DNA of 64,000 nt from Agarophyton chilense (Eukaryota > Rhodophyta > Florideophyceae > Gracilariales > Gracilariaceae). Each line of letters begins with the position of its first letter. Position 1 is the stretch's first letter. Positions 1 through 64,000 of the stretch are shown here, piece by piece. A program made the position numbers and the translations under genes. A model generated the notes under the pieces. That model was not told the origin of the DNA. It searched no databases and was given only the letters and a program-made list of their open reading frames with translations. The stretch is taken from the NCBI GenBank assembly GCA_030374765.1, contig JARGXX010000001.1, positions 1,984,001 through 2,048,000 of the forward strand. The letters run 5' to 3'.

Positions 1-89
1 ATTTAGCAAATCATTCCCGTTTGATTTCAATACAAACGCATTGTAGGGGCGCTTCCTTCGGTAAAACCCTCATAGGTTCCCGTATCTGG

Positions 90-230
90 CAATTCTTCAG
101 GGAGATTTTGCAAAGCTTGTACTAAAGTTCACTCTAGCATGGAAGTCCATTGCCAAAGTAGGCCGATAAAAGCTCTTCTAAAAGTCATAAACAACTTTGT
201 CTCTCGTTGATGACCAGACGACTAGCTCTA
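90..230 (-). pseudogene. gypsy integrase zinc-binding region remnant
   Basis: The minus-strand translation gives KSFYRPTLAMDFHARV, which matches the usual gypsy integrase stretch FYWP-x-M-x-xDV that precedes the CC pair of the HHCC zinc domain. The cysteines are not preserved and a stop lies just before the motif. It is the last domain of element A inside the window. Confidence 0.5.
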
Positions 231-626
231 GTGCATCAGATGGAGTGATTGACTGCTCAAGATGTGTGGAACCAAGATTTGAACATGCTTTTCAACATAT
301 TTTCGCAGTATTCTTCGGGAAACGAGAGAAAAGGGGAGATTCTCCCCACCATTCAGACAAAACTGTATAAACGCACAAAACGTATCAGATGGTTGCTTAT
401 TTTGGAGCTCATTGCACGAGATTCACCTCAGTTGATCTTAAGGGTTCGGATCCACGAAGGCCAGAATCAGGTCTGCATCCAAATAATCGCAACTTGTTTC
501 TTTTTTCTCTTCTTCTAAAGATTTGGAACAGGTATCCATGTAAAAGCGAGGTAATTCTTCCCCGATTACTTCTTCGGTTTCGCCTAATGCTTTGAGTCGC
601 GATGGCGCGGCAGCTTGGACATTGCC

Positions 627-960
627 TCATCCCTCCTTGTGCTTCCGTTGGAAATGTAATTCAGAAAGGTGTAAAAACCATCGTTTCAGACGCCTGCATG
701 CGTCTTTGATTGATAGTAACAATGGAAGAGACGACTGATCCGTGTTGACGTTAAAACATTCTTCTTGTAGATACCGTTTCAAAGTGGTTTGAGCCCAAAC
801 GACTGCAAGAAATTCGTTTTCTGAAACTGAATATTTTTTCTCAGATGCGTTTGGCGATATTGACAAGTAGCCAATGGGTTTTCGTTGACTAATACACTTT
901 TTTGAGAAAAAGCACACCCTTATTGGTACTCGCTGGAGTCGGCATCCACTGAATAGACTA
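627..960 (-). pseudogene. gypsy RNase H remnant (element A)
   Basis: The minus strand encodes KPIGYLSISPNASEKKYSVS, then ENEFLAVVWA and NVNTDQSSLPLLLS. These align to the gypsy RNase H blocks KPIGYWSRTLN, EKECLAVVWAL and YTDHASLRWLL of the element at 42936-43946. The acidic residue of the second block survives as E, and the third block reads TDQ instead of TDH. The reading frame runs about 96 codons before breaking. It would have degraded the RNA of the RNA-DNA hybrid during reverse transcription. Confidence 0.7.
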
Positions 961-999
961 GGTTAGGGATGGGTAGCAGCAGGCGGGGGGCTGTGATAA

Positions 1000-1860
1000 T
1001 GACTATCCTCAGCGCGTCACACGCTTACAATTCAGCTGGTCCGATCTGTTTCAGGTGTATAGGTTGTCTATTGCGCAGCTTTGCGTTAGGAAGTGCCGCC
1101 ATATTTGAGTATCGCATCACAAATCGATGATTGAATTCCCATGGGCCCAGGAAATATCGTAATTGCGTCCGTGTTGACCGTGGTGTGTTAGCGGAGATCC
1201 GCGGTTTGTGCCTCCTAAATGGCAAGAGTTCTCTGCATGATCACGTGTCCCAAGTACTTGACGTTGCCAACAAACAATTCGCATTTATTGAACTTCAAGC
1301 TGATACCAGCCGTATACAGTGCTTTGAAGATTTCCTCAATTTGGCTTGTATGGCTTCCCAAATCTGCGGGAAAGATGTTTATATCAACCAAATAGACTAA
1401 TCAAGTCTTTTATTTATCGCTTAAGAGAAAAATATCCAGAGTATGCTAGAAAGAAACTTATGCGTTCTTTAAGCTTAATGGAATCTTTTTGAAGTGATAG
1501 AGACCGCCTTGACATGAAGATGCGGGTTGTTCCTGGTATTCGTCCAGTACAGGCATTTGCTAAGAGCCAGAGTTGGCGTGGAACGTGGTGGATTCTTTTG
1601 TTTCTTCTGATCTGTGAACACATTCGTCCATTTGGAACGACGGGTACTTCTCCCGAACAGTAACTGCGTTAAGTTTTCGATATTCAATGCAGAATCTTAA
1701 ATAACCATCGGGTATTTGAAACAAAACTATTGGTGAAGCCCAGGCAGATTGAACTGCTTCTATGACTACTTATTCCAGAATCTTGCTGATGTTTTTCTTT
1801 TCGATCTGAGAAGTTTGAGATCTCTCTGTGTAGGGTGGTCGGTAGATGGGTCGAGATCCT
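1000..1860 (-). pseudogene. gypsy reverse transcriptase remnant (element A)
   Basis: Near 1635-1700 the minus strand reads FCIEYRKLNAVTVREKYPS, the first reverse transcriptase block of gypsy elements. Near 1370-1390 it reads VYLVDINIF, where the catalytic YLDD has become YLVD. It then gives KFNKCELFVGNVKYLGHVI, the block just after the active site. Frames change between these blocks, so the copy carries several indels. The loss of one catalytic aspartate plus the frameshifts make it inactive. Confidence 0.75.
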
Positions 1861-2507
1861 GGAATCTAATTGATATTATATTTCAAATGGAGATCTCTCC
1901 TAACTATCCATTACATATTTAGGCATATTACTTAATCATTGACTTGATCTTCGTCCTGTAGTGTTCCGACACATAGGCTAAATCTAGCTCCTCAACCAGG
2001 CTCTCTGGAAGGTTTGCAGATACCAATTGATCTCCTTACAGAGATTGAGATTCTTCCTCTCTGTCACCGATATCAGTTTATCTTAATACTTCTGTTGCAA
2101 GGAGATAAGTAGTGACTAGCTTTGTGGATTAAGGCAAATTTGTTGCAAGAACTTCATTTTCAAGTATCTAATAGTCGATATCGGTAAAGTTCCACTACCG
2201 TATCCAATTTTTTTACCATGTTCAACCTAGCCGATTCCGTTAGCGACCAGCAATCCAAAAGAATCATATTTCCGCGTATTCGGTAGGAGTAACACCAGTC
2301 AGTGTCGCTCCATTCTAACTTGAACCCAGATTTGGATCTGATCTTTTCAGAATTACAGTCTTCGTATCTTGAATCTATGGCGAAACAAGTCCTCTAGATT
2401 TCTCATATTCAGTGGATATTGGGAGTGGGGGTGCTTCAAGGTATTGGCGCGGCGGCTTGCGAACATGTTTTACTCTTAATCGTCGACCAATCTAGGTCAA
2501 CTAGTTT

Positions 2508-2800
2508 TCACAGCGGGCGAGTTCCTTCGACAAATCTGTCACTAGAAACAAATAACAGCAGCACTTCGGGAGTTAACGTCTCACTGAAGATAAATTCGAC
2601 AAGGACTACGAACTGTCCTGATAGCAATACGAGTCGAACTGTTCCCAGTGTCCTGCCAGAATTTTCTTTGACATCCCAGGTATCCGGCAACGGACCATAT
2701 CGAATAGGTTTCATATCACAAAGGGAAAGCTTCGATTCCAGTATAAAGTTCGGTCCAGGACTTGCATCCAGGAATGTCAATCGACAAGTCAACATAATCC
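2508..2800 (-). pseudogene. gypsy aspartic protease remnant (element A)
   Basis: A 95-codon open stretch on the minus strand contains FLDASPGPNFILES, where the intact element at 43977-46139 has VLDTGAGPNFIVES. The catalytic DTG triad is therefore DAS here, so the enzyme would be dead. Further blocks also match: a region ending in LLFVSSDRFVEGTRP corresponds to LGCDYCDRFVDATRP. The domain processes the gag-pol polyprotein in active relatives. Confidence 0.75.
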
Positions 2801-3212
2801 TGTTAGAGCCGATATTGGCTTAGACCATTTAATTCCAGTTTGAAATTACCATGACCTAACTTTCCCGTTTTGACGGAAAGAATAACATCTTGTATAATTT
2901 CATTACTCAAGTAAAACTGTACTCGCTTTGCGGACGGCCGATTACTCTCATTCCGCGGAAATTTTAGGAGGCCTCAAAAGAATGGTGGGCTTCCAGGCTC
3001 AGAAGCGGAGAGGCGAGCTTTACCTAGTCAGTACTACGAAATTGACTAATTCCAACCCCTGAAAAACTACTTTTTTGCTGTAGTCTGTGACGACCGATAG
3101 AACTCCGTGGCGAATCTTCCTCCCATAGTTCTGGTTTGCATCACTTAAGCACTCTGGACAACAGGCTCGTCAGTACTGGGCATTGGTGTCCGAGAAAACC
3201 TAAGTTTGGCTT

Positions 3213-5200
3213 TCAAATACATGAGGGCCGGTTCGTGGCTCCTTTCTTTTCGGAAACTGCTACATAATTCGTGGTGATACGATTGAGATATTTTGCAAGA
3301 AGCAAACATTCTGCAGTCAATTGGTGTTTTCCATAACATGAATAGCATTCAAAACCGTCACGATGGGTGAAAATCATAGGATTTAAATGGTTGGGCGTAC
3401 AAGAATCCACACATCTGGGTTTCCGGTTATTTTGTCCTCCCTGTATGCGGACGGTACATGAGACGATGGGTCTCTATTGCGATGAAAGATTCGTCGTCTG
3501 GGGACTCCAAGTGAGGTAGGTTCATTGTGGAAATAGATTAGTTCTATTCTTTCATTAAACGGATCCCTTTTTCATATGAACTACTCCCGCTGTGTGCCAA
3601 AGACGAATCTCGTGACTTCATGGGAGACTCCACATGCATCAATTTCCTGGGTAGATTGGTTCTCGAGGAGCTTTTATGCTCACGTTAGAGTTACCAAAAG
3701 CCGTTGGGAGGCGGAGATTACCCCGCGCTGTTGCCGCGTCTCTTTCAGCTTGAACAATCGGAACTAACTCCAAAATAGAGATGCGTTCATGAATCTCTCC
3801 AAGTCTAGCTACCGAAGACTTGATATTCGGGCTCAACTCGTCAATGTAGAAGGTATTCTTGTCCTCTGTCTAGTGAATATTTTCACAGTACACTGGCGTT
3901 CTTTGAAGGCTTGAGCTGTACTAGGCTTTTCCATTGTCAGACTGTTGGCTGAACTCGCTAAGGTCCAAGATTGCCTGACGCATCTCGTTTTAAGTCGGAT
4001 AAGTGCAAAGCAAGTATCACACCGTTTGTGGCCAGAAGATTTGACCACTTTCATGGGCTATCAATTATCTGCCAACAAAATGATACTGCTCCAAAACATA
4101 GACCTTCAGGAAGTGACGTTTAAGCACAATTTCTGGTGGTTCTCTCATTTCCAAAGTGTTAGTTTCGCCTAGGATTAAAGTGAAACCCCCTTTAACGAAA
4201 ATGGAGGATTTTCCATCAAAGATCAAGTCGCTTCATGTGGTCCTTCACTTTCAAGGTTTCCCGTGCTTAGCGCTTCTTTCTATTCATGTCCAGACGATAA
4301 TACCTATAATTCAGGATCTTCTGATACAGGGGATTTGTGGACTGCAGCACCTTCAATTCTCCATAAATTGAGTCTTTCATCCTCATTAACTACTAAGATG
4401 TGTTGTTATTTCGAGATTGGAACCTTCGACATTCTTCATTCCCGTTTTCGTCGCCAAACGTAATTGAATGGTCGAAATAATCAGTACTAGATCTTCCATC
4501 TTATTTTCTTAATTATTAATAACTCGAATCACGAGCGAAATTCCGCTTCTTACCTCTTTAATTCGACTTCTTCGGACGAGCTTCCCTGACGAAAGCTCAT
4601 CTTCGTCCAGCGCGACTGATTTAGTAGTAATTCTGGCGTGAACTGCCGCCTCCAGGCGTTCTAGACGAGAGTCAACTGGATTCCGGACTTCGTTCACATC
4701 CACGGTTAAGCAGTGTAGCGACTCGTGCGTATTCCCTATCTTTCCAATAAATGTCCTAAATACTCATGTAATGTGTATGCTGCTGCAGATATGCGCTCAC
4801 GATCGCCTTGAAGAAGGCATTTTTTCTCAGCAAGCCGAAACTGATTGAAATCCTCGATAAAATCAGAAATATTTATATCAACTATTCGAACACGTGAAGT
4901 GTTTCACGCAGACTGGAGACGTAGCACTTCTATGCGCAAATCTTCTTCTTTTTAAGTTCCGATGACCTTAGAGCCAACTACAGGTTTTTGGGAGGCGCGA
5001 CAGTCCCTACGAAAGAGACCGGTACATCCGAAATATCTCGTTCATCTTACACCGAGCGGGACTGGGACATCGCCTGACGGCACAAGTGCTCTCTGGAGTC
5101 AACAGATGAGGCGAGCCTCGGTTTTGGGACGATCATGCATTACCGAGGCGACCAGTACTCGACTGCGTTCGGGGTTGCCACATCATAGACCGAACTTGCA
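3213..5200 (-). pseudogene. gypsy gag remnant (element A)
   Basis: The minus strand shows a zinc-knuckle relic CYSCYGKHQLTAEC near 3345 followed by LLLAKYLNRI. The intact gag at 46154-48274 has CHLCYERGHTSPQC and LLSLRDMARV at the same place. Further up, around 3640-3840, ELSPNIKSSVARLGEIHERI matches the gag block DGLDPAIKTLVARYREQ. Near 4640-4690 the segment SRLERLEAAV, and near 4900-4950 EDLRIEVLRLQSA, match its coiled-coil part. The N-terminal limit near 5200 is a guess. Stops and frame changes are frequent. Confidence 0.65.
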
Positions 5201-5689
5201 TCAAAACGCAACTCAAAGAATGTCTTTCACTTCTAGACCACGTGTTAAAACACGATCAGTTGCGCAATTGCCGTTATGGGTTCGATACTTAAAAACTAAA
5301 GTTTTATATCACTTATCTTTATTATGCATATCTATTTTACGTTCCAGAAAAGAAAGCTTCGGTGAAACTAAGCACAAGGGTTCTATTTCGAGATACAACT
5401 CATATTGTCCGCTCTTTTAGTGGTAAGAGCAGACACCTGAGAAAGAGTTCAGACTGCAAAAGTGGTGCTGGTGGTGAAGGGAAAAGAGGTGGTGGAAATA
5501 CAACAACAGGAAGCTGAAAGTGGATTGTAAGGCCGCTAATCTCTGGCGAGGGTGAACAGTACACAGTATGATGTGGATAGTATGTGGTAAACGAGGCGGC
5601 TTAAGAAGAATTTCCGGGCTCACTCTTTAGTATATCTCGTTCTGATCACTGGGTAAAGAGACCTAAGCGAGGAAAAGAAGAGTTGTGAT
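5201..5689. other. about 490 bp between gypsy A and the copia element
   Basis: No protein of known family is seen on either strand. An open stretch on the plus strand (4962-5420) gives a sequence with no recognisable motif and overlaps the gag N-terminal relic. A purine-rich run lies at 5461-5520. The copia 3' LTR would be expected here, but I found no matching repeat on the other side of the element, so no LTR is called. Confidence 0.4.
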
Positions 5690-5784
5690 ACCCATGTTCT
5701 CCCTTCTACTTGGAGTAGCAGCTCATCTCAACCTGTGACAACGGATGGGTTGTAAGTTGGTATGGAGAGCCGCTCGTCAGCATC

Positions 5785-6254
5785 TCATTTCTCAAGACCC
5801 TTGGGGTTGTGGCGACACACCTTCTGATGATGGGAAGCGTTGTGATGCATTCCAGGGTGAGTTATGTTTTGTGCGTCGCTCAACCGAAGAAGCAACAGTC
5901 GACCAATGATTTTGGTTAGTATGTCGGCGAGGTTTTCGGCAGAAGGGACTTCCTCCAGCTGCATGTTGCGACGATGCAAGTGGTCACGTATATAGTTCTG
6001 TCGTAAGTCGATAAACTTGTGACGATTAGAGTCGCCTGTGTTTTTTGCAATAACAAGAACGAATTGATTGTCAACAAAGACAGGTTAGGGCTCTTGATTG
6101 ATGGGTTGAAAGAATTGCAGTGCGCGTTGTATGAAGCAGGTGCTTTGGACGGCTGCCGTTGGTGCAATATATTCCGTTTCAGGCGTGAATGGCGCGACGC
6201 AGAATCGTTGGCAAATGGACCATGAGATTTGGCCGCCTTGGATTGTGAGCACAT
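5785..6254 (-). pseudogene. copia RNase H remnant
   Basis: The minus strand ends with QLEEVPSAENLADILTKIIG, the C-terminal signature of copia RNase H (usually E-N-x-AD-x-LTK). Upstream, after a frame change, an HSRLKRNILHQ-type stretch in one frame and TPETEYIAPTAA in the next correspond to the copia block with S-x-TEAEYVA. At least one frameshift lies between the two blocks. Confidence 0.65.
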
Positions 6255-6370
6255 AACCTGTGTTTTATTTTATGTTTCGTTCATCGGTATCGAAATCAGC
6301 GTCCGTGTACGTCTTGAAAGTAATTTTCAGAGAATCAAGTGATTTGCACTTGGGGTGCAATATGTCGTGG

Positions 6371-7261
6371 TCATTTGTGCCTCAAAGGTATCTCAACACC
6401 TCCTTGAGTAGGCTCTAGTGTCGCGTTGCATTGTTTGTTTTGGGATGCCTCTCCAAGGCGTAACAAGGAAAATGCGATGTCGGGTCCGGTGCAGTCAGTG
6501 ACCCATCGTAATATGGTGACTATGTGTCGGTAAAGTTCTGTGTGACTTTGCAGGAGCGTTTCGTTTTCGTTGGGTCCATGAAATTTGTACTCGGATGAGT
6601 GTGGGGACTGGCGAGGGTTGCATTTGGAGAGATATGCGAACGCAAGCGTTCGTTTGAGGTAGTCAGGTTGGCTTATATGTATCCCGTCTGACGTGTATAC
6701 CATCGCCCACCCGAAGAAATTAGTGGGGTTTCCAAATCGCCTAATATTGTATTTCCTGGCAAGATTGGCGAGCAGTTCATCTATGTATGCTGTGTGCGTT
6801 GCGGGTATGCGGTAATTGTCGCTGATTGGGCAAATGAGTGTGGAAGTTGGATGCGAATTTCGTTTGAAGAAAAGGCACGGGTTGTTTGCAAATTGGGAGT
6901 AATTGAGAGAAATTCAGAATTCTACCGCAACTTTGTGGTAATAGAAGAAAACTTATGGGTTGCCTTAAAGGTTGCGAATGAGGCGGCCTCCCGCGGTCGG
7001 ATGCTTTAATGATGCGTTGAAGCGAGGGTGCTATTTAACATTTACCGCTTTTTCATAGCGATAGAGTTCATGGGGATAAGCTTTGGTGATTTCGAAGTGT
7101 TCAAAGTGCAGGTTGTCGGCGGCTGCGATTAACATGACGAGACGTACCGTTTCTTTTTGTTTCAAATGAGCTGATGTGTGATAAGGGTCAAATTGTAGGT
7201 TGGGTTTCATGAAGTCACCCCGCACGGCGAGGCGTGCAATGCGCTCTGGGTTTTCGTGCAT
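6371..7261 (-). pseudogene. copia reverse transcriptase remnant
   Basis: The N-terminal part (7261-7031) reads RIARLAVRGDFMKPNLQFDP and KETVRLVMLIAAADNLHFEH, matching the copia blocks ARLVAKG and ETIRLLLAIAA. The C-terminal part (6703-6371) gives GIHISQPDYLKRTL and then RWVTDCTGPDIAFSLLRLGE. The latter matches the copia block L-x-x-CTRPDIAYAVSRLS. The middle, which should hold YVDD, is scrambled by indels around 6710-7030. The gene is inactive. Confidence 0.75.
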
Positions 7262-7439
7262 CTGTCATCTTTTATATCGATTCTTTATTGTGAACGAGAT
7301 CAGTTTTCGAGAATGTTGGTTTTTTGGAAGCCATTTTTTTGATGCCCAGTTTATCTAGTTTGTTGAGTTCTTCGATATGGGCTATGATCTATTGCTTTGA
7401 ATCGGTATATCTGTGCGCTTGGAATCGTCAGAGTAGTTC

Positions 7440-8640
7440 TTATGTGTGTAGGTCGATGATTAAGGGCTCTAGCGAAGGAGCGAATGATTTCAAGGCCATA
7501 TCAGTCGTTCTGACAGGGTCTTGGTTCGGACAATATGCTTTGGAGTCGATCATACGGATTTTGAGGTACTCTTGGTCTCGACGTTTCGGATCATGATGTG
7601 GGTGTTGCCTATACCGAACATATATCTTACCAGGGTTCCGTGTGTGTCCGTTTTTTGTTGCGTAGTACGATCGGTGATTACTGGGATAGTATCTCTCTTG
7701 AAAAAGTTGAACATGGTAGTAACGGTAGGGGGTCGTGTGTGCCAATGTGCGTATGGGATCTCACCAGTGGTTTTGTGGAGAACTCGGACACATTTGAAAG
7801 TGGGGCACGGAGGGCGTCCTCCCAATAATGCGGCGATAGACTCGATTGGCACAAGCTAGCGCGTACTATACGATACAGAGTGCCGATGACTCTTTGAGCT
7901 AGTGAGTTCCCTCGGAGGCCGTGGGCTGTGGAAGTTTAGAGTTGAGTACAGTGACCTGTTAGAATGGATTGGAATTTGCTTGATTTGTATTCGTCTGCGT
8001 TGTTGGTTGTCACGATCAGCGAAGTTGATCTGAATTTGTCGCGCATGAGGTTTAGTACGTTGCGCGTAATGTTGAACAGCTGGGTCCGGGTGGACGCGCA
8101 AAGTGTAAGGACGATCCTGGTGCGGGGTTCCATGAACAACCCGAAGCATTTGTTACCGTGTATGCAAGTCGGTATGATGGGCCCGCTGATATCAGAGGAC
8201 AGTGACGTTAGATTTGAGTTGGTGTGGGTGTCTCACGCTTTTTCCATGTATGCATCCGCTACATCAAAGAGAAGGCGGGTTTATTTTAAGGATTGGCGGG
8301 AAATTGAGAAGACCGACTTTGGCAATTTTCTTAATATGGCGTAGGTATATGTGGTAGTAAAGCAAGTGCGATACGTAAAAAGACGCAGTCACTGCGTCTT
8401 TGGGCGTGACTTTTGGTCGGATGATTGTGGGGTTTGTAACGTCTTTCGGATTTTATTGGGGATGCTTTTCAGGTATGGATCTGGGCTTGCATTTCAGCAT
8501 GTGCGGTAGATGCGATGGAGTCTTGGGCTCGCATATGGCGGAGGTACCAGTTTTTGTGCGTATCTTTTGGCTTTGTTTCGCGTAAGCTTTGTTTTTTAAT
8601 GCAGTTGCGTTGAGTTAATACCTGCTGCCGGTCCATTTTG
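7440..8640 (-). pseudogene. copia integrase remnant
   Basis: Around 8560-8600 on the minus strand the pre-integrase zinc block survives as RLAHMRAQDS (copia consensus HRRLGH). Near 8150-8210 the frame reads SSDISGPIIPTCIHGNKCFG and then FMEPRTRIV, matching the first catalytic aspartate block of copia integrase. TTNNADEYKSSKFQSIL at about 7975-8030 matches the second catalytic block, usually DNGGEF. The rest, down to 7440, runs in broken frames with copia-like C-terminal sequence. Stops and frame changes make it a pseudogene. Confidence 0.7.
8379..8401. repeat. perfect 10-bp hairpin inside copia B
   Basis: The arms AAAGACGCAG and CTGCGTCTTT are exact inverse complements separated by three bases. 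It lies in the integrase remnant. A small inverted duplication during decay is the simplest explanation. Confidence 0.5.
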
Positions 8641-8988
8641 AAATGGCTAATACGCGAGGATTGGATGTGTCCACGATGTAGGCTACTTTAGGGGGGACCG
8701 CTACGAGGACGTATTTTCGCAAAAAGGCGTGATCGGATATTAGCGTGCCGCTAATGTGTTTTGATTCTAACGCTGAGAGTGATATATTTTTGTTTCTGTC
8801 AGCTTCAGCATTAATGTTTTCTACCTCGTGATTGGAATAAGGGAAGCGTCAGCCGTTGTAGTATAAACGGGGCACGGGATGTTGGTCATGTTTGTTAGTG
8901 GCATGGATGTATGTGACGGGTGGGCTCTGGAGTCAAAAGGGAACATACTCTTGTCTTCATTGGAGTCAGTGGTTGCTGATTGCGCTTC

Positions 8989-10332
8989 CTATAAGGCTTG
9001 AAGTACTTGTAATAGATGCGTGTTTATTTCGTCTCCATCATTGGTGGTGATAGGCCCTGCCTTTTTGGCGACTAGTTTGCTCGCTCTCCTTGGGTTTGGT
9101 TTCTGTTGGGGTGGATTGCGGTTCTTCTTACGATTTTGGGAGCCAATTTTGTACTCGATACGCCGAAGTGCCAACGTCATGTCAGACATTGAGGTTTTAA
9201 GGTCGGATATTGTGGAGAGCATTTGCTCAAGTACTTTGTGCTGGGCGATGTCCGCGGTTTTGTGTCGCGCGTCCAAACGTGAAATGCTTGGTGTAATAGA
9301 TTATATCAAACCTGACTCATATGTATGCAGTGGCCTTTTTGTCTCTAAGATGGATGGAGGTGTGTTCGTGGCCAGTAAAGTTGCTCAAATGCCGGAAAAG
9401 GTATTATGAGTTGCAGTAAGTCCACAAAGTGTTATTTGACCGTTCTTTCCTCATATGCGTATTTGTTTCCCCCCGCTTCGATAAGAAGTGCTTAGTTGCG
9501 GCGATGTTTCTCGAAATAGTCCTGGAGACCAACTTTGTCGTTTAATTGTATGTAGATGGCCTCAGAAACTAGCTGATGGATGTCGCTTTGGGAGGATGTG
9601 TCTAACATGGTCTTCAGATAATGAACTATTTCCCAAGGAGAGTTAAGGAATATTGATTCAGGGATCAGCTTATCGACGTCGTCGGAGATGCTGTTCGTGA
9701 TAAGTGCACGACAGGATGCACAATCTTTCCGGGTTTCCTCTGTCTCACCCGTAAATCCTTCGCTAAGATATGTGAGTATCCGTGGGTCACCAAATTGTCG
9801 TAGAGGGAGGCGTGCCATTGTTTTAAATTTGATTTGCCGAGTTCTTTGATTGTTTCGCTGCTGACGTCCGGTGATGATATTGATGCTGTTTCTAACGAGT
9901 GTAAAAGTTTTTGTAGAGCAATGAATTGTTGCGCTGTGTTTGGCACTACTGCCGTTGTGTGGGTTGGTTCGGTTTGATCTGTTAAAGAGTGGTTTCTTGC
10001 TCGTTGTTGGCGTGTGGTACGCTGTTGAAGCTGCTGGGTAACGGTAAATTGCCTGGTAGGCGTGTTGGAGTACGATATTTGGACGATCACGATGTTATCG
10101 TCGAGCAGCGGATAGGTTTCAGCTTGGTGTTCGTATGTGGCCTATAACCTGTGGGAACACTACTGTAGGAGACGGTGGCTCTGAGTTCTCTACGGGGAGT
10201 CATTGATTCCATGTCTACTTGTGCTAGGCGGGCGGAGGCTGGCTCGGTATTGGCTACTTGTGCGAACACTCTGCACCAGAATGAGGTCCCAAATAATTTA
10301 TAAATAATATCTAGTGGTTGACCATTTCGCAA
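8989..10332 (-). pseudogene. copia gag-like region
   Basis: Four overlapping open stretches on the minus strand (10332-10087, 10090-9665, 9818-9492, 9276-8989) are consecutive pieces of one broken reading frame. The third gives RQFGDPRILTYLSEGF, then SPWEIVHYLKTMLDTSSQSD and LVSEAIYIQLND, reminiscent of a copia capsid domain where W and the helix pattern are typical. The last piece is Lys/Arg-rich (SQNRKKNRNPPQQKPNPRRA), as expected of a nucleocapsid, but no CCHC knuckle is visible. Assignment rests on its position ahead of the copia protease and integrase. Confidence 0.5.
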
Positions 10333-10690
10333 AAAATTTGTACGGGTATGAAACCTGATGGACTTCTAGATATAAAGCGTCATAAGGCCCTCTACGGGGA
10401 TCGCCACTACATACTCTTTTACGAATTTCTCATTTCTCGATGAATGGTAGCAAATGCGCGCTCGCCGTGGCAAGCCACCCGACTTGTTCCTTCACGTGTT
10501 TCACAAATATATTCAATTTCTAGGCACCCTATACGGGACGCCGCTTCATATCATAATAGAGACTATATCACTTAGAAATGAGTTCTACACGCAACTTTGC
10601 GACAAAAAAACCGTTGGAAAGCCTATGTAGTAGAATCGTACAACCAATCATTCTTTTCACTTTTAAGCATATTTCTTCAGGCGAGTAAAA
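10333..10690. other. spacer with no recognisable gene
   Basis: The 358 bp between the copia gag and the next gypsy integrase should contain the 5' LTR of copia B and the 3' end of gypsy C. No LTR pair, tract or ORF could be identified. Confidence 0.4.
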
Positions 10691-11260
10691 TCATATAACA
10701 GAGGCTGGGGTTGTAACGCCATAGCAGTCGTGGGAGCGGGAGAAAACTAATTCGAATGGGTTCAATCCAGTAATACGGTGTACCCGAGTACCGTGCGCGA
10801 ACTTTAACCCGTTAGTTAACAAAGCCCAACGCTTGGGATGTTTAAGGTGGTAGGTCGTTTTGAAAGCAAACTTGACATCAAAAATCCGACTAAAGTCTTC
10901 TAATAATCGCGATGCGAATTGTTTTCGGTTATCGGACAGAAGATGAACCGGTTGGTCGTCGATAAATACCCATTGGGTTAGAAACCACTGTGCAACCGCG
11001 AAAGTACATATTTTCCATAGAAGAATTGTCCGAACTATTTTAGAGAAACGATGGGCAATAAGGAGCATAAAATTGGTACCAAGTCGGGTGCTGAGTAACG
11101 AGACAAGATTTTTGACACGGACAAACTCGAAAGACATCATAGCAGGGAAAAGGTTCAAATTCGTTGAGTTCTGGCATAATTTCACACGATTTATAGCACA
11201 TGCGGTGCAAGACTGCACTATTTACAAGCGATCCACAGCCATGGCAGGGAAATAAAAATT
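10691..11260 (-). pseudogene. gypsy integrase core remnant (C)
   Basis: A 175-codon open stretch on the minus strand includes FPAMMSFEFVRVKNLVSLLS, LLIAHRFSKIVRTILL and HLLSDNRKQFASRLLEDFSR. These align with the gypsy integrase blocks around the first catalytic aspartate (usually DILGPL), DRFSK, and SDNGSQF with the second aspartate. The first catalytic aspartate is lost (VKNLVS). After TTYHLKHPKRWALLTNGLKF the PQTNGQVER block with the catalytic glutamate is scrambled. The end, GTRVHRITGLNPFELVFSR, matches the usual downstream TG-x-xPFELV block. Confidence 0.75.
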
Positions 11261-11659
11261 CTTTCGCGAATTCGGGTAAAGCTTCGGTTCCCCGGCGTGT
11301 CCAACAAATTTTGCATCTTGCGGTAGATTCAAAACTATAGACTATAGAGTATTTGGAATCACTACGTTTGTTGATGGATGCAACGTCCTGAGGAGGTATT
11401 CAATGTCATTTATTTGAAAAGGCAGTTGTACACCACCTTCAAGACGAATGCGTATCTTCGTGCAGAAGGAACCGCATTGTTGTTCTTTGAACATCTCCTC
11501 CGGGGGTGTCGGTACGAAACAAACCGGTGGAGGTATCGCACTTTGGTCAGCGACGGGGACTGCGTCTCATTCAGCATTAAATTCAGGGTCTCCCGGCGAC
11601 GTATCCTGTATCTAATCTGGATTGTCTGGAACTCGCTCACCTACGGTGAAACAGGTTAT

Positions 11660-11900
11660 ATCCTATTCATCACCGGTCAGAGCTCCTCCTTTCGTAAGTA
11701 AATGTGACAGCGCGTCTGCTTCTACGTTTCGCCCGCCTTTCTTGTGGGTAACTTCGACATCCTTTTTTGCTAGGCAGAGTCTCCAACTCATTCAGTACCA
11801 TGACAGTGCCGAAAAAGTTAAATGACATCTTAAAAAGAAGTTTTTTGTACAATCAGTAAAGTTCGCACCCGTGAAATAGAGGCGGAGACTAAAGTATGGC
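11660..11900 (-). pseudogene. gypsy RNase H C-terminal remnant (C)
   Basis: Around 11700-11790 one minus-strand frame reads AKKDVEVTHKKGGRNVEADA followed by LSHLL, matching the RNase H end block VVYKKG-x-x-N-x-ADALSRL. Neighbouring blocks fall in other frames. The N-terminal half is not clear. Confidence 0.6.
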
Positions 11901-12099
11901 CACAGGACGTCAAAACACTCTACCTCCGACTCAAAGTAGTTGCGTTTGTGGACATTCATCGAACTTTTCCCTCACTCAATGGGTTCCTTTTATCCGGCAG
12001 TTTTCTGAAAGAGAACACAGACAACTTTGCAGTCAATGGCATTTGTGTCTACTGCAACCAGTAGTACAAGTTTCTGCAACGATAAGATCGCTGGAAATG

Positions 12100-12600
12100 T
12101 GACGTCCTCAATAAGAAAAGTAAAAGCATCCACCACGACGGACTTGAATGGTTGCAGTCATGGTGGTTGAATTCTGTGCAGAAGCGCATTTAAGAACTTG
12201 GTGATGTCCGCCCAGTTCTGTGTAAATCATCGGTAGGCGTTCACCAATCCTAAAAAGAAGCGTTGTTTCTTTGGAGTTAGAGGTTTTCTTGCCAGGAAAA
12301 AAGAGTTCACTCGAGCTTTCTCGATCATCACCTGTTCAGGACGGATAAGGTCACCCAGATACTATACAGTATCTATGAAGAAGTCACAGTTTTCTAAGTA
12401 TAGGGTTATTCGAACTTCACGTAATGTGGTTATACTTTCCATGATATGTTTCAAGCATTCATCCACAATGTCTGAGAAAATTATGATATCGTCCAGGTAG
12501 ACGATGCAGGTACGCTGGCCCTACGGACACCGAATATGGCCCAAATATGTTTGAAATATGTACAAAGTGTGGGCGTTAGGGACGATAATCTGTGGGAAAA
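12100..12600 (-). pseudogene. gypsy reverse transcriptase fragment (C)
   Basis: The minus strand at 12515-12480 gives RTCIVYLDDIIIFSD with an intact YLDD. DECLKHIMESITTLREVRIT, ENCDFFIDTV, a stop, and YLGDLIRPEQVMIEKAR follow. These match the intact element (RTCLVYLDDIIVFSR, KCEFFTDTVKYLGHVIRP). Only the palm and later part is present, because the match stops near 12590 next to the DIRS-like element. Confidence 0.75.
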
Positions 12601-12627
12601 CATAACTAGTAATGATGAAAATGATTT

Positions 12628-12703
12628 AATCCAGAGCCTGTGTAAGGATTATTATTTCCGGAGACTTGACGAAAAATTGACGCCTCTGCGTTTGGTCGAC
12701 TAA
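12628..12703 (+). pseudogene. C-terminal end of the ORF upstream of DIRS gag (copy 1)
   Basis: The plus strand encodes RDYYFRRLDEKLTPLRLVD-like sequence ending in a stop at 12701-12703 (here KDYYFRRL at the start). It is the same C-terminus as the 94-codon ORF at 27800-28084 in copy 2. Everything upstream is missing in this copy. No family was recognised. Confidence 0.5.
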
Positions 12704-13528
12704 AGCTTTACTCCACCTCCTCGTGGTGTCGACTGGGCAGCGTAAGCTGGCTAACGGAGTAAGTCAGGGAGGGATCCCTGTTGGAGAGGGAAGTGATCAG
12801 GCCTCGGTAGGCCAGTGATCACTATCAAGTTAATGTGTTTTTTCGGAATTCTTGAAACTTGTTTCAATTTTCTGAGGAAATTAAATTTTCGGTACTTCGG
12901 GGCCGGGCATTGCGGTATGCTGGTGAAAAATAATTTTTTAAGGCTAGGTTCGACGAAATGCAGAGCTTAAGTATGTTCCCGTATGGGTTGTTGCCCATTG
13001 GGCTTTGCTGGCGTTGCTTGTGTTAGAGTCCGGAAACGGAATTATGTAAGGTCTTTCCTTAATTGGGTGATCAGGGGTTTTTCCCACGTGCGCAAGTTTA
13101 TCGTCAGTGCAATTCGGGAGCTCGCGTGAGAATCGTATCTGGCTGGGGGTTCTGCGTGTTTTTTAATCGAGTCTTATAAGGTTTTTTGAAGTTGCATATC
13201 GGAATTAACGGTTTTTGCGATATTGGTGTTTAGTTTTTTGAAGGGTTTTCTGAAAAACAATTATTCAAATTTCTGTACCATGCGCCTTGCGTAATGACGT
13301 AAGGCGGGGGTGTTTAAAGCACCAAGGTCTGTCCAGTAGTAACTGTGGGTAGTGTTGTCGAGGCACGAATCTCAGGGACCTGACGGATACGAGACCCGGA
13401 CCTAATTCCACTTGTATGGGGGTCGGGTGACGGCTGGACCTATTTAGGTCGCGCGCTCAGCCAGGACCAGCCCTCCTAAAAGCGCAAGCCTGCACTACGG
13501 GTTAAAGTAGTCCCGAGGACGGAATGGG
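12704..13528 (+). other. DIRS-like element leader, noncoding
   Basis: About 825 bp between the upstream ORF and gag, conserved in copy 2 (26978-27799). No long ORF is present. It contains a GC-rich block near 13370-13520 with the DIRS gag translation start close by. Conservation in both copies shows it belongs to the element. Confidence 0.6.
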
Positions 13529-14701
13529 TTGACAGTCCTTAAAGGTGATGGACCTGCTGCAAACAAAATTTCAAACTGCACGGCACTCGGCCAGAAAATC
13601 GAGGGCATGGGGGAAGACTCCTTGGGCGTCGTAAGAGAAGCTTTTCGGGGTAGGCTTTCAGTTTACCTTGGAGAAAAGTCACAGAGGAAAAATGCTCTCC
13701 TTCGTGTAATCAGGAATGAGATTCCGGGAATCCCTAAAGAGGGAGAGACGGACGTCTTGTTTCATTGCATTGAAGATAAAACATACCCATTAAGTGTCGG
13801 AGGGAGTGCGTCGAAAGCGGGGTATTCTAAGAGAGTAGCGAGTACTCGAGTTGTAACCGTCTCGGTTCAAAAACCTCGAGGGCGTTCTAAACGCGTTACG
13901 GGGGGCAAAGAGGGTGAATCCTCGAGTGAATACAAGTCCGAGTCCGCTCCGGATTCTGACTCTAAGGAAGAGGCTACTACGCGCCCCAGTGAAATGCAGA
14001 AAATTCTTTCTTTCATGAAGGGGTTGGAGAGGGCACAGAAACGCATGACTAAGGACATTAAGGAATTGAAGGAGTCGCGGAAAAACTCAAAGAAGAAGTC
14101 AAAGGGGGACGATTTTCTTGTCGACATCAGACAGGCGATGGAAGGAGTTGTTTTCGATTCTGGCAATGACTCCGGTTCAGAGTCCGACGATGGAGACGAG
14201 GGGATTTCGAGCCTTGCGAAGAAGGCTTTGAGTTCCAAGCGGCAGAAGGCGAAGAAAAAGTTCTGGGTTGCTTTCGATTGCAAACTGTTTCCTGAACAAT
14301 ATGTTTCGGTTGACAGTCTTGAAGGAGAAGATATGCTCCGCAAAGCCCTGACGAATTATCCGACGGTCTCTGCGTCGGTTGAAGCTCGTCATTTGACGGG
14401 CATTCGGAACCGCCGGTAAGCTGCAACGCTAGCTCGCGTTATTGACTGCCTCATCAGCTCGCTAGGCATAATAAGAGCCAAAAACGAGTTGGCAGTGGAG
14501 GTAACAATTCGTAGGTTGGCGGCATTGATAATGGGTGATAAGACTGGGAACTGGGAAGCGGCCAGAGAACTCGAAGAAGAGCACGACGATTTGATAAGCG
14601 AATCAATGAAGCGTAAGCTTCGCAAGTCGGCGAAACTTCGGAAAGAGTTTAAGGAGGACAAGTCAGCCTTGGCTGATCAAGGTGACGGGAACAAAGAATA
14701 G
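13529..14701 (+). pseudogene. DIRS-like gag (copy 1), interrupted by one TAA
   Basis: The frame runs 296 codons from about 13529, hits TAA at 14417-14419, and continues in the same frame to 14701. At that spot copy 2 has GCA, so the stop is a private mutation of this copy. The first 100 residues form a globular part. Residues 110-160 are acidic and serine-rich, then comes a Lys-rich predicted coiled coil (RMTKDIKELKESRKNSKKK) and a C-terminal helical part. No zinc knuckle is visible. Calling it gag rests on its place upstream of the reverse transcriptase in copy 2. The annotated first codon is not ATG, so the true start is uncertain. Confidence 0.6.
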
Positions 14702-15319
14702 AAAACAATGACAACAGAAACTGCGATTTTTAGTTCGATGGGCATGCGGGATGTGTTTCCTATCGCAGGGACGTCCGGTAAATAGGACGGGCATATTTTG
14801 GAAGCAAGCGCACGACAACGACAAAAGCAAAGAACACAAGAGGAAGAATAAAAAGCATACCTGAGGGACTTCGAAGTGTGCTTACTTGCTTGTATGCCGA
14901 ACATATTCACACCTCTATATTGGTACAAGAGGGAAACGCTGTCCAAACGGCCTAGCGAGCAATTCTTGCAAGGCATCGGGGAGGATTCGTTCCGCCGGAA
15001 TTAATTCCGTTGCGAAGGAGTCCGTAGGAGAGGTTGATTCTACGTTTGAATACAGTGACCCCATTAATAGGTCGTTCTGAATCCGGATCTAGTATCATTG
15101 CCAGAAATTGTTCTGGCAGCCTCGACGGGTATATCTCATTATTTTCAAACAATACCCAACTAAATTATGTCAAAAATATTTACGCAAAGTGGAGGTTGAG
15201 AGAACTATGAAGCCTTCTTTTAGAGGGAAGACGGGAAAGATTGGGAACTTATAAGGAGCTGCGCTGAGGCGAGCTAGGAGTTCGCGAAAAAAAGATCGAC
15301 TAGCCGATCAGGAAATAGA

Positions 15320-15505
15320 ATGCCGAATACGATGGAAAATCGATTTAAGGGATATAATCGACCACATGAACTCTATCAGCCCATAACAAAACATCCCCGG
15401 CCAAAGAGCCAGGGATGCAGAGCGGTTACACCAGAACATTCACATCCTGCACCGTATCGATGTAAGATAGGGCTGGGGGTTTGGGATGATCATGTGGAAA
15501 CTTAA
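15320..15505 (+). pseudogene. tyrosine recombinase C-terminal remnant (DIRS copy 1)
   Basis: NRFKGYNRPHELYQ in this copy matches NFNGYIQPHKLYH at the end of the recombinase in copy 2, including the tyrosine expected to be catalytic. The end GLGVWDDHVET matches GGLDYHVET. The rest of the enzyme was removed by the internal deletion, whose junction falls between about 15150 and 15335. Confidence 0.65.
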
Positions 15506-15960
15506 ACCGAAAATCGTTTAAGTCAGTGCGTCAGATTTCTGAAACAGACTCACAGAATTCTGACACTCGGAATCAGTTTTCTGAAAAAATCGTCAGAACA
15601 GAAAACTCCTTCCCGAAATATCAATTTAGAGCTTGGAACCTTTACCACAAATAGCATGTGTAATAAGGAACATAGTAGTGGGCCTGATTATGGGAGTTTA
15701 AATGGGTTGTTGGTCTAGGAATGGTTTTTGGGGAGTGGGGGTGAGCTGGCTGAGACTTAATTAATTTCTGGTTGAGTCGCGTGGATGCCATCGCGTGGTA
15801 GTTTAAAAACATTATAGCTTCGTACTGAAAATTGAATTAATGCTGTCAAATTTTATTTTTTAAATTGCCAATTAATACTTACTTAGAATGCGAAGCGATA
15901 TAGTACGAGCGTAGCGAGCTGTCATTGTAGTCAATGAGACGAAGTATATGTTTAAGCTAA

Positions 15961-16308
15961 AAGGCTATATTTTGCCCGTGTTTCGGAAATTTTTTGAAAA
16001 AGCAAAGCTTCTCATCTTCATAAGTTATACGTTTACACAAATGTTCTACCTAAACGCCCATATTTAGTCCACATTTTGGAGATATTTTGGCTTCATTCGA
16101 TGTTCGTAACGGCCACTCAAATCGTGCTAGTAGGATATCGAGGGCACGTCAAAAGATAGCGGGGGTCTAGAATTGCATGGACTTTTGAGCCGTTCACTGG
16201 GGATATCTGGAAGGGTGGCTTTGCGGGAGCTTCTTGGTGTTCCTGTGGCTCGTTGCTGTGCCCTGTATACCATTTCTTCGGATCTTCGCACCTTGTAATT
16301 CTTTTACC
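15961..16308. other. spacer with no recognisable gene
   Basis: A+T-rich sequence between the 3' tail of DIRS copy 1 and the gypsy gag remnant D. The DIRS tail may extend into it, because its exact end cannot be fixed by comparison. Nothing coding was recognised. Confidence 0.4.
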
Positions 16309-18350
16309 TTAAGTCTTGGAGATTTTTAGGTGCGTTCTTTGGCAGATACTTCGTGCAGTCAAAGGTTTGCCCCGTGGAAAGGCAAAGGAAGAAAGCCTTT
16401 GCTGAGCCACCGAAATTGTCCTTGCGGGGTGGAAAGGGGAAATCCTTTGGTGTGGGTGGTCCATTGATCGCTGTAGTTCCCTAGGAGGTATATCATGGGG
16501 GCCCGGAAGCAGAAGCACTGAAATTATCCGCGAGGGTATCTCCCGAGTCAGCATGATGGAGTAGTGAATCCATGTCCGATTCCATGGAGCTCACCAAATG
16601 GGCTTGGTTTGGTTTTCGCAATGGATTTGCATGTCATTTGGATACATCAGCATTGCACCTGGAAGTCCTGCAGTTTTCGCCGTAACCTTTGGAGTAGGTG
16701 ACGAGCCGTCGCAACGAGCATTGTGGGTTTTCCGTTTGGTAATTACGGATATCTGTCCGAATGGCATCGGAAAATCCCGTGATGAACTCACGTTTGAGCT
16801 GTTCTTTGTGGAATACTTTTCCACATCAGTTAGCTCTCTTCAATAGGTCGTCTGCGAAATCCGATTTGGTCATGTTGGAGCTCTGCCTAAGGCATACCAA
16901 TTCCTGATGGGTATCCATTATGACGTCATCCTTGTTATAGGTTCCCAAGAGGTAGTGAAAAACCTGAAAATCTGAGCTGAGAAGCTCACTGTGTTGAGCA
17001 TCCACGGGGTCAATTGTGCGGGATATTGTCGGAACCAATCGGTCACGCGCCTGTTTTGTGAGGAAGAATTGGAAAAGGTACAGAGCCGCGCCCTCGTGGA
17101 CACCTTTTTGATCACAGGCCGTACCGAACAAACCAAGAAACCTAAGGAGAGCAATTGGATCGAAACCCGAGAACTTGTCTGTAATGGTTAGTTGCACACG
17201 TTTGGCCCATTTGGCGACTCTTCGAGCCACCGCACCACAATATTTTGGAGACCTGTCGGCCAACCGGTAGTTACGGTAGTCTAGAACCATAAGAAAAAGT
17301 TCTTTAGTTATTGGCAGTGGTTTGAGACGTCGAACGGCAGCTTCATCCATTTTTGAGGCGGTCGTTACGGTTGCGTACGAATCGGAAGCACACGTGTCCA
17401 AACGGTCTCTTATTTTGCTCTATCTGTTCTTTATCAACTCCGGTTACTTCGTTTGTTTCCAATAAAATGGGCACCTAAAGGATCAATCTCTCTGCCAGGT
17501 CGGAATGAGCCCTGAGGTCGCTCTACCTCATAATGTCCTTTGGTTTGGGCCATCTGCCTCTCTTCTCTCTTATAGACGCGGAGCTTTTCTTCTGCGCCTA
17601 GATTGTCTTTCCATTGGATTTTCCTGGTGCTGTTTCCGGAGAGGGGCGTGTAATACGGCCACTCCTGGGGGTTCGGTAGGGAGTTGCCGTAAGGAAACTG
17701 GATGGTTATCTTGTGGGGTGGTCCTAGGGAACGCCTTGCTTGACATGCTGGGGACTGCTCCTTGAAAGAACTATAGGAGGGAGTCTATGAATATTTCAGG
17801 CTCCATTACCTTAGGGACTATTGACGTAATGAGGTGATCCGTATGGTCTGCAATCACCGTAGCGATTCGCATGTCACAATTAAATCCAAATGGGCTGAGC
17901 AGATCTCACGGAGACGGGGCCAGAGAAGGTCGCCAAGCCCTGCCGGATTGTTTTCTCTAACTTCTTCGGTCTGACTGGGATGTTCTTGGGGTGTCCTTGG
18001 CCTAGAGGTGGCCCTGATGAGGCGTTTTCGCAAACGCGCTGCCACCGTAGGTTCTCGGCGAATCCTCTCAGGGTTGTCGAAGGAGGTCAGTACTTCTTGC
18101 GGCTGGCTTCTCGTACTCCTGCAGTTGCTAACGGTATCAACCTGAGGGTCAGGCGACATCGTCAGTGCTGCAGTTACAACTTGTCCTGATGTAGGCGTCC
18201 TATGGTCTCGTCGGTTGGTTGTGTGTTCTGCATCCGTGATGGCGATTGCTTCTGTACTTCTGGTCCGTTGGAGAATTAAACCGAAAGCTATAGTCCGTTT
18301 AATACTTCTTTCCAGTGGTCTGTTCAATTATCTCTAGAGAATATTATGTC
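16309..18350 (-). pseudogene. gypsy gag (element D), broken
   Basis: The best-kept part, 17401-16826, is a 191-codon open stretch with LKPLPITKELFLMVLDYRNY, AKWAKRVQLTITDKFSGFDP and RFLGLFGTACDQKGVHEGAA. These align with LKPTNPLYRTLLSYRYYRLE, IKRMQLSLRNQSFTGDDP and HRFVAEADILGMNEGQAY of the gag at 46154-48274, so it is a capsid-type domain. An N-terminal part lies at 18327-17854. The C-terminal part (16824-16309) is in broken frames without a clear zinc knuckle. The gene starts just inside the primer-binding site at 18348-18359, as gypsy gag genes do. Confidence 0.7.
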
Positions 18351-18359
18351 GGGAGACCA
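18348..18359 (-). other. primer-binding site of gypsy element D
   Basis: The minus strand reads TGGTCTCCCGAC, three bases inside the LTR edge at 18363. The same 12 bases, also three bases from the LTR, occur in the young element at 48374-48385. Starting with TGG, it fits pairing with the CCA end of a tRNA. The tRNA species was not identified. Confidence 0.65.
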
Positions 18360-18362
18360 AAA

Positions 18363-18741
18363 TGTAACGCAATGACTGGTATTTCAGCGTACTAGTCTCA
18401 ACATGAGGTTGCGTCGTAGAGCTGTTGCAAAGGTCCGTATCTTCGACGGTGGAATTCCAACAGTACTTGGTGCAATGGGCTGGCGTTTACTTTGTAGTCC
18501 TACAGGTCGGAGCTACGGAAACGATGGCTTGATGATCAATTGGTGGAACTAATGTACGGAAAGGGGGTATTTTACTATCTAAACGGTGCCGACCCGATTC
18601 TAAGATAGAGGCTTCACTCAAGCCAAGTAAACATCAATGGCGAGGCGCTGAGATCTCCCTTGCACTGTAAGGCTATTCTATCACAACTAAGTAAAACAAA
18701 ATAATTCTCTAAATATGTCCAGCTGAGGTCGGCCAGTCCTC
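18363..18741 (-). repeat. probable 5' LTR of gypsy element D (inner edge only)
   Basis: The edge reads TGTAACGCAATG on the plus strand, comparable to TGTAGGACAATG at the edge of the young element's LTR. The outer limit is unknown, since no partner LTR was found; it may be truncated by the pol fragment that begins near 18742. No gene is seen in this stretch. Confidence 0.45.
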
Positions 18742-21065
18742 TTGGCGTCTGTAAGATACATCAGGCCCTGGCGGCTAACAAAACTCAACCGTAATCGTTT
18801 CTACTTTACATTGTTAATCGTTTCAAAATACCCAGCTTTTGATGAGCTCCGACAACGGCTAATACGTCCATCAATACTTGCTCTTTTCCGTCAAAACTTT
18901 CCACACGTCGCGGATAAAAATGTATTAAACGGGCAAGTCGAATGCACATTGCTTCTGAAACAAACAAACGCTGACTTACTACCAGTATGGTATTGGAGCC
19001 GCATTTACAAAAAAGCCGAACGAGACCACACAATCACCGACCAGGAATGTCTTGCCGTTGTCTGAGTTGTCCTCTACTTACGGCCCTATCTGAAGTCCCA
19101 GCGCTTCAGTATCCGTATGGATCATCATTCCCTACGCTGGATACTTGAACTAACGGACGCATCCGGACGTCTCACCTTGTGGAGACTCCGCCTGATGGAA
19201 TACGACTTAGAAGTCGTCCACGGTCCGGGGATTATGCACAAAGCGGCAGATGCTCTGTCACGTATCCGAACAGAGGCCATGAAATAACCCTGTTCGTCGA
19301 GGAGGTGCCCTGCCTTACTGTAACGGAAGAGGAGGGTTGAAATCCCGAGATGGTTGCAATCCGGAGATGGTTTCAACTGTTATTATAGACGGTCAGGCCT
19401 ATGCTGATATGGCAATTGACTGGCTGCAAGCCGAATGGGTCTCCACCAGCGTTCTCGAACCGGTCTTGCCCGTCTCCTCCGAGGGGACAGACATTACACT
19501 GAATACGATTGAATAATTCGTGCAAGCTTAATCACACGACGCTTTCAGCAAAGCCGTTCGAAACCACATTTGATGGTTCTTTCTGCGTCGAAATTAACCG
19601 AAAAGTTATTTTGGTGCATCGCTCCGGTCTGAACGGCTCCTTCCAAAATGTTTTTCCAAGCTCTCTCTAATCATGGATTCTCTACTTGGGGCATTACATG
19701 CGAATAGTCGGTCATTCATATTCCACGCGGATGTACGAGTCCATACTGTGGGACTTCTATTGGCCGCAGAGAGCTAACGACGCTTTCCAAACCGTTCAGG
19801 ATTTTTGCTGCTGTGCTCATGTGCCGGGTACCCACTATCGATCGCAGAAGTACTTTAATCTCTTCCTCGCCGCGGGTTCCCTGAATTTTGTCGCCGCGGA
19901 CATCTTTGTTCCATTTCCGAAGTCTATTTACGGTTCCTAGTACATACTGGTAATCATAGATGGGTTCAGCAAGATATGCCGCGCTATTCCACTTCGGTTC
20001 ACGACCGCACCGATCTTCGCCAAAGCGTTTCTTGAACACAAGGCTTACCCGTACGTCCGACAAGGTACCCAGTTTGTCTCGAAGTTTTTCAAGTCCCCTT
20101 GTATTCTCCCCGGCATCAAACACTTTCTCATTAAGGCGTATAGCCCGCAAACAAACGGGCAAGGCCAGCGATTTAAGATGACTTTGGTACAACCCCTGCG
20201 ACCGAACTGGCACCCGTTTGTTCAACCGCTCATGTACGGCTATAATTTGTAGATAAACCGGTCAGTTGGGATATATCCGTTTGACTTGGTGATAACACGC
20301 ACCTCACCTGGTGTGGTGTTGGATGAACCCAGCTCCGCTCTGGAACGGGGGACCCACGCACAACCGACAACGGTTCAAATGAAACGGAACACCTTTACAC
20401 ATCTTAAGGCTACCCTCCAAACCACACAGCGTAAACGAACGAATGCGCGACAGCGCTGCAAAGCAAACTTTGACAGATCTGTACGGTTTACGCGGCATCT
20501 GGAAGAAGGGAACAAAGTGTTCATAGACCGTTACACAAACTGCGAGGATGGTGGGGACCTTGCCGATCAGGACTGCACTTACCGAAAGTTACTTCCCAAG
20601 ACGGTTGGACCCTTCAACGTCATTTCCGCTACGAAAGATACCGTAACGATAGATGAAGACGGTAAACATATTACTCTCAGCGTCAATCGCGTAATGAAAG
20701 AGCTCCACTTTCCCCTCCTCTCCGTTCCGGCGGTGCAATCCCTTACGGTTCCGGCTTCCTCTGATTCGGAAGGGACTTCTTCTGAAAAAACGACACCCAC
20801 CCCGGCGACGAATCTCACTTCTTTCTCGGTCAGCACAGTACAAAGAATCGTCGAAGCCATTGTCACTCATCGCCACGCACCGAAATGTTTCCTATACCGT
20901 GTTCGATGGTACGGGTACAACCATGCCGACGTCACGGAAGAACCACCGGCACATATACCACAACACTTTATCCACCGCTACTGGCGTCTCATAACCGTTC
21001 GTTTACTGCACCAACCTAAGAAGGGGAGACAGAACTACCACAAGACGGTACTTTACAACCATTAA
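18742..21065 (+). pseudogene. gypsy pol fragment E: RNase H, integrase, chromodomain
   Basis: The plus strand starts in the RT-RNase H linker (LRQRLIRPSILALFR). RNase H follows with DHTITDQECLAVV, a TGA at 19063-19065 where tryptophan is expected, then MDHHSLRWILELTDASGRLT and HKAADALSRI. Integrase has the zinc-region stretch ILWDFYWPQRANDAFQTVQD near 19736 and LNFVAADIFVPFPKS near 19890. The second and third catalytic blocks read VRQGTQFVSKFF and SPQTNGQGQRF, so both the aspartate (DNGTQF) and the glutamate (QVERF) are lost. A 259-codon frame from 20286 ends in a chromodomain (VQRIVEAIVTHRHAPK to YRVRWYGYNHADVTEE). Confidence 0.75.
20823..20985 (+). other. chromodomain at the end of gypsy E integrase
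   Basis: STVQRIVEAIVTHRHAPKCF followed by LYRVRWYGYNHADVTEEP shows the chromodomain pattern of beta strands with the conserved W-Y/K-G turn and a C-terminal helix (HFIHRYWRL). In chromoviruses this domain targets integration by reading chromatin marks. Here WEP of the consensus is EEP. Confidence 0.65.
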
Positions 21066-22474
21066 GGAAGACCCTCTCGTTCAAGACCTTATTCATGGCG
21101 TGACATGACTTTCCTTCACCTGGGCAGGCAGAAATACCGCTTGGTAGTCGCGCGAAATCCCAACGCATGACACGCATCCGATAGGCCAACTGGAACACCG
21201 CCCAGCGTTGAACTCCCGCTTGCCGGTTCGTATCCAGAGGCGACCACACACGCCACGCCCCCGACAAAGCGCCCCCAGAGAGCCCTTGGATTGGCCCCCG
21301 TCTCCCGCTTCTATAGGGTAGCGATGTTCCGCATCACAACCGCTTGGGATCAACAAACATGTTTACTGATCACATATAGCTTTGCGCCCTAACGCCCAGG
21401 TCACTTAGCCGACTTGGATCTCCTCCCTGACATGGGCGAAAACGTCTTGAAAATACAGCAGAACCTAATGTTGCTCCCATGATCACGTCCCAAAGCGGAA
21501 CCACGTCCACGTCCGCACGTCATAGGCGGCGTACTCTCAAGAGTGCCGCTCTCCAGACCAGAAGCCGAGTCGGAATCACGCCCGCGACCACGCCTCATAA
21601 CGAGCGTACTCCTACCGGACAGACCAATTCCCCCCTCTGAGAGCTTTACGTCCTTTCCGGGACCCGGCGATACACCGGACACAACCGCTGCCGCGATGGC
21701 TGCCACACCACGGGAAAATTAAACCCCCATGTCCACGTCCGGTTGCGCTTCAGTCGAATGAGGCACCTCCTCAAGCACCGCAGCGTTCGGATTGAACGAA
21801 TGCACCGCTTTTGGGCGACCGCAATGTCGCTTCTCACAGCTCCATCATCCTCAACTCACCGTCTGGGTCTCCACGGCATGGAGCTTATCAAACTCCTACC
21901 GCACGGTTTCGTTGATATCAACCATTTCCGGGGCCGTCCATGACAGAAGTGCAGCTTCTATCGATACGGCGGGCACATCTTGGAGACACGCTTGAATGGC
22001 TTCACCGAAATGCCCAATTCCCTTCACGGTATGCTATCGTTGTTCCCCGATCAGTTCAACCTGGCTTTTTGCCGCACGTCGCAGCGCACCCTCTGCGAAA
22101 ACCATACGACGCAACCATACACGGGAAAACACCAGCCCTTCGCCCCATTGGCTGGCCTGGTTTCAACGAGCGGTTTTTAGGTAGCCCGGAGCGCTCCCAA
22201 CTCGTCCCACACACCGGCTCTCTCCGTCTGGACACGTGACTCAACATTCTTCACCTTCTTGGGTGCAGATTGCTCGGCAACCGCCGCTGCGGCTGGATGC
22301 ACCGAGACGGGTTCGAAGTGGGACTCCATGGAGCACACAGGGAAGAAATCCAGTTCCGGTTCGAGAGTCAAAGGCGGCAGCTGCCCAGACGGCAACAAAA
22401 GACGACTAGTCGGGGTGATCCCCACGCTGGAGAACGACATCTGCGGGAACGAATACTCGTAGTAGTCGTAACAA
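21066..22474. other. 1.4 kb between gypsy E and DIRS copy 2, no intact gene
   Basis: The plus strand has only short frames. The minus strand has a chain of short open stretches (22488-22177, 21837-21646, 21706-21401, 21267-21016) in changing frames, with Arg/Gly-rich low-complexity sequence around 21500-21600. This is the same position, downstream of pol and antisense to it, where the young gypsy element carries its antisense ORF. I could not establish similarity between them by eye. Confidence 0.4.
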
Positions 22475-22895
22475 ACATTTCTTCTCATTGACTACATGAC
22501 TGCTCGCTACGCTCAAACTAATACGCTTCGCATTTTTTAACTAACTACTGACAAGGTAAAAAATAATTTTTTGACAACAACATTTCAATTTTTAATACGA
22601 AGCTATAGTGTTTTAAACTACCACTCGATGGCATCCGGGCGACTTAACCAAAAAATAACTAAGTCCCAGCCAGCTCAGCCCCACTCCCCAAAAAACCAAT
22701 CCTAGACCAAAACCCATTAAATTCCTACAACCAAGTCCACTACTACTATCCAAACTAAACTTCCTTCTGATATAGGTTCCAAGCTCTAAGTTGATATTCC
22801 AGGAGACAGTTTTCTGTTATAATGTTTTTTTCAGAAAACTGATTCCGAGTGTCAGAATTCTGACGAACTGACTTAAACGAAAAACGATTTTCGGC

Positions 22896-23897
22896 TTAAG
22901 TTTCCACATGATAATCCAAACCCCCAGCCCAATCTGGCGGAGGCACGTTGAAAGGTGTGTATGCCCTGGTGTAAACCGCCTCTAATGACTGACGTTGGGC
23001 CGGGGATAGTTCGTTGAGCGCGTGGTATAATTTGTGTGGTTGAATATATCCATTAAAATTCTTATCGCTTTGCCAACGTCCTCGGCATTTTATATCCTGG
23101 TCGGCGAGACGAGCATAAAGCTTGTCGGTGGTCGCCCCGCCGTACCTAAGCATGTGTGGAGTGATCACGAACGGAATCCCTAGACATTCGACGGCTCTTC
23201 GGAGATCGGCCCGAAATCGGGCTGGTTGATACTGGAATAGAACTTCTGCTTCTGCGAACTTCCTTCTTCTAGCTAATTTGTTTAACAAAACCGCCAAAAA
23301 ATACGGCCTTATCGTGACGGACTCATTACGGCCACGTTTTCCTATCGCAATGTCGAGCATCCCATAGCGCGGCCGCTTTTCGGTTAGTGGCAGCATGGCG
23401 ACGTCCAATACTTTTAGCTGCAATAAATCCCCTAGCCTGAGATACCCATCAAACAGCAGCAGCAATCCTACCCCCAGATCGGGATCCCCGTGTTTGAAAA
23501 GATCCAATGCCGATCCGTATACAACGCTTTCCGGACAGACGCCAAAATGAAGGTTAGGGCGCGACGCTGTCCAGCCTTGTATACTTTGATTCTCCAACAC
23601 CAACTTCCCGCTGAGTTCAGGGAGAAAAAATTCCAACGCTAATTTTGCCTGGGCTACAACTCCTGCCTTCAATTGTTGATTACCATGAAAAAGATCAATT
23701 CAATACCTCGTGAACAACTTATCAACTTCTTCTGCGTTCCTACATCGACGGCAAGCGACTGGTTGTTGCGCCAGCCACTCCACGAAATACCCAAGGTTCT
23801 TACGGTATCCCTGCAGCGTTGCCGCTTTTACCCGCCGGTGAGCTAGACCAAAAAGCCCGTGACGGTTCATCGGCTGGATTTTTCCCACTAGGAACAT
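22896..23897 (-). pseudogene. DIRS-type tyrosine recombinase, one in-frame TGA
   Basis: The frame runs from 23897, meets TGA at 23700-23702, and continues in the same frame to 22896; removing that codon would give about 330 residues. The C-terminal 258 residues contain the tyrosine recombinase signature: an arginine in FDGYLRLGDLLQLK, then HMLRYGGATT with the HxxR pair, then a tyrosine in NFNGYIQPH. Sequence between them (KCRGRWQSDKNF) fits the G-RW block of DIRS recombinases. The enzyme would integrate the circular DNA intermediate. The 5' end overlaps the end of the RNase H frame by about 98 bp. The TGA probably makes this copy inactive. Confidence 0.8.
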
Positions 23898-25480
23898 AAA
23901 AATAATCCATTGTTAGGTCACCAACGAGTACCAACGCGGCAACGCGTCTGCAGATCCGGTTAAAGCTTCGCTTACTGCTACGTCTCTTTTGCAAAGCTCC
24001 AAGAATCGACTGGTTATCAATAAACATAATTATCCGTGTTCGATAATTGTTCCGATTTCGAAGAAGCCAACGCAGACCAAGAATGAATGCTTCGCCCTCT
24101 AGAATGTATATCAGGTGTTTTTTCTTCCAACGAAATCGTATCGAAGTTTTCCACTCCTGTTCTTCATTCCATTCAATCCGATCCGATCCTTCGCAAATTT
24201 TCAAAGGATATCGGCACTCGGTATAAACTACTCCTCCACCAATAGAGCTTGCGTCTGTACAAAGGATTGTTGTGTTGAACGGCGTAGAAATATTAATCTG
24301 GATCAACGGTGCTAATTTTAAAATTAATTCCAGCTCTTTCCGGCTAACTACGTTGCCGCAAACATATTCTTTGGTTGAGGACGTAATGGAATATATTCTT
24401 TCGAAGACCGAAAAGAGTGGCCTCTTCAATAGCATAAACCAAGCCTATTTTCCAATTATGCTTTGTACTTCTTGTACCTTCCATATCTTCTTTTTCAGCA
24501 TTTTTTCAGTAATTGTTATCAGCGTTCTCATTTTTTCCCGTTTTGGCACCAATACGCCATTTTTCCCGACTTCATTTCCCAAGACTTCTGTACTTCCTCA
24601 TTCTGTCGGCCATGATACTTTTGTCGCCTGCAAAGGCAAAGAGCTACGCTCAGTCTCTTTATCACGGCCCGCAGACTTCCTTCCGACATCTCTTTGCTTG
24701 TTCCAAACGAAAAATAATCGTCCACGTAAGCTTCAAATTTATATTCGCCAACGGAAATTGAATCCGCTACCCAGTCGTACATGCAGAGCTTAGCGCGAGC
24801 TTAGATTTATAGATGGATTTTCTGAGCCACAAAGACGGAGTGTGACCACCCTATGGGCATTGAGAGCATGACGGGGAATAATTCTTTCCTTTCGACTTCG
24901 ATTGGGGGCAAACCAAAATACGTGTTCATCCATCCCGGTAATTTCATTCGGTGGTATTGATTGTCCATGTCTGCCTTTTCAACATAAAGAGTTCGTCCTT
25001 CCGGGATGTGTAATCTCGCCAGATGCCCTGGGTTAGGAAGAACGACTTTTGGTGGATCGGTAAACTGAAGGTTAGCGTTCCGAGCGTTTATTATGAGCCT
25101 TTGTTTTCCCTCTTTTTTAAGAACCGCAAAAAACCATTTACAACTTTCGGGTCTCTTTCCCTCAAATCTACAAACCCCCCTTTCACCAATTTTCTAATCA
25201 GGGCATCGTAATCTTTCGCCTTCACTCCGCAAAACGGCTTCTTAGCTCCTTTCACCTTTTCATCTTCTCGGATAATTTTTCTAGTCATATATAGTAGCTG
25301 TATATCCCCTGGTGGTAATGAGATAAAATCAGCCGAGGCTGCCGGACCATTTTCTGGCAATGATACTCGGTCCGGATTCAGCCAGACCCATTGGTGTGGG
25401 TCACTGTATTCGAACCTAGAATCAACCTCTCCTACGGACTCCTCCGCAACGAAATAATTTCGGCGGCATGAGGCCTTTCC
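23800..25480 (-). pseudogene. DIRS-type reverse transcriptase and RNase H
   Basis: Reverse transcriptase blocks appear in order: an N-terminal part (25360-25091), GHLARLHIPEGRTLYVEKAD then MDNQYHRMKLPGWMNTYFGL around 24930-25020, PIGWSHSVFVAQ near 24840, and the active site FEAYVDDYFSFGTSKE near 24720. RNase H (24435-23800) has CTDASSIGGGVV, LEGEAFILGLRWLL, FIDNQSILGAL and SGKNPADEPSR, so all four acidic catalytic residues (D, E, D, D) are visible. DMDNQ-YHR and YVDDYF are typical of DIRS rather than gypsy enzymes. The open pieces lie in different frames, which requires at least two frameshifts. Confidence 0.8.
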
Positions 25481-25731
25481 GATTCCTTACAAGATATTGC
25501 TCGCCAGGCTTTGGACAGCGTTCCTCTCTTGTACCGGTAGAACGGGGTAGACATGCCCGACATACAAGCAATTAAGCCCACTTCTAAGTCCCTCAAGTAT
25601 ACTTTGAACTTTCTTCTTGCGTCTCCACTTTTGTCGTTGTCGTGCGCTTGCTTTCTTTGTATCCCCGTCCTGTATATCAGACTCCCCTGACATAGGAAGC
25701 ACGTCCCACATGCCCGTCGTATTAAAAATTG

Positions 25732-25797
25732 TCGTTGTTGATGTCGTTGTTGATGTCGTTGTTGATGTCGTTGTTGATGTCGTTGTTGATGCCGTTG
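25732..25797. repeat. 12-bp tandem repeat in DIRS copy 2 gag-RT spacer
   Basis: GTTGTTGATGTC is repeated about five times in tandem on the plus strand, the last unit with one change. On the coding strand it spells alternating ACA and TCA codons, a Thr/Ser run (TTSTTTSTTTSTTT). The corresponding place in copy 1 (about 14700-14725) has only a single unit, so the expansion happened after the copies separated. Confidence 0.85.
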
Positions 25798-25805
25798 TTT
25801 TTATA

Positions 25806-26977
25806 TTAGTTTTCATTCCTGTCTCCTTGCTTGCGCAAGGCAGACTTATCCTTCTTAAACTCCTTTCGAAGTTTTGCCGACTTGTGAAGCCTTCGCTTCA
25901 TTGAATTGCTTATCAAATCGTCGTTCTCCTCTTCGAGTTCTCTGGCCGCTTCCCAGTTACCAGTCTTATCAACCATTGTCACTGCAGACAACCTGCGAAT
26001 TTCCAACTCCACCGACAACTCATTTTTAGCGTGCATAACGCCCAAAGAGCTGATGAGGCAGTCAATAACCCGAGCTATTGTTGCAGCTGCCCGGCGGTTC
26101 CGAATGCCGGTCAATTGACGAGCTTCAACCCACGCAGAGACCGTCGGATAATTCGTCAGGGCTTTGCGGAGCATATCTTCCCCTTCAAGAATGTCAACCG
26201 AAACATATTTTTCAGGAAACGGGTTGCTAGCGAAAGCAACCCAGAACTTTTTGTTCGCCTTCTGCCGCTTCCAATTCAAAGCCTTCTTCGCAAGGCTCGA
26301 AATCCCCTCGTCTCCACCGTCGGACTCTGAACCAGAGTCATTTCCGGAATCGAAAACAACTCCTTCCATCGCCTGTCTGATGTCGACAAGAAAACCTCCC
26401 CTTTTGACTTTTTCTTTGAATTTTTCCGCGACTCCTTCAATTCCTTAATGTCTTTAGTCATGCGTTTCTGCGCCTTCTCCAACCCCTCCATGAAAGAAAG
26501 AATTTTCTGCATTCCACTGTGGCGCGTAGTAGCCTATACCTCAGAGTCAGAATCCGGAGCGGATTCGGACTCGTATTCCTTCGAGGATTCACCCTCGTTG
26601 CCCCCCATCAGGCGTTTAGAACGCCCTCGAGGTTTTTGATCCGAGACGGTTACAACTCGAGTACTCGCTACTCCCTTAGAAGACCCCGCTTTCGACGGAC
26701 TCCCTCCAACACTTAGTGGGTATGTTTCATCTTCAATGAAATGGAACAAGACGTCCGTCTCTCCCTCTTTAGGGATTCCCGGAATCTCATTCCTGATTAC
26801 ACGAAGGAGAGCATTTTTGCTCTGTGACTTTTCTCCAAAGTAAACTGAAAGCCTACTCCGAAAAGCTTCTCTTACAACGCCCAAGGCATCTTCCCCCATG
26901 CCCTCGATTTTCTGCCCGAGAGCCCTGCAGTTTGAAATTTTGTTTGTAGCAGGTCCATCACCTTTAAGGACGGTCAA
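25806..26977 (-). pseudogene. DIRS-like gag (copy 2), TAG plus one frameshift
   Basis: The sequence is closely similar to the gag at 13529-14701. A TAG at 26534-26536 replaces the GAG of copy 1 after residue 147, and a one-base deletion near 26395 shifts the frame before the acidic DSGNDSGSES stretch. After that the C-terminal part (26369-25806, 187 codons) is open. At the site where copy 1 has a stop this copy is intact. The lesions of the two copies fall in different places, so an undamaged parent must have existed recently. Confidence 0.7.
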
Positions 26978-27799
26978 CCCATTCCGTCGTCGGGACTACT
27001 TTAACCCGTAGTGCAGGCTTGCGCTTTTAGAAGGGCTGCTCCTGGCTGAGCGCGCGACCTGAATAGGTCCAGCCGTCACCCGACCCCCATACAAGAGGAA
27101 TTAGGTCCGGGCCTCGTATCCGTCAGGTCCCTGAGATTCGTGCCTCGACAACACTACCCACAGTTACTACTGGACAGACCTTGGTGCTTTAAACACCCCC
27201 GCCTTACGTCATTCCGGAAGGCGCATGGTACAGAAATTTGAACAATTGTTTTTCAGAAAACCCTTCAAAAAACTAAACACCAATATCGCAAAAACCGTTA
27301 ATTCCGATATGCAACTTCAAAAAAGCTTTGTAAGACTCGATAAAAAAAAGACGCAGAACCCCCAGCCAGATAAGACCTTCACGCAAGCTCCCGGATTGCA
27401 CTGAAGATAAACTTGCGCACGTGGGAAACACCCCTGATCACCCAATTAAGGAAAGGCCTTACATAATTCCGTTTCCAGACTCTAACACAAGCAACGCCAG
27501 AAAAGCCCGATGGACAACAACCGATACGGGAACACACTTAAGCTCTGCATTTAGTCGAACCTAGCCTTAATTATTTTTCACCAGCATACCGCAACGCGCG
27601 GCCTCGAAGTACCGATAATTTATTTTTCTCAGATAATTGAAACATGTCTCAAGAATTCTGAAAAACACACCAACTTGATGGAGATCACTGGCCTACGGAG
27701 GCCTCATCACTTCCTTCTCCAGGAGGGATCCCTCCCTTACTTACTCCGTTAGCCAGCTTACGCTGCCCAGTCGACACCACGAGGAGGTGGAGTAAAGCT
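26978..27799 (-). other. DIRS-like element leader, noncoding (copy 2)
   Basis: This is the counterpart of 12704-13528, conserved in inverted orientation. No long ORF is present. Confidence 0.6.
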
Positions 27800-28115
27800 T
27801 CAGTCGACCAAACGCAGAGGTGTCAATTTTTCGTCAAGTCTCCGGAAATAATAATCCCTACGCAGGCTCTGGATAAAAACAAACCCGGCCGTTTTCGTCC
27901 AATCGGTTTCTAAGGCGTACGGAAACAGCTTCTCAGCTTCTTTCGGAAAAAAAGAGTACTGCGTAGGATTTTTTGAAGCTCCATCTCGGTCAACGGGCAC
28001 AGCAACCGTAATAGACAGATTAATGTGCCTTAAAGAACCCACAGATGCACGGAAGAGGTCCGGATAAAATATTGAAACGGACATCTTTAGCCATTTCCAG
28101 TGTAGACATCTGTGT
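27800..28115 (-). CDS. unknown ORF upstream of DIRS gag, 5' truncated by an LTR
   Basis: The 94-codon ORF begins at ATG 28084 and ends at 27800, but the frame stays open upstream (LHWKWLK) to the LTR edge at 28116, so the true start has been cut off. Its C-terminal 25 residues are present in DIRS copy 1 as well, ending in TPLRLVD and a stop at the same point. I recognise no domain; the sequence is mixed aromatic and charged (FFPKEAEKLFPYALETDW). It could be an extra ORF of the element or the tail of a host gene captured by it. Confidence 0.45.
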
Positions 28116-28512
28116 TGATGGATGTTAAGTTGCGCGCTGTACGATGTCTACGTGGTCGAGTAGGATTTTGAAGAAGGGAGAGAGGTGCGACACTTGCAGT
28201 TGAGACAAGTAGCACAGCAGAAAACTGATCGGGCACACTAACAGTCGTCATGTTCGTCCTATAAGTTTCCACCCGGGATCTTCGGGTGGGCTTTCATAGC
28301 TGTCCGCAGCCAAATAACCTAGGACGCTGCAGTGGGCTATATGTTGCGAAACAATTCAGGTTTGTTCAACACAAATCGTATGGACATCACACCGCTCGTG
28401 AGCCATTGCAAATGCGCCCACAGTGACTGCAAATGCGTAACAGAACTACTGTACTGTAGTGGCAACAGTGCACCATTTGTTGCGCTGATGTGCGAAGACG
28501 GTGTGGCCGACA
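28116..28512 (-). repeat. 3' LTR of gypsy F (78 bp deleted)
   Basis: On the plus strand it starts TGATGGATGTTA and ends GGCCGACA, so the coding strand has TGTCGGCC at the LTR start. It matches 33078-33552 closely but lacks about 78 bp at 28312, present in the other LTR at about 33275-33354. Confidence 0.85.
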
Positions 28513-28599
28513 CAACAGTGCCCTATGATTTTCAATGTGGAAACAATAGATAATCAATTGGACGGAAGCAGCGACGGAGCGCTGACGCTGAGTTCTGTT

Positions 28600-28857
28600 C
28601 TGAGGAACCTCGGCAATGTACTGCTAGATGAGCGTAGGAACGTCGCCGCGGAGAGAAGCCAGTATAACCCATTCGGTTTCAGCGGCGGAAAACCCACGCC
28701 ATTTAACCAGTAACTCAACCGTCCCTTGTTTCCGTCGTTTATCCATGAAGCGGTCGATGACAAGCAATTCGCTCTGCTGACAGGAAAGGTAGTCAAGGAG
28801 ATTTTCAGTGATCTCGAATTCTTTGTTGCAAAATAATTTTAATCTTCTTCCGTGCAC
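28600..28857 (-). pseudogene. chromodomain at the C-terminus of gypsy F pol
   Basis: The minus strand encodes LLVIDRFMDKRRKQGTVELL followed by VKWRGFSAAETEWV and LASLRGDVPTLI. This is the chromodomain pattern with V-KW-G and a W replacing the WEP tryptophan. The trailing DVP block is typical of one large chromodomain-gypsy lineage. The frame is open for 77 codons. The domain would direct integration to marked chromatin. Confidence 0.7.
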
Positions 28858-29197
28858 CTCTTCCTTGTTTCAATTAAGTAAAGACTCGATGAGAAAAATG
28901 TATTCCGAACGGCATGCGATTACGCATTAGGATCCCATCCAATTCAAAAACTGTTTACGAGAACGTTCGCGCTGCAGTATACCCTGGAGGACGAAATCTC
29001 CTTCGGTAAAATTAATGGGGAGCAAAATTTGTTTTCCGCTTGTGAGACTGCACTGCCTGCTGACTTTTCTACGACGAGCGCTCAGAAACATATTTATATC
29101 TCATTCCTAGGGCGTGTTGTACCTGTTCGATGCTTTCCAACTGATCCTTGCGGATGTTATCCAAATGGATAATTTTCACAGTCGTGCCTACTATACG

Positions 29198-29806
29198 CTA
29201 AATCGTATTAAGTGGGGAGTCCTGCTTGTGACCGGTGAAAATTATAAGAGGACAGCGGTTTCCAATTCTGTCTAATACTGAGTTGTTCAAGGCAGATTGC
29301 ACCACGGGCATGATGCTATGCCAGCAACTGTGTGGCGGCTGATGTTCTGAGAGGAGAGCTCGCGATGCTCTTAGTAATTCTCGACACACTACTTCGACTG
29401 TCCCATTGAACCATGGACAGTAGGCTAAAGAAAAGTGATGAGATGACTTCACTTTCTCTTTTAGCAGTCGAACTACTTTGTTCTTGAAGTGGGACCCGTG
29501 GTCCGAGACCTAATCCCTTACGACACCGAAAGCTGCAAACCACCTGATCAGAATTTCGGCAATGACCTCTGCGGTGGTTTCCGTTGTGGGTGTGAGCCAC
29601 ACGTAGCCAATATGATTGTTTTTGACCACCAGCACAAACAGGTAGTCGTCTTCTCTTTTCGACATAAAGCAGGAGTCGAAGTGAATTAGTTCGTTCGGCT
29701 GGCCAGCATGAATAGCATGAGCCAGTGGACGCGAGATGGTCTTGCCCGACTCACTCCAGAGGCAGTGCAGACAAGAATAGACGTACGATTTGATTCCCTC
29801 TTCCAT
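29198..29806 (-). pseudogene. gypsy F integrase core remnant
   Basis: CLHCL near 29770 completes the HHCC zinc finger begun in the upstream frame. NELIHFDSCFM carries the first catalytic aspartate, and GVVRD, a stop, then SDHGSHFKN carries the second. AYCPWFNGTVEVVCRELLRA carries the catalytic glutamate. All three acidic residues are thus present, but a stop near 29510 and a frame change near 29450 break the gene. Confidence 0.7.
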
Positions 29807-30457
29807 TCATTACCAGTAAAAGTGCGCCTTGACCATTGTGTACGTTACTTTCAAACTTCGGTGCCCGCCGTGACCTGTAAGCGCGGTGATAATTATTCTC
29901 AGCTGCAGTCCCACATCGTCAGAAGGAATCCACACAAGTTGTTCGGCGTTTCTAATTCCTTCTTGAGTTTTTCTGAACGACTTCGCAGGCGGCTTCTTCG
30001 AGTACAGCTGTGACTTCTTACAATCTTCGAGGTTTGGCCAGTGAAGCTTCGGATCCGTTACGGAGTTAATCAGAGCAGCCATGAGCGACTTAGCTCGCAG
30101 AAGCTTTGCAGCGCTGAACTTAAGCTTGGGGTTGACAGCCCAGGGAATCAGCATGTCGGCCCAGGGAGTCAGCATGCCGGCCCAGACATTACGGTCTCCT
30201 GGTAGGTGTTCGATAACATAGAGGAATGCACTATGCTTGATGGACCAGCGCATGAGCTTGGCGGCCGTATGCCGCGACATCCCGGGATTCCTGCCGTAAG
30301 GGTCGTAAAGATAGACAAGATTCGCATGATCGGCGAAAATATTTACCTCATGCCCCATGACGACGTATTCTAGTCTGCACATGGCCTCCACGATAGCGTA
30401 TCCTTCTTTCTTGGGTACAGACAAGTGCGCAGCTGATCCTGAGAAGGCGCCAAACAA
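29807..30457 (-). pseudogene. gypsy F RNase H and integrase zinc region
   Basis: In this 215-codon frame, SVPKKEGYAIVEAMCRLEYV holds the RNase H glutamate block, NIFADHANLVYLYDP the third aspartate block (usually TDH-x-NL), and YVIEHLPGDRNVWAGMLTPW the end block. In the end block the last aspartate region (usually N-x-WADMLTRW) is followed by a 10-codon local duplication, W-GMLTPWADMLIPW. The frame continues to GHGGHRSLKVTYTMVKAHFY, the paired histidines of the integrase zinc finger. Confidence 0.7.
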
Positions 30458-30703
30458 GAAAAAGGGCGGTTCGTGACGCTTCTCTTCTATAAATTTGTAT
30501 CAGTCTTTTCGAGGTACTTGGGTGAAAATGGCGGCCCAATCAGTCTCCGATGCGTCAGTGAAAAGACACATGTATCGATCGAAATTGGGATGTGCGAGTT
30601 TGACCGAGGCGGCTAGTTGATCCTTGATGTCGGCGAAAGCAGCATCATGTTGAGTGCCCCAAGAGTTGGCGAGAGAGATCTTGCGCAGTGCGTGCTTTTT
30701 GCG

Positions 30704-31474
30704 CTATCCGGCCATCGTGTAGAATTTCTCCAGCAGCTGATGAAGGGGGGCGATGCGCTCAGCGTAGGAGGGGGTGGAGTTCCTCATCCCGTTCGGTGCA
30801 CACACAAACTGTTGAAGCTCGCTTACCACGGTGGGTTTTTTCATTTTAGCCAATGATTCGAAGTGTTGCGGCTGGTACTGTATGCCATGAGCGGAGATGA
30901 TGTAGCCGCAGAACTGGGCTTGGCGTGCGAATAAAGTCGACTTCTCTGCGTGAACCTTCAATCTTATTTTGCTGCAAACGCAAAGGAAAGATTCGATGTT
31001 TAGCAACAGCTCTCCTTGACCCTTCGCGTAGAAAAGAAAATCGTCTATCCACTGCAGCATCTTTGCGACATATCCGGCAAATTTATGAGACAGTACTGCT
31101 TGGAAGTGGTTGACGGAATCGCTGGCACATTGCAGTAAACGCTCAGAGGAGTGTACTCCAAGAGGAGATTGCATAAACATCATCTCGTGCGATTCCGGTG
31201 AGAGCGGGAAGAATCGCAGTTTACTCGATCCAGCCTTCGCCACGGCGAGAGCGGTTGAAGCCCACCGTGCGGACGGATTCTTTTAGACGGCGCCTACGGC
31301 TTCTAGTTCCTGAATCGTTTGCACGATGAAATCCCTCTGCTGAGGCGCATACTGACGGTGAGGCGATCGGTAAGGCTTGGCATTTTCAACAGGCGAGATG
31401 GTTAGTGGTGGAACGTCAACGGGTGGATGAGCGCCGAGCATGATGGGGAACACGCCACTGTACTGCTCAAGCAT
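30704..31474 (-). pseudogene. gypsy F reverse transcriptase, internally deleted
   Basis: QRDFIVQTIQELEAVGAV near 31300 is the start of the domain, followed by a stop. KAGSSKLRFFPLSPESHEMM joins two blocks that are normally separated by about 70 residues carrying the first catalytic aspartate, so that segment is deleted. The active site is KMLQWIDDFLFYAKG, with IDD in place of the usual Y/V-DD context, followed by LKVHAEKSTLFARQAQFCGY. The enzyme cannot be active. Confidence 0.7.
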
Positions 31475-31570
31475 ATTGGTGAGTTGCGCACAGCCCTTGT
31501 CTGATATTCAATTGTGTTTGGCCTCCACGATCATATCGGAGAACGCATCCTTGATCGATTCCTTACTGTC

Positions 31571-33001
31571 CTAACCGATGCCTGCAGCAACAAACTCGGA
31601 GAATTGAATCGGGTTGTCTTCAGCAGATGTGTACGAGAGGTCGTGATATTTGACTACAGCGGACCTCAGTTCCTGAGGATCAAGGTCGTCAAGATGTTTG
31701 TTGTGTATAGCATCCTGTACGCGCATGAGGTGGTTCTTGAGGTTGAAACCGATAGCGTTGAGGAATGGTCGACCGAGAAGTATTTTATGCATGCTTTGGT
31801 CCAGGATGTAGAATTCGATGCCACGCACACGAACAGGAAGGTTTGAACCCGGTAGATAGATTGTGACTTTGAGCACGACTGAAGGAGAAGCGGAGAACTT
31901 CGTCTCTTCGTCACTCTTTAAAGCGCCGACAAGTGATATGGGGGAATCAAAAGACTTGACATCCAAATCCGGCACAAACTTCTTGACCTTATCGAAAGTC
32001 GAGGTGTCAATCGCGCTGAAATCAGAACCAGAGTCTCCTAGCATGACTTCAAAAACCGCATCCTCAAGAGCAATGCGGAAACGCCCCTCTGCAGCGACTG
32101 ACAGCTGGCTCTCCGTGAACAAGTTTGATCTTAAAAGTTTTTGTTTGCGTTCATTTGATGTGTTCCTACAGTCCTTAAGGCGATGCATGCCACCGCATTC
32201 TTCGTTTAGGCAAGGTTCGATCCTCTCGGCCTCCTTGGGCTTGCCTCCAACGTGGTTGTTGTTCTTCTTGTCAGATGTAGCCCTGTTGCCCGACGTTCCA
32301 GACTTGGAGCGATCCTGACACTTGGCACTGCAATCTCGGCTCTGACGAGATTTACAAGGAATGACTCGAGCACGAGCGGTTTCAGTTAGAGAAATTTCCA
32401 GGGCGATGTTACACACTTCGTCCATTAAAAGGTTGATACTTGAGAGTTGCTCCTTTTTCCATTCTCGGCGTAGCATCTTGATACGCTCCTGCAGAACGTT
32501 TTGTTGGAACTTGCCTAAAAGTCTATTGATGAAAAATTTCGCCATATCCGTATCCTGCAGAACCTCTGATGCGCTGTTCTGGTCTAAATCTGTAATTACT
32601 TCGATAATAAGGTTGGCTACGTCACCAGCAGGATCTTCCTTGTTTGACTTGAACGTTACGGGTCGCAAAGAGGCGTCGATACGTTCAGAAAGATCCTTTG
32701 GGGCAGAACTAGAGGCTACTTCGAACCACGATTGAACCATATCCGCTGCAGCTTCTTCAACCGTCGTCGCACCTTGGATATCGGCAATCATACATAACAC
32801 ATGTAGAGTGGTGGTATCCACACAGTCTTTTACAGAAGCTGGTGTGAGCTTAGAGTCTGCATCCCTGTCGTTATTGACGTCCTCGATTTTGGCACGGTAC
32901 GCCGTGTAGCCCGTCTCGAATTTGATGAGCGAAGGATGATCCAAAGATCGTAACGTCGGTGGCTGAATAACGGACAAAACACCATAGTTGTAAGTCATCA
33001 T
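31571..33001 (-). CDS. gypsy F gag-protease
   Basis: The longest intact frame of element F has 476 residues from the ATG at 33001 (the upstream in-frame codons have no ATG). Residues about 1-250 form the capsid-like part, followed by a basic stretch. A CCHC-like knuckle reads CLNEECGGMHRLKDC, with wider spacing than the classic one. The protease follows: VMLGDSGSDFSAID has DSG as catalytic triad, and KILLGRPFLNAIGF is the second protease signature (ILG-x-x-x-L). Having gag and protease in one frame with the reverse transcriptase downstream is common in chromodomain gypsy elements. The frame is open although the rest of the element is broken. Confidence 0.75.
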   Translation of the reverse strand: MMTYNYGVLSVIQPPTLRSLDHPSLIKFETGYTAYRAKIEDVNNDRDADSKLTPASVKDCVDTTTLHVLCMIADIQGATTVEEAAADMVQSWFEVASSSAPKDLSERIDASLRPVTFKSNKEDPAGDVANLIIEVITDLDQNSASEVLQDTDMAKFFINRLLGKFQQNVLQERIKMLRREWKKEQLSSINLLMDEVCNIALEISLTETARARVIPCKSRQSRDCSAKCQDRSKSGTSGNRATSDKKNNNHVGGKPKEAERIEPCLNEECGGMHRLKDCRNTSNERKQKLLRSNLFTESQLSVAAEGRFRIALEDAVFEVMLGDSGSDFSAIDTSTFDKVKKFVPDLDVKSFDSPISLVGALKSDEETKFSASPSVVLKVTIYLPGSNLPVRVRGIEFYILDQSMHKILLGRPFLNAIGFNLKNHLMRVQDAIHNKHLDDLDPQELRSAVVKYHDLSYTSAEDNPIQFSEFVAAGIG

Positions 33002-33077
33002 GTTGTGTTGTGGTACTGCGCACACACTTGACGCACAAAAACCAAAACAACCGTACTCTTCGAGCGAAGCGCTTTAT

Positions 33078-33552
33078 TGATGGATGTTAGGTGGCGTGCT
33101 GTACGGTATCAACGTGGTACAGTAGGATTTTGAAGAAGAGAGAGAGGTGCGACGCTTGCAGTTGAGACAAGTAGCATAGTAGAAAACTGATCGGGCTCAC
33201 TCACTGTCGTCATGTTCATCCTGTGAGTTGCCACCCGGAAGCTACGGGTGGGCTTTTATGGCTGCCCGCAGCCAACTCAGTTGTCTGCTGAATTGTCCAT
33301 ACAAAGACTACAAGCGCAAAATAACATATTAGTATCGCTAAATTCTAATCTCTGTAATCTAGGACGATGCAGTGGGCTATATGTTGCGGAACCATTCAGG
33401 TTTGTTCAACACAAATCGTAAGGACATCACACCGCTCGTGAGCCATAGCAAAGGCGCCCACAGTGCCTGCAAATGCGCAACAGCCCTACTGTACTGTAGT
33501 GGCAACAGTGCACCATTCGTTGCGCAGATGGGCGAAGACCGTCCGGCCGACA
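33078..33552 (-). repeat. 5' LTR of gypsy F
   Basis: 475 bp, TGATGG...CCGACA on the plus strand, matching 28116-28512 apart from scattered substitutions and the 78-bp segment at about 33275-33354 missing from the other copy. The segment is A+T-rich, and either insertion here or deletion there is possible. Confidence 0.85.
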
Positions 33553-33772
33553 TAAGACTATGGTGCAGGTAAGAAGTTTGTTGCGGATGGTATGTAGATA
33601 TCTATAAATCTGGATATGCAAATGATATCCTTGTGATACATGCAAATATTCTTTTCATGACACTACAGTAAGCTGATGTCCGAATGATATCCTTGAATTC
33701 TCCGGAAACTATGCAATAGATATATCAGGTGATGTCCGTTCCAAAAAGCATTCTGACAGAACCTGGATATCA
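33553..33772. other. 220 bp of repeated-looking A+T-rich sequence
   Basis: GATATC occurs several times, with phrases such as CATTTGCATATCC and ATGATATCC, in the stretch next to the LTR. No gene is seen. Confidence 0.35.
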
Positions 33773-34603
33773 TCATTTCCCATAGGGCAACTGGTACGGG
33801 AGCAGCAAGAGCTGACCGTACTGCGTGTCCTCTCCACCCGAAGAATGGTACAAGTGCGCATCAGCTGGACTGGTAAACGTGATGACCCCATCGCAGAAAT
33901 CCTGCAAGAACGCCATGAATGCGGACAGGGCCCATTCGCCGTGCGCAACTTGCAGCACCTTCAGACCGAACGGCTTCAACGCCAGGAGCTCCTACGTATG
34001 GTACGCGCTCACAGGCGCCGTGGGCACCGCGAGGTCGCAAGTCAGGCTTATACTTTTCCGAGTGGAAGGGATAAGCACAGACAAACCAACTCGGTCTTTC
34101 TTCTGCAAGTCGAAGAACACGACGTTGTGCAAGGATTGAAAACAAACCATTGAGGCTCGGATTCCACTTTCCGTGGCAGAATTATCACCCCACCACTTAC
34201 GAAATAAGGAGTAGAGCTTTTCGTACGGCGGGTAAAACATGATCAAACCGAGCGGATGGGAATCGGCAGCCGGGAACCCAGGGTCCCCGCTCATCTTCTT
34301 CAAAAGATTCTGAGACCCCGCCTGGTACTCCTGTTCGTCAATGCACCGTTTGAACGGCATGTCGGACTTCCCTTTCGTTTTGTAGACCCCGCACCTGTTA
34401 CTTCCTGACAATGGTTCCATCTTTCCAGCCACGTTGCGGCGCTGGTCCCTTTCGGGTTTCTTGTTGCAATTTCGGACAAGTGTGGGCTCGCGCGAAGACA
34501 CGTAAACCACTGTGCATCCACATGCCGATGGCCGTGCAGGACGTAGTAGCTCACCGAAATTGGAACTGGCGTCTGCTTCCTGGGCCTGTAGTATAGTGAG
34601 CTA
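33773..34603 (-). pseudogene. unknown ORF, one in-frame stop
   Basis: One frame is open from 34603 to 33773 apart from a single stop at 33989-33991, giving about 275 codons. No ATG is found near its upstream end, so it may be an internal exon or a 5'-truncated copy. Visible blocks are CNKKPERDQRRNV, DMPFKRCIDEQEYQAG, LIMFYPPYEKLYSLFRKWWG and ALSAFMAFLQDFCDGVITF. I recognise no family and it has no transposon signature. It lies just beyond the insertion point of element F, on the same strand as the truncated ORF at 27800-28115. The two could be parts of one interrupted gene, but I see no proof. Confidence 0.35.
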
Positions 34604-36714
34604 CACCAAGGAGGTAGTGATGCCACGTGTTGGACCTGGATGGTTTCCGACATGCGCCGTGTACTACAGTCGTTTAACTAGCAATTAGCATTTCGCTAAT
34701 TTACTATTAGCTAGATAGGATTAAGTAGATAGGGAAGCCCACCCCAAGTGCACCTCCACGTGGACACGTGGCGAAGAGCGCCACAGTACGTAGGATGGCC
34801 GGTTGGATATGGAACATTACCAAACATGGCCCCCCAGGTCACTTTTCTAAAGCTAAGCACCTACTAGACTAATTTTACACTTTTTGGTTTCTGCAATCGA
34901 CGGTAAAGGTGAGTTTAGTGTCCTCAAGGTTTTTAGGACCCGCGTGCGCTTTGCATCACCGTCTGTTAACGTGGTTTCAGTATGCCCGCCGTTCCTGTTG
35001 CTTCCTTCAGTGGCTGGGGCTGCCGCAGCTTATTGGTATCGTCAATCTCCACCTCCGTCGTCGAGCCCATCGCATGCTCCCTAGAACCGTCAGGTCTTAT
35101 ACCCCATCCCTACCGTTTTGGTTTGCACCACAGGGGCGCTCGCTTATAGCGGTGATCCAACTTCTGTTCCGGTAATGGAACCGATCGAAAACGGCCCGGC
35201 ACAGGCGCATCCTCTGCAACGCTACTGGACGAAAACGACCAGCCAGCACCTGGAAAACCGCTCGCCCGTTGTGGCATTTCCAACACACAGATGGTCGCCG
35301 AGTCGCCAACTTCTGAGTCCAAACCAACCGGAAGCTTGCGCATACATCCTTCCATTTACACCAAAAGACACCAAACGGAGGTCTCGGCCGTACTTCTGCG
35401 GCGCGGTCCGACACACTCTGGATCATGACACGGCCGTATGAAATTTCAGGCCGGCGCGATCGCGCGCGCAAGCACCAAATCGGTTGGTTCCTTCGTTGAT
35501 TGCCACCGAACGATTGTCGCCGCACTCACGCGCTTGAGTCTCCGACCGACAGCGTCAGCCACGTTCTCCTTTGGATTGCCGCTCAGTACATCGAAGCCGA
35601 ATCCTCTCTAAGGGACGGGGCACCGAATGGTGTCGATTCAAACGAACGGAATGTGCGTCAGAACCGCACTGTTTGAAGTTGGTAAAGGCGTCGTCCGAGC
35701 CAGTATCAGTTCTCCGCAAGGGGGAGAGTCCGAATACTCTGATCGCATGGTGTGTTCGCGCCCGATGGGACCGCCCTCCAATGCAGCCGCTTGCTCTGCG
35801 CAGCCCTTCGGAGTCTTTCGAGCGGCACGATCCCTCTCCCTCTCCCGCAGGCTCCGAAAACGGAGCGCAATTTAAGAAGGAGAGTCTGTAGTATAGTGAT
35901 GGAATTGCGCTGATTACTGAGAATGGCATACCAGATGGAATGCAGTTTGGACAAGGCTGTTGACGGCCACGCGCCCACGTGGAGCTGCCGCCAACCCAAA
36001 CAGAGATGCTGTGGCGGGACACGTGGGACGAATGGATGGGGAGGAACGTCCCACAACGAAATGCATGACGCAATAACGGCACATGTACACGTGGGTGAAC
36101 ATTGGTATTGCTTTTTTTAATCATTTAATTCTTCATTAGAATATGGTAGGATTTACAGTAGGGCCTGAGCTTCGGTGCACCTGAATACATGTGCTCAGCC
36201 ACAACCCTTGGCAGTACACGATAAGCACGCCTAGCCATTTGCCTTTGTCGTCTGCGCAGATTAGCGACTAATCCGAACGGTTTTACTACAGGTTTCCAAG
36301 CCGTCCCTCCCCTCCGCTCGTTCGTGACCACACCTGGTGGGAGCGACCGCCAATTCTACCCACGGCCAACGGTTTCTCCAGTGCGTATGCGTGGTATACT
36401 CACGCACGACGCTCATTAGCTCGTTACAATCCTGCTTTAAGGAATTATCTCACAGTTGGTTCATACGTGAAAGATTCAATTATCACTCGAAAAGATTCAT
36501 TCATGAAGTTCACATATCGGAAATTGGAACGCTTTGAAACAAGAGAAAGAGTTGTAGGAAATTTTCTGTTCGGTGGTTTGCAATAAATTGGCTCAAAATG
36601 GAAAATATGAAACACATCGAGCCTAATTTTGTTAAAGAATCAATCTGTTAGAAAATACTTCCGGTTTTTCGTAATTCAGGTCTAAAAGAGCTCACATAGC
36701 ATGGCTTGTGAACA
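34604..36714. other. 2.1 kb without recognisable genes
   Basis: Many overlapping open stretches exist on both strands between 35100 and 36130 (for example 35118-35441 plus and 35555-36124 minus), but none shows a known motif. Such overlap on both strands is typical of chance ORFs. A hairpin AATTAGC-ATTTC-GCTAATT lies at about 34681-34699. The phrase TGTAGTATAGTGA occurs twice, near 34587 and 35887. This may be a decayed transposon of unknown type. Confidence 0.35.
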
Positions 36715-37369
36715 TTGTTCCAGAAATTTTCTTTCCATGTCAACGAAACTGCTCAAGTAACCGAAAAGATGTTCAAAAAGTCTCATGGAAAAATAATGAA
36801 TAAGTTCATTCAACACATCGGAAACAAGTCACCAACCATACGATTTGTAAGACTAGATCTTATATCATTATATATCCGAGCTTGTAGTGATTTATTGTTC
36901 GGAAATAATGAAGACAATATACCTCAGCTTTGCTACCTTATATTATTGTCGGACCGTTTCACCAGATGTAACATCATCCAATATAAGAACTTTAAGAGCC
37001 TCCGCGTGGTAAGATCAGTACTTGGTGGTGAAGTTTATGCTTTTGCAGACGCCTTCGTTTTCCCCTGCACTCTAAAATTCGATTTAGAATCTATTCCTGA
37101 AAAAAACATAACCAGAAAGATTGTTCACTGATTCCAAAAGTCTTTTCGATGTAATCACGAAAGCTTCATCTACTGCAGAAAAACTTCTACAAATTGACAT
37201 TTCCGTTGCACGAGAAGCTTATAAAAGAAATGAAATTTCGAACGTCGGATTGGCTAATTCTGAAAGCAATCCAGCTGATATTGTCACAAAACAGACAACC
37301 GACGAAGTTGTCGATCAGATCCATCAATTCAATGAATGTGACCACAAAATTGAAGAGTGGATAATTTGA
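36715..37369 (+). pseudogene. copia reverse transcriptase/RNase H fragment G
   Basis: The plus strand reads KNFKSLRVVRSVLGGEVYAF then ADAFVF near 36985-37060, followed after a frame change near 37120 by MFTDSKSLFDVITKASSTAE, AREAYKRNEISNVGLANSES and NPADIVTKQTTD. These are the RNase H blocks of a copia lineage also common in fungi: SRRVVRSVLGAE, TDS-x-SL-D and NPADGLTK. Only about 650 bp of the element remain. It differs clearly from copia B at 5690-10332. Confidence 0.7.
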
Positions 37370-37744
37370 AATGGATCTTAGACAATTTCTTTTGCAAATA
37401 GGAAGTTATCAGTGTAATGATTACTGTAGTAAACATAAAAACGCAAAAAATCTCCTTCGGAAGAAAAGCCTCGGCTAGAGGGTGAACGCAAGTCTCGCTA
37501 CTGCGTGTGTGGTGTGATGGTAGAATATCTTTAACATTGTTCACGATAGAGTTATTCGTAATTATGGGGCTCTGACTGTAGGTACCTACGATACAATTGT
37601 GAACAGCTAGTTTGGTTCATTATTTTGAGATGGTACATAAAGGTATTTAAAACTGAGACGAAACACTTCCTCGTCTTTGTCTTCCATGATCGTTGCCGTC
37701 ATAATAAACATTATTTTACTTTTTGGACATCATCTTCTACCACT

Positions 37745-37870
37745 CCCCTCCGCATAAATACGCTCCGCCTAAGCCGAGCCCGCTACGCCTCAGAGTTCGG
37801 CTCCGGCTACGCCGAATGCCCTGCTACGCACCGCTTTTCTTTGGCCGAACCCGCCGCGCCGCATAATTCC
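37745..37870. repeat. TACGCC-type imperfect repeat cluster 1
   Basis: The stretch contains CTACGCCTCAGAG, GGCTACGCCGAATGC, GCTACGCACCGC and related C-rich phrases inside A+T-rich DNA. A similar cluster is at 38652-38725, sharing CTACGCCGAAT. Confidence 0.5.
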
Positions 37871-38651
37871 ACTCCGCCAACGTTGACACGTGTCAAAGGC
37901 TATTGCTGCACCGCTAGCAGTTTGCACCACAATGGCAACACTCTCTTTGAGTCGTTAGAACACCTTTCGCAAACATAACGTTCACAGAATTTGTACGATC
38001 AAATTCTGGGTTGAAAATGGTCGGTGTGGAGAGAAGAATAGAGAGAAAAGTAAAGAAAACCAGACTGGTAAAAAGCGTCTCTTCGCTTCCAGTAGAAATG
38101 CTTTCAGATATTTTCTTTACCAGTTATTCGTCCTACGTCCACGGCAATTGTGGTGCTGTGGAGGTCAGAAAAAGAGTATTAAACGCTGCGTTGCCTTTGC
38201 ACGCCAGCGCTACTCGCCGGCGGGCGAAAGAGAAATAATTAAAATAAATTACTGCTCGGCGCATGTGGGAGATGCCCCAGCTCACTTGCAGCCCACAGTA
38301 CACAGCTATTATTATTGAGAACGTCTCGCGAGAGGATCATGTCGAATTACGGAACGCAATCTGTTTCAAGAAGTTGCGTAGGTCGCACTACAATTCTTAC
38401 TAACGAAGGTTAAATAGACACGAAATAGAATCTTTATTTTGAATTAGTAGCCTATTCTAGTAGACTTTGAATTAGAGTGACGCTGCTTACTTGGCACAGT
38501 ACAGACCCTTACCATGCTCTCAGCTACTATAAAATAGCTCGGAACAAGAAAACTACTTCTCTTGCCCGACATCAACCGAACAACTTTCAACCTCTTCAAC
38601 CACATCTTCCCCATCACCATCACCGTCCTTCCCGTACGTCTTGTTCCTAGT

Positions 38652-38725
38652 GCGCATTCTACGCCGCTTACGCCGAAATTGCCGCACCGCCGCTTTTACG
38701 CCGTCTACGCCGAATCGTCTCTTGC
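38652..38725. repeat. TACGCC-type imperfect repeat cluster 2
   Basis: It contains TCTACGCCGCTTACGCCGAA, TTTACGCCG and TCTACGCCGAATC, sharing CTACGCCGAAT with cluster 1 about 900 bp upstream. Confidence 0.5.
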
Positions 38726-39139
38726 ACAACATTCCGGAATTGACGTGCTCATTTTCAAGAAATGTTTTGAGAATAAGTTTTTTGGTATTTTTTCAAGCGT
38801 TATTTGTCAACGACGATCTATCGAATTTGGACATCCGAGAAGTGGTTTTGAAGTTTAATACTTCGAATACTTTCTGAATGTTTTTGTTTTTGGTGCTGTT
38901 CTGTCACTCACTCCTCGCTACTTTGCACCCGCCGTTGCTAGTAGTCGGAGGTGATACAGTTATTTAAAGTGTTTATTAAGCCAAGAGTGACGCAGTAATA
39001 TGTAAGTTTTTATAACTACTTTTTGGTGTTTTGTATAACATTTACTACCCGGTTTGTTCTTAGATGTAGTGACAAGGTTTTAATCATCTCCCGAATATTC
39101 GCCCGTTTCTGGAGCCGAACACGTGTGCGATAAAAACCG

Positions 39140-40003
39140 TGTAGGACAATGCCCCCAAGGGGGAAAACCTACGAAGACGTCCGGATCTTCCTCTCACGAG
39201 GTAACCGGCGCGGTAGAGCCCTCCCAGGGATCGGCGCGCAATGCCGGGTGCAAGCCGGAGCCGAACCGTCGCGACGGGCGCAGAGAGGCTGAAAGAAGCC
39301 GAGAATATCCGCCGAAGCGGTGCTTGCGTATCCTCTGAGAAGGCAAAACCCACGAGAGTGGCGAGCACGACAGGTGTCAGTGCGAGCCGCCAGAGCGGGA
39401 ATTGCCCAATGAAGGGGAGGAAAAAAGAAGGAAAATGGGAACGGAGGCAAGAGGGCGAGGTTGACCACGAGTCGCAAGAGGGGACTCGGGAATAGCCGGC
39501 ACTGCCGGGTGTAGCAAACCGTATACACGGGCGGAACCACGAAAGTGGGAATAGATACCCAACACACGAAGGCTGCTTGAATGTCCAAGGGGGTTGGGAA
39601 GCCGTGCACCACGGGAAATCTCTCTGTAAGGAGTTGTATATCCGCGCAGGCGGTTCGACCCAGAGCCAAGATCTGGAAGACCAAGATCACCCTTGTTGAG
39701 GAGACTTTACTGGACCTGCGGCCGCGAGGCCGGCGGCCTAAGTACTGTAGTCACCGTAGAATAGAATAAATAAAGTCTATCCTAAATAGCTAAATGTCCG
39801 TCTAACAAAAGGGGCCAATCTGGCGGCCACGTGTCGCGCGGGCGCTGCGGCCACGTGTATGGCACCCGGTCTCGCCGGTGCATCACCGGCGTTCCGGCCA
39901 TCGCCGTGAAACGGATTACTCCTACTCATAACGAGGTTGCACGCCGGAGGCTCCGGAAAAAATTTAAGCCCCCAAAAACCTCCCTGGAGGGCGTTGCTCT
40001 TCA
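39140..40003 (-). repeat. 3' LTR of gypsy H
   Basis: On the coding strand it starts TGAAGAGC and ends TCCTACA. It is nearly identical to 48389-49253; the only indel seen is in CCGCCGAAGCGG against CCGCGTAATGCGG. It contains two GGCCACGTGT phrases 25 bp apart. Confidence 0.95.
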
Positions 40004-40020
40004 TATCCCCCCCCTTAAGA
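40004..40020 (-). other. polypurine tract of gypsy H
   Basis: The minus strand reads TCTTAAGGGGGGGGATA directly before the 3' LTR start TGAAGAG. A purine run at this place primes plus-strand DNA synthesis. Confidence 0.85.
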
Positions 40021-40050
40021 CAGGGCGAACACCTCGAAGAGGAAGTCGGC

Positions 40051-41826
40051 ATGGCAGCTCGTCATGATAAGAGCGCGTGCGACACCGGGTCTCCGGAAAC
40101 CAACACACCTTCACGAAGGATCCCACGCCAGCTCTTCGCATCCGATTCCAACCACAGCACACCAACACGCACCATGTCCAACCCCGACCGTCATAACACA
40201 TCCGCGACTCCCGCCCTTGGCGGTTCCACCGGCTTCCGGTCCGCGCCCCACCCTGGCGATGCTACGACCCTCGCGTACGAAGACCGCCGTATTGGCGCCC
40301 GCTTTCGAGGACAGGCGGACCCACCGCAGTGGTCGACCTACGACGCCCTTGTGGGTGCAAATCCGAGAACTCGGCATGGCTCCGCGATGTTGCGGTATGC
40401 GCCTTGGTTTCACCCATTGGCTGTCCGCGACGAGGATTTGATCCAATCCTACACCGATAATTCGGAGATGCTCCCGGGGGACCTGCCCGGCGTGGTGACC
40501 ATGTCCTGGGATTGGCGTAATCGCATCGCCATCCCGGTACACCACATACTCCGCCGACGCGGTGAATCCTCTGCGGAGGCTCAAGCCGCGCTTGTGCGGA
40601 TCGCTTATCTCAGGCACCATCGGGCGCCTTTCGAGTTCCCGATACCGCCAGAGGTCGAATTCGACGTCCACCTTTACCGCACTCGCGGGGAAATGTCGTA
40701 CTGTGACCGTCTTAACGGATTGGAAACCCTCGCTTTGTGGGGCACACCAATCGCTCGGCAAGAAGCCCTTTGCTGGGCACGACCGATTCTCCGGGCAGAG
40801 TTCCGCTACCAACCGCGGCAGTCGCACTCAAACTTCTTTCAGAACTTCATCCGCGATGAGCGGCGTTGGCGGGCCCGGACCGGGTATTTCGTACCGTACC
40901 AGAACACGGAGATTGAACGCATCGCGCCTGCTCACCGACGTGGTCGGTACGTCAGTCTCCCAGACTGGTGGTCCTCCTTGGAGGCGTGCTGGGGTTGCTT
41001 CATTGAGCTGCCCCCAGTCTTCACCTATGTAGGGTCGTCGTTCTTGAACGATCCCCAGTCGGGGTGGTGGTCCGTCGTTGTAAGCGAATGGGCCGTCCGC
41101 ACTGCGGCTCTTATCCTCGCTGAGGCGTACGACCAATACCGATTGTGGTACGTGCCACCGCGTGTGCGGGCTGCGATCCGCCGTCTGGACATGCGCATCC
41201 CCCTCGGGGGCGAGGCGAACGAAGAAGAGATGCTGGGCCTCCTCGAATTTGTGGAGGGGGTCCAGTGGGATGAGGTCCCGCTGGAGAACTCCCAACGCAT
41301 TCAACCGCGTCGCGGGTCTGGCCCCGGACTCGGGAGGAATACCGCGCTAGCGGGGGATTTCATCTACTTCGACCCCTGGGAGTACCACGGGATCAGCCGC
41401 GAGGAAGCGGAAGCCAACCGGCATGCGCCGCGTGAAGCCCCGGCCGACCACCCGCGAGGGTATGTCGACTCGAGCGACTATTACCGCGGCTATGCGGATG
41501 GTGACCCGATGGTCGACAACCAACCGGGGGGTCCGGGTTACGCTCCGATGGAGGATGACGAGTCCGGCGAGGCCGGTGAGGAGTCCGTTGAATACGGTGG
41601 TGCGGCTCCATACGGGGCTGCTGATGCCGTGCGAACGGATTCCTATCCGACTCCATCGGTGGCGGGCCCGCCCGCAACTGCCGCTGGCGCGGAGCGGGGC
41701 GAGGTCATCGCGCGCTTCCTTCGGGAGGTGGGGCTTCGCCCTTCCGAGATCTCGGGTGATGTGGCCGCCATGCGGGATGCCTTAGCCAACCGCCTGGGCG
41801 GGGGTCCACCTCGTGCGGAGGAATGA
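40051..41826 (+). CDS. antisense ORF carried by gypsy H, unknown protein of 591 residues
   Basis: This long ORF lies between the 3' LTR and the end of pol, on the strand opposite to gag-pol. ATG codons at 40051 and 40174 are possible starts (591 or 550 residues). The protein has a Pro/Thr/Ser-rich N-terminus. A globular middle (residues about 85-440) holds about sixteen tryptophans, as in MSWDWRNRIAIPVHHILRRR, LPDWWSSLEACWGCF and SGWWSVVVSEWAVR. A Gly/Asp/Glu/Tyr-rich linker (about 460-550) and a short C-terminal helix (EVIARFLREVGLRPSEISGD) follow. No known retroelement domain is visible and I do not recognise the family. Antisense extra ORFs at this position are known in some plant gypsy elements; a relation is not shown. 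The composition is G+C-rich like the rest of the element. Confidence 0.65.
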   Translation: MAARHDKSACDTGSPETNTPSRRIPRQLFASDSNHSTPTRTMSNPDRHNTSATPALGGSTGFRSAPHPGDATTLAYEDRRIGARFRGQADPPQWSTYDALVGANPRTRHGSAMLRYAPWFHPLAVRDEDLIQSYTDNSEMLPGDLPGVVTMSWDWRNRIAIPVHHILRRRGESSAEAQAALVRIAYLRHHRAPFEFPIPPEVEFDVHLYRTRGEMSYCDRLNGLETLALWGTPIARQEALCWARPILRAEFRYQPRQSHSNFFQNFIRDERRWRARTGYFVPYQNTEIERIAPAHRRGRYVSLPDWWSSLEACWGCFIELPPVFTYVGSSFLNDPQSGWWSVVVSEWAVRTAALILAEAYDQYRLWYVPPRVRAAIRRLDMRIPLGGEANEEEMLGLLEFVEGVQWDEVPLENSQRIQPRRGSGPGLGRNTALAGDFIYFDPWEYHGISREEAEANRHAPREAPADHPRGYVDSSDYYRGYADGDPMVDNQPGGPGYAPMEDDESGEAGEESVEYGGAAPYGAADAVRTDSYPTPSVAGPPATAAGAERGEVIARFLREVGLRPSEISGDVAAMRDALANRLGGGPPRAEE

Positions 41827-42159
41827 CCGGAGCTTCCGGTAGAATGTAGGGCGGCGCCACTAGGGCGCCCTTGCCAGTAGTGAGAAATAAAAAGAAGAGG
41901 GTCGCCTTTCCGACGCCCTTTCCCAAGTCCGCTTCTTTCTTTCCGGGGTACCGGCCTTCTACCGGGGTTCCGACGTTGCAGGGAACCAGCCTAGCTGGGA
42001 GTTCCGTGTTTAACGGTGGGCGCTTCGCGCGCGGACCAGGTGACTGGCACGACCACCAACGACGTTGGGATAGCATGAGCGGTTGCTTCCTTCCCCGCGT
42101 TGGGGCATAGACGGAGATGGCGCGTGGCGCCATCAGCCATTCCATTCCGTGTTCACGGT
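41827..42159. other. 333 bp between antisense ORF and chromodomain scrap
   Basis: Overlapping frames on both strands show no recognisable motif, and no terminator or repeat stands out. Confidence 0.4.
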
Positions 42160-42366
42160 TTATCCCTCTTGGGCGTTTACCAGCGTGGCTGGGAGTGCGG
42201 TCCCCGCAAGGCGGTGGTATCGCATTACCGCGGAGCGCGGGAGGTGCTCGATGGGCTCCGGGGTGTCCCACTCCGGCCCGTATCCGTACCAGCGGGTCCG
42301 GTACTGGAGCACCCCGTGCTCATCGTAGCTATATCCGACAATTCGGTCGAGGACGTACTCCTGCAC
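42160..42366 (-). pseudogene. chromodomain remnant of gypsy H pol
   Basis: The minus strand encodes YVLDRIVGYSYDEHGVLQYR followed by TRWYGYGPEWDTPEPIEHLP and a helix (SAVMRYHRL), a good chromodomain resembling the one at 20823-20985 in gypsy E. A stop lies about 30 codons upstream of it in the same frame. It is therefore not connected to the RNase H frame, and the integrase that should precede it is absent. Confidence 0.75.
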
Positions 42367-42935
42367 GTAAACGTGCCGGCCTTGCCGGGTGGTGGTGACC
42401 CGAGCCTCAGTGCCGCGTGGTGCTGGGCTCGTCCTCGCCTATTCCGGGTCACCCGGTTTGTCATTCCGCTCTGCGGTTGTTGCCGAGTTGCCGGGGCTGC
42501 CGTACCGCTTCGCGGAAGTTGCCGGCGCGGCTGGGTTGTGTTTCCGCTGGGCGGTAGGGGCTTCCCTGAAGTCCGCTCTTACCGCGAGTTTGCGGGGGTC
42601 CTTCCGTCTTGGTAAAGGATCGCCGGAGGCTTTCGCTTGATTTGCGGCATGCGGCGTTCCCATTGGTGGGCAGTTTCCGCCGTGCAGTGCACCGTGGGCG
42701 GTGAGTGGTTCACCGTCCGGGCGATCCGCCTCCGCGGGGTGGCTGTCAGCCAATGACCGGGATGCCGGGTGCCCATTGGTCCGATCTCCCGCCCGGGTCA
42801 CGTGACCTTGAGGACGGGTGGTCGGACCGTCGCGGACGGTTGGCTCCGATTGTTCGGCAAGGGAGGCGGTTTTCGACTTGTCGTCGCGCCCCTTTTCCCA
42901 CATGGGGTTCGTACCGTTCTCAACGGAGTGGCTCG

Positions 42936-43976
42936 CTAGACCTGCTTGCGCAGCGCCCGCCGGAGTACCGGTATCGACCGAAACGCTCGGTGTGCGACCG
43001 CGAATGTGCGGGGCGCCCTCAGTTGCTTCCGCGCGATGCGGAGCGTCCGTAGGGTCTCGCTTCCCGGCTTCGGGTCTTTGAGCGCCTTGGTTCCCCTTGC
43101 GGGGTTGCGTGGCGGTCGGGTTGACCGCCGCGTCTCGCGGGAGCGGATTGGCGTCCGGCGACGATATCGGTTGCCCGCTCGGGGCCTTGCCCGGGGTGTC
43201 CGGTTAAACTTCCGTTTCGACGGCGATGCTTCCGCGATTGAGCGGGTCCCCTCTCCCTCCTTAGACGGAGCGACGGGTGATGGTGGGCTAACTGCATGGC
43301 GGGTATAAATACCGCTGCGCGGCGCCCGTAAGGGTAGCTGGCCGCGAGGGCCAGGTGTTTCCGGCATTGCCGGTGGTTCCGATAAAGTCGGTATATCGGA
43401 GAGACCCCGTGAGGGGTGCGGTACCACGGCAGGGCTTCTAAGCCATGGTGCCACGGGTACGGGTGTTTCATTCTCGCGCGCTGCGAGTAGCTCATCCATT
43501 TCCATGGTGTCTTCCCCGGTTTCGGGCCAATCCGACTCCGTCGGTGTTTCCCCTTCCAAGGTAAAGCACGGGATCTCGTCGACCTCCGGGTCGGCAAGTG
43601 CTTCACCTGTCGTAGGTAATCGAGAGAGGGCGTCTGCTTGGGTGTTCTGGACACCCTTTTTGTAGACGACCTCGAAGTCGAATTCCGCTAAGCGGAGGCG
43701 CCACCGCATTAAGCGGCCAGAAGGATCTGCGATGTTCAGCAGCCACCTCAACGAGGCATGGTCCGTGTACACGGTGAAATGAACGCCCATGAGGTATGGG
43801 CGCAGAGTGGATAGCGCCCAGACCACTGCGAGGCACTCCTTCTCGGAGACCGAGTAGTTGCGCTCGTGGACGTTCAGCGTGCGGGACCAATAGCCAATTG
43901 GTTTGCGTTCCCCCTCGGGGGTGGTTTGGAACAGTGCGCAGCCCACCTGGTGGTCGCTGGCGTCGGTGTCGATGGA
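42936..43976 (-). pseudogene. gypsy H pol, RNase H and basic tail (after TAG)
   Basis: The frame directly continues the reverse transcriptase frame beyond the TAG at 43977-43979. RNase H has DTDASDHQVGCALF, EKECLAVVWALSTL, YTDHASLRWLLN and NTQADALSRL, so all four catalytic acids (D, E, D, D) are present. After the domain come about 60 acidic residues (DPEVDEIPCF onward) and then about 150 Pro/Arg-rich residues (RSRETRRSTRPPRNPARG) ending at 42936. No integrase zinc finger or DDE core follows, which is not how active gypsy pol ends. The basic tail could be scrambled sequence replacing the integrase. Confidence 0.75.
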
Positions 43977-43979
43977 CTA
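43977..43979 (-). other. in-frame TAG stop in gypsy H pol
   Basis: The minus strand reads CCC TAG TCC ATC GAC, placing a stop just before the first RNase H block DTDASD. The frame is open on both sides. It is either a single nonsense mutation or a site of programmed readthrough. Confidence 0.85.
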
Positions 43980-46139
43980 GGGAAGCCCAGGTTTGGGCAA
44001 GGATAGGATGGGGGCTGTCGTAACTGCCTTAATCAAGGAGCGAAAAGATTCCGACTGATCGGTGGTAAATGGCGCAAGCTTCGGTGGCTGGCCCTTCCGC
44101 AGTAGCGCGTTTAGCGGAGCGGCGATATCCGAGAAACTCGGTATAAACCGTCGATAGACGTTGACCAGACCTAAAAAGGATCGAAGCTCCGTTTGAGTAC
44201 GGGGCTCCTTCGCCTCGCAGAGGGACTTGATACGAACTTGTTCGATCATTAACCGTCCTGGACGGATGACGTGCCCGAGATACTTCACCGTGTCGGTGAA
44301 GAACTCGCACTTCCTCAACTTGAGGGTTATTCCTGCGTCTCGCAGTACGGTCATCACGTCCCGCACGTGGGTCAGGTGATCGTCCAGGTTTCTGGAAAAG
44401 ACAATGATGTCGTCCAAGTAGACAAGGCACGTGCGCCACTTGAAACGCGACATCAGTATGTCTATTGCCCTTTGAAAGGTGGCCGGTGCATTGGTTAAAC
44501 CAAACGGCATCCGCTTGAAGCGGTAGGAACCCGAGTGGCAAACAAACGCGGTTTTGTCTCGGTCCTCTTCCCGGACTGGGACTTGCCAGTAGCCCCAGTT
44601 AGCATCCAGAGCCGTAAACACGGTAGCGTCCCCGAGCGAGTCTATACACTCGTCCATGCGCGGAATCGGGTAGGTGTCCCTCACGGTGACGGCATTGAGG
44701 CGGCGGTAGTCAACGCAAAACCGCCACGTGCCGTCAGCCTTGAGGGCCAGCACCACCGGTGAAGCCCAAGGAGATTGGGCTGGCTCGATGACTCCAGCAC
44801 GGAGCATCTTGTCCACCTGAAATTCTTCCTCCTCCCGAGCTTTCGGTCCCGCCCTGTAAGGGGGTTGTGCAACCGGACGTGCGTCCGGTAGCAAGTCTAT
44901 CCGATGTTCGGTTGTATTGATCTCACCCAGTGAGCCGTCCCACATTGTGGTAAACACGCGTAGCATTCCGCGTAAGCGGTCCCGGTGGGAGACCGGTACA
45001 TGACTCAGGTCCAGGTCCTCGAGGGCCTTGATCGGGTCTATCTTATCGTAGCTCGTAGGCTGTGCCCTGGTGTCAGGTGTGGGAACCGACGAGGTCGGAA
45101 ATGCATCCGTCTTGACGGTTTTATCGAGCGCCAACTGCTGTGCCTCCCCGGAGGTTTCCGCAACGGATACCGGGAGACCATCCTCGGTAGAGGGAGTTAT
45201 TCCGAGTACTTCGGCAGCTGTCACCTTTGTAGGGAGCATCGCGAGCGGGTGCGGCGTCACAGACCCAATGACTTGGTTCTTTGCCAGCGTCTGGGGAGCC
45301 TTTCCCAGATTGGCAACCAACACCCGGAAAGGGGAATTCGGCGTGACTTGCACGATTCCGTTCGCAACGGTTAACTGAAATTTCTCGTACAACGAGGGCA
45401 AGGGCTGAGCAACCCGAAGACCGTGTTGACGGGAATTGACTGAAACCATAGCCTGGCTCTCCGGGGGTATGGTTACTGACGAGGCAACGCGTAGCTTCGT
45501 AGAATCCCGGTTCGCAGGTGTGGGTTCCTGCGCAGCAGGTAGAGGAACGTGTTTCCTCGATGCCCGCTTCAGCGGTTGACGAACAATGGGGACGGTCGAT
45601 CCGTCCTCAAGTTCCACCTGCTTAAGGCGTGGGCGGGTGGCGTCGACAAACCTGTCGCAGTAGTCACATCCCAGTATAACTGGCGCGGCCAGCGAGCGGC
45701 ACACAATAAAAGTTAGTTTAACCACCATCCGCCCTAGCCTGACGACCAGGTCGATCACACCAACCGTTTTCAACGGGTTGTTATTGGCGTCTGACACGTC
45801 GGGTACCGTTTCAGAACGGATGAGTGACCGCAATGGCGGGGGTAAAACCGATTCCACAATAAAGTTCGGCCCAGCACCTGTATCCAGGACAGTGAGATGT
45901 CTCACCATAAACTGCGTGTACAGACCAAGGTCAGCGTAAACCTTGTAGTTACGCTTGGCCATTACCAAGACTCTATCCGGGATCCGGTTATTTCTAATCC
46001 GTATCCACGGTCGACGCAAAACACCGAGGTGTTTAGAGTCCGCGTCTGCGGTGTCCTTCCTTGTCAGGATTTTCACCGGGGAGCGAGGCATCGGCGCCTC
46101 GGGCGTCGTCAGCCTCAACTCTGAGGACGCCTCTCCCAA
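43980..46139 (-). CDS. gypsy H pol, protease and reverse transcriptase
   Basis: 720 residues from the first codon shown. The frame has no ATG at its start and extends upstream across the gag stop, which fits entry by -1 frameshift at 46160-46166. Protease lies at residues about 65-180 with the catalytic triad in VLDTGAGPNFI (D86) and VILGCDYCDRF. Reverse transcriptase spans about 440-640, with FCVDYRRLNAVTVRDTYPIP, FTALDANWGYWQVPV holding the first catalytic aspartate, PFGLTNAPATFQ, and VYLDDIIVFS (D576, D577). LRSFLGLVNVYRRFI is the connection block. All catalytic residues of both enzymes are intact. The frame ends at the TAG before RNase H. Confidence 0.9.
44409..44420 (-). other. reverse transcriptase active site YLDD of gypsy H
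   Basis: TAC TTG GAC GAC on the minus strand encodes Y574-L-D-D577 of pol. Confidence 0.9.
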
Positions 46140-46153
46140 AGGGGAGACTCCCT

Positions 46154-48274
46154 CTATTCTTTTCCCTGTACAGGGTCCTGGTCGGGCGAAGGCCCGACTT
46201 CCTCGGCAACGAGTGGATGATTCCGTTGCACGGTAGCTACCGCAGGAGTGGGTTGAGATCCACCAGCGTGGTTTGGCGCTGGTGCGGCGCGTGCCGGCTG
46301 AGCCGGTTTGTACCGAGAATTCGGAGTGTGAGCCAATGCGTTGGGGAAGTCTGTCTTCGCGCGGAGATATGACGTGAGTGGCACGGAGCCCTTCTCCTGC
46401 GGGGAGAGGACTTCGTAATTATCCACCACTCGCGCCATATCGCGTAGCGATAAAAGGCATTGCGGGGAGGTGTGCCCGCGCTCGTAGCACAAGTGGCACA
46501 CCAACGTCACTCCCGCGTTTCGCGGTACGGCATTCCGAGCATCGGTGTATCTTCCAGGTTCCCGGTTTCCAACCCATCCAGGGCGCTGACTTCGTGTCAT
46601 TCCGTTCGAGTACGGCATACGGGGGGCCGGAGTGCGGCGGTCATTAAGATAAAAGACCTGCCCGTTCTCCGTGTTCCTTGCGGTTGAGTCAACCGAGCCA
46701 TCCGTCGTAGACGGTAGTTCCGTTGTCTGAATAGATAAACCATCGTGATGGATGACATTCATATTGTCATAACCCTGTTTGGGGATGCCATCCGTCGCAA
46801 ATGACGGTGAAGAGGAGTCTGACTCAAGCAGCAATGCTTTAGCGGCCTTCGACCGGGTTCCCGGATTGCGTGCACGTAGTGCATCTCCCTCTGCGCGGGC
46901 AAACTGTATGAGTTCAAGGTAGGTCACCTTCGGCTCTTGTTCCCTGTAACGGGCGACAAGAGTCTTGATGGCTGGATCCAATCCATCAATGAACATCGTA
47001 CAGCGTTCCCCAGCGGGGTATACATTACCACAACGGTGGAAAGCCTTATTCAGGCGTACCGAGTAATCGGTCTCGAGCTCGCCGGAGCGTTGTCGAGTGT
47101 CCCGCAAAGCGAGTATCGCCGCTTGTATCGCGGAGTTCGTTGCGTAGGAACGCAGGCGGTACTGCACGGCCTCGGGCCAGCAGGTCACACCTCCTTCGGA
47201 GGCTCGCGACGAGCCCCGAACCGACAAAAACTGATCTTCAGCGACACCCCGTAGAAAGTAGAGTAGCGCCACGTAGGCTTGTCCTTCGTTCATTCCGAGT
47301 ATATCGGCTTCCGCTACAAAGCGGTGTAGAAAATCCAAGACCAGAATTGGATCATCCCCAGTAAACGACTGGTTACGAAGTGAAAGCTGCATCCGCTTGA
47401 TGCAGTCTTTCACTTTACCCGTGTCACGCGGTGTCCGACCTAAGGAGGAATCTTCTAGCCGGTAATACCGGTAGGACAGGAGTGTCCTGTACAGAGGGTT
47501 GGTGGGCTTCAAGGGTTTGAGGCCCGAATGTCGCCGACCCTTGGGGCGCGACCCGATGGCCCCGTAGGTGGCAGAGGACCGCTTTGAGCGGGAAGAGCGC
47601 CCATAACGATCCTGTGGGTCATCGCTCACCGACGAATCGGAACTCTCCGAGTCACTCGGTTTACCGTCCGACTCAGATGATGAGTCGGACGGGGGTCCGT
47701 GCTTACGGTTAGAATCCCGGTTCTTCCGGCTCTTCCAGTTCCGCCACTGGGTCACTCGATGAGAGACAACCGGTCTAGCCGCGTTCGCGGGCGAGGTTAA
47801 CGTCCTCTCGACCGACTCAAGTCGGCTTCGGAGACGCTCGATTCGATTCTCCATACCTTCTGCGAAGGAAGACGGAGCGCCAAAACACTCGAGTAGTGTA
47901 TTGACGTCCGACCGCAATACGCGGATATCCTCGGCTAACTCACTCGTAGGGGGGTTAGCGAGGCTTCCTCGTAAAGAGGTGAATTCCCTCGAGAGGGTAT
48001 TGTGAGCAGCCCGCAGGGAGCGGAGCTGCTCTTCCAAGCGTACAATCCGCGCTTGGTCGACCAACCGCGGAGGCGGAGAAACCACCGTTGCGACGGTCGT
48101 TAACCCGGAATCGGGCTGCGGGTCTTCAGTGCCGGTGACCGGTATCTCCCGGGAATGGGGTGTTGGAGCCAGGGCCTGTGGAACATCAGTGGCCCTGGCA
48201 TCACCGCCTTGGCGGGAACGGCTGCGTGTTGCAGGAGGCTCCATGCTAGGCGGTTTCCTTGGCATTGGCCACAC
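46154..48274 (-). CDS. gypsy H gag
   Basis: 706 residues to a TAG at 46154-46156. The domains in order are a short Arg/Ser-rich start, a coiled coil (about 75-165, with RIVRLEEQLRSLRAAHNTLS), a Ser/Asp-rich acidic stretch (about 205-240), and a capsid-like domain (about 265-490). The last part carries a classic CCHC zinc knuckle, C593-x2-C-x4-H-x4-C606, reading CHLCYERGHTSPQC, and a Pro/Ala-rich end. The protein would form the particle and bind the element RNA. ATG codons at 48274-48250 offer the start. The gene is undamaged, unlike gag in elements A and D, which align to it. Confidence 0.85.
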   Translation of the reverse strand: MWPMPRKPPSMEPPATRSRSRQGGDARATDVPQALAPTPHSREIPVTGTEDPQPDSGLTTVATVVSPPPRLVDQARIVRLEEQLRSLRAAHNTLSREFTSLRGSLANPPTSELAEDIRVLRSDVNTLLECFGAPSSFAEGMENRIERLRSRLESVERTLTSPANAARPVVSHRVTQWRNWKSRKNRDSNRKHGPPSDSSSESDGKPSDSESSDSSVSDDPQDRYGRSSRSKRSSATYGAIGSRPKGRRHSGLKPLKPTNPLYRTLLSYRYYRLEDSSLGRTPRDTGKVKDCIKRMQLSLRNQSFTGDDPILVLDFLHRFVAEADILGMNEGQAYVALLYFLRGVAEDQFLSVRGSSRASEGGVTCWPEAVQYRLRSYATNSAIQAAILALRDTRQRSGELETDYSVRLNKAFHRCGNVYPAGERCTMFIDGLDPAIKTLVARYREQEPKVTYLELIQFARAEGDALRARNPGTRSKAAKALLLESDSSSPSFATDGIPKQGYDNMNVIHHDGLSIQTTELPSTTDGSVDSTARNTENGQVFYLNDRRTPAPRMPYSNGMTRSQRPGWVGNREPGRYTDARNAVPRNAGVTLVCHLCYERGHTSPQCLLSLRDMARVVDNYEVLSPQEKGSVPLTSYLRAKTDFPNALAHTPNSRYKPAQPARAAPAPNHAGGSQPTPAVATVQRNHPLVAEEVGPSPDQDPVQGKE
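46160..46166 (-). other. -1 ribosomal frameshift heptamer between gag and pol of gypsy H
   Basis: The minus strand reads CAG GGA AAA GAA TAG in the gag frame, so the heptamer G GGA AAA lies two codons before the gag stop with exactly the X XXY YYZ phasing. Slipping back one base gives GGG AAA AGA ATA GAG, the pol frame. Downstream the sequence can fold: TCTCCC-CTTT-GGGAGA, and GGCGTC pairing with GACGCC around an inner CCTCA/TGAGG hairpin. Confidence 0.75.
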
Positions 48275-48373
48275 CGTCTCGACGGAAGAATAGAAAGCAA
48301 ACCGGTGAGACCGGAGAAAACCCGTTAAACGGAAAACAACCTCAGAGAGGACACAAGCGGTCTTGACTTCTAA

Positions 48374-48385
48374 GTCGGGAGACCA
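48374..48385 (-). other. primer-binding site of gypsy H
   Basis: TGGTCTCCCGAC on the minus strand begins three bases inside the 5' LTR end and is identical to the site of gypsy D at 18348-18359. The plus strand reads GTCGGGAGACCA, as the 3' end of a tRNA with CCA would. The match may extend further (TTCTAAGTCGGGAGACCA). The tRNA was not identified. Confidence 0.8.
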
Positions 48386-48388
48386 ATT

Positions 48389-49253
48389 TGTAGGACAATG
48401 CCCCCAAGGGGGAAAACCTACGAAGACGTCCGGATCTTCCTCTCACGAGGTAACCGGCGCGGTAGAGCCCTCCCAGGGATCGGCGCGCAATGCCGGGTGT
48501 AAGCCGGAGCCGAACCGTCGCGACGGGCGCAGGGAGGCTGAAAGAAGCCGAGAATATCCGCGTAATGCGGTGCTTGCGTATCCTCTGAGAAGGCAAAACC
48601 CACGAGAGTGGCGAGCACGACAGGTGTCAGTGCGAGCCGCCAGAGCGGGAATTGCCCAATGAAGGGGAGGAAAAAAGAAGGAAAATGGGAACGGAGGCAA
48701 GAGGGCGAGGTTGACCACGAGTCGCAAGAGGGGACTCGGGAATAGCCGGCACTGCCGGGTGTAGCAAACCGTATACACGGGCGGAACCACGAAAGTGGGA
48801 ATAGATACCCAACACACGAAGGCTGCTTGAATGTCCAAGGGGGTTGGGAAGCCGTGCACCACGGGAAATCCCTCTGTAAGGAGTTGTATATCCGCGCAGG
48901 CGGTTCGACCCAGAGCCAAGATCTGGAAGACCAAGATCACCCTTGTTGAGGAGACTTTACTGGACCTGCGGCCGCGAGGCCGGCGGCCTAAGTACTGTAG
49001 TCACCGTAGAATAGAATAAATAAAGTCTATCCTAAATAGCTAAATGTCCGTCTAACAAAAGGGGCCAATCTGGCGGCCACGTGTCGCGCGGGCGCTGCGG
49101 CCACGTGTATGGCACCCGGTCTCGCCGGTGCATCACTGGCGTTCCGGCCATCGCCGTGAAACGGATTACTCCTACTCATAACGAGGTTGCACGCCGGAGG
49201 CTCCGGAAAAAACTTAAGTCCCCAAAAACCTCCCTGGAGGACGTTGCTCTTCA
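48389..49253 (-). repeat. 5' LTR of gypsy H
   Basis: 865 bp, nearly identical to 39140-40003, starting TGAAGAGC and ending CCTACA on the coding strand. Confidence 0.95.
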
Positions 49254-49999
49254 AGTCGTTTATATGTCGACATACGAATCCAATGTATGCGCTTTGCAAG
49301 TTAAAAAGCTATTTATCTGGCCGCTTCTCTCTGTACAGGTCTTGAAGTTGAGTAGAAGGGCAGATGATATGTAAAGAAGGCCTACAGAAAAACGTCGACA
49401 AAGACCAAGAAAGGCAAAATAGTTTCTCTTCCGTATTTGTTTCAGGTCTTTGTAGTTTCATTCGACTGATACACAAGCAGCATTCATTGATGCATTATAA
49501 GCGGCCTCTGCGTTTGATGCACCTGCTCGTGTAAACACCGTCTGCAGCCAAGGCCTCAGAATATATGCAGCATCTACGTATATGTAGTACTGACGTCCAT
49601 TAATTTTTTAAGCACTTTTCTAGCATTCTCTCTGTACCACTGTGTCTCAAAAGCGTCATATCATGCCTAAGATTTACCTCAAGACCGCATAGGGAGAATA
49701 TCTGTCCATCTAGGGTGGTTATCGTCTGATATATCAAACAATGCATTCTTTTGTGACCTTAATGTCAAGCTCTCTAATTAATTCCATTTTCACATGGCCT
49801 AGACATCTTTATCTTCTTACAGGAAATAATTTCTACGCAGCTGTCAAGAGGTGTACCAAAATTTTGGATAGATTTAGCGTATTATTCTTCTATTTCTTGT
49901 AGTAATCCATGTCGTATACTTGTAACCAGATTTTCGTCCAACAGCACATAAGCTTCCACAACTTCCCAAAAAAACCTCACCAAAGTGTGGGATACGTAA

Positions 50000-50401
50000 T
50001 CAAAAGTAAAGTTCTAAATTGTACCATTTAGTTGCAGATGACTGACTGCGAAGAAAAATGCAACATGCCGTCATCGGCGCACAACCATATCGATTCCTTT
50101 TAGTCCTTTCACTCTTCCAACCCATAATGTTGCCTACGCGGCCGACATCGCGTTTTCTGAATCTAAATTCCTGTAACGACTGCTCTTCAGAATAATAGTT
50201 GAGGTTAAAGTTGTGGCTACTTATATAAAATGCCCTTGCCGAAATTTTCTGAACATTTACTTCAGCTTTTCTGGCGTTTTTCCAGAATCTAAACACCATC
50301 TGTGCGGGAGCATCCTCGTCTATGCATAGTTGAAAGAGACGCATTCTGCGGTTACACCGAGCAACCGCTTTTCCAATGCGGTAATCCTCTTGGCGAACCA
50401 T
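50000..50401 (-). CDS. hypothetical small ORF
   Basis: ATG at 50401 opens 133 codons, starting MVRQEDYRIGKAVARCNRRM and including APAQMVFRFWKNARKAEVNV. It is basic and moderately hydrophobic, without signal peptide or known motif. It partly overlaps open frames on the other strand, so coding potential is doubtful. It lies in the stretch between the young gypsy element and the gene island. Confidence 0.2.
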   Translation of the reverse strand: MVRQEDYRIGKAVARCNRRMRLFQLCIDEDAPAQMVFRFWKNARKAEVNVQKISARAFYISSHNFNLNYYSEEQSLQEFRFRKRDVGRVGNIMGWKSERTKRNRYGCAPMTACCIFLRSQSSATKWYNLELYF

Positions 50402-50426
50402 TACGGTTGCTGATGGATGTTTTCCA

Positions 50427-50906
50427 ATGGTGTCGGTGTGTGCGAATTTTTATATGCGTAAATACAAATTATGGATTTCGTGTCAAACTTTTTCGTATAA
50501 TGCGTGGCATGTGTGGCTACGAAAATTTATACGAAGATTTCTACGGCGTATAACCTCTATTGTTTCTGTCACGGACATCTTCACAACCATCTCAAGAAAA
50601 AGGTTTGTGAACAGATTCACATGTGTATGTGAAAGGAATTGGTACATGGTTATCCATGGGTCGGCGGTAGGAGAACGGAGAGGAAATTGGGCTCAACGGT
50701 GTCGCTTATTGCTATATTTGAAAGAGTCGCAGTGTTTGGGTAGTACAAAACCGTTGTTGCCGAGTCGCCTTGCGGCGTTTGTTAGTTGTATCGACTTGGT
50801 TGAAACTTTTCATCGCATAGATCGCATCAAAAAGTCTATCATTCCATTTATACTGTTTATATTTTCTGCAACAGCCCAAGTCAGCTCTGAGCCTGTTCGA
50901 GGCTGA
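50427..50906 (+). CDS. hypothetical small ORF
   Basis: 159 codons of open frame with a hydrophobic C-terminal segment (IIPFILFIFSATAQVS). No known domain was recognised. Chance is a likely explanation in this A+T-rich stretch. Confidence 0.15.
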   Translation: MVSVCANFYMRKYKLWISCQTFSYNAWHVWLRKFIRRFLRRITSIVSVTDIFTTISRKRFVNRFTCVCERNWYMVIHGSAVGERRGNWAQRCRLLLYLKESQCLGSTKPLLPSRLAAFVSCIDLVETFHRIDRIKKSIIPFILFIFSATAQVSSEPVRG

Positions 50907-52066
50907 GAACATACAGGAATAGAATGGAAGGGCTCTGCACGCAATTCACATGGTGGAAATGAACTTGGAGATCAAGCGATATAGTTGTATAATGAAGTCA
51001 AACTTTTGTCGCATTCGTATTCGATGGAGCTGAAACAAATTATGGTCTGCCTGGACCGCGCAAGACCGTGTTTTATTTTTCATCTAGCACCCATCCCAAG
51101 TCTTTGATTGGAGGGTTTGCTCATCTTCTGTTCGAGAAGATCGAAAACCAGAAAGTATTCTTGAAGGTGTACAGTACTCCTACGAAAGCCTTTACGAGGT
51201 TGTATCCCTATCTTCGGACTTTTAACCCATGAAGTTTTCAACATTAGAATGACCAGAAACTGCAACACAAATCAACGTGAATCAAAGCCATAGATTGAAC
51301 AACCCCCTCCCATATATCTTTTCATTCATGGTTTTGGTGGCGAGGGCAGTACAGTTCCTATCCTGTAGTTTAACCACATCTCGGGACGCTCTAAGTAGGT
51401 TCTGAACTACGAATACGTCGTGTTTCGTTCATTCTTTGCGCGTTTTCTAAGAGTACACGAGCTGGGCTATCGCAGAATGTTGCTGCTGAGGAGCGCACAA
51501 TCACAGGAAACCATTCCTTGGAGACCTAACTATGATGGCCAAATGCCGGGACCATAACCCAGGATTGATCTGGATTATGCTTTTGTGAAATAACAACTTC
51601 ATATTTTCCGGTCATGACTAGGCTTGCAAGCATCCTTTTGATTTACGAAGGTGTAGAACAAGATACTGGAGGAGGCGCTGAAGAGGCTTTGTTGAGAAAC
51701 AGCGAGTTCGTTCTTTCGCAGAAAATGAAGACCTTCAGCCAAAGGGATTACATGTGGTAATTGGGTTCACACAACTGCCGACCCTTCGAAATTTCATCGT
51801 CGCTTTAGTATGCAAAACCAGAATGTGCAAAACCTAAGTCCAGACAAGAACCTACACACAAGCTGCGAAGAAAAAACGGAACCCACACGTACTGCCCGAC
51901 TACACCCGGTGACATTATGTTTGGGAAGATAAACGTTCACCGTGGAGAGCCCCACCGATGATTGTTACATACTCCCATAAACAGCTGGGCTATCCTGAGT
52001 ATGCAACTGCCCGCACCATTACACAACAAACCCGTTCATCATTTCCTTTCGACAGAAACACGAAAG

Positions 52067-53242
52067 TTAAGATTCCATGGCATCTACGACATCACCTCCA
52101 CTTGCAGCCTTCTTCTTCTTCTTCTTCTTCTTCTTCTTCTCCATGGAAATAGCCAATAGGGCCTTGACCTCCTCATTTTTCAGCTCCTTGTCGCATTCTA
52201 CAGGAGGCATCGGAGTCTTCGTGACGACAAGGGTGTTATTTGCTGTGACCAAGACGGTCATAGAACATCTTCCGATCACAGCCCCATCCTTCTCATACAG
52301 TACGGGATAAGGAGTCACCAGGTTGTGCTTCATCATTTCTGTCATAGCCATACGAGCCTTCTTCGCATCACTCAGGGCTCGCAGTGTGAAAGGCATCGTA
52401 GGATGGGACTTGTTGATTTCCGCAAGAATCTGACGGGACGTTTTCATCTTCAGTTGATAGTCAACATCAACTTGTCTCTTGTACACAGTTTCTCTAGTAT
52501 CCTTTTCAATGGCCTTTCCCTCGCCGGTGCTCATGACAACGTCGAGATTGTAGACCTCACACGGCTCGAACTGCCACCGATCCGCATGGGCTTCGACGGT
52601 TTGCTTATTCATGATTACCTTTGATCCATCAATGACGTACCGCTTCATTTGATGACTCAAAACACCGTCCAACAACTCCACCTCAAAATCCGCCGCAACA
52701 TGTGCAAACAAATCGCTCACTTGTTCGTTACTATTCCCAACCTTCATCAACCGCAATGCAGCGTCTGCCGCAGTATACGCGGCCACAACCACATCGGCTG
52801 CTCTTCCTCGCAAGGGTGGTGGTGACACGGCTTCTTTACTCTCCTTAACGAGCATGGTGTGCGCCGATATTGCAGCATATCCATCGATATGTGCTCCGAA
52901 CTGTACTGTGATCTGATCGCCTGCTTCCAATTTGTCGTTTGCATTGGCATCAGTTTCAATCGGGCAAAAATGGCTGACACAGTTTTTCACACATACACAT
53001 GTCGGGAATGCGACTCCTTTTTCTAAACGCTCACCGCTCTCAGTCCGTGCTTTGGAATATACCCCGGCCGCCTTGTTTGTAATAATAGTATCTCCCAACT
53101 GGCACAGGGTTTTCACAGCCATTCCCGCATAAGCCGCCTTCCGAACCAGTTCCAGTGCATCGTCTACAATAGCACCGGCAGCCTTGTACTTGTCCAACAC
53201 GTCCGAGTGTTCTATTCCACGCTCCCCCTGAACCTCTGCCAT
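52067..53242 (-). CDS. EBP1/PA2G4-like protein (methionine aminopeptidase fold)
   Basis: 391 residues from the ATG at 53242 (MAEVQGERGIEHSDVLDKYK); the frame is open 16 codons further up but without ATG. Length and layout match human PA2G4 (394 residues). The protein has the pita-bread methionine aminopeptidase fold but serves as a growth regulator and RNA/ribosome-binding factor, not a peptidase. Family blocks seen are TVQFGAHIDGYAAISAHTML, GVLSHQMKRYVIDGSKVIMN, FEPCEVYNLDVVMSTGEGKA and KARMAMTEMMKHNLVTPYPV. The C-terminus has ten consecutive lysines (EKKKKKKKKKKAASGG), the lysine-rich nucleolar and RNA-binding tail of the family, made here by a CTT microsatellite. It is divergent from SufS, with 447 bp between the starts. 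No intron is seen. Confidence 0.9.
   Translation of the reverse strand: MAEVQGERGIEHSDVLDKYKAAGAIVDDALELVRKAAYAGMAVKTLCQLGDTIITNKAAGVYSKARTESGERLEKGVAFPTCVCVKNCVSHFCPIETDANANDKLEAGDQITVQFGAHIDGYAAISAHTMLVKESKEAVSPPPLRGRAADVVVAAYTAADAALRLMKVGNSNEQVSDLFAHVAADFEVELLDGVLSHQMKRYVIDGSKVIMNKQTVEAHADRWQFEPCEVYNLDVVMSTGEGKAIEKDTRETVYKRQVDVDYQLKMKTSRQILAEINKSHPTMPFTLRALSDAKKARMAMTEMMKHNLVTPYPVLYEKDGAVIGRCSMTVLVTANNTLVVTKTPMPPVECDKELKNEEVKALLAISMEKKKKKKKKKKAASGGDVVDAMES
52109..52140. repeat. CTT trinucleotide microsatellite inside EBP1
   Basis: About ten CTT units on the plus strand encode the lysine run of EBP1 on the minus strand. It is a likely site of length polymorphism. Confidence 0.9.
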
Positions 53243-53689
53243 CGTGGAGTGAATATGGTCTCGTTTCCGACCGGGGAGTAACGATTGCACTACTGCCCCC
53301 TACACCTTACTGTGATGTCCCCGTCGTGTTATGGGGTTCAGAATCTGAACTTCAATTTTTGTAACGGATCTCGTTTCTAAGGCGTTATTGCGTTAGTAAG
53401 CCGAGAACTACGCCGCCGGCGATTGTGAACCCAAATTGAGAATTTGGATCCCTTGTATGAAGACACCCGGCCTTGCCACGACGGATCAAACTAAACACTC
53501 GTCGAGTCGATTGGAGGGGTTCAACCTGGACCTCGTGTGTGACGTGTACGCATCCGGCCCACACACGCCCTGTTGATCACGTGAATGTTCTAACCTCAGC
53601 AGTTGAACATCTGTTGTCCACATCCCGTCTCCTCGGTTTCGGCGTCAACAGTCCCCCACTTCTCTTGCAACTTTGCACGAGTTTGCACG
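53243..53689. promoter_or_regulatory. divergent intergenic region EBP1/SufS
   Basis: 447 bp lie between the two start codons. The region must hold both promoters and 5' leaders. No clear TATA box or repeated operator was recognised. A frame in it (53473-53871 plus) overlaps the SufS start in another frame and looks spurious. Confidence 0.5.
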
Positions 53690-55063
53690 ATGGTGACTCA
53701 TTCTCCATGTTTCTGCACCCCAATTCTCCTTCCCCTCAGCAGCAGAGCTCGGAATCGCTCACCGCGCGGCAGGAATCAGTGTATTTCTCAAATCAGTCGT
53801 ACAAACCCCAGAGCGACTCTTGCAACACCAACGACTCTTGTGGACCCTTCTATCTTCCCCATTCTCTCTGAAATTGTCAACGACAAGCCTTTGGTGTATC
53901 TCGACTCCGCTGCAACCTCACAGAAACCACGAGAAGTTATTGACACAATTCTTTCCTACTACGCTGCTTCTAACTCGAACGTACACCGAGGAGCTCATGC
54001 TCTCGCCACACGTGCTACAGACGCATACGAACGAACACGCGATCTCATTGCCAAATTCATCAACGCTCCCACTCGGGATGAAATTGTTTACACTAGAAAT
54101 GCGACTGAGGCAATTAATCTTGTTGCCAATACATGGGGCTCGCAAAACATTTCCCGAGATGATACTATCATTGTGTCTGTCATGGAACATCATGCGAATC
54201 TCGTTCCTTGGCAAATGCTTGCGAGTCGCACTGGAGCAAATGTGGTTGCAGTGCCGCTCACTCCACAACAGACGTACGATATCGCTGCGTACAGACAACT
54301 AATGGCAACTCACAACGTCAAACTTGTTGCATGTTCACATGTATCCAATGTGCTGGGTTGCATAAACCCCGTCGAAGAAATCGTTTTGGAAGCCCGAAAG
54401 TACAATGCAGCCGTGCTCCTGGATGCCTGTCAGTCAGTTCCCAACATGCCGGTCGACGTACAACAGTTGGACGTCGATTTTCTCGTGGCGTCCGCTCACA
54501 AAATGTGTGGTCCGACTGGAGTTGGATTTCTTTACGGAAAGAAGAGCATTTTGGATGCGATGCCCCCGTTCTTGGGCGGGGGTGAAATGATTGCAGATGT
54601 GTTTATTGATCATAGCACCTATGCGGAACCGCCACACAAGTTTGAGGCAGGCACGCCTGCCATCGGTGAAGTTGTGGGCTTTGCAACCGCTATAGAATTC
54701 CTGGAGTCGATTGGGATGGAAAAGATCCACCAGTTTGAGCTGGAGATGGGTCGGTATCTCTATGAGCGATTAGCATCCTTCAAAGAGATTGAAGTGTACG
54801 GCCCACCTCCTCCAAGGGCTGCACTCTGCTCGTTCAATGTCAAAGGTGTGCACAGCGGAGATCTTGCTCTCATGCTTGACCTTGAAGGCGTTGCCGTTCG
54901 CTCTGGACATCACTGTGCACAACCACTTCATCGCGAGCTCGGCGTAAACTCTTCAGCACGGGCCAGTTTGTACATATACAATTCCATGGAGGAAGTTGAT
55001 AAACTAATTGATGCTCTGAAGGAAGCTGTTGAAATGCTTGACGGCACTCTCACTCAGAAGTGA
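53690..55063 (+). CDS. SufS: cysteine desulfurase SufS, plastid-type, with presequence
   Basis: 457 residues from the ATG at 53690; upstream in-frame codons lack ATG. The enzyme takes sulfur from cysteine (giving alanine) as a persulfide for iron-sulfur assembly by the SUF system. Residues 1 to about 50 are Ser/Arg/Pro-rich with few acids (ILLPLSSRARNRSPRGRNQC), as in a plastid transit peptide, with a phenylalanine near the N-terminus as often in red algae. The mature part starts near YLDSAATSQKP. The PLP lysine is K271 in VASAHKMCGPTG. The catalytic cysteine is C409 in RSGHHCAQPLHRE, in the short-loop context of SufS/CsdA-type (group II) enzymes. Other blocks are VHRGAHALA, MEHHANLVPWQ, LLDACQSVPNM and FEAGTPAIGE. 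It converges with IRE1, 178 bp apart. Length and motifs are complete. Confidence 0.93.
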   Translation: MVTHSPCFCTPILLPLSSRARNRSPRGRNQCISQISRTNPRATLATPTTLVDPSIFPILSEIVNDKPLVYLDSAATSQKPREVIDTILSYYAASNSNVHRGAHALATRATDAYERTRDLIAKFINAPTRDEIVYTRNATEAINLVANTWGSQNISRDDTIIVSVMEHHANLVPWQMLASRTGANVVAVPLTPQQTYDIAAYRQLMATHNVKLVACSHVSNVLGCINPVEEIVLEARKYNAAVLLDACQSVPNMPVDVQQLDVDFLVASAHKMCGPTGVGFLYGKKSILDAMPPFLGGGEMIADVFIDHSTYAEPPHKFEAGTPAIGEVVGFATAIEFLESIGMEKIHQFELEMGRYLYERLASFKEIEVYGPPPPRAALCSFNVKGVHSGDLALMLDLEGVAVRSGHHCAQPLHRELGVNSSARASLYIYNSMEEVDKLIDALKEAVEMLDGTLTQK

Positions 55064-55241
55064 AATTCATTCGGCGGGGCTTAGACGTTTAGACGTTCTA
55101 CGCCCTCACGTGGATTCAGTCTCCAACGCAGGCGCGATTGGTGAGTGTGGAAGCTGTCCCTTAGGAGAGAACTGGTTCCAGTCAGGAAATTGACGAAATT
55201 TACGTGTGAAGACAATAAGCAGGGCAATCTTCGAGTTTATC

Positions 55242-58200
55242 TTATCGATTCACTCGTCTGAGTGAACTGAAATCTACTACGCGTTCTTCCCCAGAGAATT
55301 GGGATACGGTTGCCGCACGACCTGTAGACCTTCGCCCTTGGTTAGGATTATTGTATGTTGGATGTTGGTTTCCATGAGTTGCTACATTGGCACCAAATCC
55401 ATGGGGTCGTCCTGGGGAAGTAGAATACGCTGGGACCCTGGGTCCGAACGTTGACCCGTACTGACTGCTCCGTCTTGGCATAACCCGCTGAAATCCTGGG
55501 GGAGTAAGTTCGTCCGGAACACTTTCGACATCTTCGGAGTCAATCGGATACTCTCGAATAGGAAGATTCCTCAATATTCGTCGTATCCGTTCATGAGACG
55601 ATGTGGAAAATATGTCCGCTATGACGGCACGCTGTTTCACGCCTGGAGGCATGTCCTGCTCTTGTTGTTGCAGTGCAAGGAGCTCATGCCGGTGATATGT
55701 TCTTCTATTTATGGGTACTGTTACAACAACCTCTTCCTCGGATCCTTGTGTGGGCTCAGCGCGCGCGTTAGGGGTTTCAAGGAGGTCTTCAACGCCGACA
55801 TCGATGCTTTCAGGTTTTGGGTGATTCACTGGCTCACTTAGTCGGTCCCGTTTCTTCTTCACCCAAGGATGCAATTCCAGTCTTTTCCTAAATGATGGGG
55901 GTACTTGAATACCATATCTCGAAAAGTGTGGTTGATCTACAAGCGCTGGATTTTCAAGCGTGTATCGATATATACAAAGAAGCAAGTGTGGAACTCGGGA
56001 CGTAAAGTAAGTCAAGAAGTTTCGATCATTTGAATCGGACTCTTCCTCCCATTTCCCGTTTCTTGCTTTATCGAGCGAATGAGAGGAAAGATTTGAATCT
56101 TCGGGAAGACGCCCGAGCTTGTTCCGTATGGTTGATGAGAGCTCAGAATAATGGTTTCGCTTATTACGAATAATACGCAGTAAAGCTGATGTGGTTGTCT
56201 CATACTGCCTCCCAAGATCCATGAGAAGATCCATGTCCATGTACACGCGCCAGTCGCTACAATGCTCCATCGCGTATGGGTATCGGTCGAGGTTTTCTGT
56301 ATATCGTACGGGGTTATGGCGCAAATCGTAGAGTCTATCTGAGATATCCACCAAAAACGACAGCTTTGTTGCATCTGTCCAAAAGAAGGGGTGACTGAGC
56401 GCCTCTGCTGCAGAGGGGCGGTTGGATGCGATGGGATCTATCATTCGCTTCACAATGTCTGTCGCTTCTGGTAGTCTCAACGCCTCTAATGCTTCCAGAC
56501 ACGGCTTACCGGCGGCAATGTTCCCATCTCGACCAAAGACAGGATTCCCGAATGGATGCTCGCCACCAGTTAGAACAAAACTAACGACACATCCAGCTGC
56601 GAAGATGTCAACAGCTTTGGTTTGGCGGCCGCCATCGAGGACTTCAGGAGCTCGCCAACCCGTTGTACCGACTCCTCCGGCCGCGTTCGTGACGGCTGTG
56701 TAACTTGATCGATTGGCTGCCAGCCGCAGAGCTAAGCCCACATCTGCGAGCTTTATGTCCCCAACACCTGCCACACAACGGGTGATCAAGACGTTCTGCG
56801 GCTTAACGTCTCTGTGAACCACTCCAACTCCATGGAGATCAGCCAGACCTTGCAATAGTTGTCTTAGTGATTTACTTGTATAAGATGGCGGTGGTCCTCC
56901 TGAATACGTAGGTGGTGGAACTGGAGGTAAAGCATTTGTCACGCGCTCAGCCAGAGTTCCATCGCACAATTCGAGCGCCAGATAAATGAAGTCAGAGTCT
57001 TCTTCCATGGCAAAATACCGAACAACATGAGGAGAAGCTTCATCAAGCTCAACGAGCAATGATATTTCTTTCCTGGCAGATTCAAAGAACTGCCGTAAGA
57101 GACGTTTCACGGCAACTTTGCGATCTCCGGGTTTCATCTTTCCTTCGTACACGATCGTACCGTGTGAACCATAGCCCAGAACTTTTGATGACACCATCAG
57201 CGAACCGACAGTCATCCATCCAGAATCAGAACGATTGGAAAAGTAGCCTGTGGGGCTGCCAGTACTGCCATTAGAAATTTCTACCATCCCGTTTGCGTTC
57301 CTTGTTTCGTTAGAAGAGCTGCCAATGGAATTACCCGGGGTTTCGGTTTTCTTGAACAGCATTGCCTCGGCAATTGGCATTTGCTCACCATCAGAACTTT
57401 CGATCTGAGAGCTTCGAGCATCTTGAGTCATGTTTTCCACTTCGAAGGTTGAACGTCTCCGTCGCGCCACACGATGGTCACTAGAAAACCTCTCTCTACG
57501 CGAAGAACGTCGAGGGCGGCTACCAGCAAAATAACCGACGTAACCCACAACTATCAGAGCAATTAGCGCTAGACCAGCATCACGAGACTTCAATACAATC
57601 TGAACATCATCTTCAGTCTTGTTTGGCGGAGGTCGACTATTCAGGATAGGGAGATGGTCTATACCAAGAATACGATAAGTACGCGACAAAGCTTCGTTAG
57701 CATTCAAGTTCGGGACTTTATACTTTCGTAAGTTATGACGGTAACCTTTGGTCCGGTCAGAAGAAACGTTTTCTTCTTGGTTATCGTCATCGGGCATGTC
57801 AAGCATGGCGTATTCCTGAGAGCCGTACCTTCCTACGAGAACATTTGCCGAAGACGAAGGAGCAAGAGAAGCAGGAGACGCAGACGATTGGTCCTGACCA
57901 GAGGGCAGAGTCCCGCCTTCCGGTTTACCGTTTCCGAGAGCGTCGACATCTCCGCTGCGCGCAATGCTGACTCCAGCAAGACCATGCATTTCAACCACTG
58001 CATTAGAAAGAGCCCTGGTCCATAATACGTCTCCAGTGCGAACATCCCGCACTGTTATACGGCCGCGCGCTTCCGAAACGGAGGCGACGAACGAATCTGG
58101 CTGTATTGGGGTGTTGGGGCAGCGATCATGGTCCAGAAAAGAAGGCTCGGTGTGAACCAGCGTAGCGTTTGCAAGCTCTCGACCAGTGGCGGATTCCACT

Positions 58201-58790
58201 ATTCGAACACCCACAGAGGTACGTGAAACGATGATTATATTGTCGGAGAGCGCGGGTAAAACAGGTGTATCTTTGTTGTCGAAAGAAAGCCGATGAACGA
58301 TTCGTCCTGTGCGAAGGTCAATGTAGATGGCACTTGTCTGTTCAGATTTGAGAATGAGGGCATCCGATTGTTCTCTAGCACGATAAGGCGGCAGTAGTCC
58401 CGCTACGGCGGCGCGGTGAATGAACTTGCTATCTACGAGTTCAAGTTCGTCCGTGGTTGCATTGACGCGATAGATGTGACCTTCAAGAGACGGGATGTAC
58501 ACTGGCATTCCTGGCGTGGTCCAACTGGTGACTGCCGGCAACTTATTGCTATGCGTAAACACTGAATCTCCGGTACGCGCGTCGAAAAAGGACACAGTTC
58601 CATCAATCGTGGAGACTATCAACAACGGAGGGCGTACCGCAGAGGTCTGCAATGCGGCAGAGTTGGCATCAGACGTTGGAGGTGGTGAGAACGTTTGCGC
58701 GTGCGCACACGGTAAGATGCTGTCGATGAGATGAAGGGCATAGAGAACCAAGAAAAGCTTCAGTAGCTGCAGTTTAAGGCGCCACTGCAT
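55242..58790 (-). CDS. IRE1: IRE1-like ER stress sensor: kinase and RNase
   Basis: 1182 residues from the ATG at 58790, chosen because it gives a signal peptide (LKLFLVLYALHLIDSILPCA). The luminal sensor (about 30-400) has PQQ-like strands such as STIDGTVSFFDARTGDSVFT. The membrane segment is at 404-423 (AGLALIALIVVGYVGYFAG), followed by a basic stretch. The kinase (about 535-805) has GYGSHGTIVY, VAVKRLL (K562), HRDVKPQNVL and GWRAPEVL. The metal-binding motif is DVG (683-685) instead of DFG. The RNase (KEN) domain (about 805-960) keeps Y863, R875, N876 and H880 (RQYETT, IIRNKRNHYSEL), the catalytic set of the family, and holds an extra acidic insert of about 28 residues (SNLSSHSLDKARNGKWEEES). 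A 220-residue basic/Ser-rich tail follows, unusual for IRE1. Family role: sensing misfolded protein in the ER and splicing a transcription-factor mRNA. No intron is seen. Confidence 0.92.
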   Translation of the reverse strand: MQWRLKLQLLKLFLVLYALHLIDSILPCAHAQTFSPPPTSDANSAALQTSAVRPPLLIVSTIDGTVSFFDARTGDSVFTHSNKLPAVTSWTTPGMPVYIPSLEGHIYRVNATTDELELVDSKFIHRAAVAGLLPPYRAREQSDALILKSEQTSAIYIDLRTGRIVHRLSFDNKDTPVLPALSDNIIIVSRTSVGVRIVESATGRELANATLVHTEPSFLDHDRCPNTPIQPDSFVASVSEARGRITVRDVRTGDVLWTRALSNAVVEMHGLAGVSIARSGDVDALGNGKPEGGTLPSGQDQSSASPASLAPSSSANVLVGRYGSQEYAMLDMPDDDNQEENVSSDRTKGYRHNLRKYKVPNLNANEALSRTYRILGIDHLPILNSRPPPNKTEDDVQIVLKSRDAGLALIALIVVGYVGYFAGSRPRRSSRRERFSSDHRVARRRRSTFEVENMTQDARSSQIESSDGEQMPIAEAMLFKKTETPGNSIGSSSNETRNANGMVEISNGSTGSPTGYFSNRSDSGWMTVGSLMVSSKVLGYGSHGTIVYEGKMKPGDRKVAVKRLLRQFFESARKEISLLVELDEASPHVVRYFAMEEDSDFIYLALELCDGTLAERVTNALPPVPPPTYSGGPPPSYTSKSLRQLLQGLADLHGVGVVHRDVKPQNVLITRCVAGVGDIKLADVGLALRLAANRSSYTAVTNAAGGVGTTGWRAPEVLDGGRQTKAVDIFAAGCVVSFVLTGGEHPFGNPVFGRDGNIAAGKPCLEALEALRLPEATDIVKRMIDPIASNRPSAAEALSHPFFWTDATKLSFLVDISDRLYDLRHNPVRYTENLDRYPYAMEHCSDWRVYMDMDLLMDLGRQYETTTSALLRIIRNKRNHYSELSSTIRNKLGRLPEDSNLSSHSLDKARNGKWEEESDSNDRNFLTYFTSRVPHLLLCIYRYTLENPALVDQPHFSRYGIQVPPSFRKRLELHPWVKKKRDRLSEPVNHPKPESIDVGVEDLLETPNARAEPTQGSEEEVVVTVPINRRTYHRHELLALQQQEQDMPPGVKQRAVIADIFSTSSHERIRRILRNLPIREYPIDSEDVESVPDELTPPGFQRVMPRRSSQYGSTFGPRVPAYSTSPGRPHGFGANVATHGNQHPTYNNPNQGRRSTGRAATVSQFSGEERVVDFSSLRRVNR

Positions 58791-59849
58791 GATAATGGGA
58801 TACAAAGGGATAAGACAAAGGGCTCTAACACGGCAAACGAAAGTAAAAAGCTCAGGGTTGAAACGTGGGGAGCTGGAGAAAAGCGACTGCAACTTGGTCG
58901 CAGCATGTACCAAGGATCATGCAGACGCGGGAAATCGATAGAGGACGGTGATGGAAAGCTGAATGTGACTCGGGAGGGCGCCGACGACTCAAAGCGCATA
59001 CATATGTATACATTCACACTTGCGAGAGAGGCGGCGGAGTGGCCTCTGCGTCAGGTCACTCTGGTCAACAGTTCACGGCTGCACGACACGCTCAACGCGG
59101 TCTACGAGTTGGCCTGGCGCACTGCACCACGTGTGCGGGCAATACGTGTGTTTCGCTGCCCCGTTTTGGGTGCTGCCTGCAAAATGATTGCTTTTCGTCA
59201 GGCTCTGGTGATCCGAGCGGTGTGCAGCCCTCCATTCGGAGCAGGTAGATAGTGCGGATACCATTCCAGAGGGAAGAGCGATTGCCTCCATTGCCACTTC
59301 CGTCTCCCTCTGCCCTCGTACACTATCAATCTAGAAAAGAAGCAGCCTTGGCGCTCTTCTGCTGACACATTTGACGCTGGCACGCCATGGCGCTCATCAC
59401 CGACAGACGTCTGACTCCTTTCCCCGTCATGCACCAACGGAGAGTGCCATCGGCACATTCTATTGCTTCTCTCCATGATGATTGGCTGAAATGAATTACA
59501 AAGATTTACAGTTTCTTTATGAATGGGTGCTTGGAAGCTCGTTCTGGTAGGCTGACACACACTCGCGTGACTTGCCCACAATCCTTCCATATCGTAAACA
59601 TGACCAACATGTCTTGGCGGCAGCTTGAGACAAAAACGGTCGCTGACCTGCGCCAACAACACGTAAGGCCTGCGCTTCAAAAAATGTTCATATTATAATA
59701 TATTACCGACATGGCCTTTTCCTTTTTATAGTTGCCACGTCGCCTCCATCGCGCCGTTATCATTCGTCATCTTTGTGCTCTTCTTCGACGCCACTTTACC
59801 CTTCTCTCTTCCCCTCATCCTTCAGCTCATTTTGATCACAACTCAAGCC
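58791..59849. promoter_or_regulatory. 1.06 kb divergent region between IRE1 and the ELM2-SANT gene
   Basis: The region holds both 5' sides. An open stretch on the minus strand (59680-59198) has no motif and no neighbour in frame, so I treat it as chance. No TATA-like element could be assigned with confidence, although ATTATAATATATTA occurs at about 59691-59704, about 150 bp upstream of the ELM2-SANT start. Confidence 0.45.
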
Positions 59850-61080
59850 ATGAGCAGCGGCAGGGTGGAAAATCTCTCATGGGCTCGCCTTCTTCCGCGC
59901 CCCGAGGTGCCGCCTGCTGTTCTTGATTCCATCCCCTCACAGGATATCAAGGCTTTTGTTCATCTCGTCGCCACAAGTTCTTTCACCATCCACGGAGCCA
60001 GTCTCATGCGTCAGAAACTTCGCTCTCTTCAAAACTGGCGCGTTGAAACGCGCTCTTTAGAACCCAAGTTGTACGTGCTCGCATTTCACGTTTTGCACTT
60101 GTTTTTCCTATGTATCCCTTCTTTCGTGTACTTACTTAGCCTGTATTTGAGGCCCTTATCACAGAGCCGCTGTCGAAAAATCCAAAGGTAAAAGAGTCCG
60201 AGAAATCCCTGACTATCAACCCCCACCTGACTTCGAACCAGAGGACTATTTAGACGAAGAAGCACCCCGTCGAAAGCAACGCCGCGCCACATCACGTCCA
60301 TCTATTTCGATTCCCGCACCGCCCTCCCCGTTGCAAAGCGAACCGCAAGGCGCCACAGTTCACGTGGGTGAAGACTATCAAGCAGATGTCCCGGAAAACC
60401 CGCTCTCGGAACAGCAACGCAAAGAGAACCCGCCAATCGTCACATCCAAGCTCGTATTTTCCGTACGTGCATGTGGCGGAAACTCTGTGATTAACAGATT
60501 TTTGTCTCACGAAAATACAAGATCTCGTGAACAGCGTGGTTTCGATCTGGCCCCATTTCAACTGGAAGTGGTTTTGGAACAGCTTACCGCCAGTAAGGGA
60601 AACGAAATTCAGGCTGTACAAAGGATTAAACAACGTTTACCGGAAGGGCCATATTTTCCTGGTCTGAGGCGTCCATTCGATTACGAGGAGCTTTGTTCGT
60701 TTGTGCGAGCACTTGAGGAGCGTGGAAAGAACTTTGAGAATATTTCTCGTTTTTTGCTTCGGGAACGCTCTACTTCCGAACTGATATGGATGTACTATGC
60801 GAGGCATAAGCAACTTCGGATGCAAAGCTTCTCTCGTCTTCGGGAAGAACAATTCAAAGACAATGGTACAAATATGCTGAAGAGTATCCCAATATCAAAC
60901 GAACGCGTAATAAATGCAGTTCGTTGTCACGCAATATCTGCTGGTGATGGATTTCCGTTGGAATATCGGGTGCATAAGGCTCTTTCTACCTATCGTCAGT
61001 GCGTGGCTGAGCGTGAACTGAGGAGGAGAAATGACGAAGCTTTGCGAAGGCCCACTCGTCTGCGCAATCGAGATGAGTGA
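59850..61080 (+). CDS. ELM2-SANT domain protein (chromatin corepressor type), one intron
   Basis: Two exons: 59850-60070 and 60165-61080, joining in frame to give 378 residues. The intron, 94 bp, starts GTACGTG and ends TTATCACAG. The ELM2 domain begins at about residue 138 with VHVGEDYQADVPENP, matching the family start (VG-x-x-YQA-x-P). A long insert follows, and ELM2 may end near FFPGL-type sequence (PEGPYFPGL). The SANT domain is at about 244-292: FDYEELCSFVRALEERGKNF, then ENISRFLLRERSTSELIWMY and YARHK. This combination is found in CoREST, MTA and MIER proteins, which attach to histone deacetylases. The N-terminal 130 residues show no known domain but have an acidic DFEPEDYLDEE and a basic RRKQRR cluster. 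Which subfamily it belongs to is uncertain. Confidence 0.8.
60071..60164 (+). other. spliceosomal intron of the ELM2-SANT gene
   Basis: The 94-bp intron has GT at 60071 and AG at 60164. Without removing it the frame stops at TAA 60189-60191. With it removed, exon 1 reads through to the ELM2 frame. It is the only intron needed in the gene island. Confidence 0.75.
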
Positions 61081-61548
61081 TTGTCAGTGAGTCTTTCATG
61101 AAGTCATTGTGAAGGTTCAACGCAGCCCTGCCCTCAGATCCATCCCCTTTGCGTTTAACAATATCTGGAAGCGTGCGTGTCAGGTACATTGTACATGAGA
61201 CTATGTAACGTCTAACTCAGTGCTCATTACGTCTGCTGAATCTTGTACAGACTCAGTGTATGCTTTGTTCGAAACAGTTGATTTGGAAGATATGGAATCA
61301 GCGTGGGGAAGCAAGTGCTCGGTTATCCAATCACGTTAGGGGTCAGAAGTGTGAGGTTTGGGATAGGATTACGCATGCGGTAGTTTTCGTCTTTTTTGCA
61401 CCGTAGTTTGGTAGTTTGTTGGGGGTGTCTAGGTTTCTCACGATTTACGAAGAAGCTTTTGACACTCCGAATCGCACATTCCCGGCTATTTTTGCAGTTA
61501 GTATCAAACATGTAGTAGGTTCAGCAAATGCAATACACGGGTGGTATG
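61081..61548. other. 468 bp between convergent ELM2-SANT and TOP6A ends
   Basis: The region contains both 3' untranslated regions. Short frames only, none recognised. No repeat was seen. Confidence 0.5.
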
Positions 61549-62820
61549 CTATATCCAATCACCCTGTGCTAACTTCCGAGGAAGGTATTGCTCCGTCAGA
61601 TATTGAAATCCAAAATTGGACAAAGCCTGAATTTCAGCTTTTTCTCTATTTTTCACCATTAACTCAAGTTCCTTGTACCATTGTTCATTCTTCTTTATGA
61701 ATTCTTCTTCCAAAAGTTCTTTTCCGGTTTTGATATCGTGTTCTGTCATGGCCAATCGACATTGATCAGGAATACCATACTTATTGAGATCACTTGGTCT
61801 TATCCCAAGCCATTTAATATCCGGAGTGGTAAGATTCGCAGAATCATAACTCATATTCTTCGAACCAGACATATATACACTAAGAATCTTAAGTCCATAA
61901 GGATCAGAATCAACCAAACCTAAGATGGGAATCTTCAATGTTTCCTTCAGTTTCTTCAAAAAGAGGCGTGTGGCAACATCTGGTTGTCCTTTCGCTGTAA
62001 TTATGATACAGGCATACTTGTTGTAAAATCGATCTTCTGCCAAGCGCATAAACGCTGCATCTTTCTCAACCAAGAGAATAAATTCCGCGTCGCTTTCAAT
62101 ATCGGTAATTCTCTCGATGTATGGGGGAATGGCTTTTCCTCCCACACCCATTCTAGTACAATCTATCAAGTCACCAGCCTCACGAAATTGAACACGTCCT
62201 ATTACAATACCTTTTTCGGAAGCCACAACTGACAAACTGGTTCTTGTACATCCAAGCATACATGCCACATCATTCAGCACATCATCACTATCATTCTGTG
62301 TCTTAAACAACTTGACATCTGTGTAATATAAATCACGCTTTGTGGTATGAATTCCCTTTTGGCATAATTCCCATACAAGTCTCATGATTCTTGTTATGAT
62401 CGCGGTCTTTCTAACGCTTGAAGTACTTGCAAAAGATCTTATTGTTGTTTTATCTTTCAAAACAATCCGATCAAGTTCGGCAACATAAAGTTGATTGCTG
62501 GCTGATCTCGTTGGAAGGACGTAATTGAACCCATGACCTTCCAGTATTGACCTCGCGATACGTGCCATGGCTTCTTCTATTCGACGGCGTACATTATCCC
62601 CGGCCAGTTCGAGTACCTCTTTCAACACTCCTGTCAACTTCATGTCGGACAACGTAACCCGCGTTTGTTGTTGCTGTCGCATAGAATCTCGTAGATGTAG
62701 AACGGGCCGCATCACTTCAGTCGTGGGTGGCACATTGGAATTAGACGTTTTTCTCTTGGCGATTCTTCCCCTCGCAGTGGCGCCTTTCTTTCGGTTCGAG
62801 CCTGGCGTTGTCGGTGACAT
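61549..62820 (-). CDS. TOP6A: topoisomerase VI subunit A, plant SPO11-3 type
   Basis: 423 residues from the ATG at 62820. The protein cuts both DNA strands with a tyrosine and, with subunit B, relaxes DNA; in plants this enzyme supports endoreduplication. A basic Arg/Lys-rich start comes first. Then follow [20 protein letters not shown] and the CAP/5Y domain with the catalytic tyrosine Y166 in [12 protein letters not shown]. The Toprim domain has E252 in [19 protein letters not shown] and D304/D306 in [17 protein letters not shown]. The blocks [51 protein letters not shown] and [20 protein letters not shown] are the plant SPO11-3/TOP6A signature. They separate it from meiotic SPO11-1/2, which lack GGKAIPP and the [17 protein letters not shown] stretch. 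No intron is seen. It is divergent from SufD, 316 bp apart. Confidence 0.93.
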
Positions 62821-63136
62821 GGTGGGTCTGAGAAACGGTTTCGGGAGAGCTACCTGCTGATCAAGAACACGAACTGCTTTCTATTCGAAGAAAGTAATTG
62901 TGTTTGAAAACTCGCGCCATTGTGAATTATCTTCCCCATCTTACAGTTACATTACAGATTTAAACGCTTGGGAACGTCCTGCAGGCCCTGGGCGTCTCCA
63001 TCACAATCTCGCGGACTTCTCCTTCAGATCACCGCTGGTCTTTACTCATCGGCCGCTGCTCTCTAGCGTTGGCATTGCAAGGAACCCTCATCTCATCAGT
63101 CCCTCTCATTCGCTTTACTATCTCCTATCCACCGCG
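62821..63136. promoter_or_regulatory. divergent intergenic region TOP6A/SufD
   Basis: 316 bp between the two ATG codons; it must serve both genes. No specific element was recognised. Confidence 0.5.
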
Positions 63137-64000
63137 ATGAAATCGCTGCATTTTCGACATCGCACAGCCTTTCTCACATCGTTTCCACTATCAGCCTCAA
63201 CATTTCATCGCACCGCAAGCCAGGGTACCATTCCTCAAACCTCAAGAACCCCAAAAGCGTCTCATGTGTACATGAACAGTTTTCCACCCGATACAGAATC
63301 CAAACTTCCACAACCAAAGATCCCAACGACTCCCATTGATCCTACATTGGGTGCGCAAACAGTTGTCACACAAGCCCTGTCCATCGATCCCGAGGAGGAA
63401 ACCACGTGGTTTGAGAGTATTCTTGCTTCGAAGCAGTCACTTACTCAAAATCATCCTTTGAAAACATTAAGAGAAAATGCCGGTAGAGACGTGCATGATT
63501 TGGTGATTCCTGGGAAGAAGATTGAATCTTGGAGATTTACAAACCTAGCAACTGTGTACGCTTCTCGTTACGTTCCCTTTTCCATTGCTCATCACGATTC
63601 TTTTGGAGTTTCTGATATCAGGCGTTATGTTCCAGATACTGCCGGTATTGTACTGGTTTTTATTGATGGCGTTTACAATGAAAGATTATCGCTTCTCAAC
63701 GATGACTCTGGAAAGGAGTGGTTAGCAGAAGGTGGTTATTTTGGATCTATTCTAAACTACAAGGGAGATATTTCTCGTGTGACACAAATGCTGATGGACG
63801 CGGAACTGGGTACGAAAGAAGGAGGCATGTTTCCCACGATTGGTAATTGTATTTGCAACGATGCTGCCATTTTACACATTCCTGCCAACTTTTCTATATC
63901 TCGACCGGTCGCCGTTCTTAATCTGTATTCTGGTGGCCCTCAAGAAGGCCTATCTGTGGCGTGTGCTCCACGCCTAGCTGTTGTTGCGGAAACCCGTTCC
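63137..64000 (+). CDS. SufD: SufD, iron-sulfur scaffold subunit with presequence; 3' end outside window
   Basis: The ATG at 63137 opens 288 codons running off the window end with no stop. SufD joins SufB and SufC in the SufBC2D scaffold, on which plastid iron-sulfur clusters are built using sulfur from SufS. Residues 1 to about 40 are Ser/Thr/Arg/Phe-rich with no acids (KSLHFRHRTAFLTSFPLSAS), fitting a transit peptide. A low-complexity Pro/Thr linker follows. Family blocks are WFESILASKQ, VIPGKKIESWRFTNLATVY (matching the SufD start block with EEWRYT), VLVFIDGVYNERLSLL, MFPTIGNCICNDAAILHIPA and ISRPVAVLNLYSGG. The latter correspond to the start of the right-handed beta-helix. The frame is undamaged. 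The protein is usually about 420-480 residues, so about a third lies beyond the window. Confidence 0.9.
   Translation, partial: MKSLHFRHRTAFLTSFPLSASTFHRTASQGTIPQTSRTPKASHVYMNSFPPDTESKLPQPKIPTTPIDPTLGAQTVVTQALSIDPEEETTWFESILASKQSLTQNHPLKTLRENAGRDVHDLVIPGKKIESWRFTNLATVYASRYVPFSIAHHDSFGVSDIRRYVPDTAGIVLVFIDGVYNERLSLLNDDSGKEWLAEGGYFGSILNYKGDISRVTQMLMDAELGTKEGGMFPTIGNCICNDAAILHIPANFSISRPVAVLNLYSGGPQEGLSVACAPRLAVVAETRS

Follow-up and report, generated by a model that had tools for sequence, protein, structure and literature searches.

A conserved antisense reading frame with a nearly lysine-free predicted product in a Ty3/gypsy retrotransposon family of the alga Agarophyton chilense

Antisense genes of retroelements and the host element

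Retroviruses can encode antisense proteins, that of HTLV being named HBZ. As for LTR retrotransposons, antisense open reading frames (ORFs) between pol and the 3' LTR, denoted aORF-3R, have been described in maize Grande (gene23), rice RIRE2, Silene Retand, PvRetro13 and fungal Boty, and the functions of such accessory ORFs in plant and fungal elements are described as unknown (PMC7264820). The antisense gene of Grande has its own promoter and encodes a nuclear protein, and regulatory roles have been proposed (PMC7264820, PMC11963269). TRP28 of Retand carries the Transposase_28 domain (PF04195), and its lineage is described as non-chromovirus (PMC11963269).

The ORF described here is of this known kind. 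It shares with aORF-3R the position between pol and the 3' LTR, the antisense orientation and the presence in most copies of the family (PMC7264820). It differs in that no known domain, PF04195 included, was found in it, in being carried by a chromodomain-bearing element and in its lysine-poor product, the comparison being one of descriptions rather than of sequences. The arrangement also recalls the antisense proteins of retroviruses such as HTLV, whose gene is likewise read from the 3' LTR side, as we infer for the present ORF (PMC11963269, PMC7264820, PMC10186651); host and element class are different, and the likeness is limited to gene arrangement. In the open-licence PMC literature that we searched, we found no description of this protein family, of an alga as the host of a chromodomain-bearing carrier or of a lysine desert in an aORF. 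The passages of the Ectocarpus transposon paper that use the word 'antisense' concern small RNAs.

The window analysed is a 64,000-nucleotide stretch of contig JARGXX010000001.1. Its Ty3/gypsy element is oriented with gag and pol on the minus strand and the antisense ORF on the plus strand. The 3' LTR (39140..40003, minus strand), the presumed source of the antisense transcript, and the 5' LTR (48389..49253, minus strand) differ by nine mismatches and one gap over 865 columns and are thus 98.8% identical. These limits give an element of 10,114 bp (39140-49253), in agreement with the 10.1 kb of the initial annotation. By eye, no clean target-site duplication is seen in the bases flanking the LTRs. 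The frame at 46154..48244 (minus strand), open from an in-frame ATG, is called gag because of its position, as no significant Pfam family was found for 46157-48232. The pol frame at 43977..46418 (minus strand) encodes the reverse transcriptase (RT; RVT_1, 4e-36) and the start of RNase H and ends at an in-frame stop. It is followed by 42939..43973 (minus strand), in which the integrase has been lost and RNase H (RT_RNaseH, 9e-36) runs directly into a C-terminal part of pol.

Relative to long-form relatives, approximately 1.28 kb including the integrase are missing at a junction at 43436..43453 (minus strand), and in Pfam searches of the window copy RT and RNase H match and integrase does not. 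The same comparison assigns 42160-42936 to the pol C-terminus; the chromodomain falls at about 42357-42237, and the stop codon of pol is 42160-42162. A stop near 42439 cuts this stretch in the window copy, leaving the chromodomain-containing C-terminus (42160..42441, minus strand) behind it; the same segment of locus L050 matches Chromo. The long-form loci L037 and L050 have an integrase core (5e-9 and 2e-10) after RNase H. Their match to Chromo (PF00385) at the end of the integrase is marginal for L050 (E 2e-5, 25.0 bits for a cut-off of 25.1) and weaker for L037 (E 3e-4, 21.1 bits for the same cut-off). The long form thus has the RT, RNase H, integrase and C-terminal chromodomain of chromovirus-type Ty3/gypsy elements and differs from them by the extra antisense gene, a likeness that rests on domain content.

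We considered that the element might lack an integrase by nature and rejected this idea, as a deletion has occurred in the window copy and in others of like spacing. Among the matches listed for 123 near RT copies, the RT-to-ORF distance is about 3020 bases, as in the window, for 28 and about 4300-4310 bases for 62; 16 have other spacings and 17 have no listed ORF partner. The integrase-lacking form with its equal spacing near 3020 bases is present in many copies, which suggests that these copies share one deletion and were mobilised in trans.

Length, placement and selection

The antisense ORF (40051..41826, plus strand) runs from the ATG at 40051 to a TGA ending at 41826, i.e. 591 codons, or 638 from stop to stop. 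The initial annotation, which had reported a 591-codon frame with alternative ATGs at 40051 and 40174 opposite to pol, is borne out: the frame is open and pol is on the other strand. From the second ATG (40174..41826, plus strand), the ORF has 550 codons, none of them for lysine. In a set of 29 copies picked by ORF similarity, the first ATG is kept in 26 and the second in all 29. At its start, the ORF is separated from the 3' LTR by 47 bases. It converges with pol, the two stops facing each other 333 bases apart. A candidate poly(A) signal of the antisense transcript, AATAAA, lies 59 bases past the stop (41886..41891, plus strand) and is found at 58-59 bases in 52 of 56 loci with a matching ORF tail, some copies being counted twice. 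As it is shared by descent, this conservation is weak evidence. In the LTR, TATAAA or TATATA occurs on neither strand, and plain TATA occurs twice on each.

The G+C content of the ORF DNA is 0.63, and the initial annotation had voiced as its main doubt that such DNA favours long chance frames. In 600 simulated sequences of 8.4 kb with the local dinucleotide make-up, the longest open runs had a mean of 271 and a maximum of 482 codons. None reached 638, and a Gumbel estimate places the chance of such a run at 4e-5. Together with the selection described below, this length answers the doubt. By codon usage, the ORF frame does not stand out, as its correlations with gag and pol (0.67 and 0.58) are similar to those of plus frame 1 (0.58 and 0.67) and minus frame 1 (0.61 and 0.66).

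Further evidence for coding comes from a divergent subfamily, B. From a copy (C128) whose RT is 87% identical, we fetched 1 kb where the RT spacing predicted the ORF. In this piece, L071, a homologue of the antisense ORF has the expected orientation; it is 60% identical across 302 amino acids and has one stop. Subfamily B is represented by this one piece of one copy, and the comparison covers codons 242-541, i.e. the Trp-rich core and the acidic linker (40774..41673, plus strand). Between the window copy and L071, dN and dS are 0.32 and 1.09 by NG86 (ratio 0.29) and 0.31 and 1.53 by YN00 (ratio 0.20), and the differences at the three codon positions are 0.24, 0.26 and 0.51. Omega is 0.24-0.28, with a bootstrap range of 0.17-0.40, when six copies of subfamily A (that of the window and five more) are compared with L071. 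In the other frames, dN exceeds dS by NG86, except for minus frame 1 (dN 0.34, dS 0.84), whose third positions coincide with those of the ORF frame and which contains 6 and 11 stops in the two sequences. The ORF protein is under purifying selection between subfamilies A and B over the codons compared, which provides the Ka/Ks below 1 and the conserved frame that the initial annotation had named as support. We are nearly certain that the ORF is protein-coding and under selection.

The recent copies give a different picture. The genome searched comprises 79.8 Mb in 135 contigs, and the best 74 of 1893 matches to the 591-residue protein have 92-100% protein identity; 46 of these 74, a set ranked by ORF similarity, are stop-free. 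We also used 29 copies chosen by a neighbouring piece of pol, excluding the window, for which the ORF alignment begins at 40553, where the coding frame is plus frame 2. Over codons 169-591, 13 of the 29 are open and in frame, six have stops only and seven are frameshifted, so that 26 hold this part of the ORF intact or broken; two are without it and one is truncated. Without these last three, the true frame gives an omega of 0.96 for terminal branches and of 0.87-0.88 for internal ones. In the same set, omega is 0.78 terminal and 1.83 internal for the integrase (17 copies) and 1.01 and 0.69 for the pol C-terminus (29 copies). The ORF-picked set gives 0.75 terminal and 0.82 internal after collapsing identical rows from 30 to 27; it is biased, as its copies were ranked by ORF similarity, and the lower ORF divergence among them carries the same ranking bias. 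For ten RT-picked pol copies, ranked partly by their own protein, the values are 0.60 and 0.42. Near-neutrality of the recent copies decides nothing, because the pol of the same copies is also without purifying selection. The combination of indels and neutrality, named earlier as refuting the ORF, is seen in very recent copies, where pol behaves alike.

Among the matches listed, the ORF lies downstream on the opposite strand, the strand examined, for 106 of the 123 near RT copies. Of 27 divergent RT copies, with both strands examined, 18 have an ORF of the B kind or of a third type on the opposite strand, 2985-4224 bases downstream, and none has one on the RT strand, among the matches listed. 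The remaining nine, which have no ORF among these matches, may be misses, as the figures cover only the matches listed. The best 150 of 1627 matches to L071 comprise seven of its own kind (92-100% identity), 35 of the third type (65-68%) and 108 of the window's kind; the third type, assigned by the longer match, is characterised by position and identity only, and 30 of its 35 listed matches are without a stop. The RT search and a search with 200 residues were scored for their best 150 of 3583 and 150 of 1360 matches, respectively. The antisense location downstream of pol is thus established by sequence for two subfamilies and by position and identity for a third. A pattern for its core motif has 147 matches in the 80 Mb genome and none in a reversed control, and all the places among the matches listed are nearly identical to the motif of the window.

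A lysine desert in a protein of no known family

The earlier description of the protein as one of unknown family holds for the collections that we searched, as Pfam, PHROGs, NCBIfam and PDB sequences gave no match, by sequence or by profile. Scans that reach close relatives only yielded no match to the peptide patterns in viral contigs, and 31 matching stretches in prokaryote genomes of which none is a confirmed relative. An origin from gag was tried and set aside, hhalign against gag having given nothing. Judged by its composition, the protein has a disordered-looking N-terminus of 75 residues and a Trp-rich middle, and residues 481-520 form an acidic/Gly linker with a net charge of -11. The first reading of the sequence had proposed this core and linker, which are confirmed; its C-terminal helix appears only in a very weak model, the single-sequence AlphaFold prediction having a mean pLDDT of 32.6.

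The ORF protein is almost free of lysine. It has a single one (K7) in 591 residues and none in the 550 residues from the second ATG, and the piece of subfamily B, from one copy, has none in the 298 amino acids read. By comparison, the integrase-to-chromodomain part of L050, of the same G+C content of 0.63, has 35 in 762, gag (G+C 0.58) has 21 in 692, and in four ORFs from other parts of the window (G+C 0.42-0.50) the number is 15 to 40. Lysine triplets are not avoided as DNA, since the other five frames of the ORF contain 4-18. The ratio of AAR to AAY codons is 1:18 in the ORF versus 35:28 in the integrase-chromodomain part (Fisher p 6e-5); the test gives 0.003 for the ORF versus gag and 0.005 for the B piece. 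This is a post hoc observation on two subfamilies of common ancestry; the Fisher value remains significant after a factor of 20 for other residues that might have stood out.

In recent, near-neutral copies, 16 of 285 amino-acid changes in codons 242-541 create a lysine. Among the 174 amino-acid differences between A and B, about 9.8 lysines are expected and none is seen (p 6e-5), a number that selection against charge changes in general would also lower. Recent near copies have gained one to six lysines each (27 counted), as dead copies would. With 584 lysine-free residues (8-591) and 0 of 298 in one B copy, the protein is a lysine desert, i.e. a conserved stretch of at least 150 residues without lysine, and shares this feature with the lysine-desert proteins described previously (PMC10169902, PMC10665810). 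It differs from them in having no known domain of the ubiquitin system, the likeness being one of sequence alone.

Lysine deserts lower the ubiquitylation of some proteins (PMC10169902), and selection is proposed to favour them in proteins that come into contact with the ubiquitin system (PMC10169902, PMC10665810). Phages of Mycobacterium have more of them than those of Bacillus, which was read as an escape from pupylation (PMC10665810). Residues other than lysine can also be ubiquitylated (PMC6769291, PMC4303697), so that a lysine-free protein avoids the ordinary form of the modification but not these forms. The conserved lysine scarcity gives this antisense accessory ORF a property that can be measured and tested and that hints at a mechanism. 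As the family has a high copy number (the 147 core-motif matches) and several subfamilies, evolution within one genome can test the idea.

Possible roles of the antisense gene

We favour, with a probability of about 0.6, the reading that this chromodomain-bearing Ty3/gypsy family has, in the ORF, a genuine accessory gene whose protein acts in trans and may be protected from ubiquitin tagging by its lack of lysine. The antisense mRNA would start in or just inside the 3' LTR, cross the ORF and terminate near the AATAAA at 41886. The resulting protein of 550-591 amino acids would work in trans on the element's behalf, either by regulation in the nucleus or by shielding against host defence, and it probably serves the element's own cycle. 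It is tempting to speculate that the lack of lysine prevents tagging by a host defence which labels the proteins of transposons with ubiquitin; alternatively, the protein might work beside the ubiquitin machinery. That the desert exists for escape from ubiquitin is a tentative proposal. Still more doubtful, though conceivable, is that in this alga, beyond land plants and fungi, a retrotransposon lineage has an antisense accessory gene of its own whose product selection has purged of lysine as an anti-ubiquitin counter-defence. Phages with lysine-free proteins in hosts that tag with Pup would offer a parallel.

Other readings share part of this evidence. The protein could be a DNA-binding transcription regulator, like the role proposed for TRP28 in plant Retand, with an incidental lysine bias. 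Position and orientation are those of the TRP28 aORFs (PMC11963269) and the protein is Arg-rich (64 of 591). However, it is net acidic overall (65 Lys and Arg versus 80 Asp and Glu), PF04195 has no match in it and a genome search for this domain scored one candidate, elsewhere and below the cut-off. The scarcity of lysine is moreover strong and is kept in the B piece, and we consider such a regulator possible but on the unlikely side. A different idea is that the antisense transcript itself does the work, by pairing with the sense RNA or as a source of small RNAs that restrain the element, the ORF being secondary. Antisense RNA roles have been proposed for plant aORFs (PMC7264820). Four Piwi-family matches in the genome (contigs C6, C80, C4 and C27, E 1.4e-78 or better) make small-RNA silencing likely in this host. 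An RNA role nevertheless leaves protein-level selection and lysine avoidance unexplained, and a transcript ending near 41886 would overlap the sense RNA in its 3' part only, leaving gag and pol uncovered, which makes this account improbable.

The Piwi-family matches would also suit a silencing suppressor of the Argonaute-hook type. Such hooks are GW/WG motifs that act in silencing suppression, and subfamily A has a WG at 314-315 and a GW at 338-339, in a protein alignment with 14 of the other 29 ORF-picked copies. L071 lacks both motifs, so that we give this reading very little weight. Least credible is a chance open frame in G+C-rich DNA that yields no product. The G+C content, the seven frameshifted copies among 29, the neutral look of recent copies and the indifferent codon usage would fit it, but it has to face an open run well above the simulated maximum, the low omega and third-position pattern relative to the divergent subfamily, and open homologues similarly placed in the other types. 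The accessory protein gene remains our preferred reading.

Other repeats were noticed in the window and elsewhere. At 20286-21065 (plus strand) lies the end of a different gypsy-like polyprotein with a C-terminus that, by eye, is chromodomain-like. Direct repeats at 28110-28515 and 33072-33555, about 5 kb apart and 87-91% identical, flank minus-strand frames that resemble gag-pol by eye and probably delimit a second LTR element. The ORF at 22896-23672 (minus strand) resembles a tyrosine recombinase by eye and possibly comes from a DIRS/Ngaro-like element. As for other copies of the family, three (L012-L014, G000:C68:3136681-3159847) are 9197 bases apart and two (L019 and L020, G000:C77:294389-308410) 9249 bases apart, with equal match scores, which suggests tandem elements with shared LTRs or an assembly artefact.
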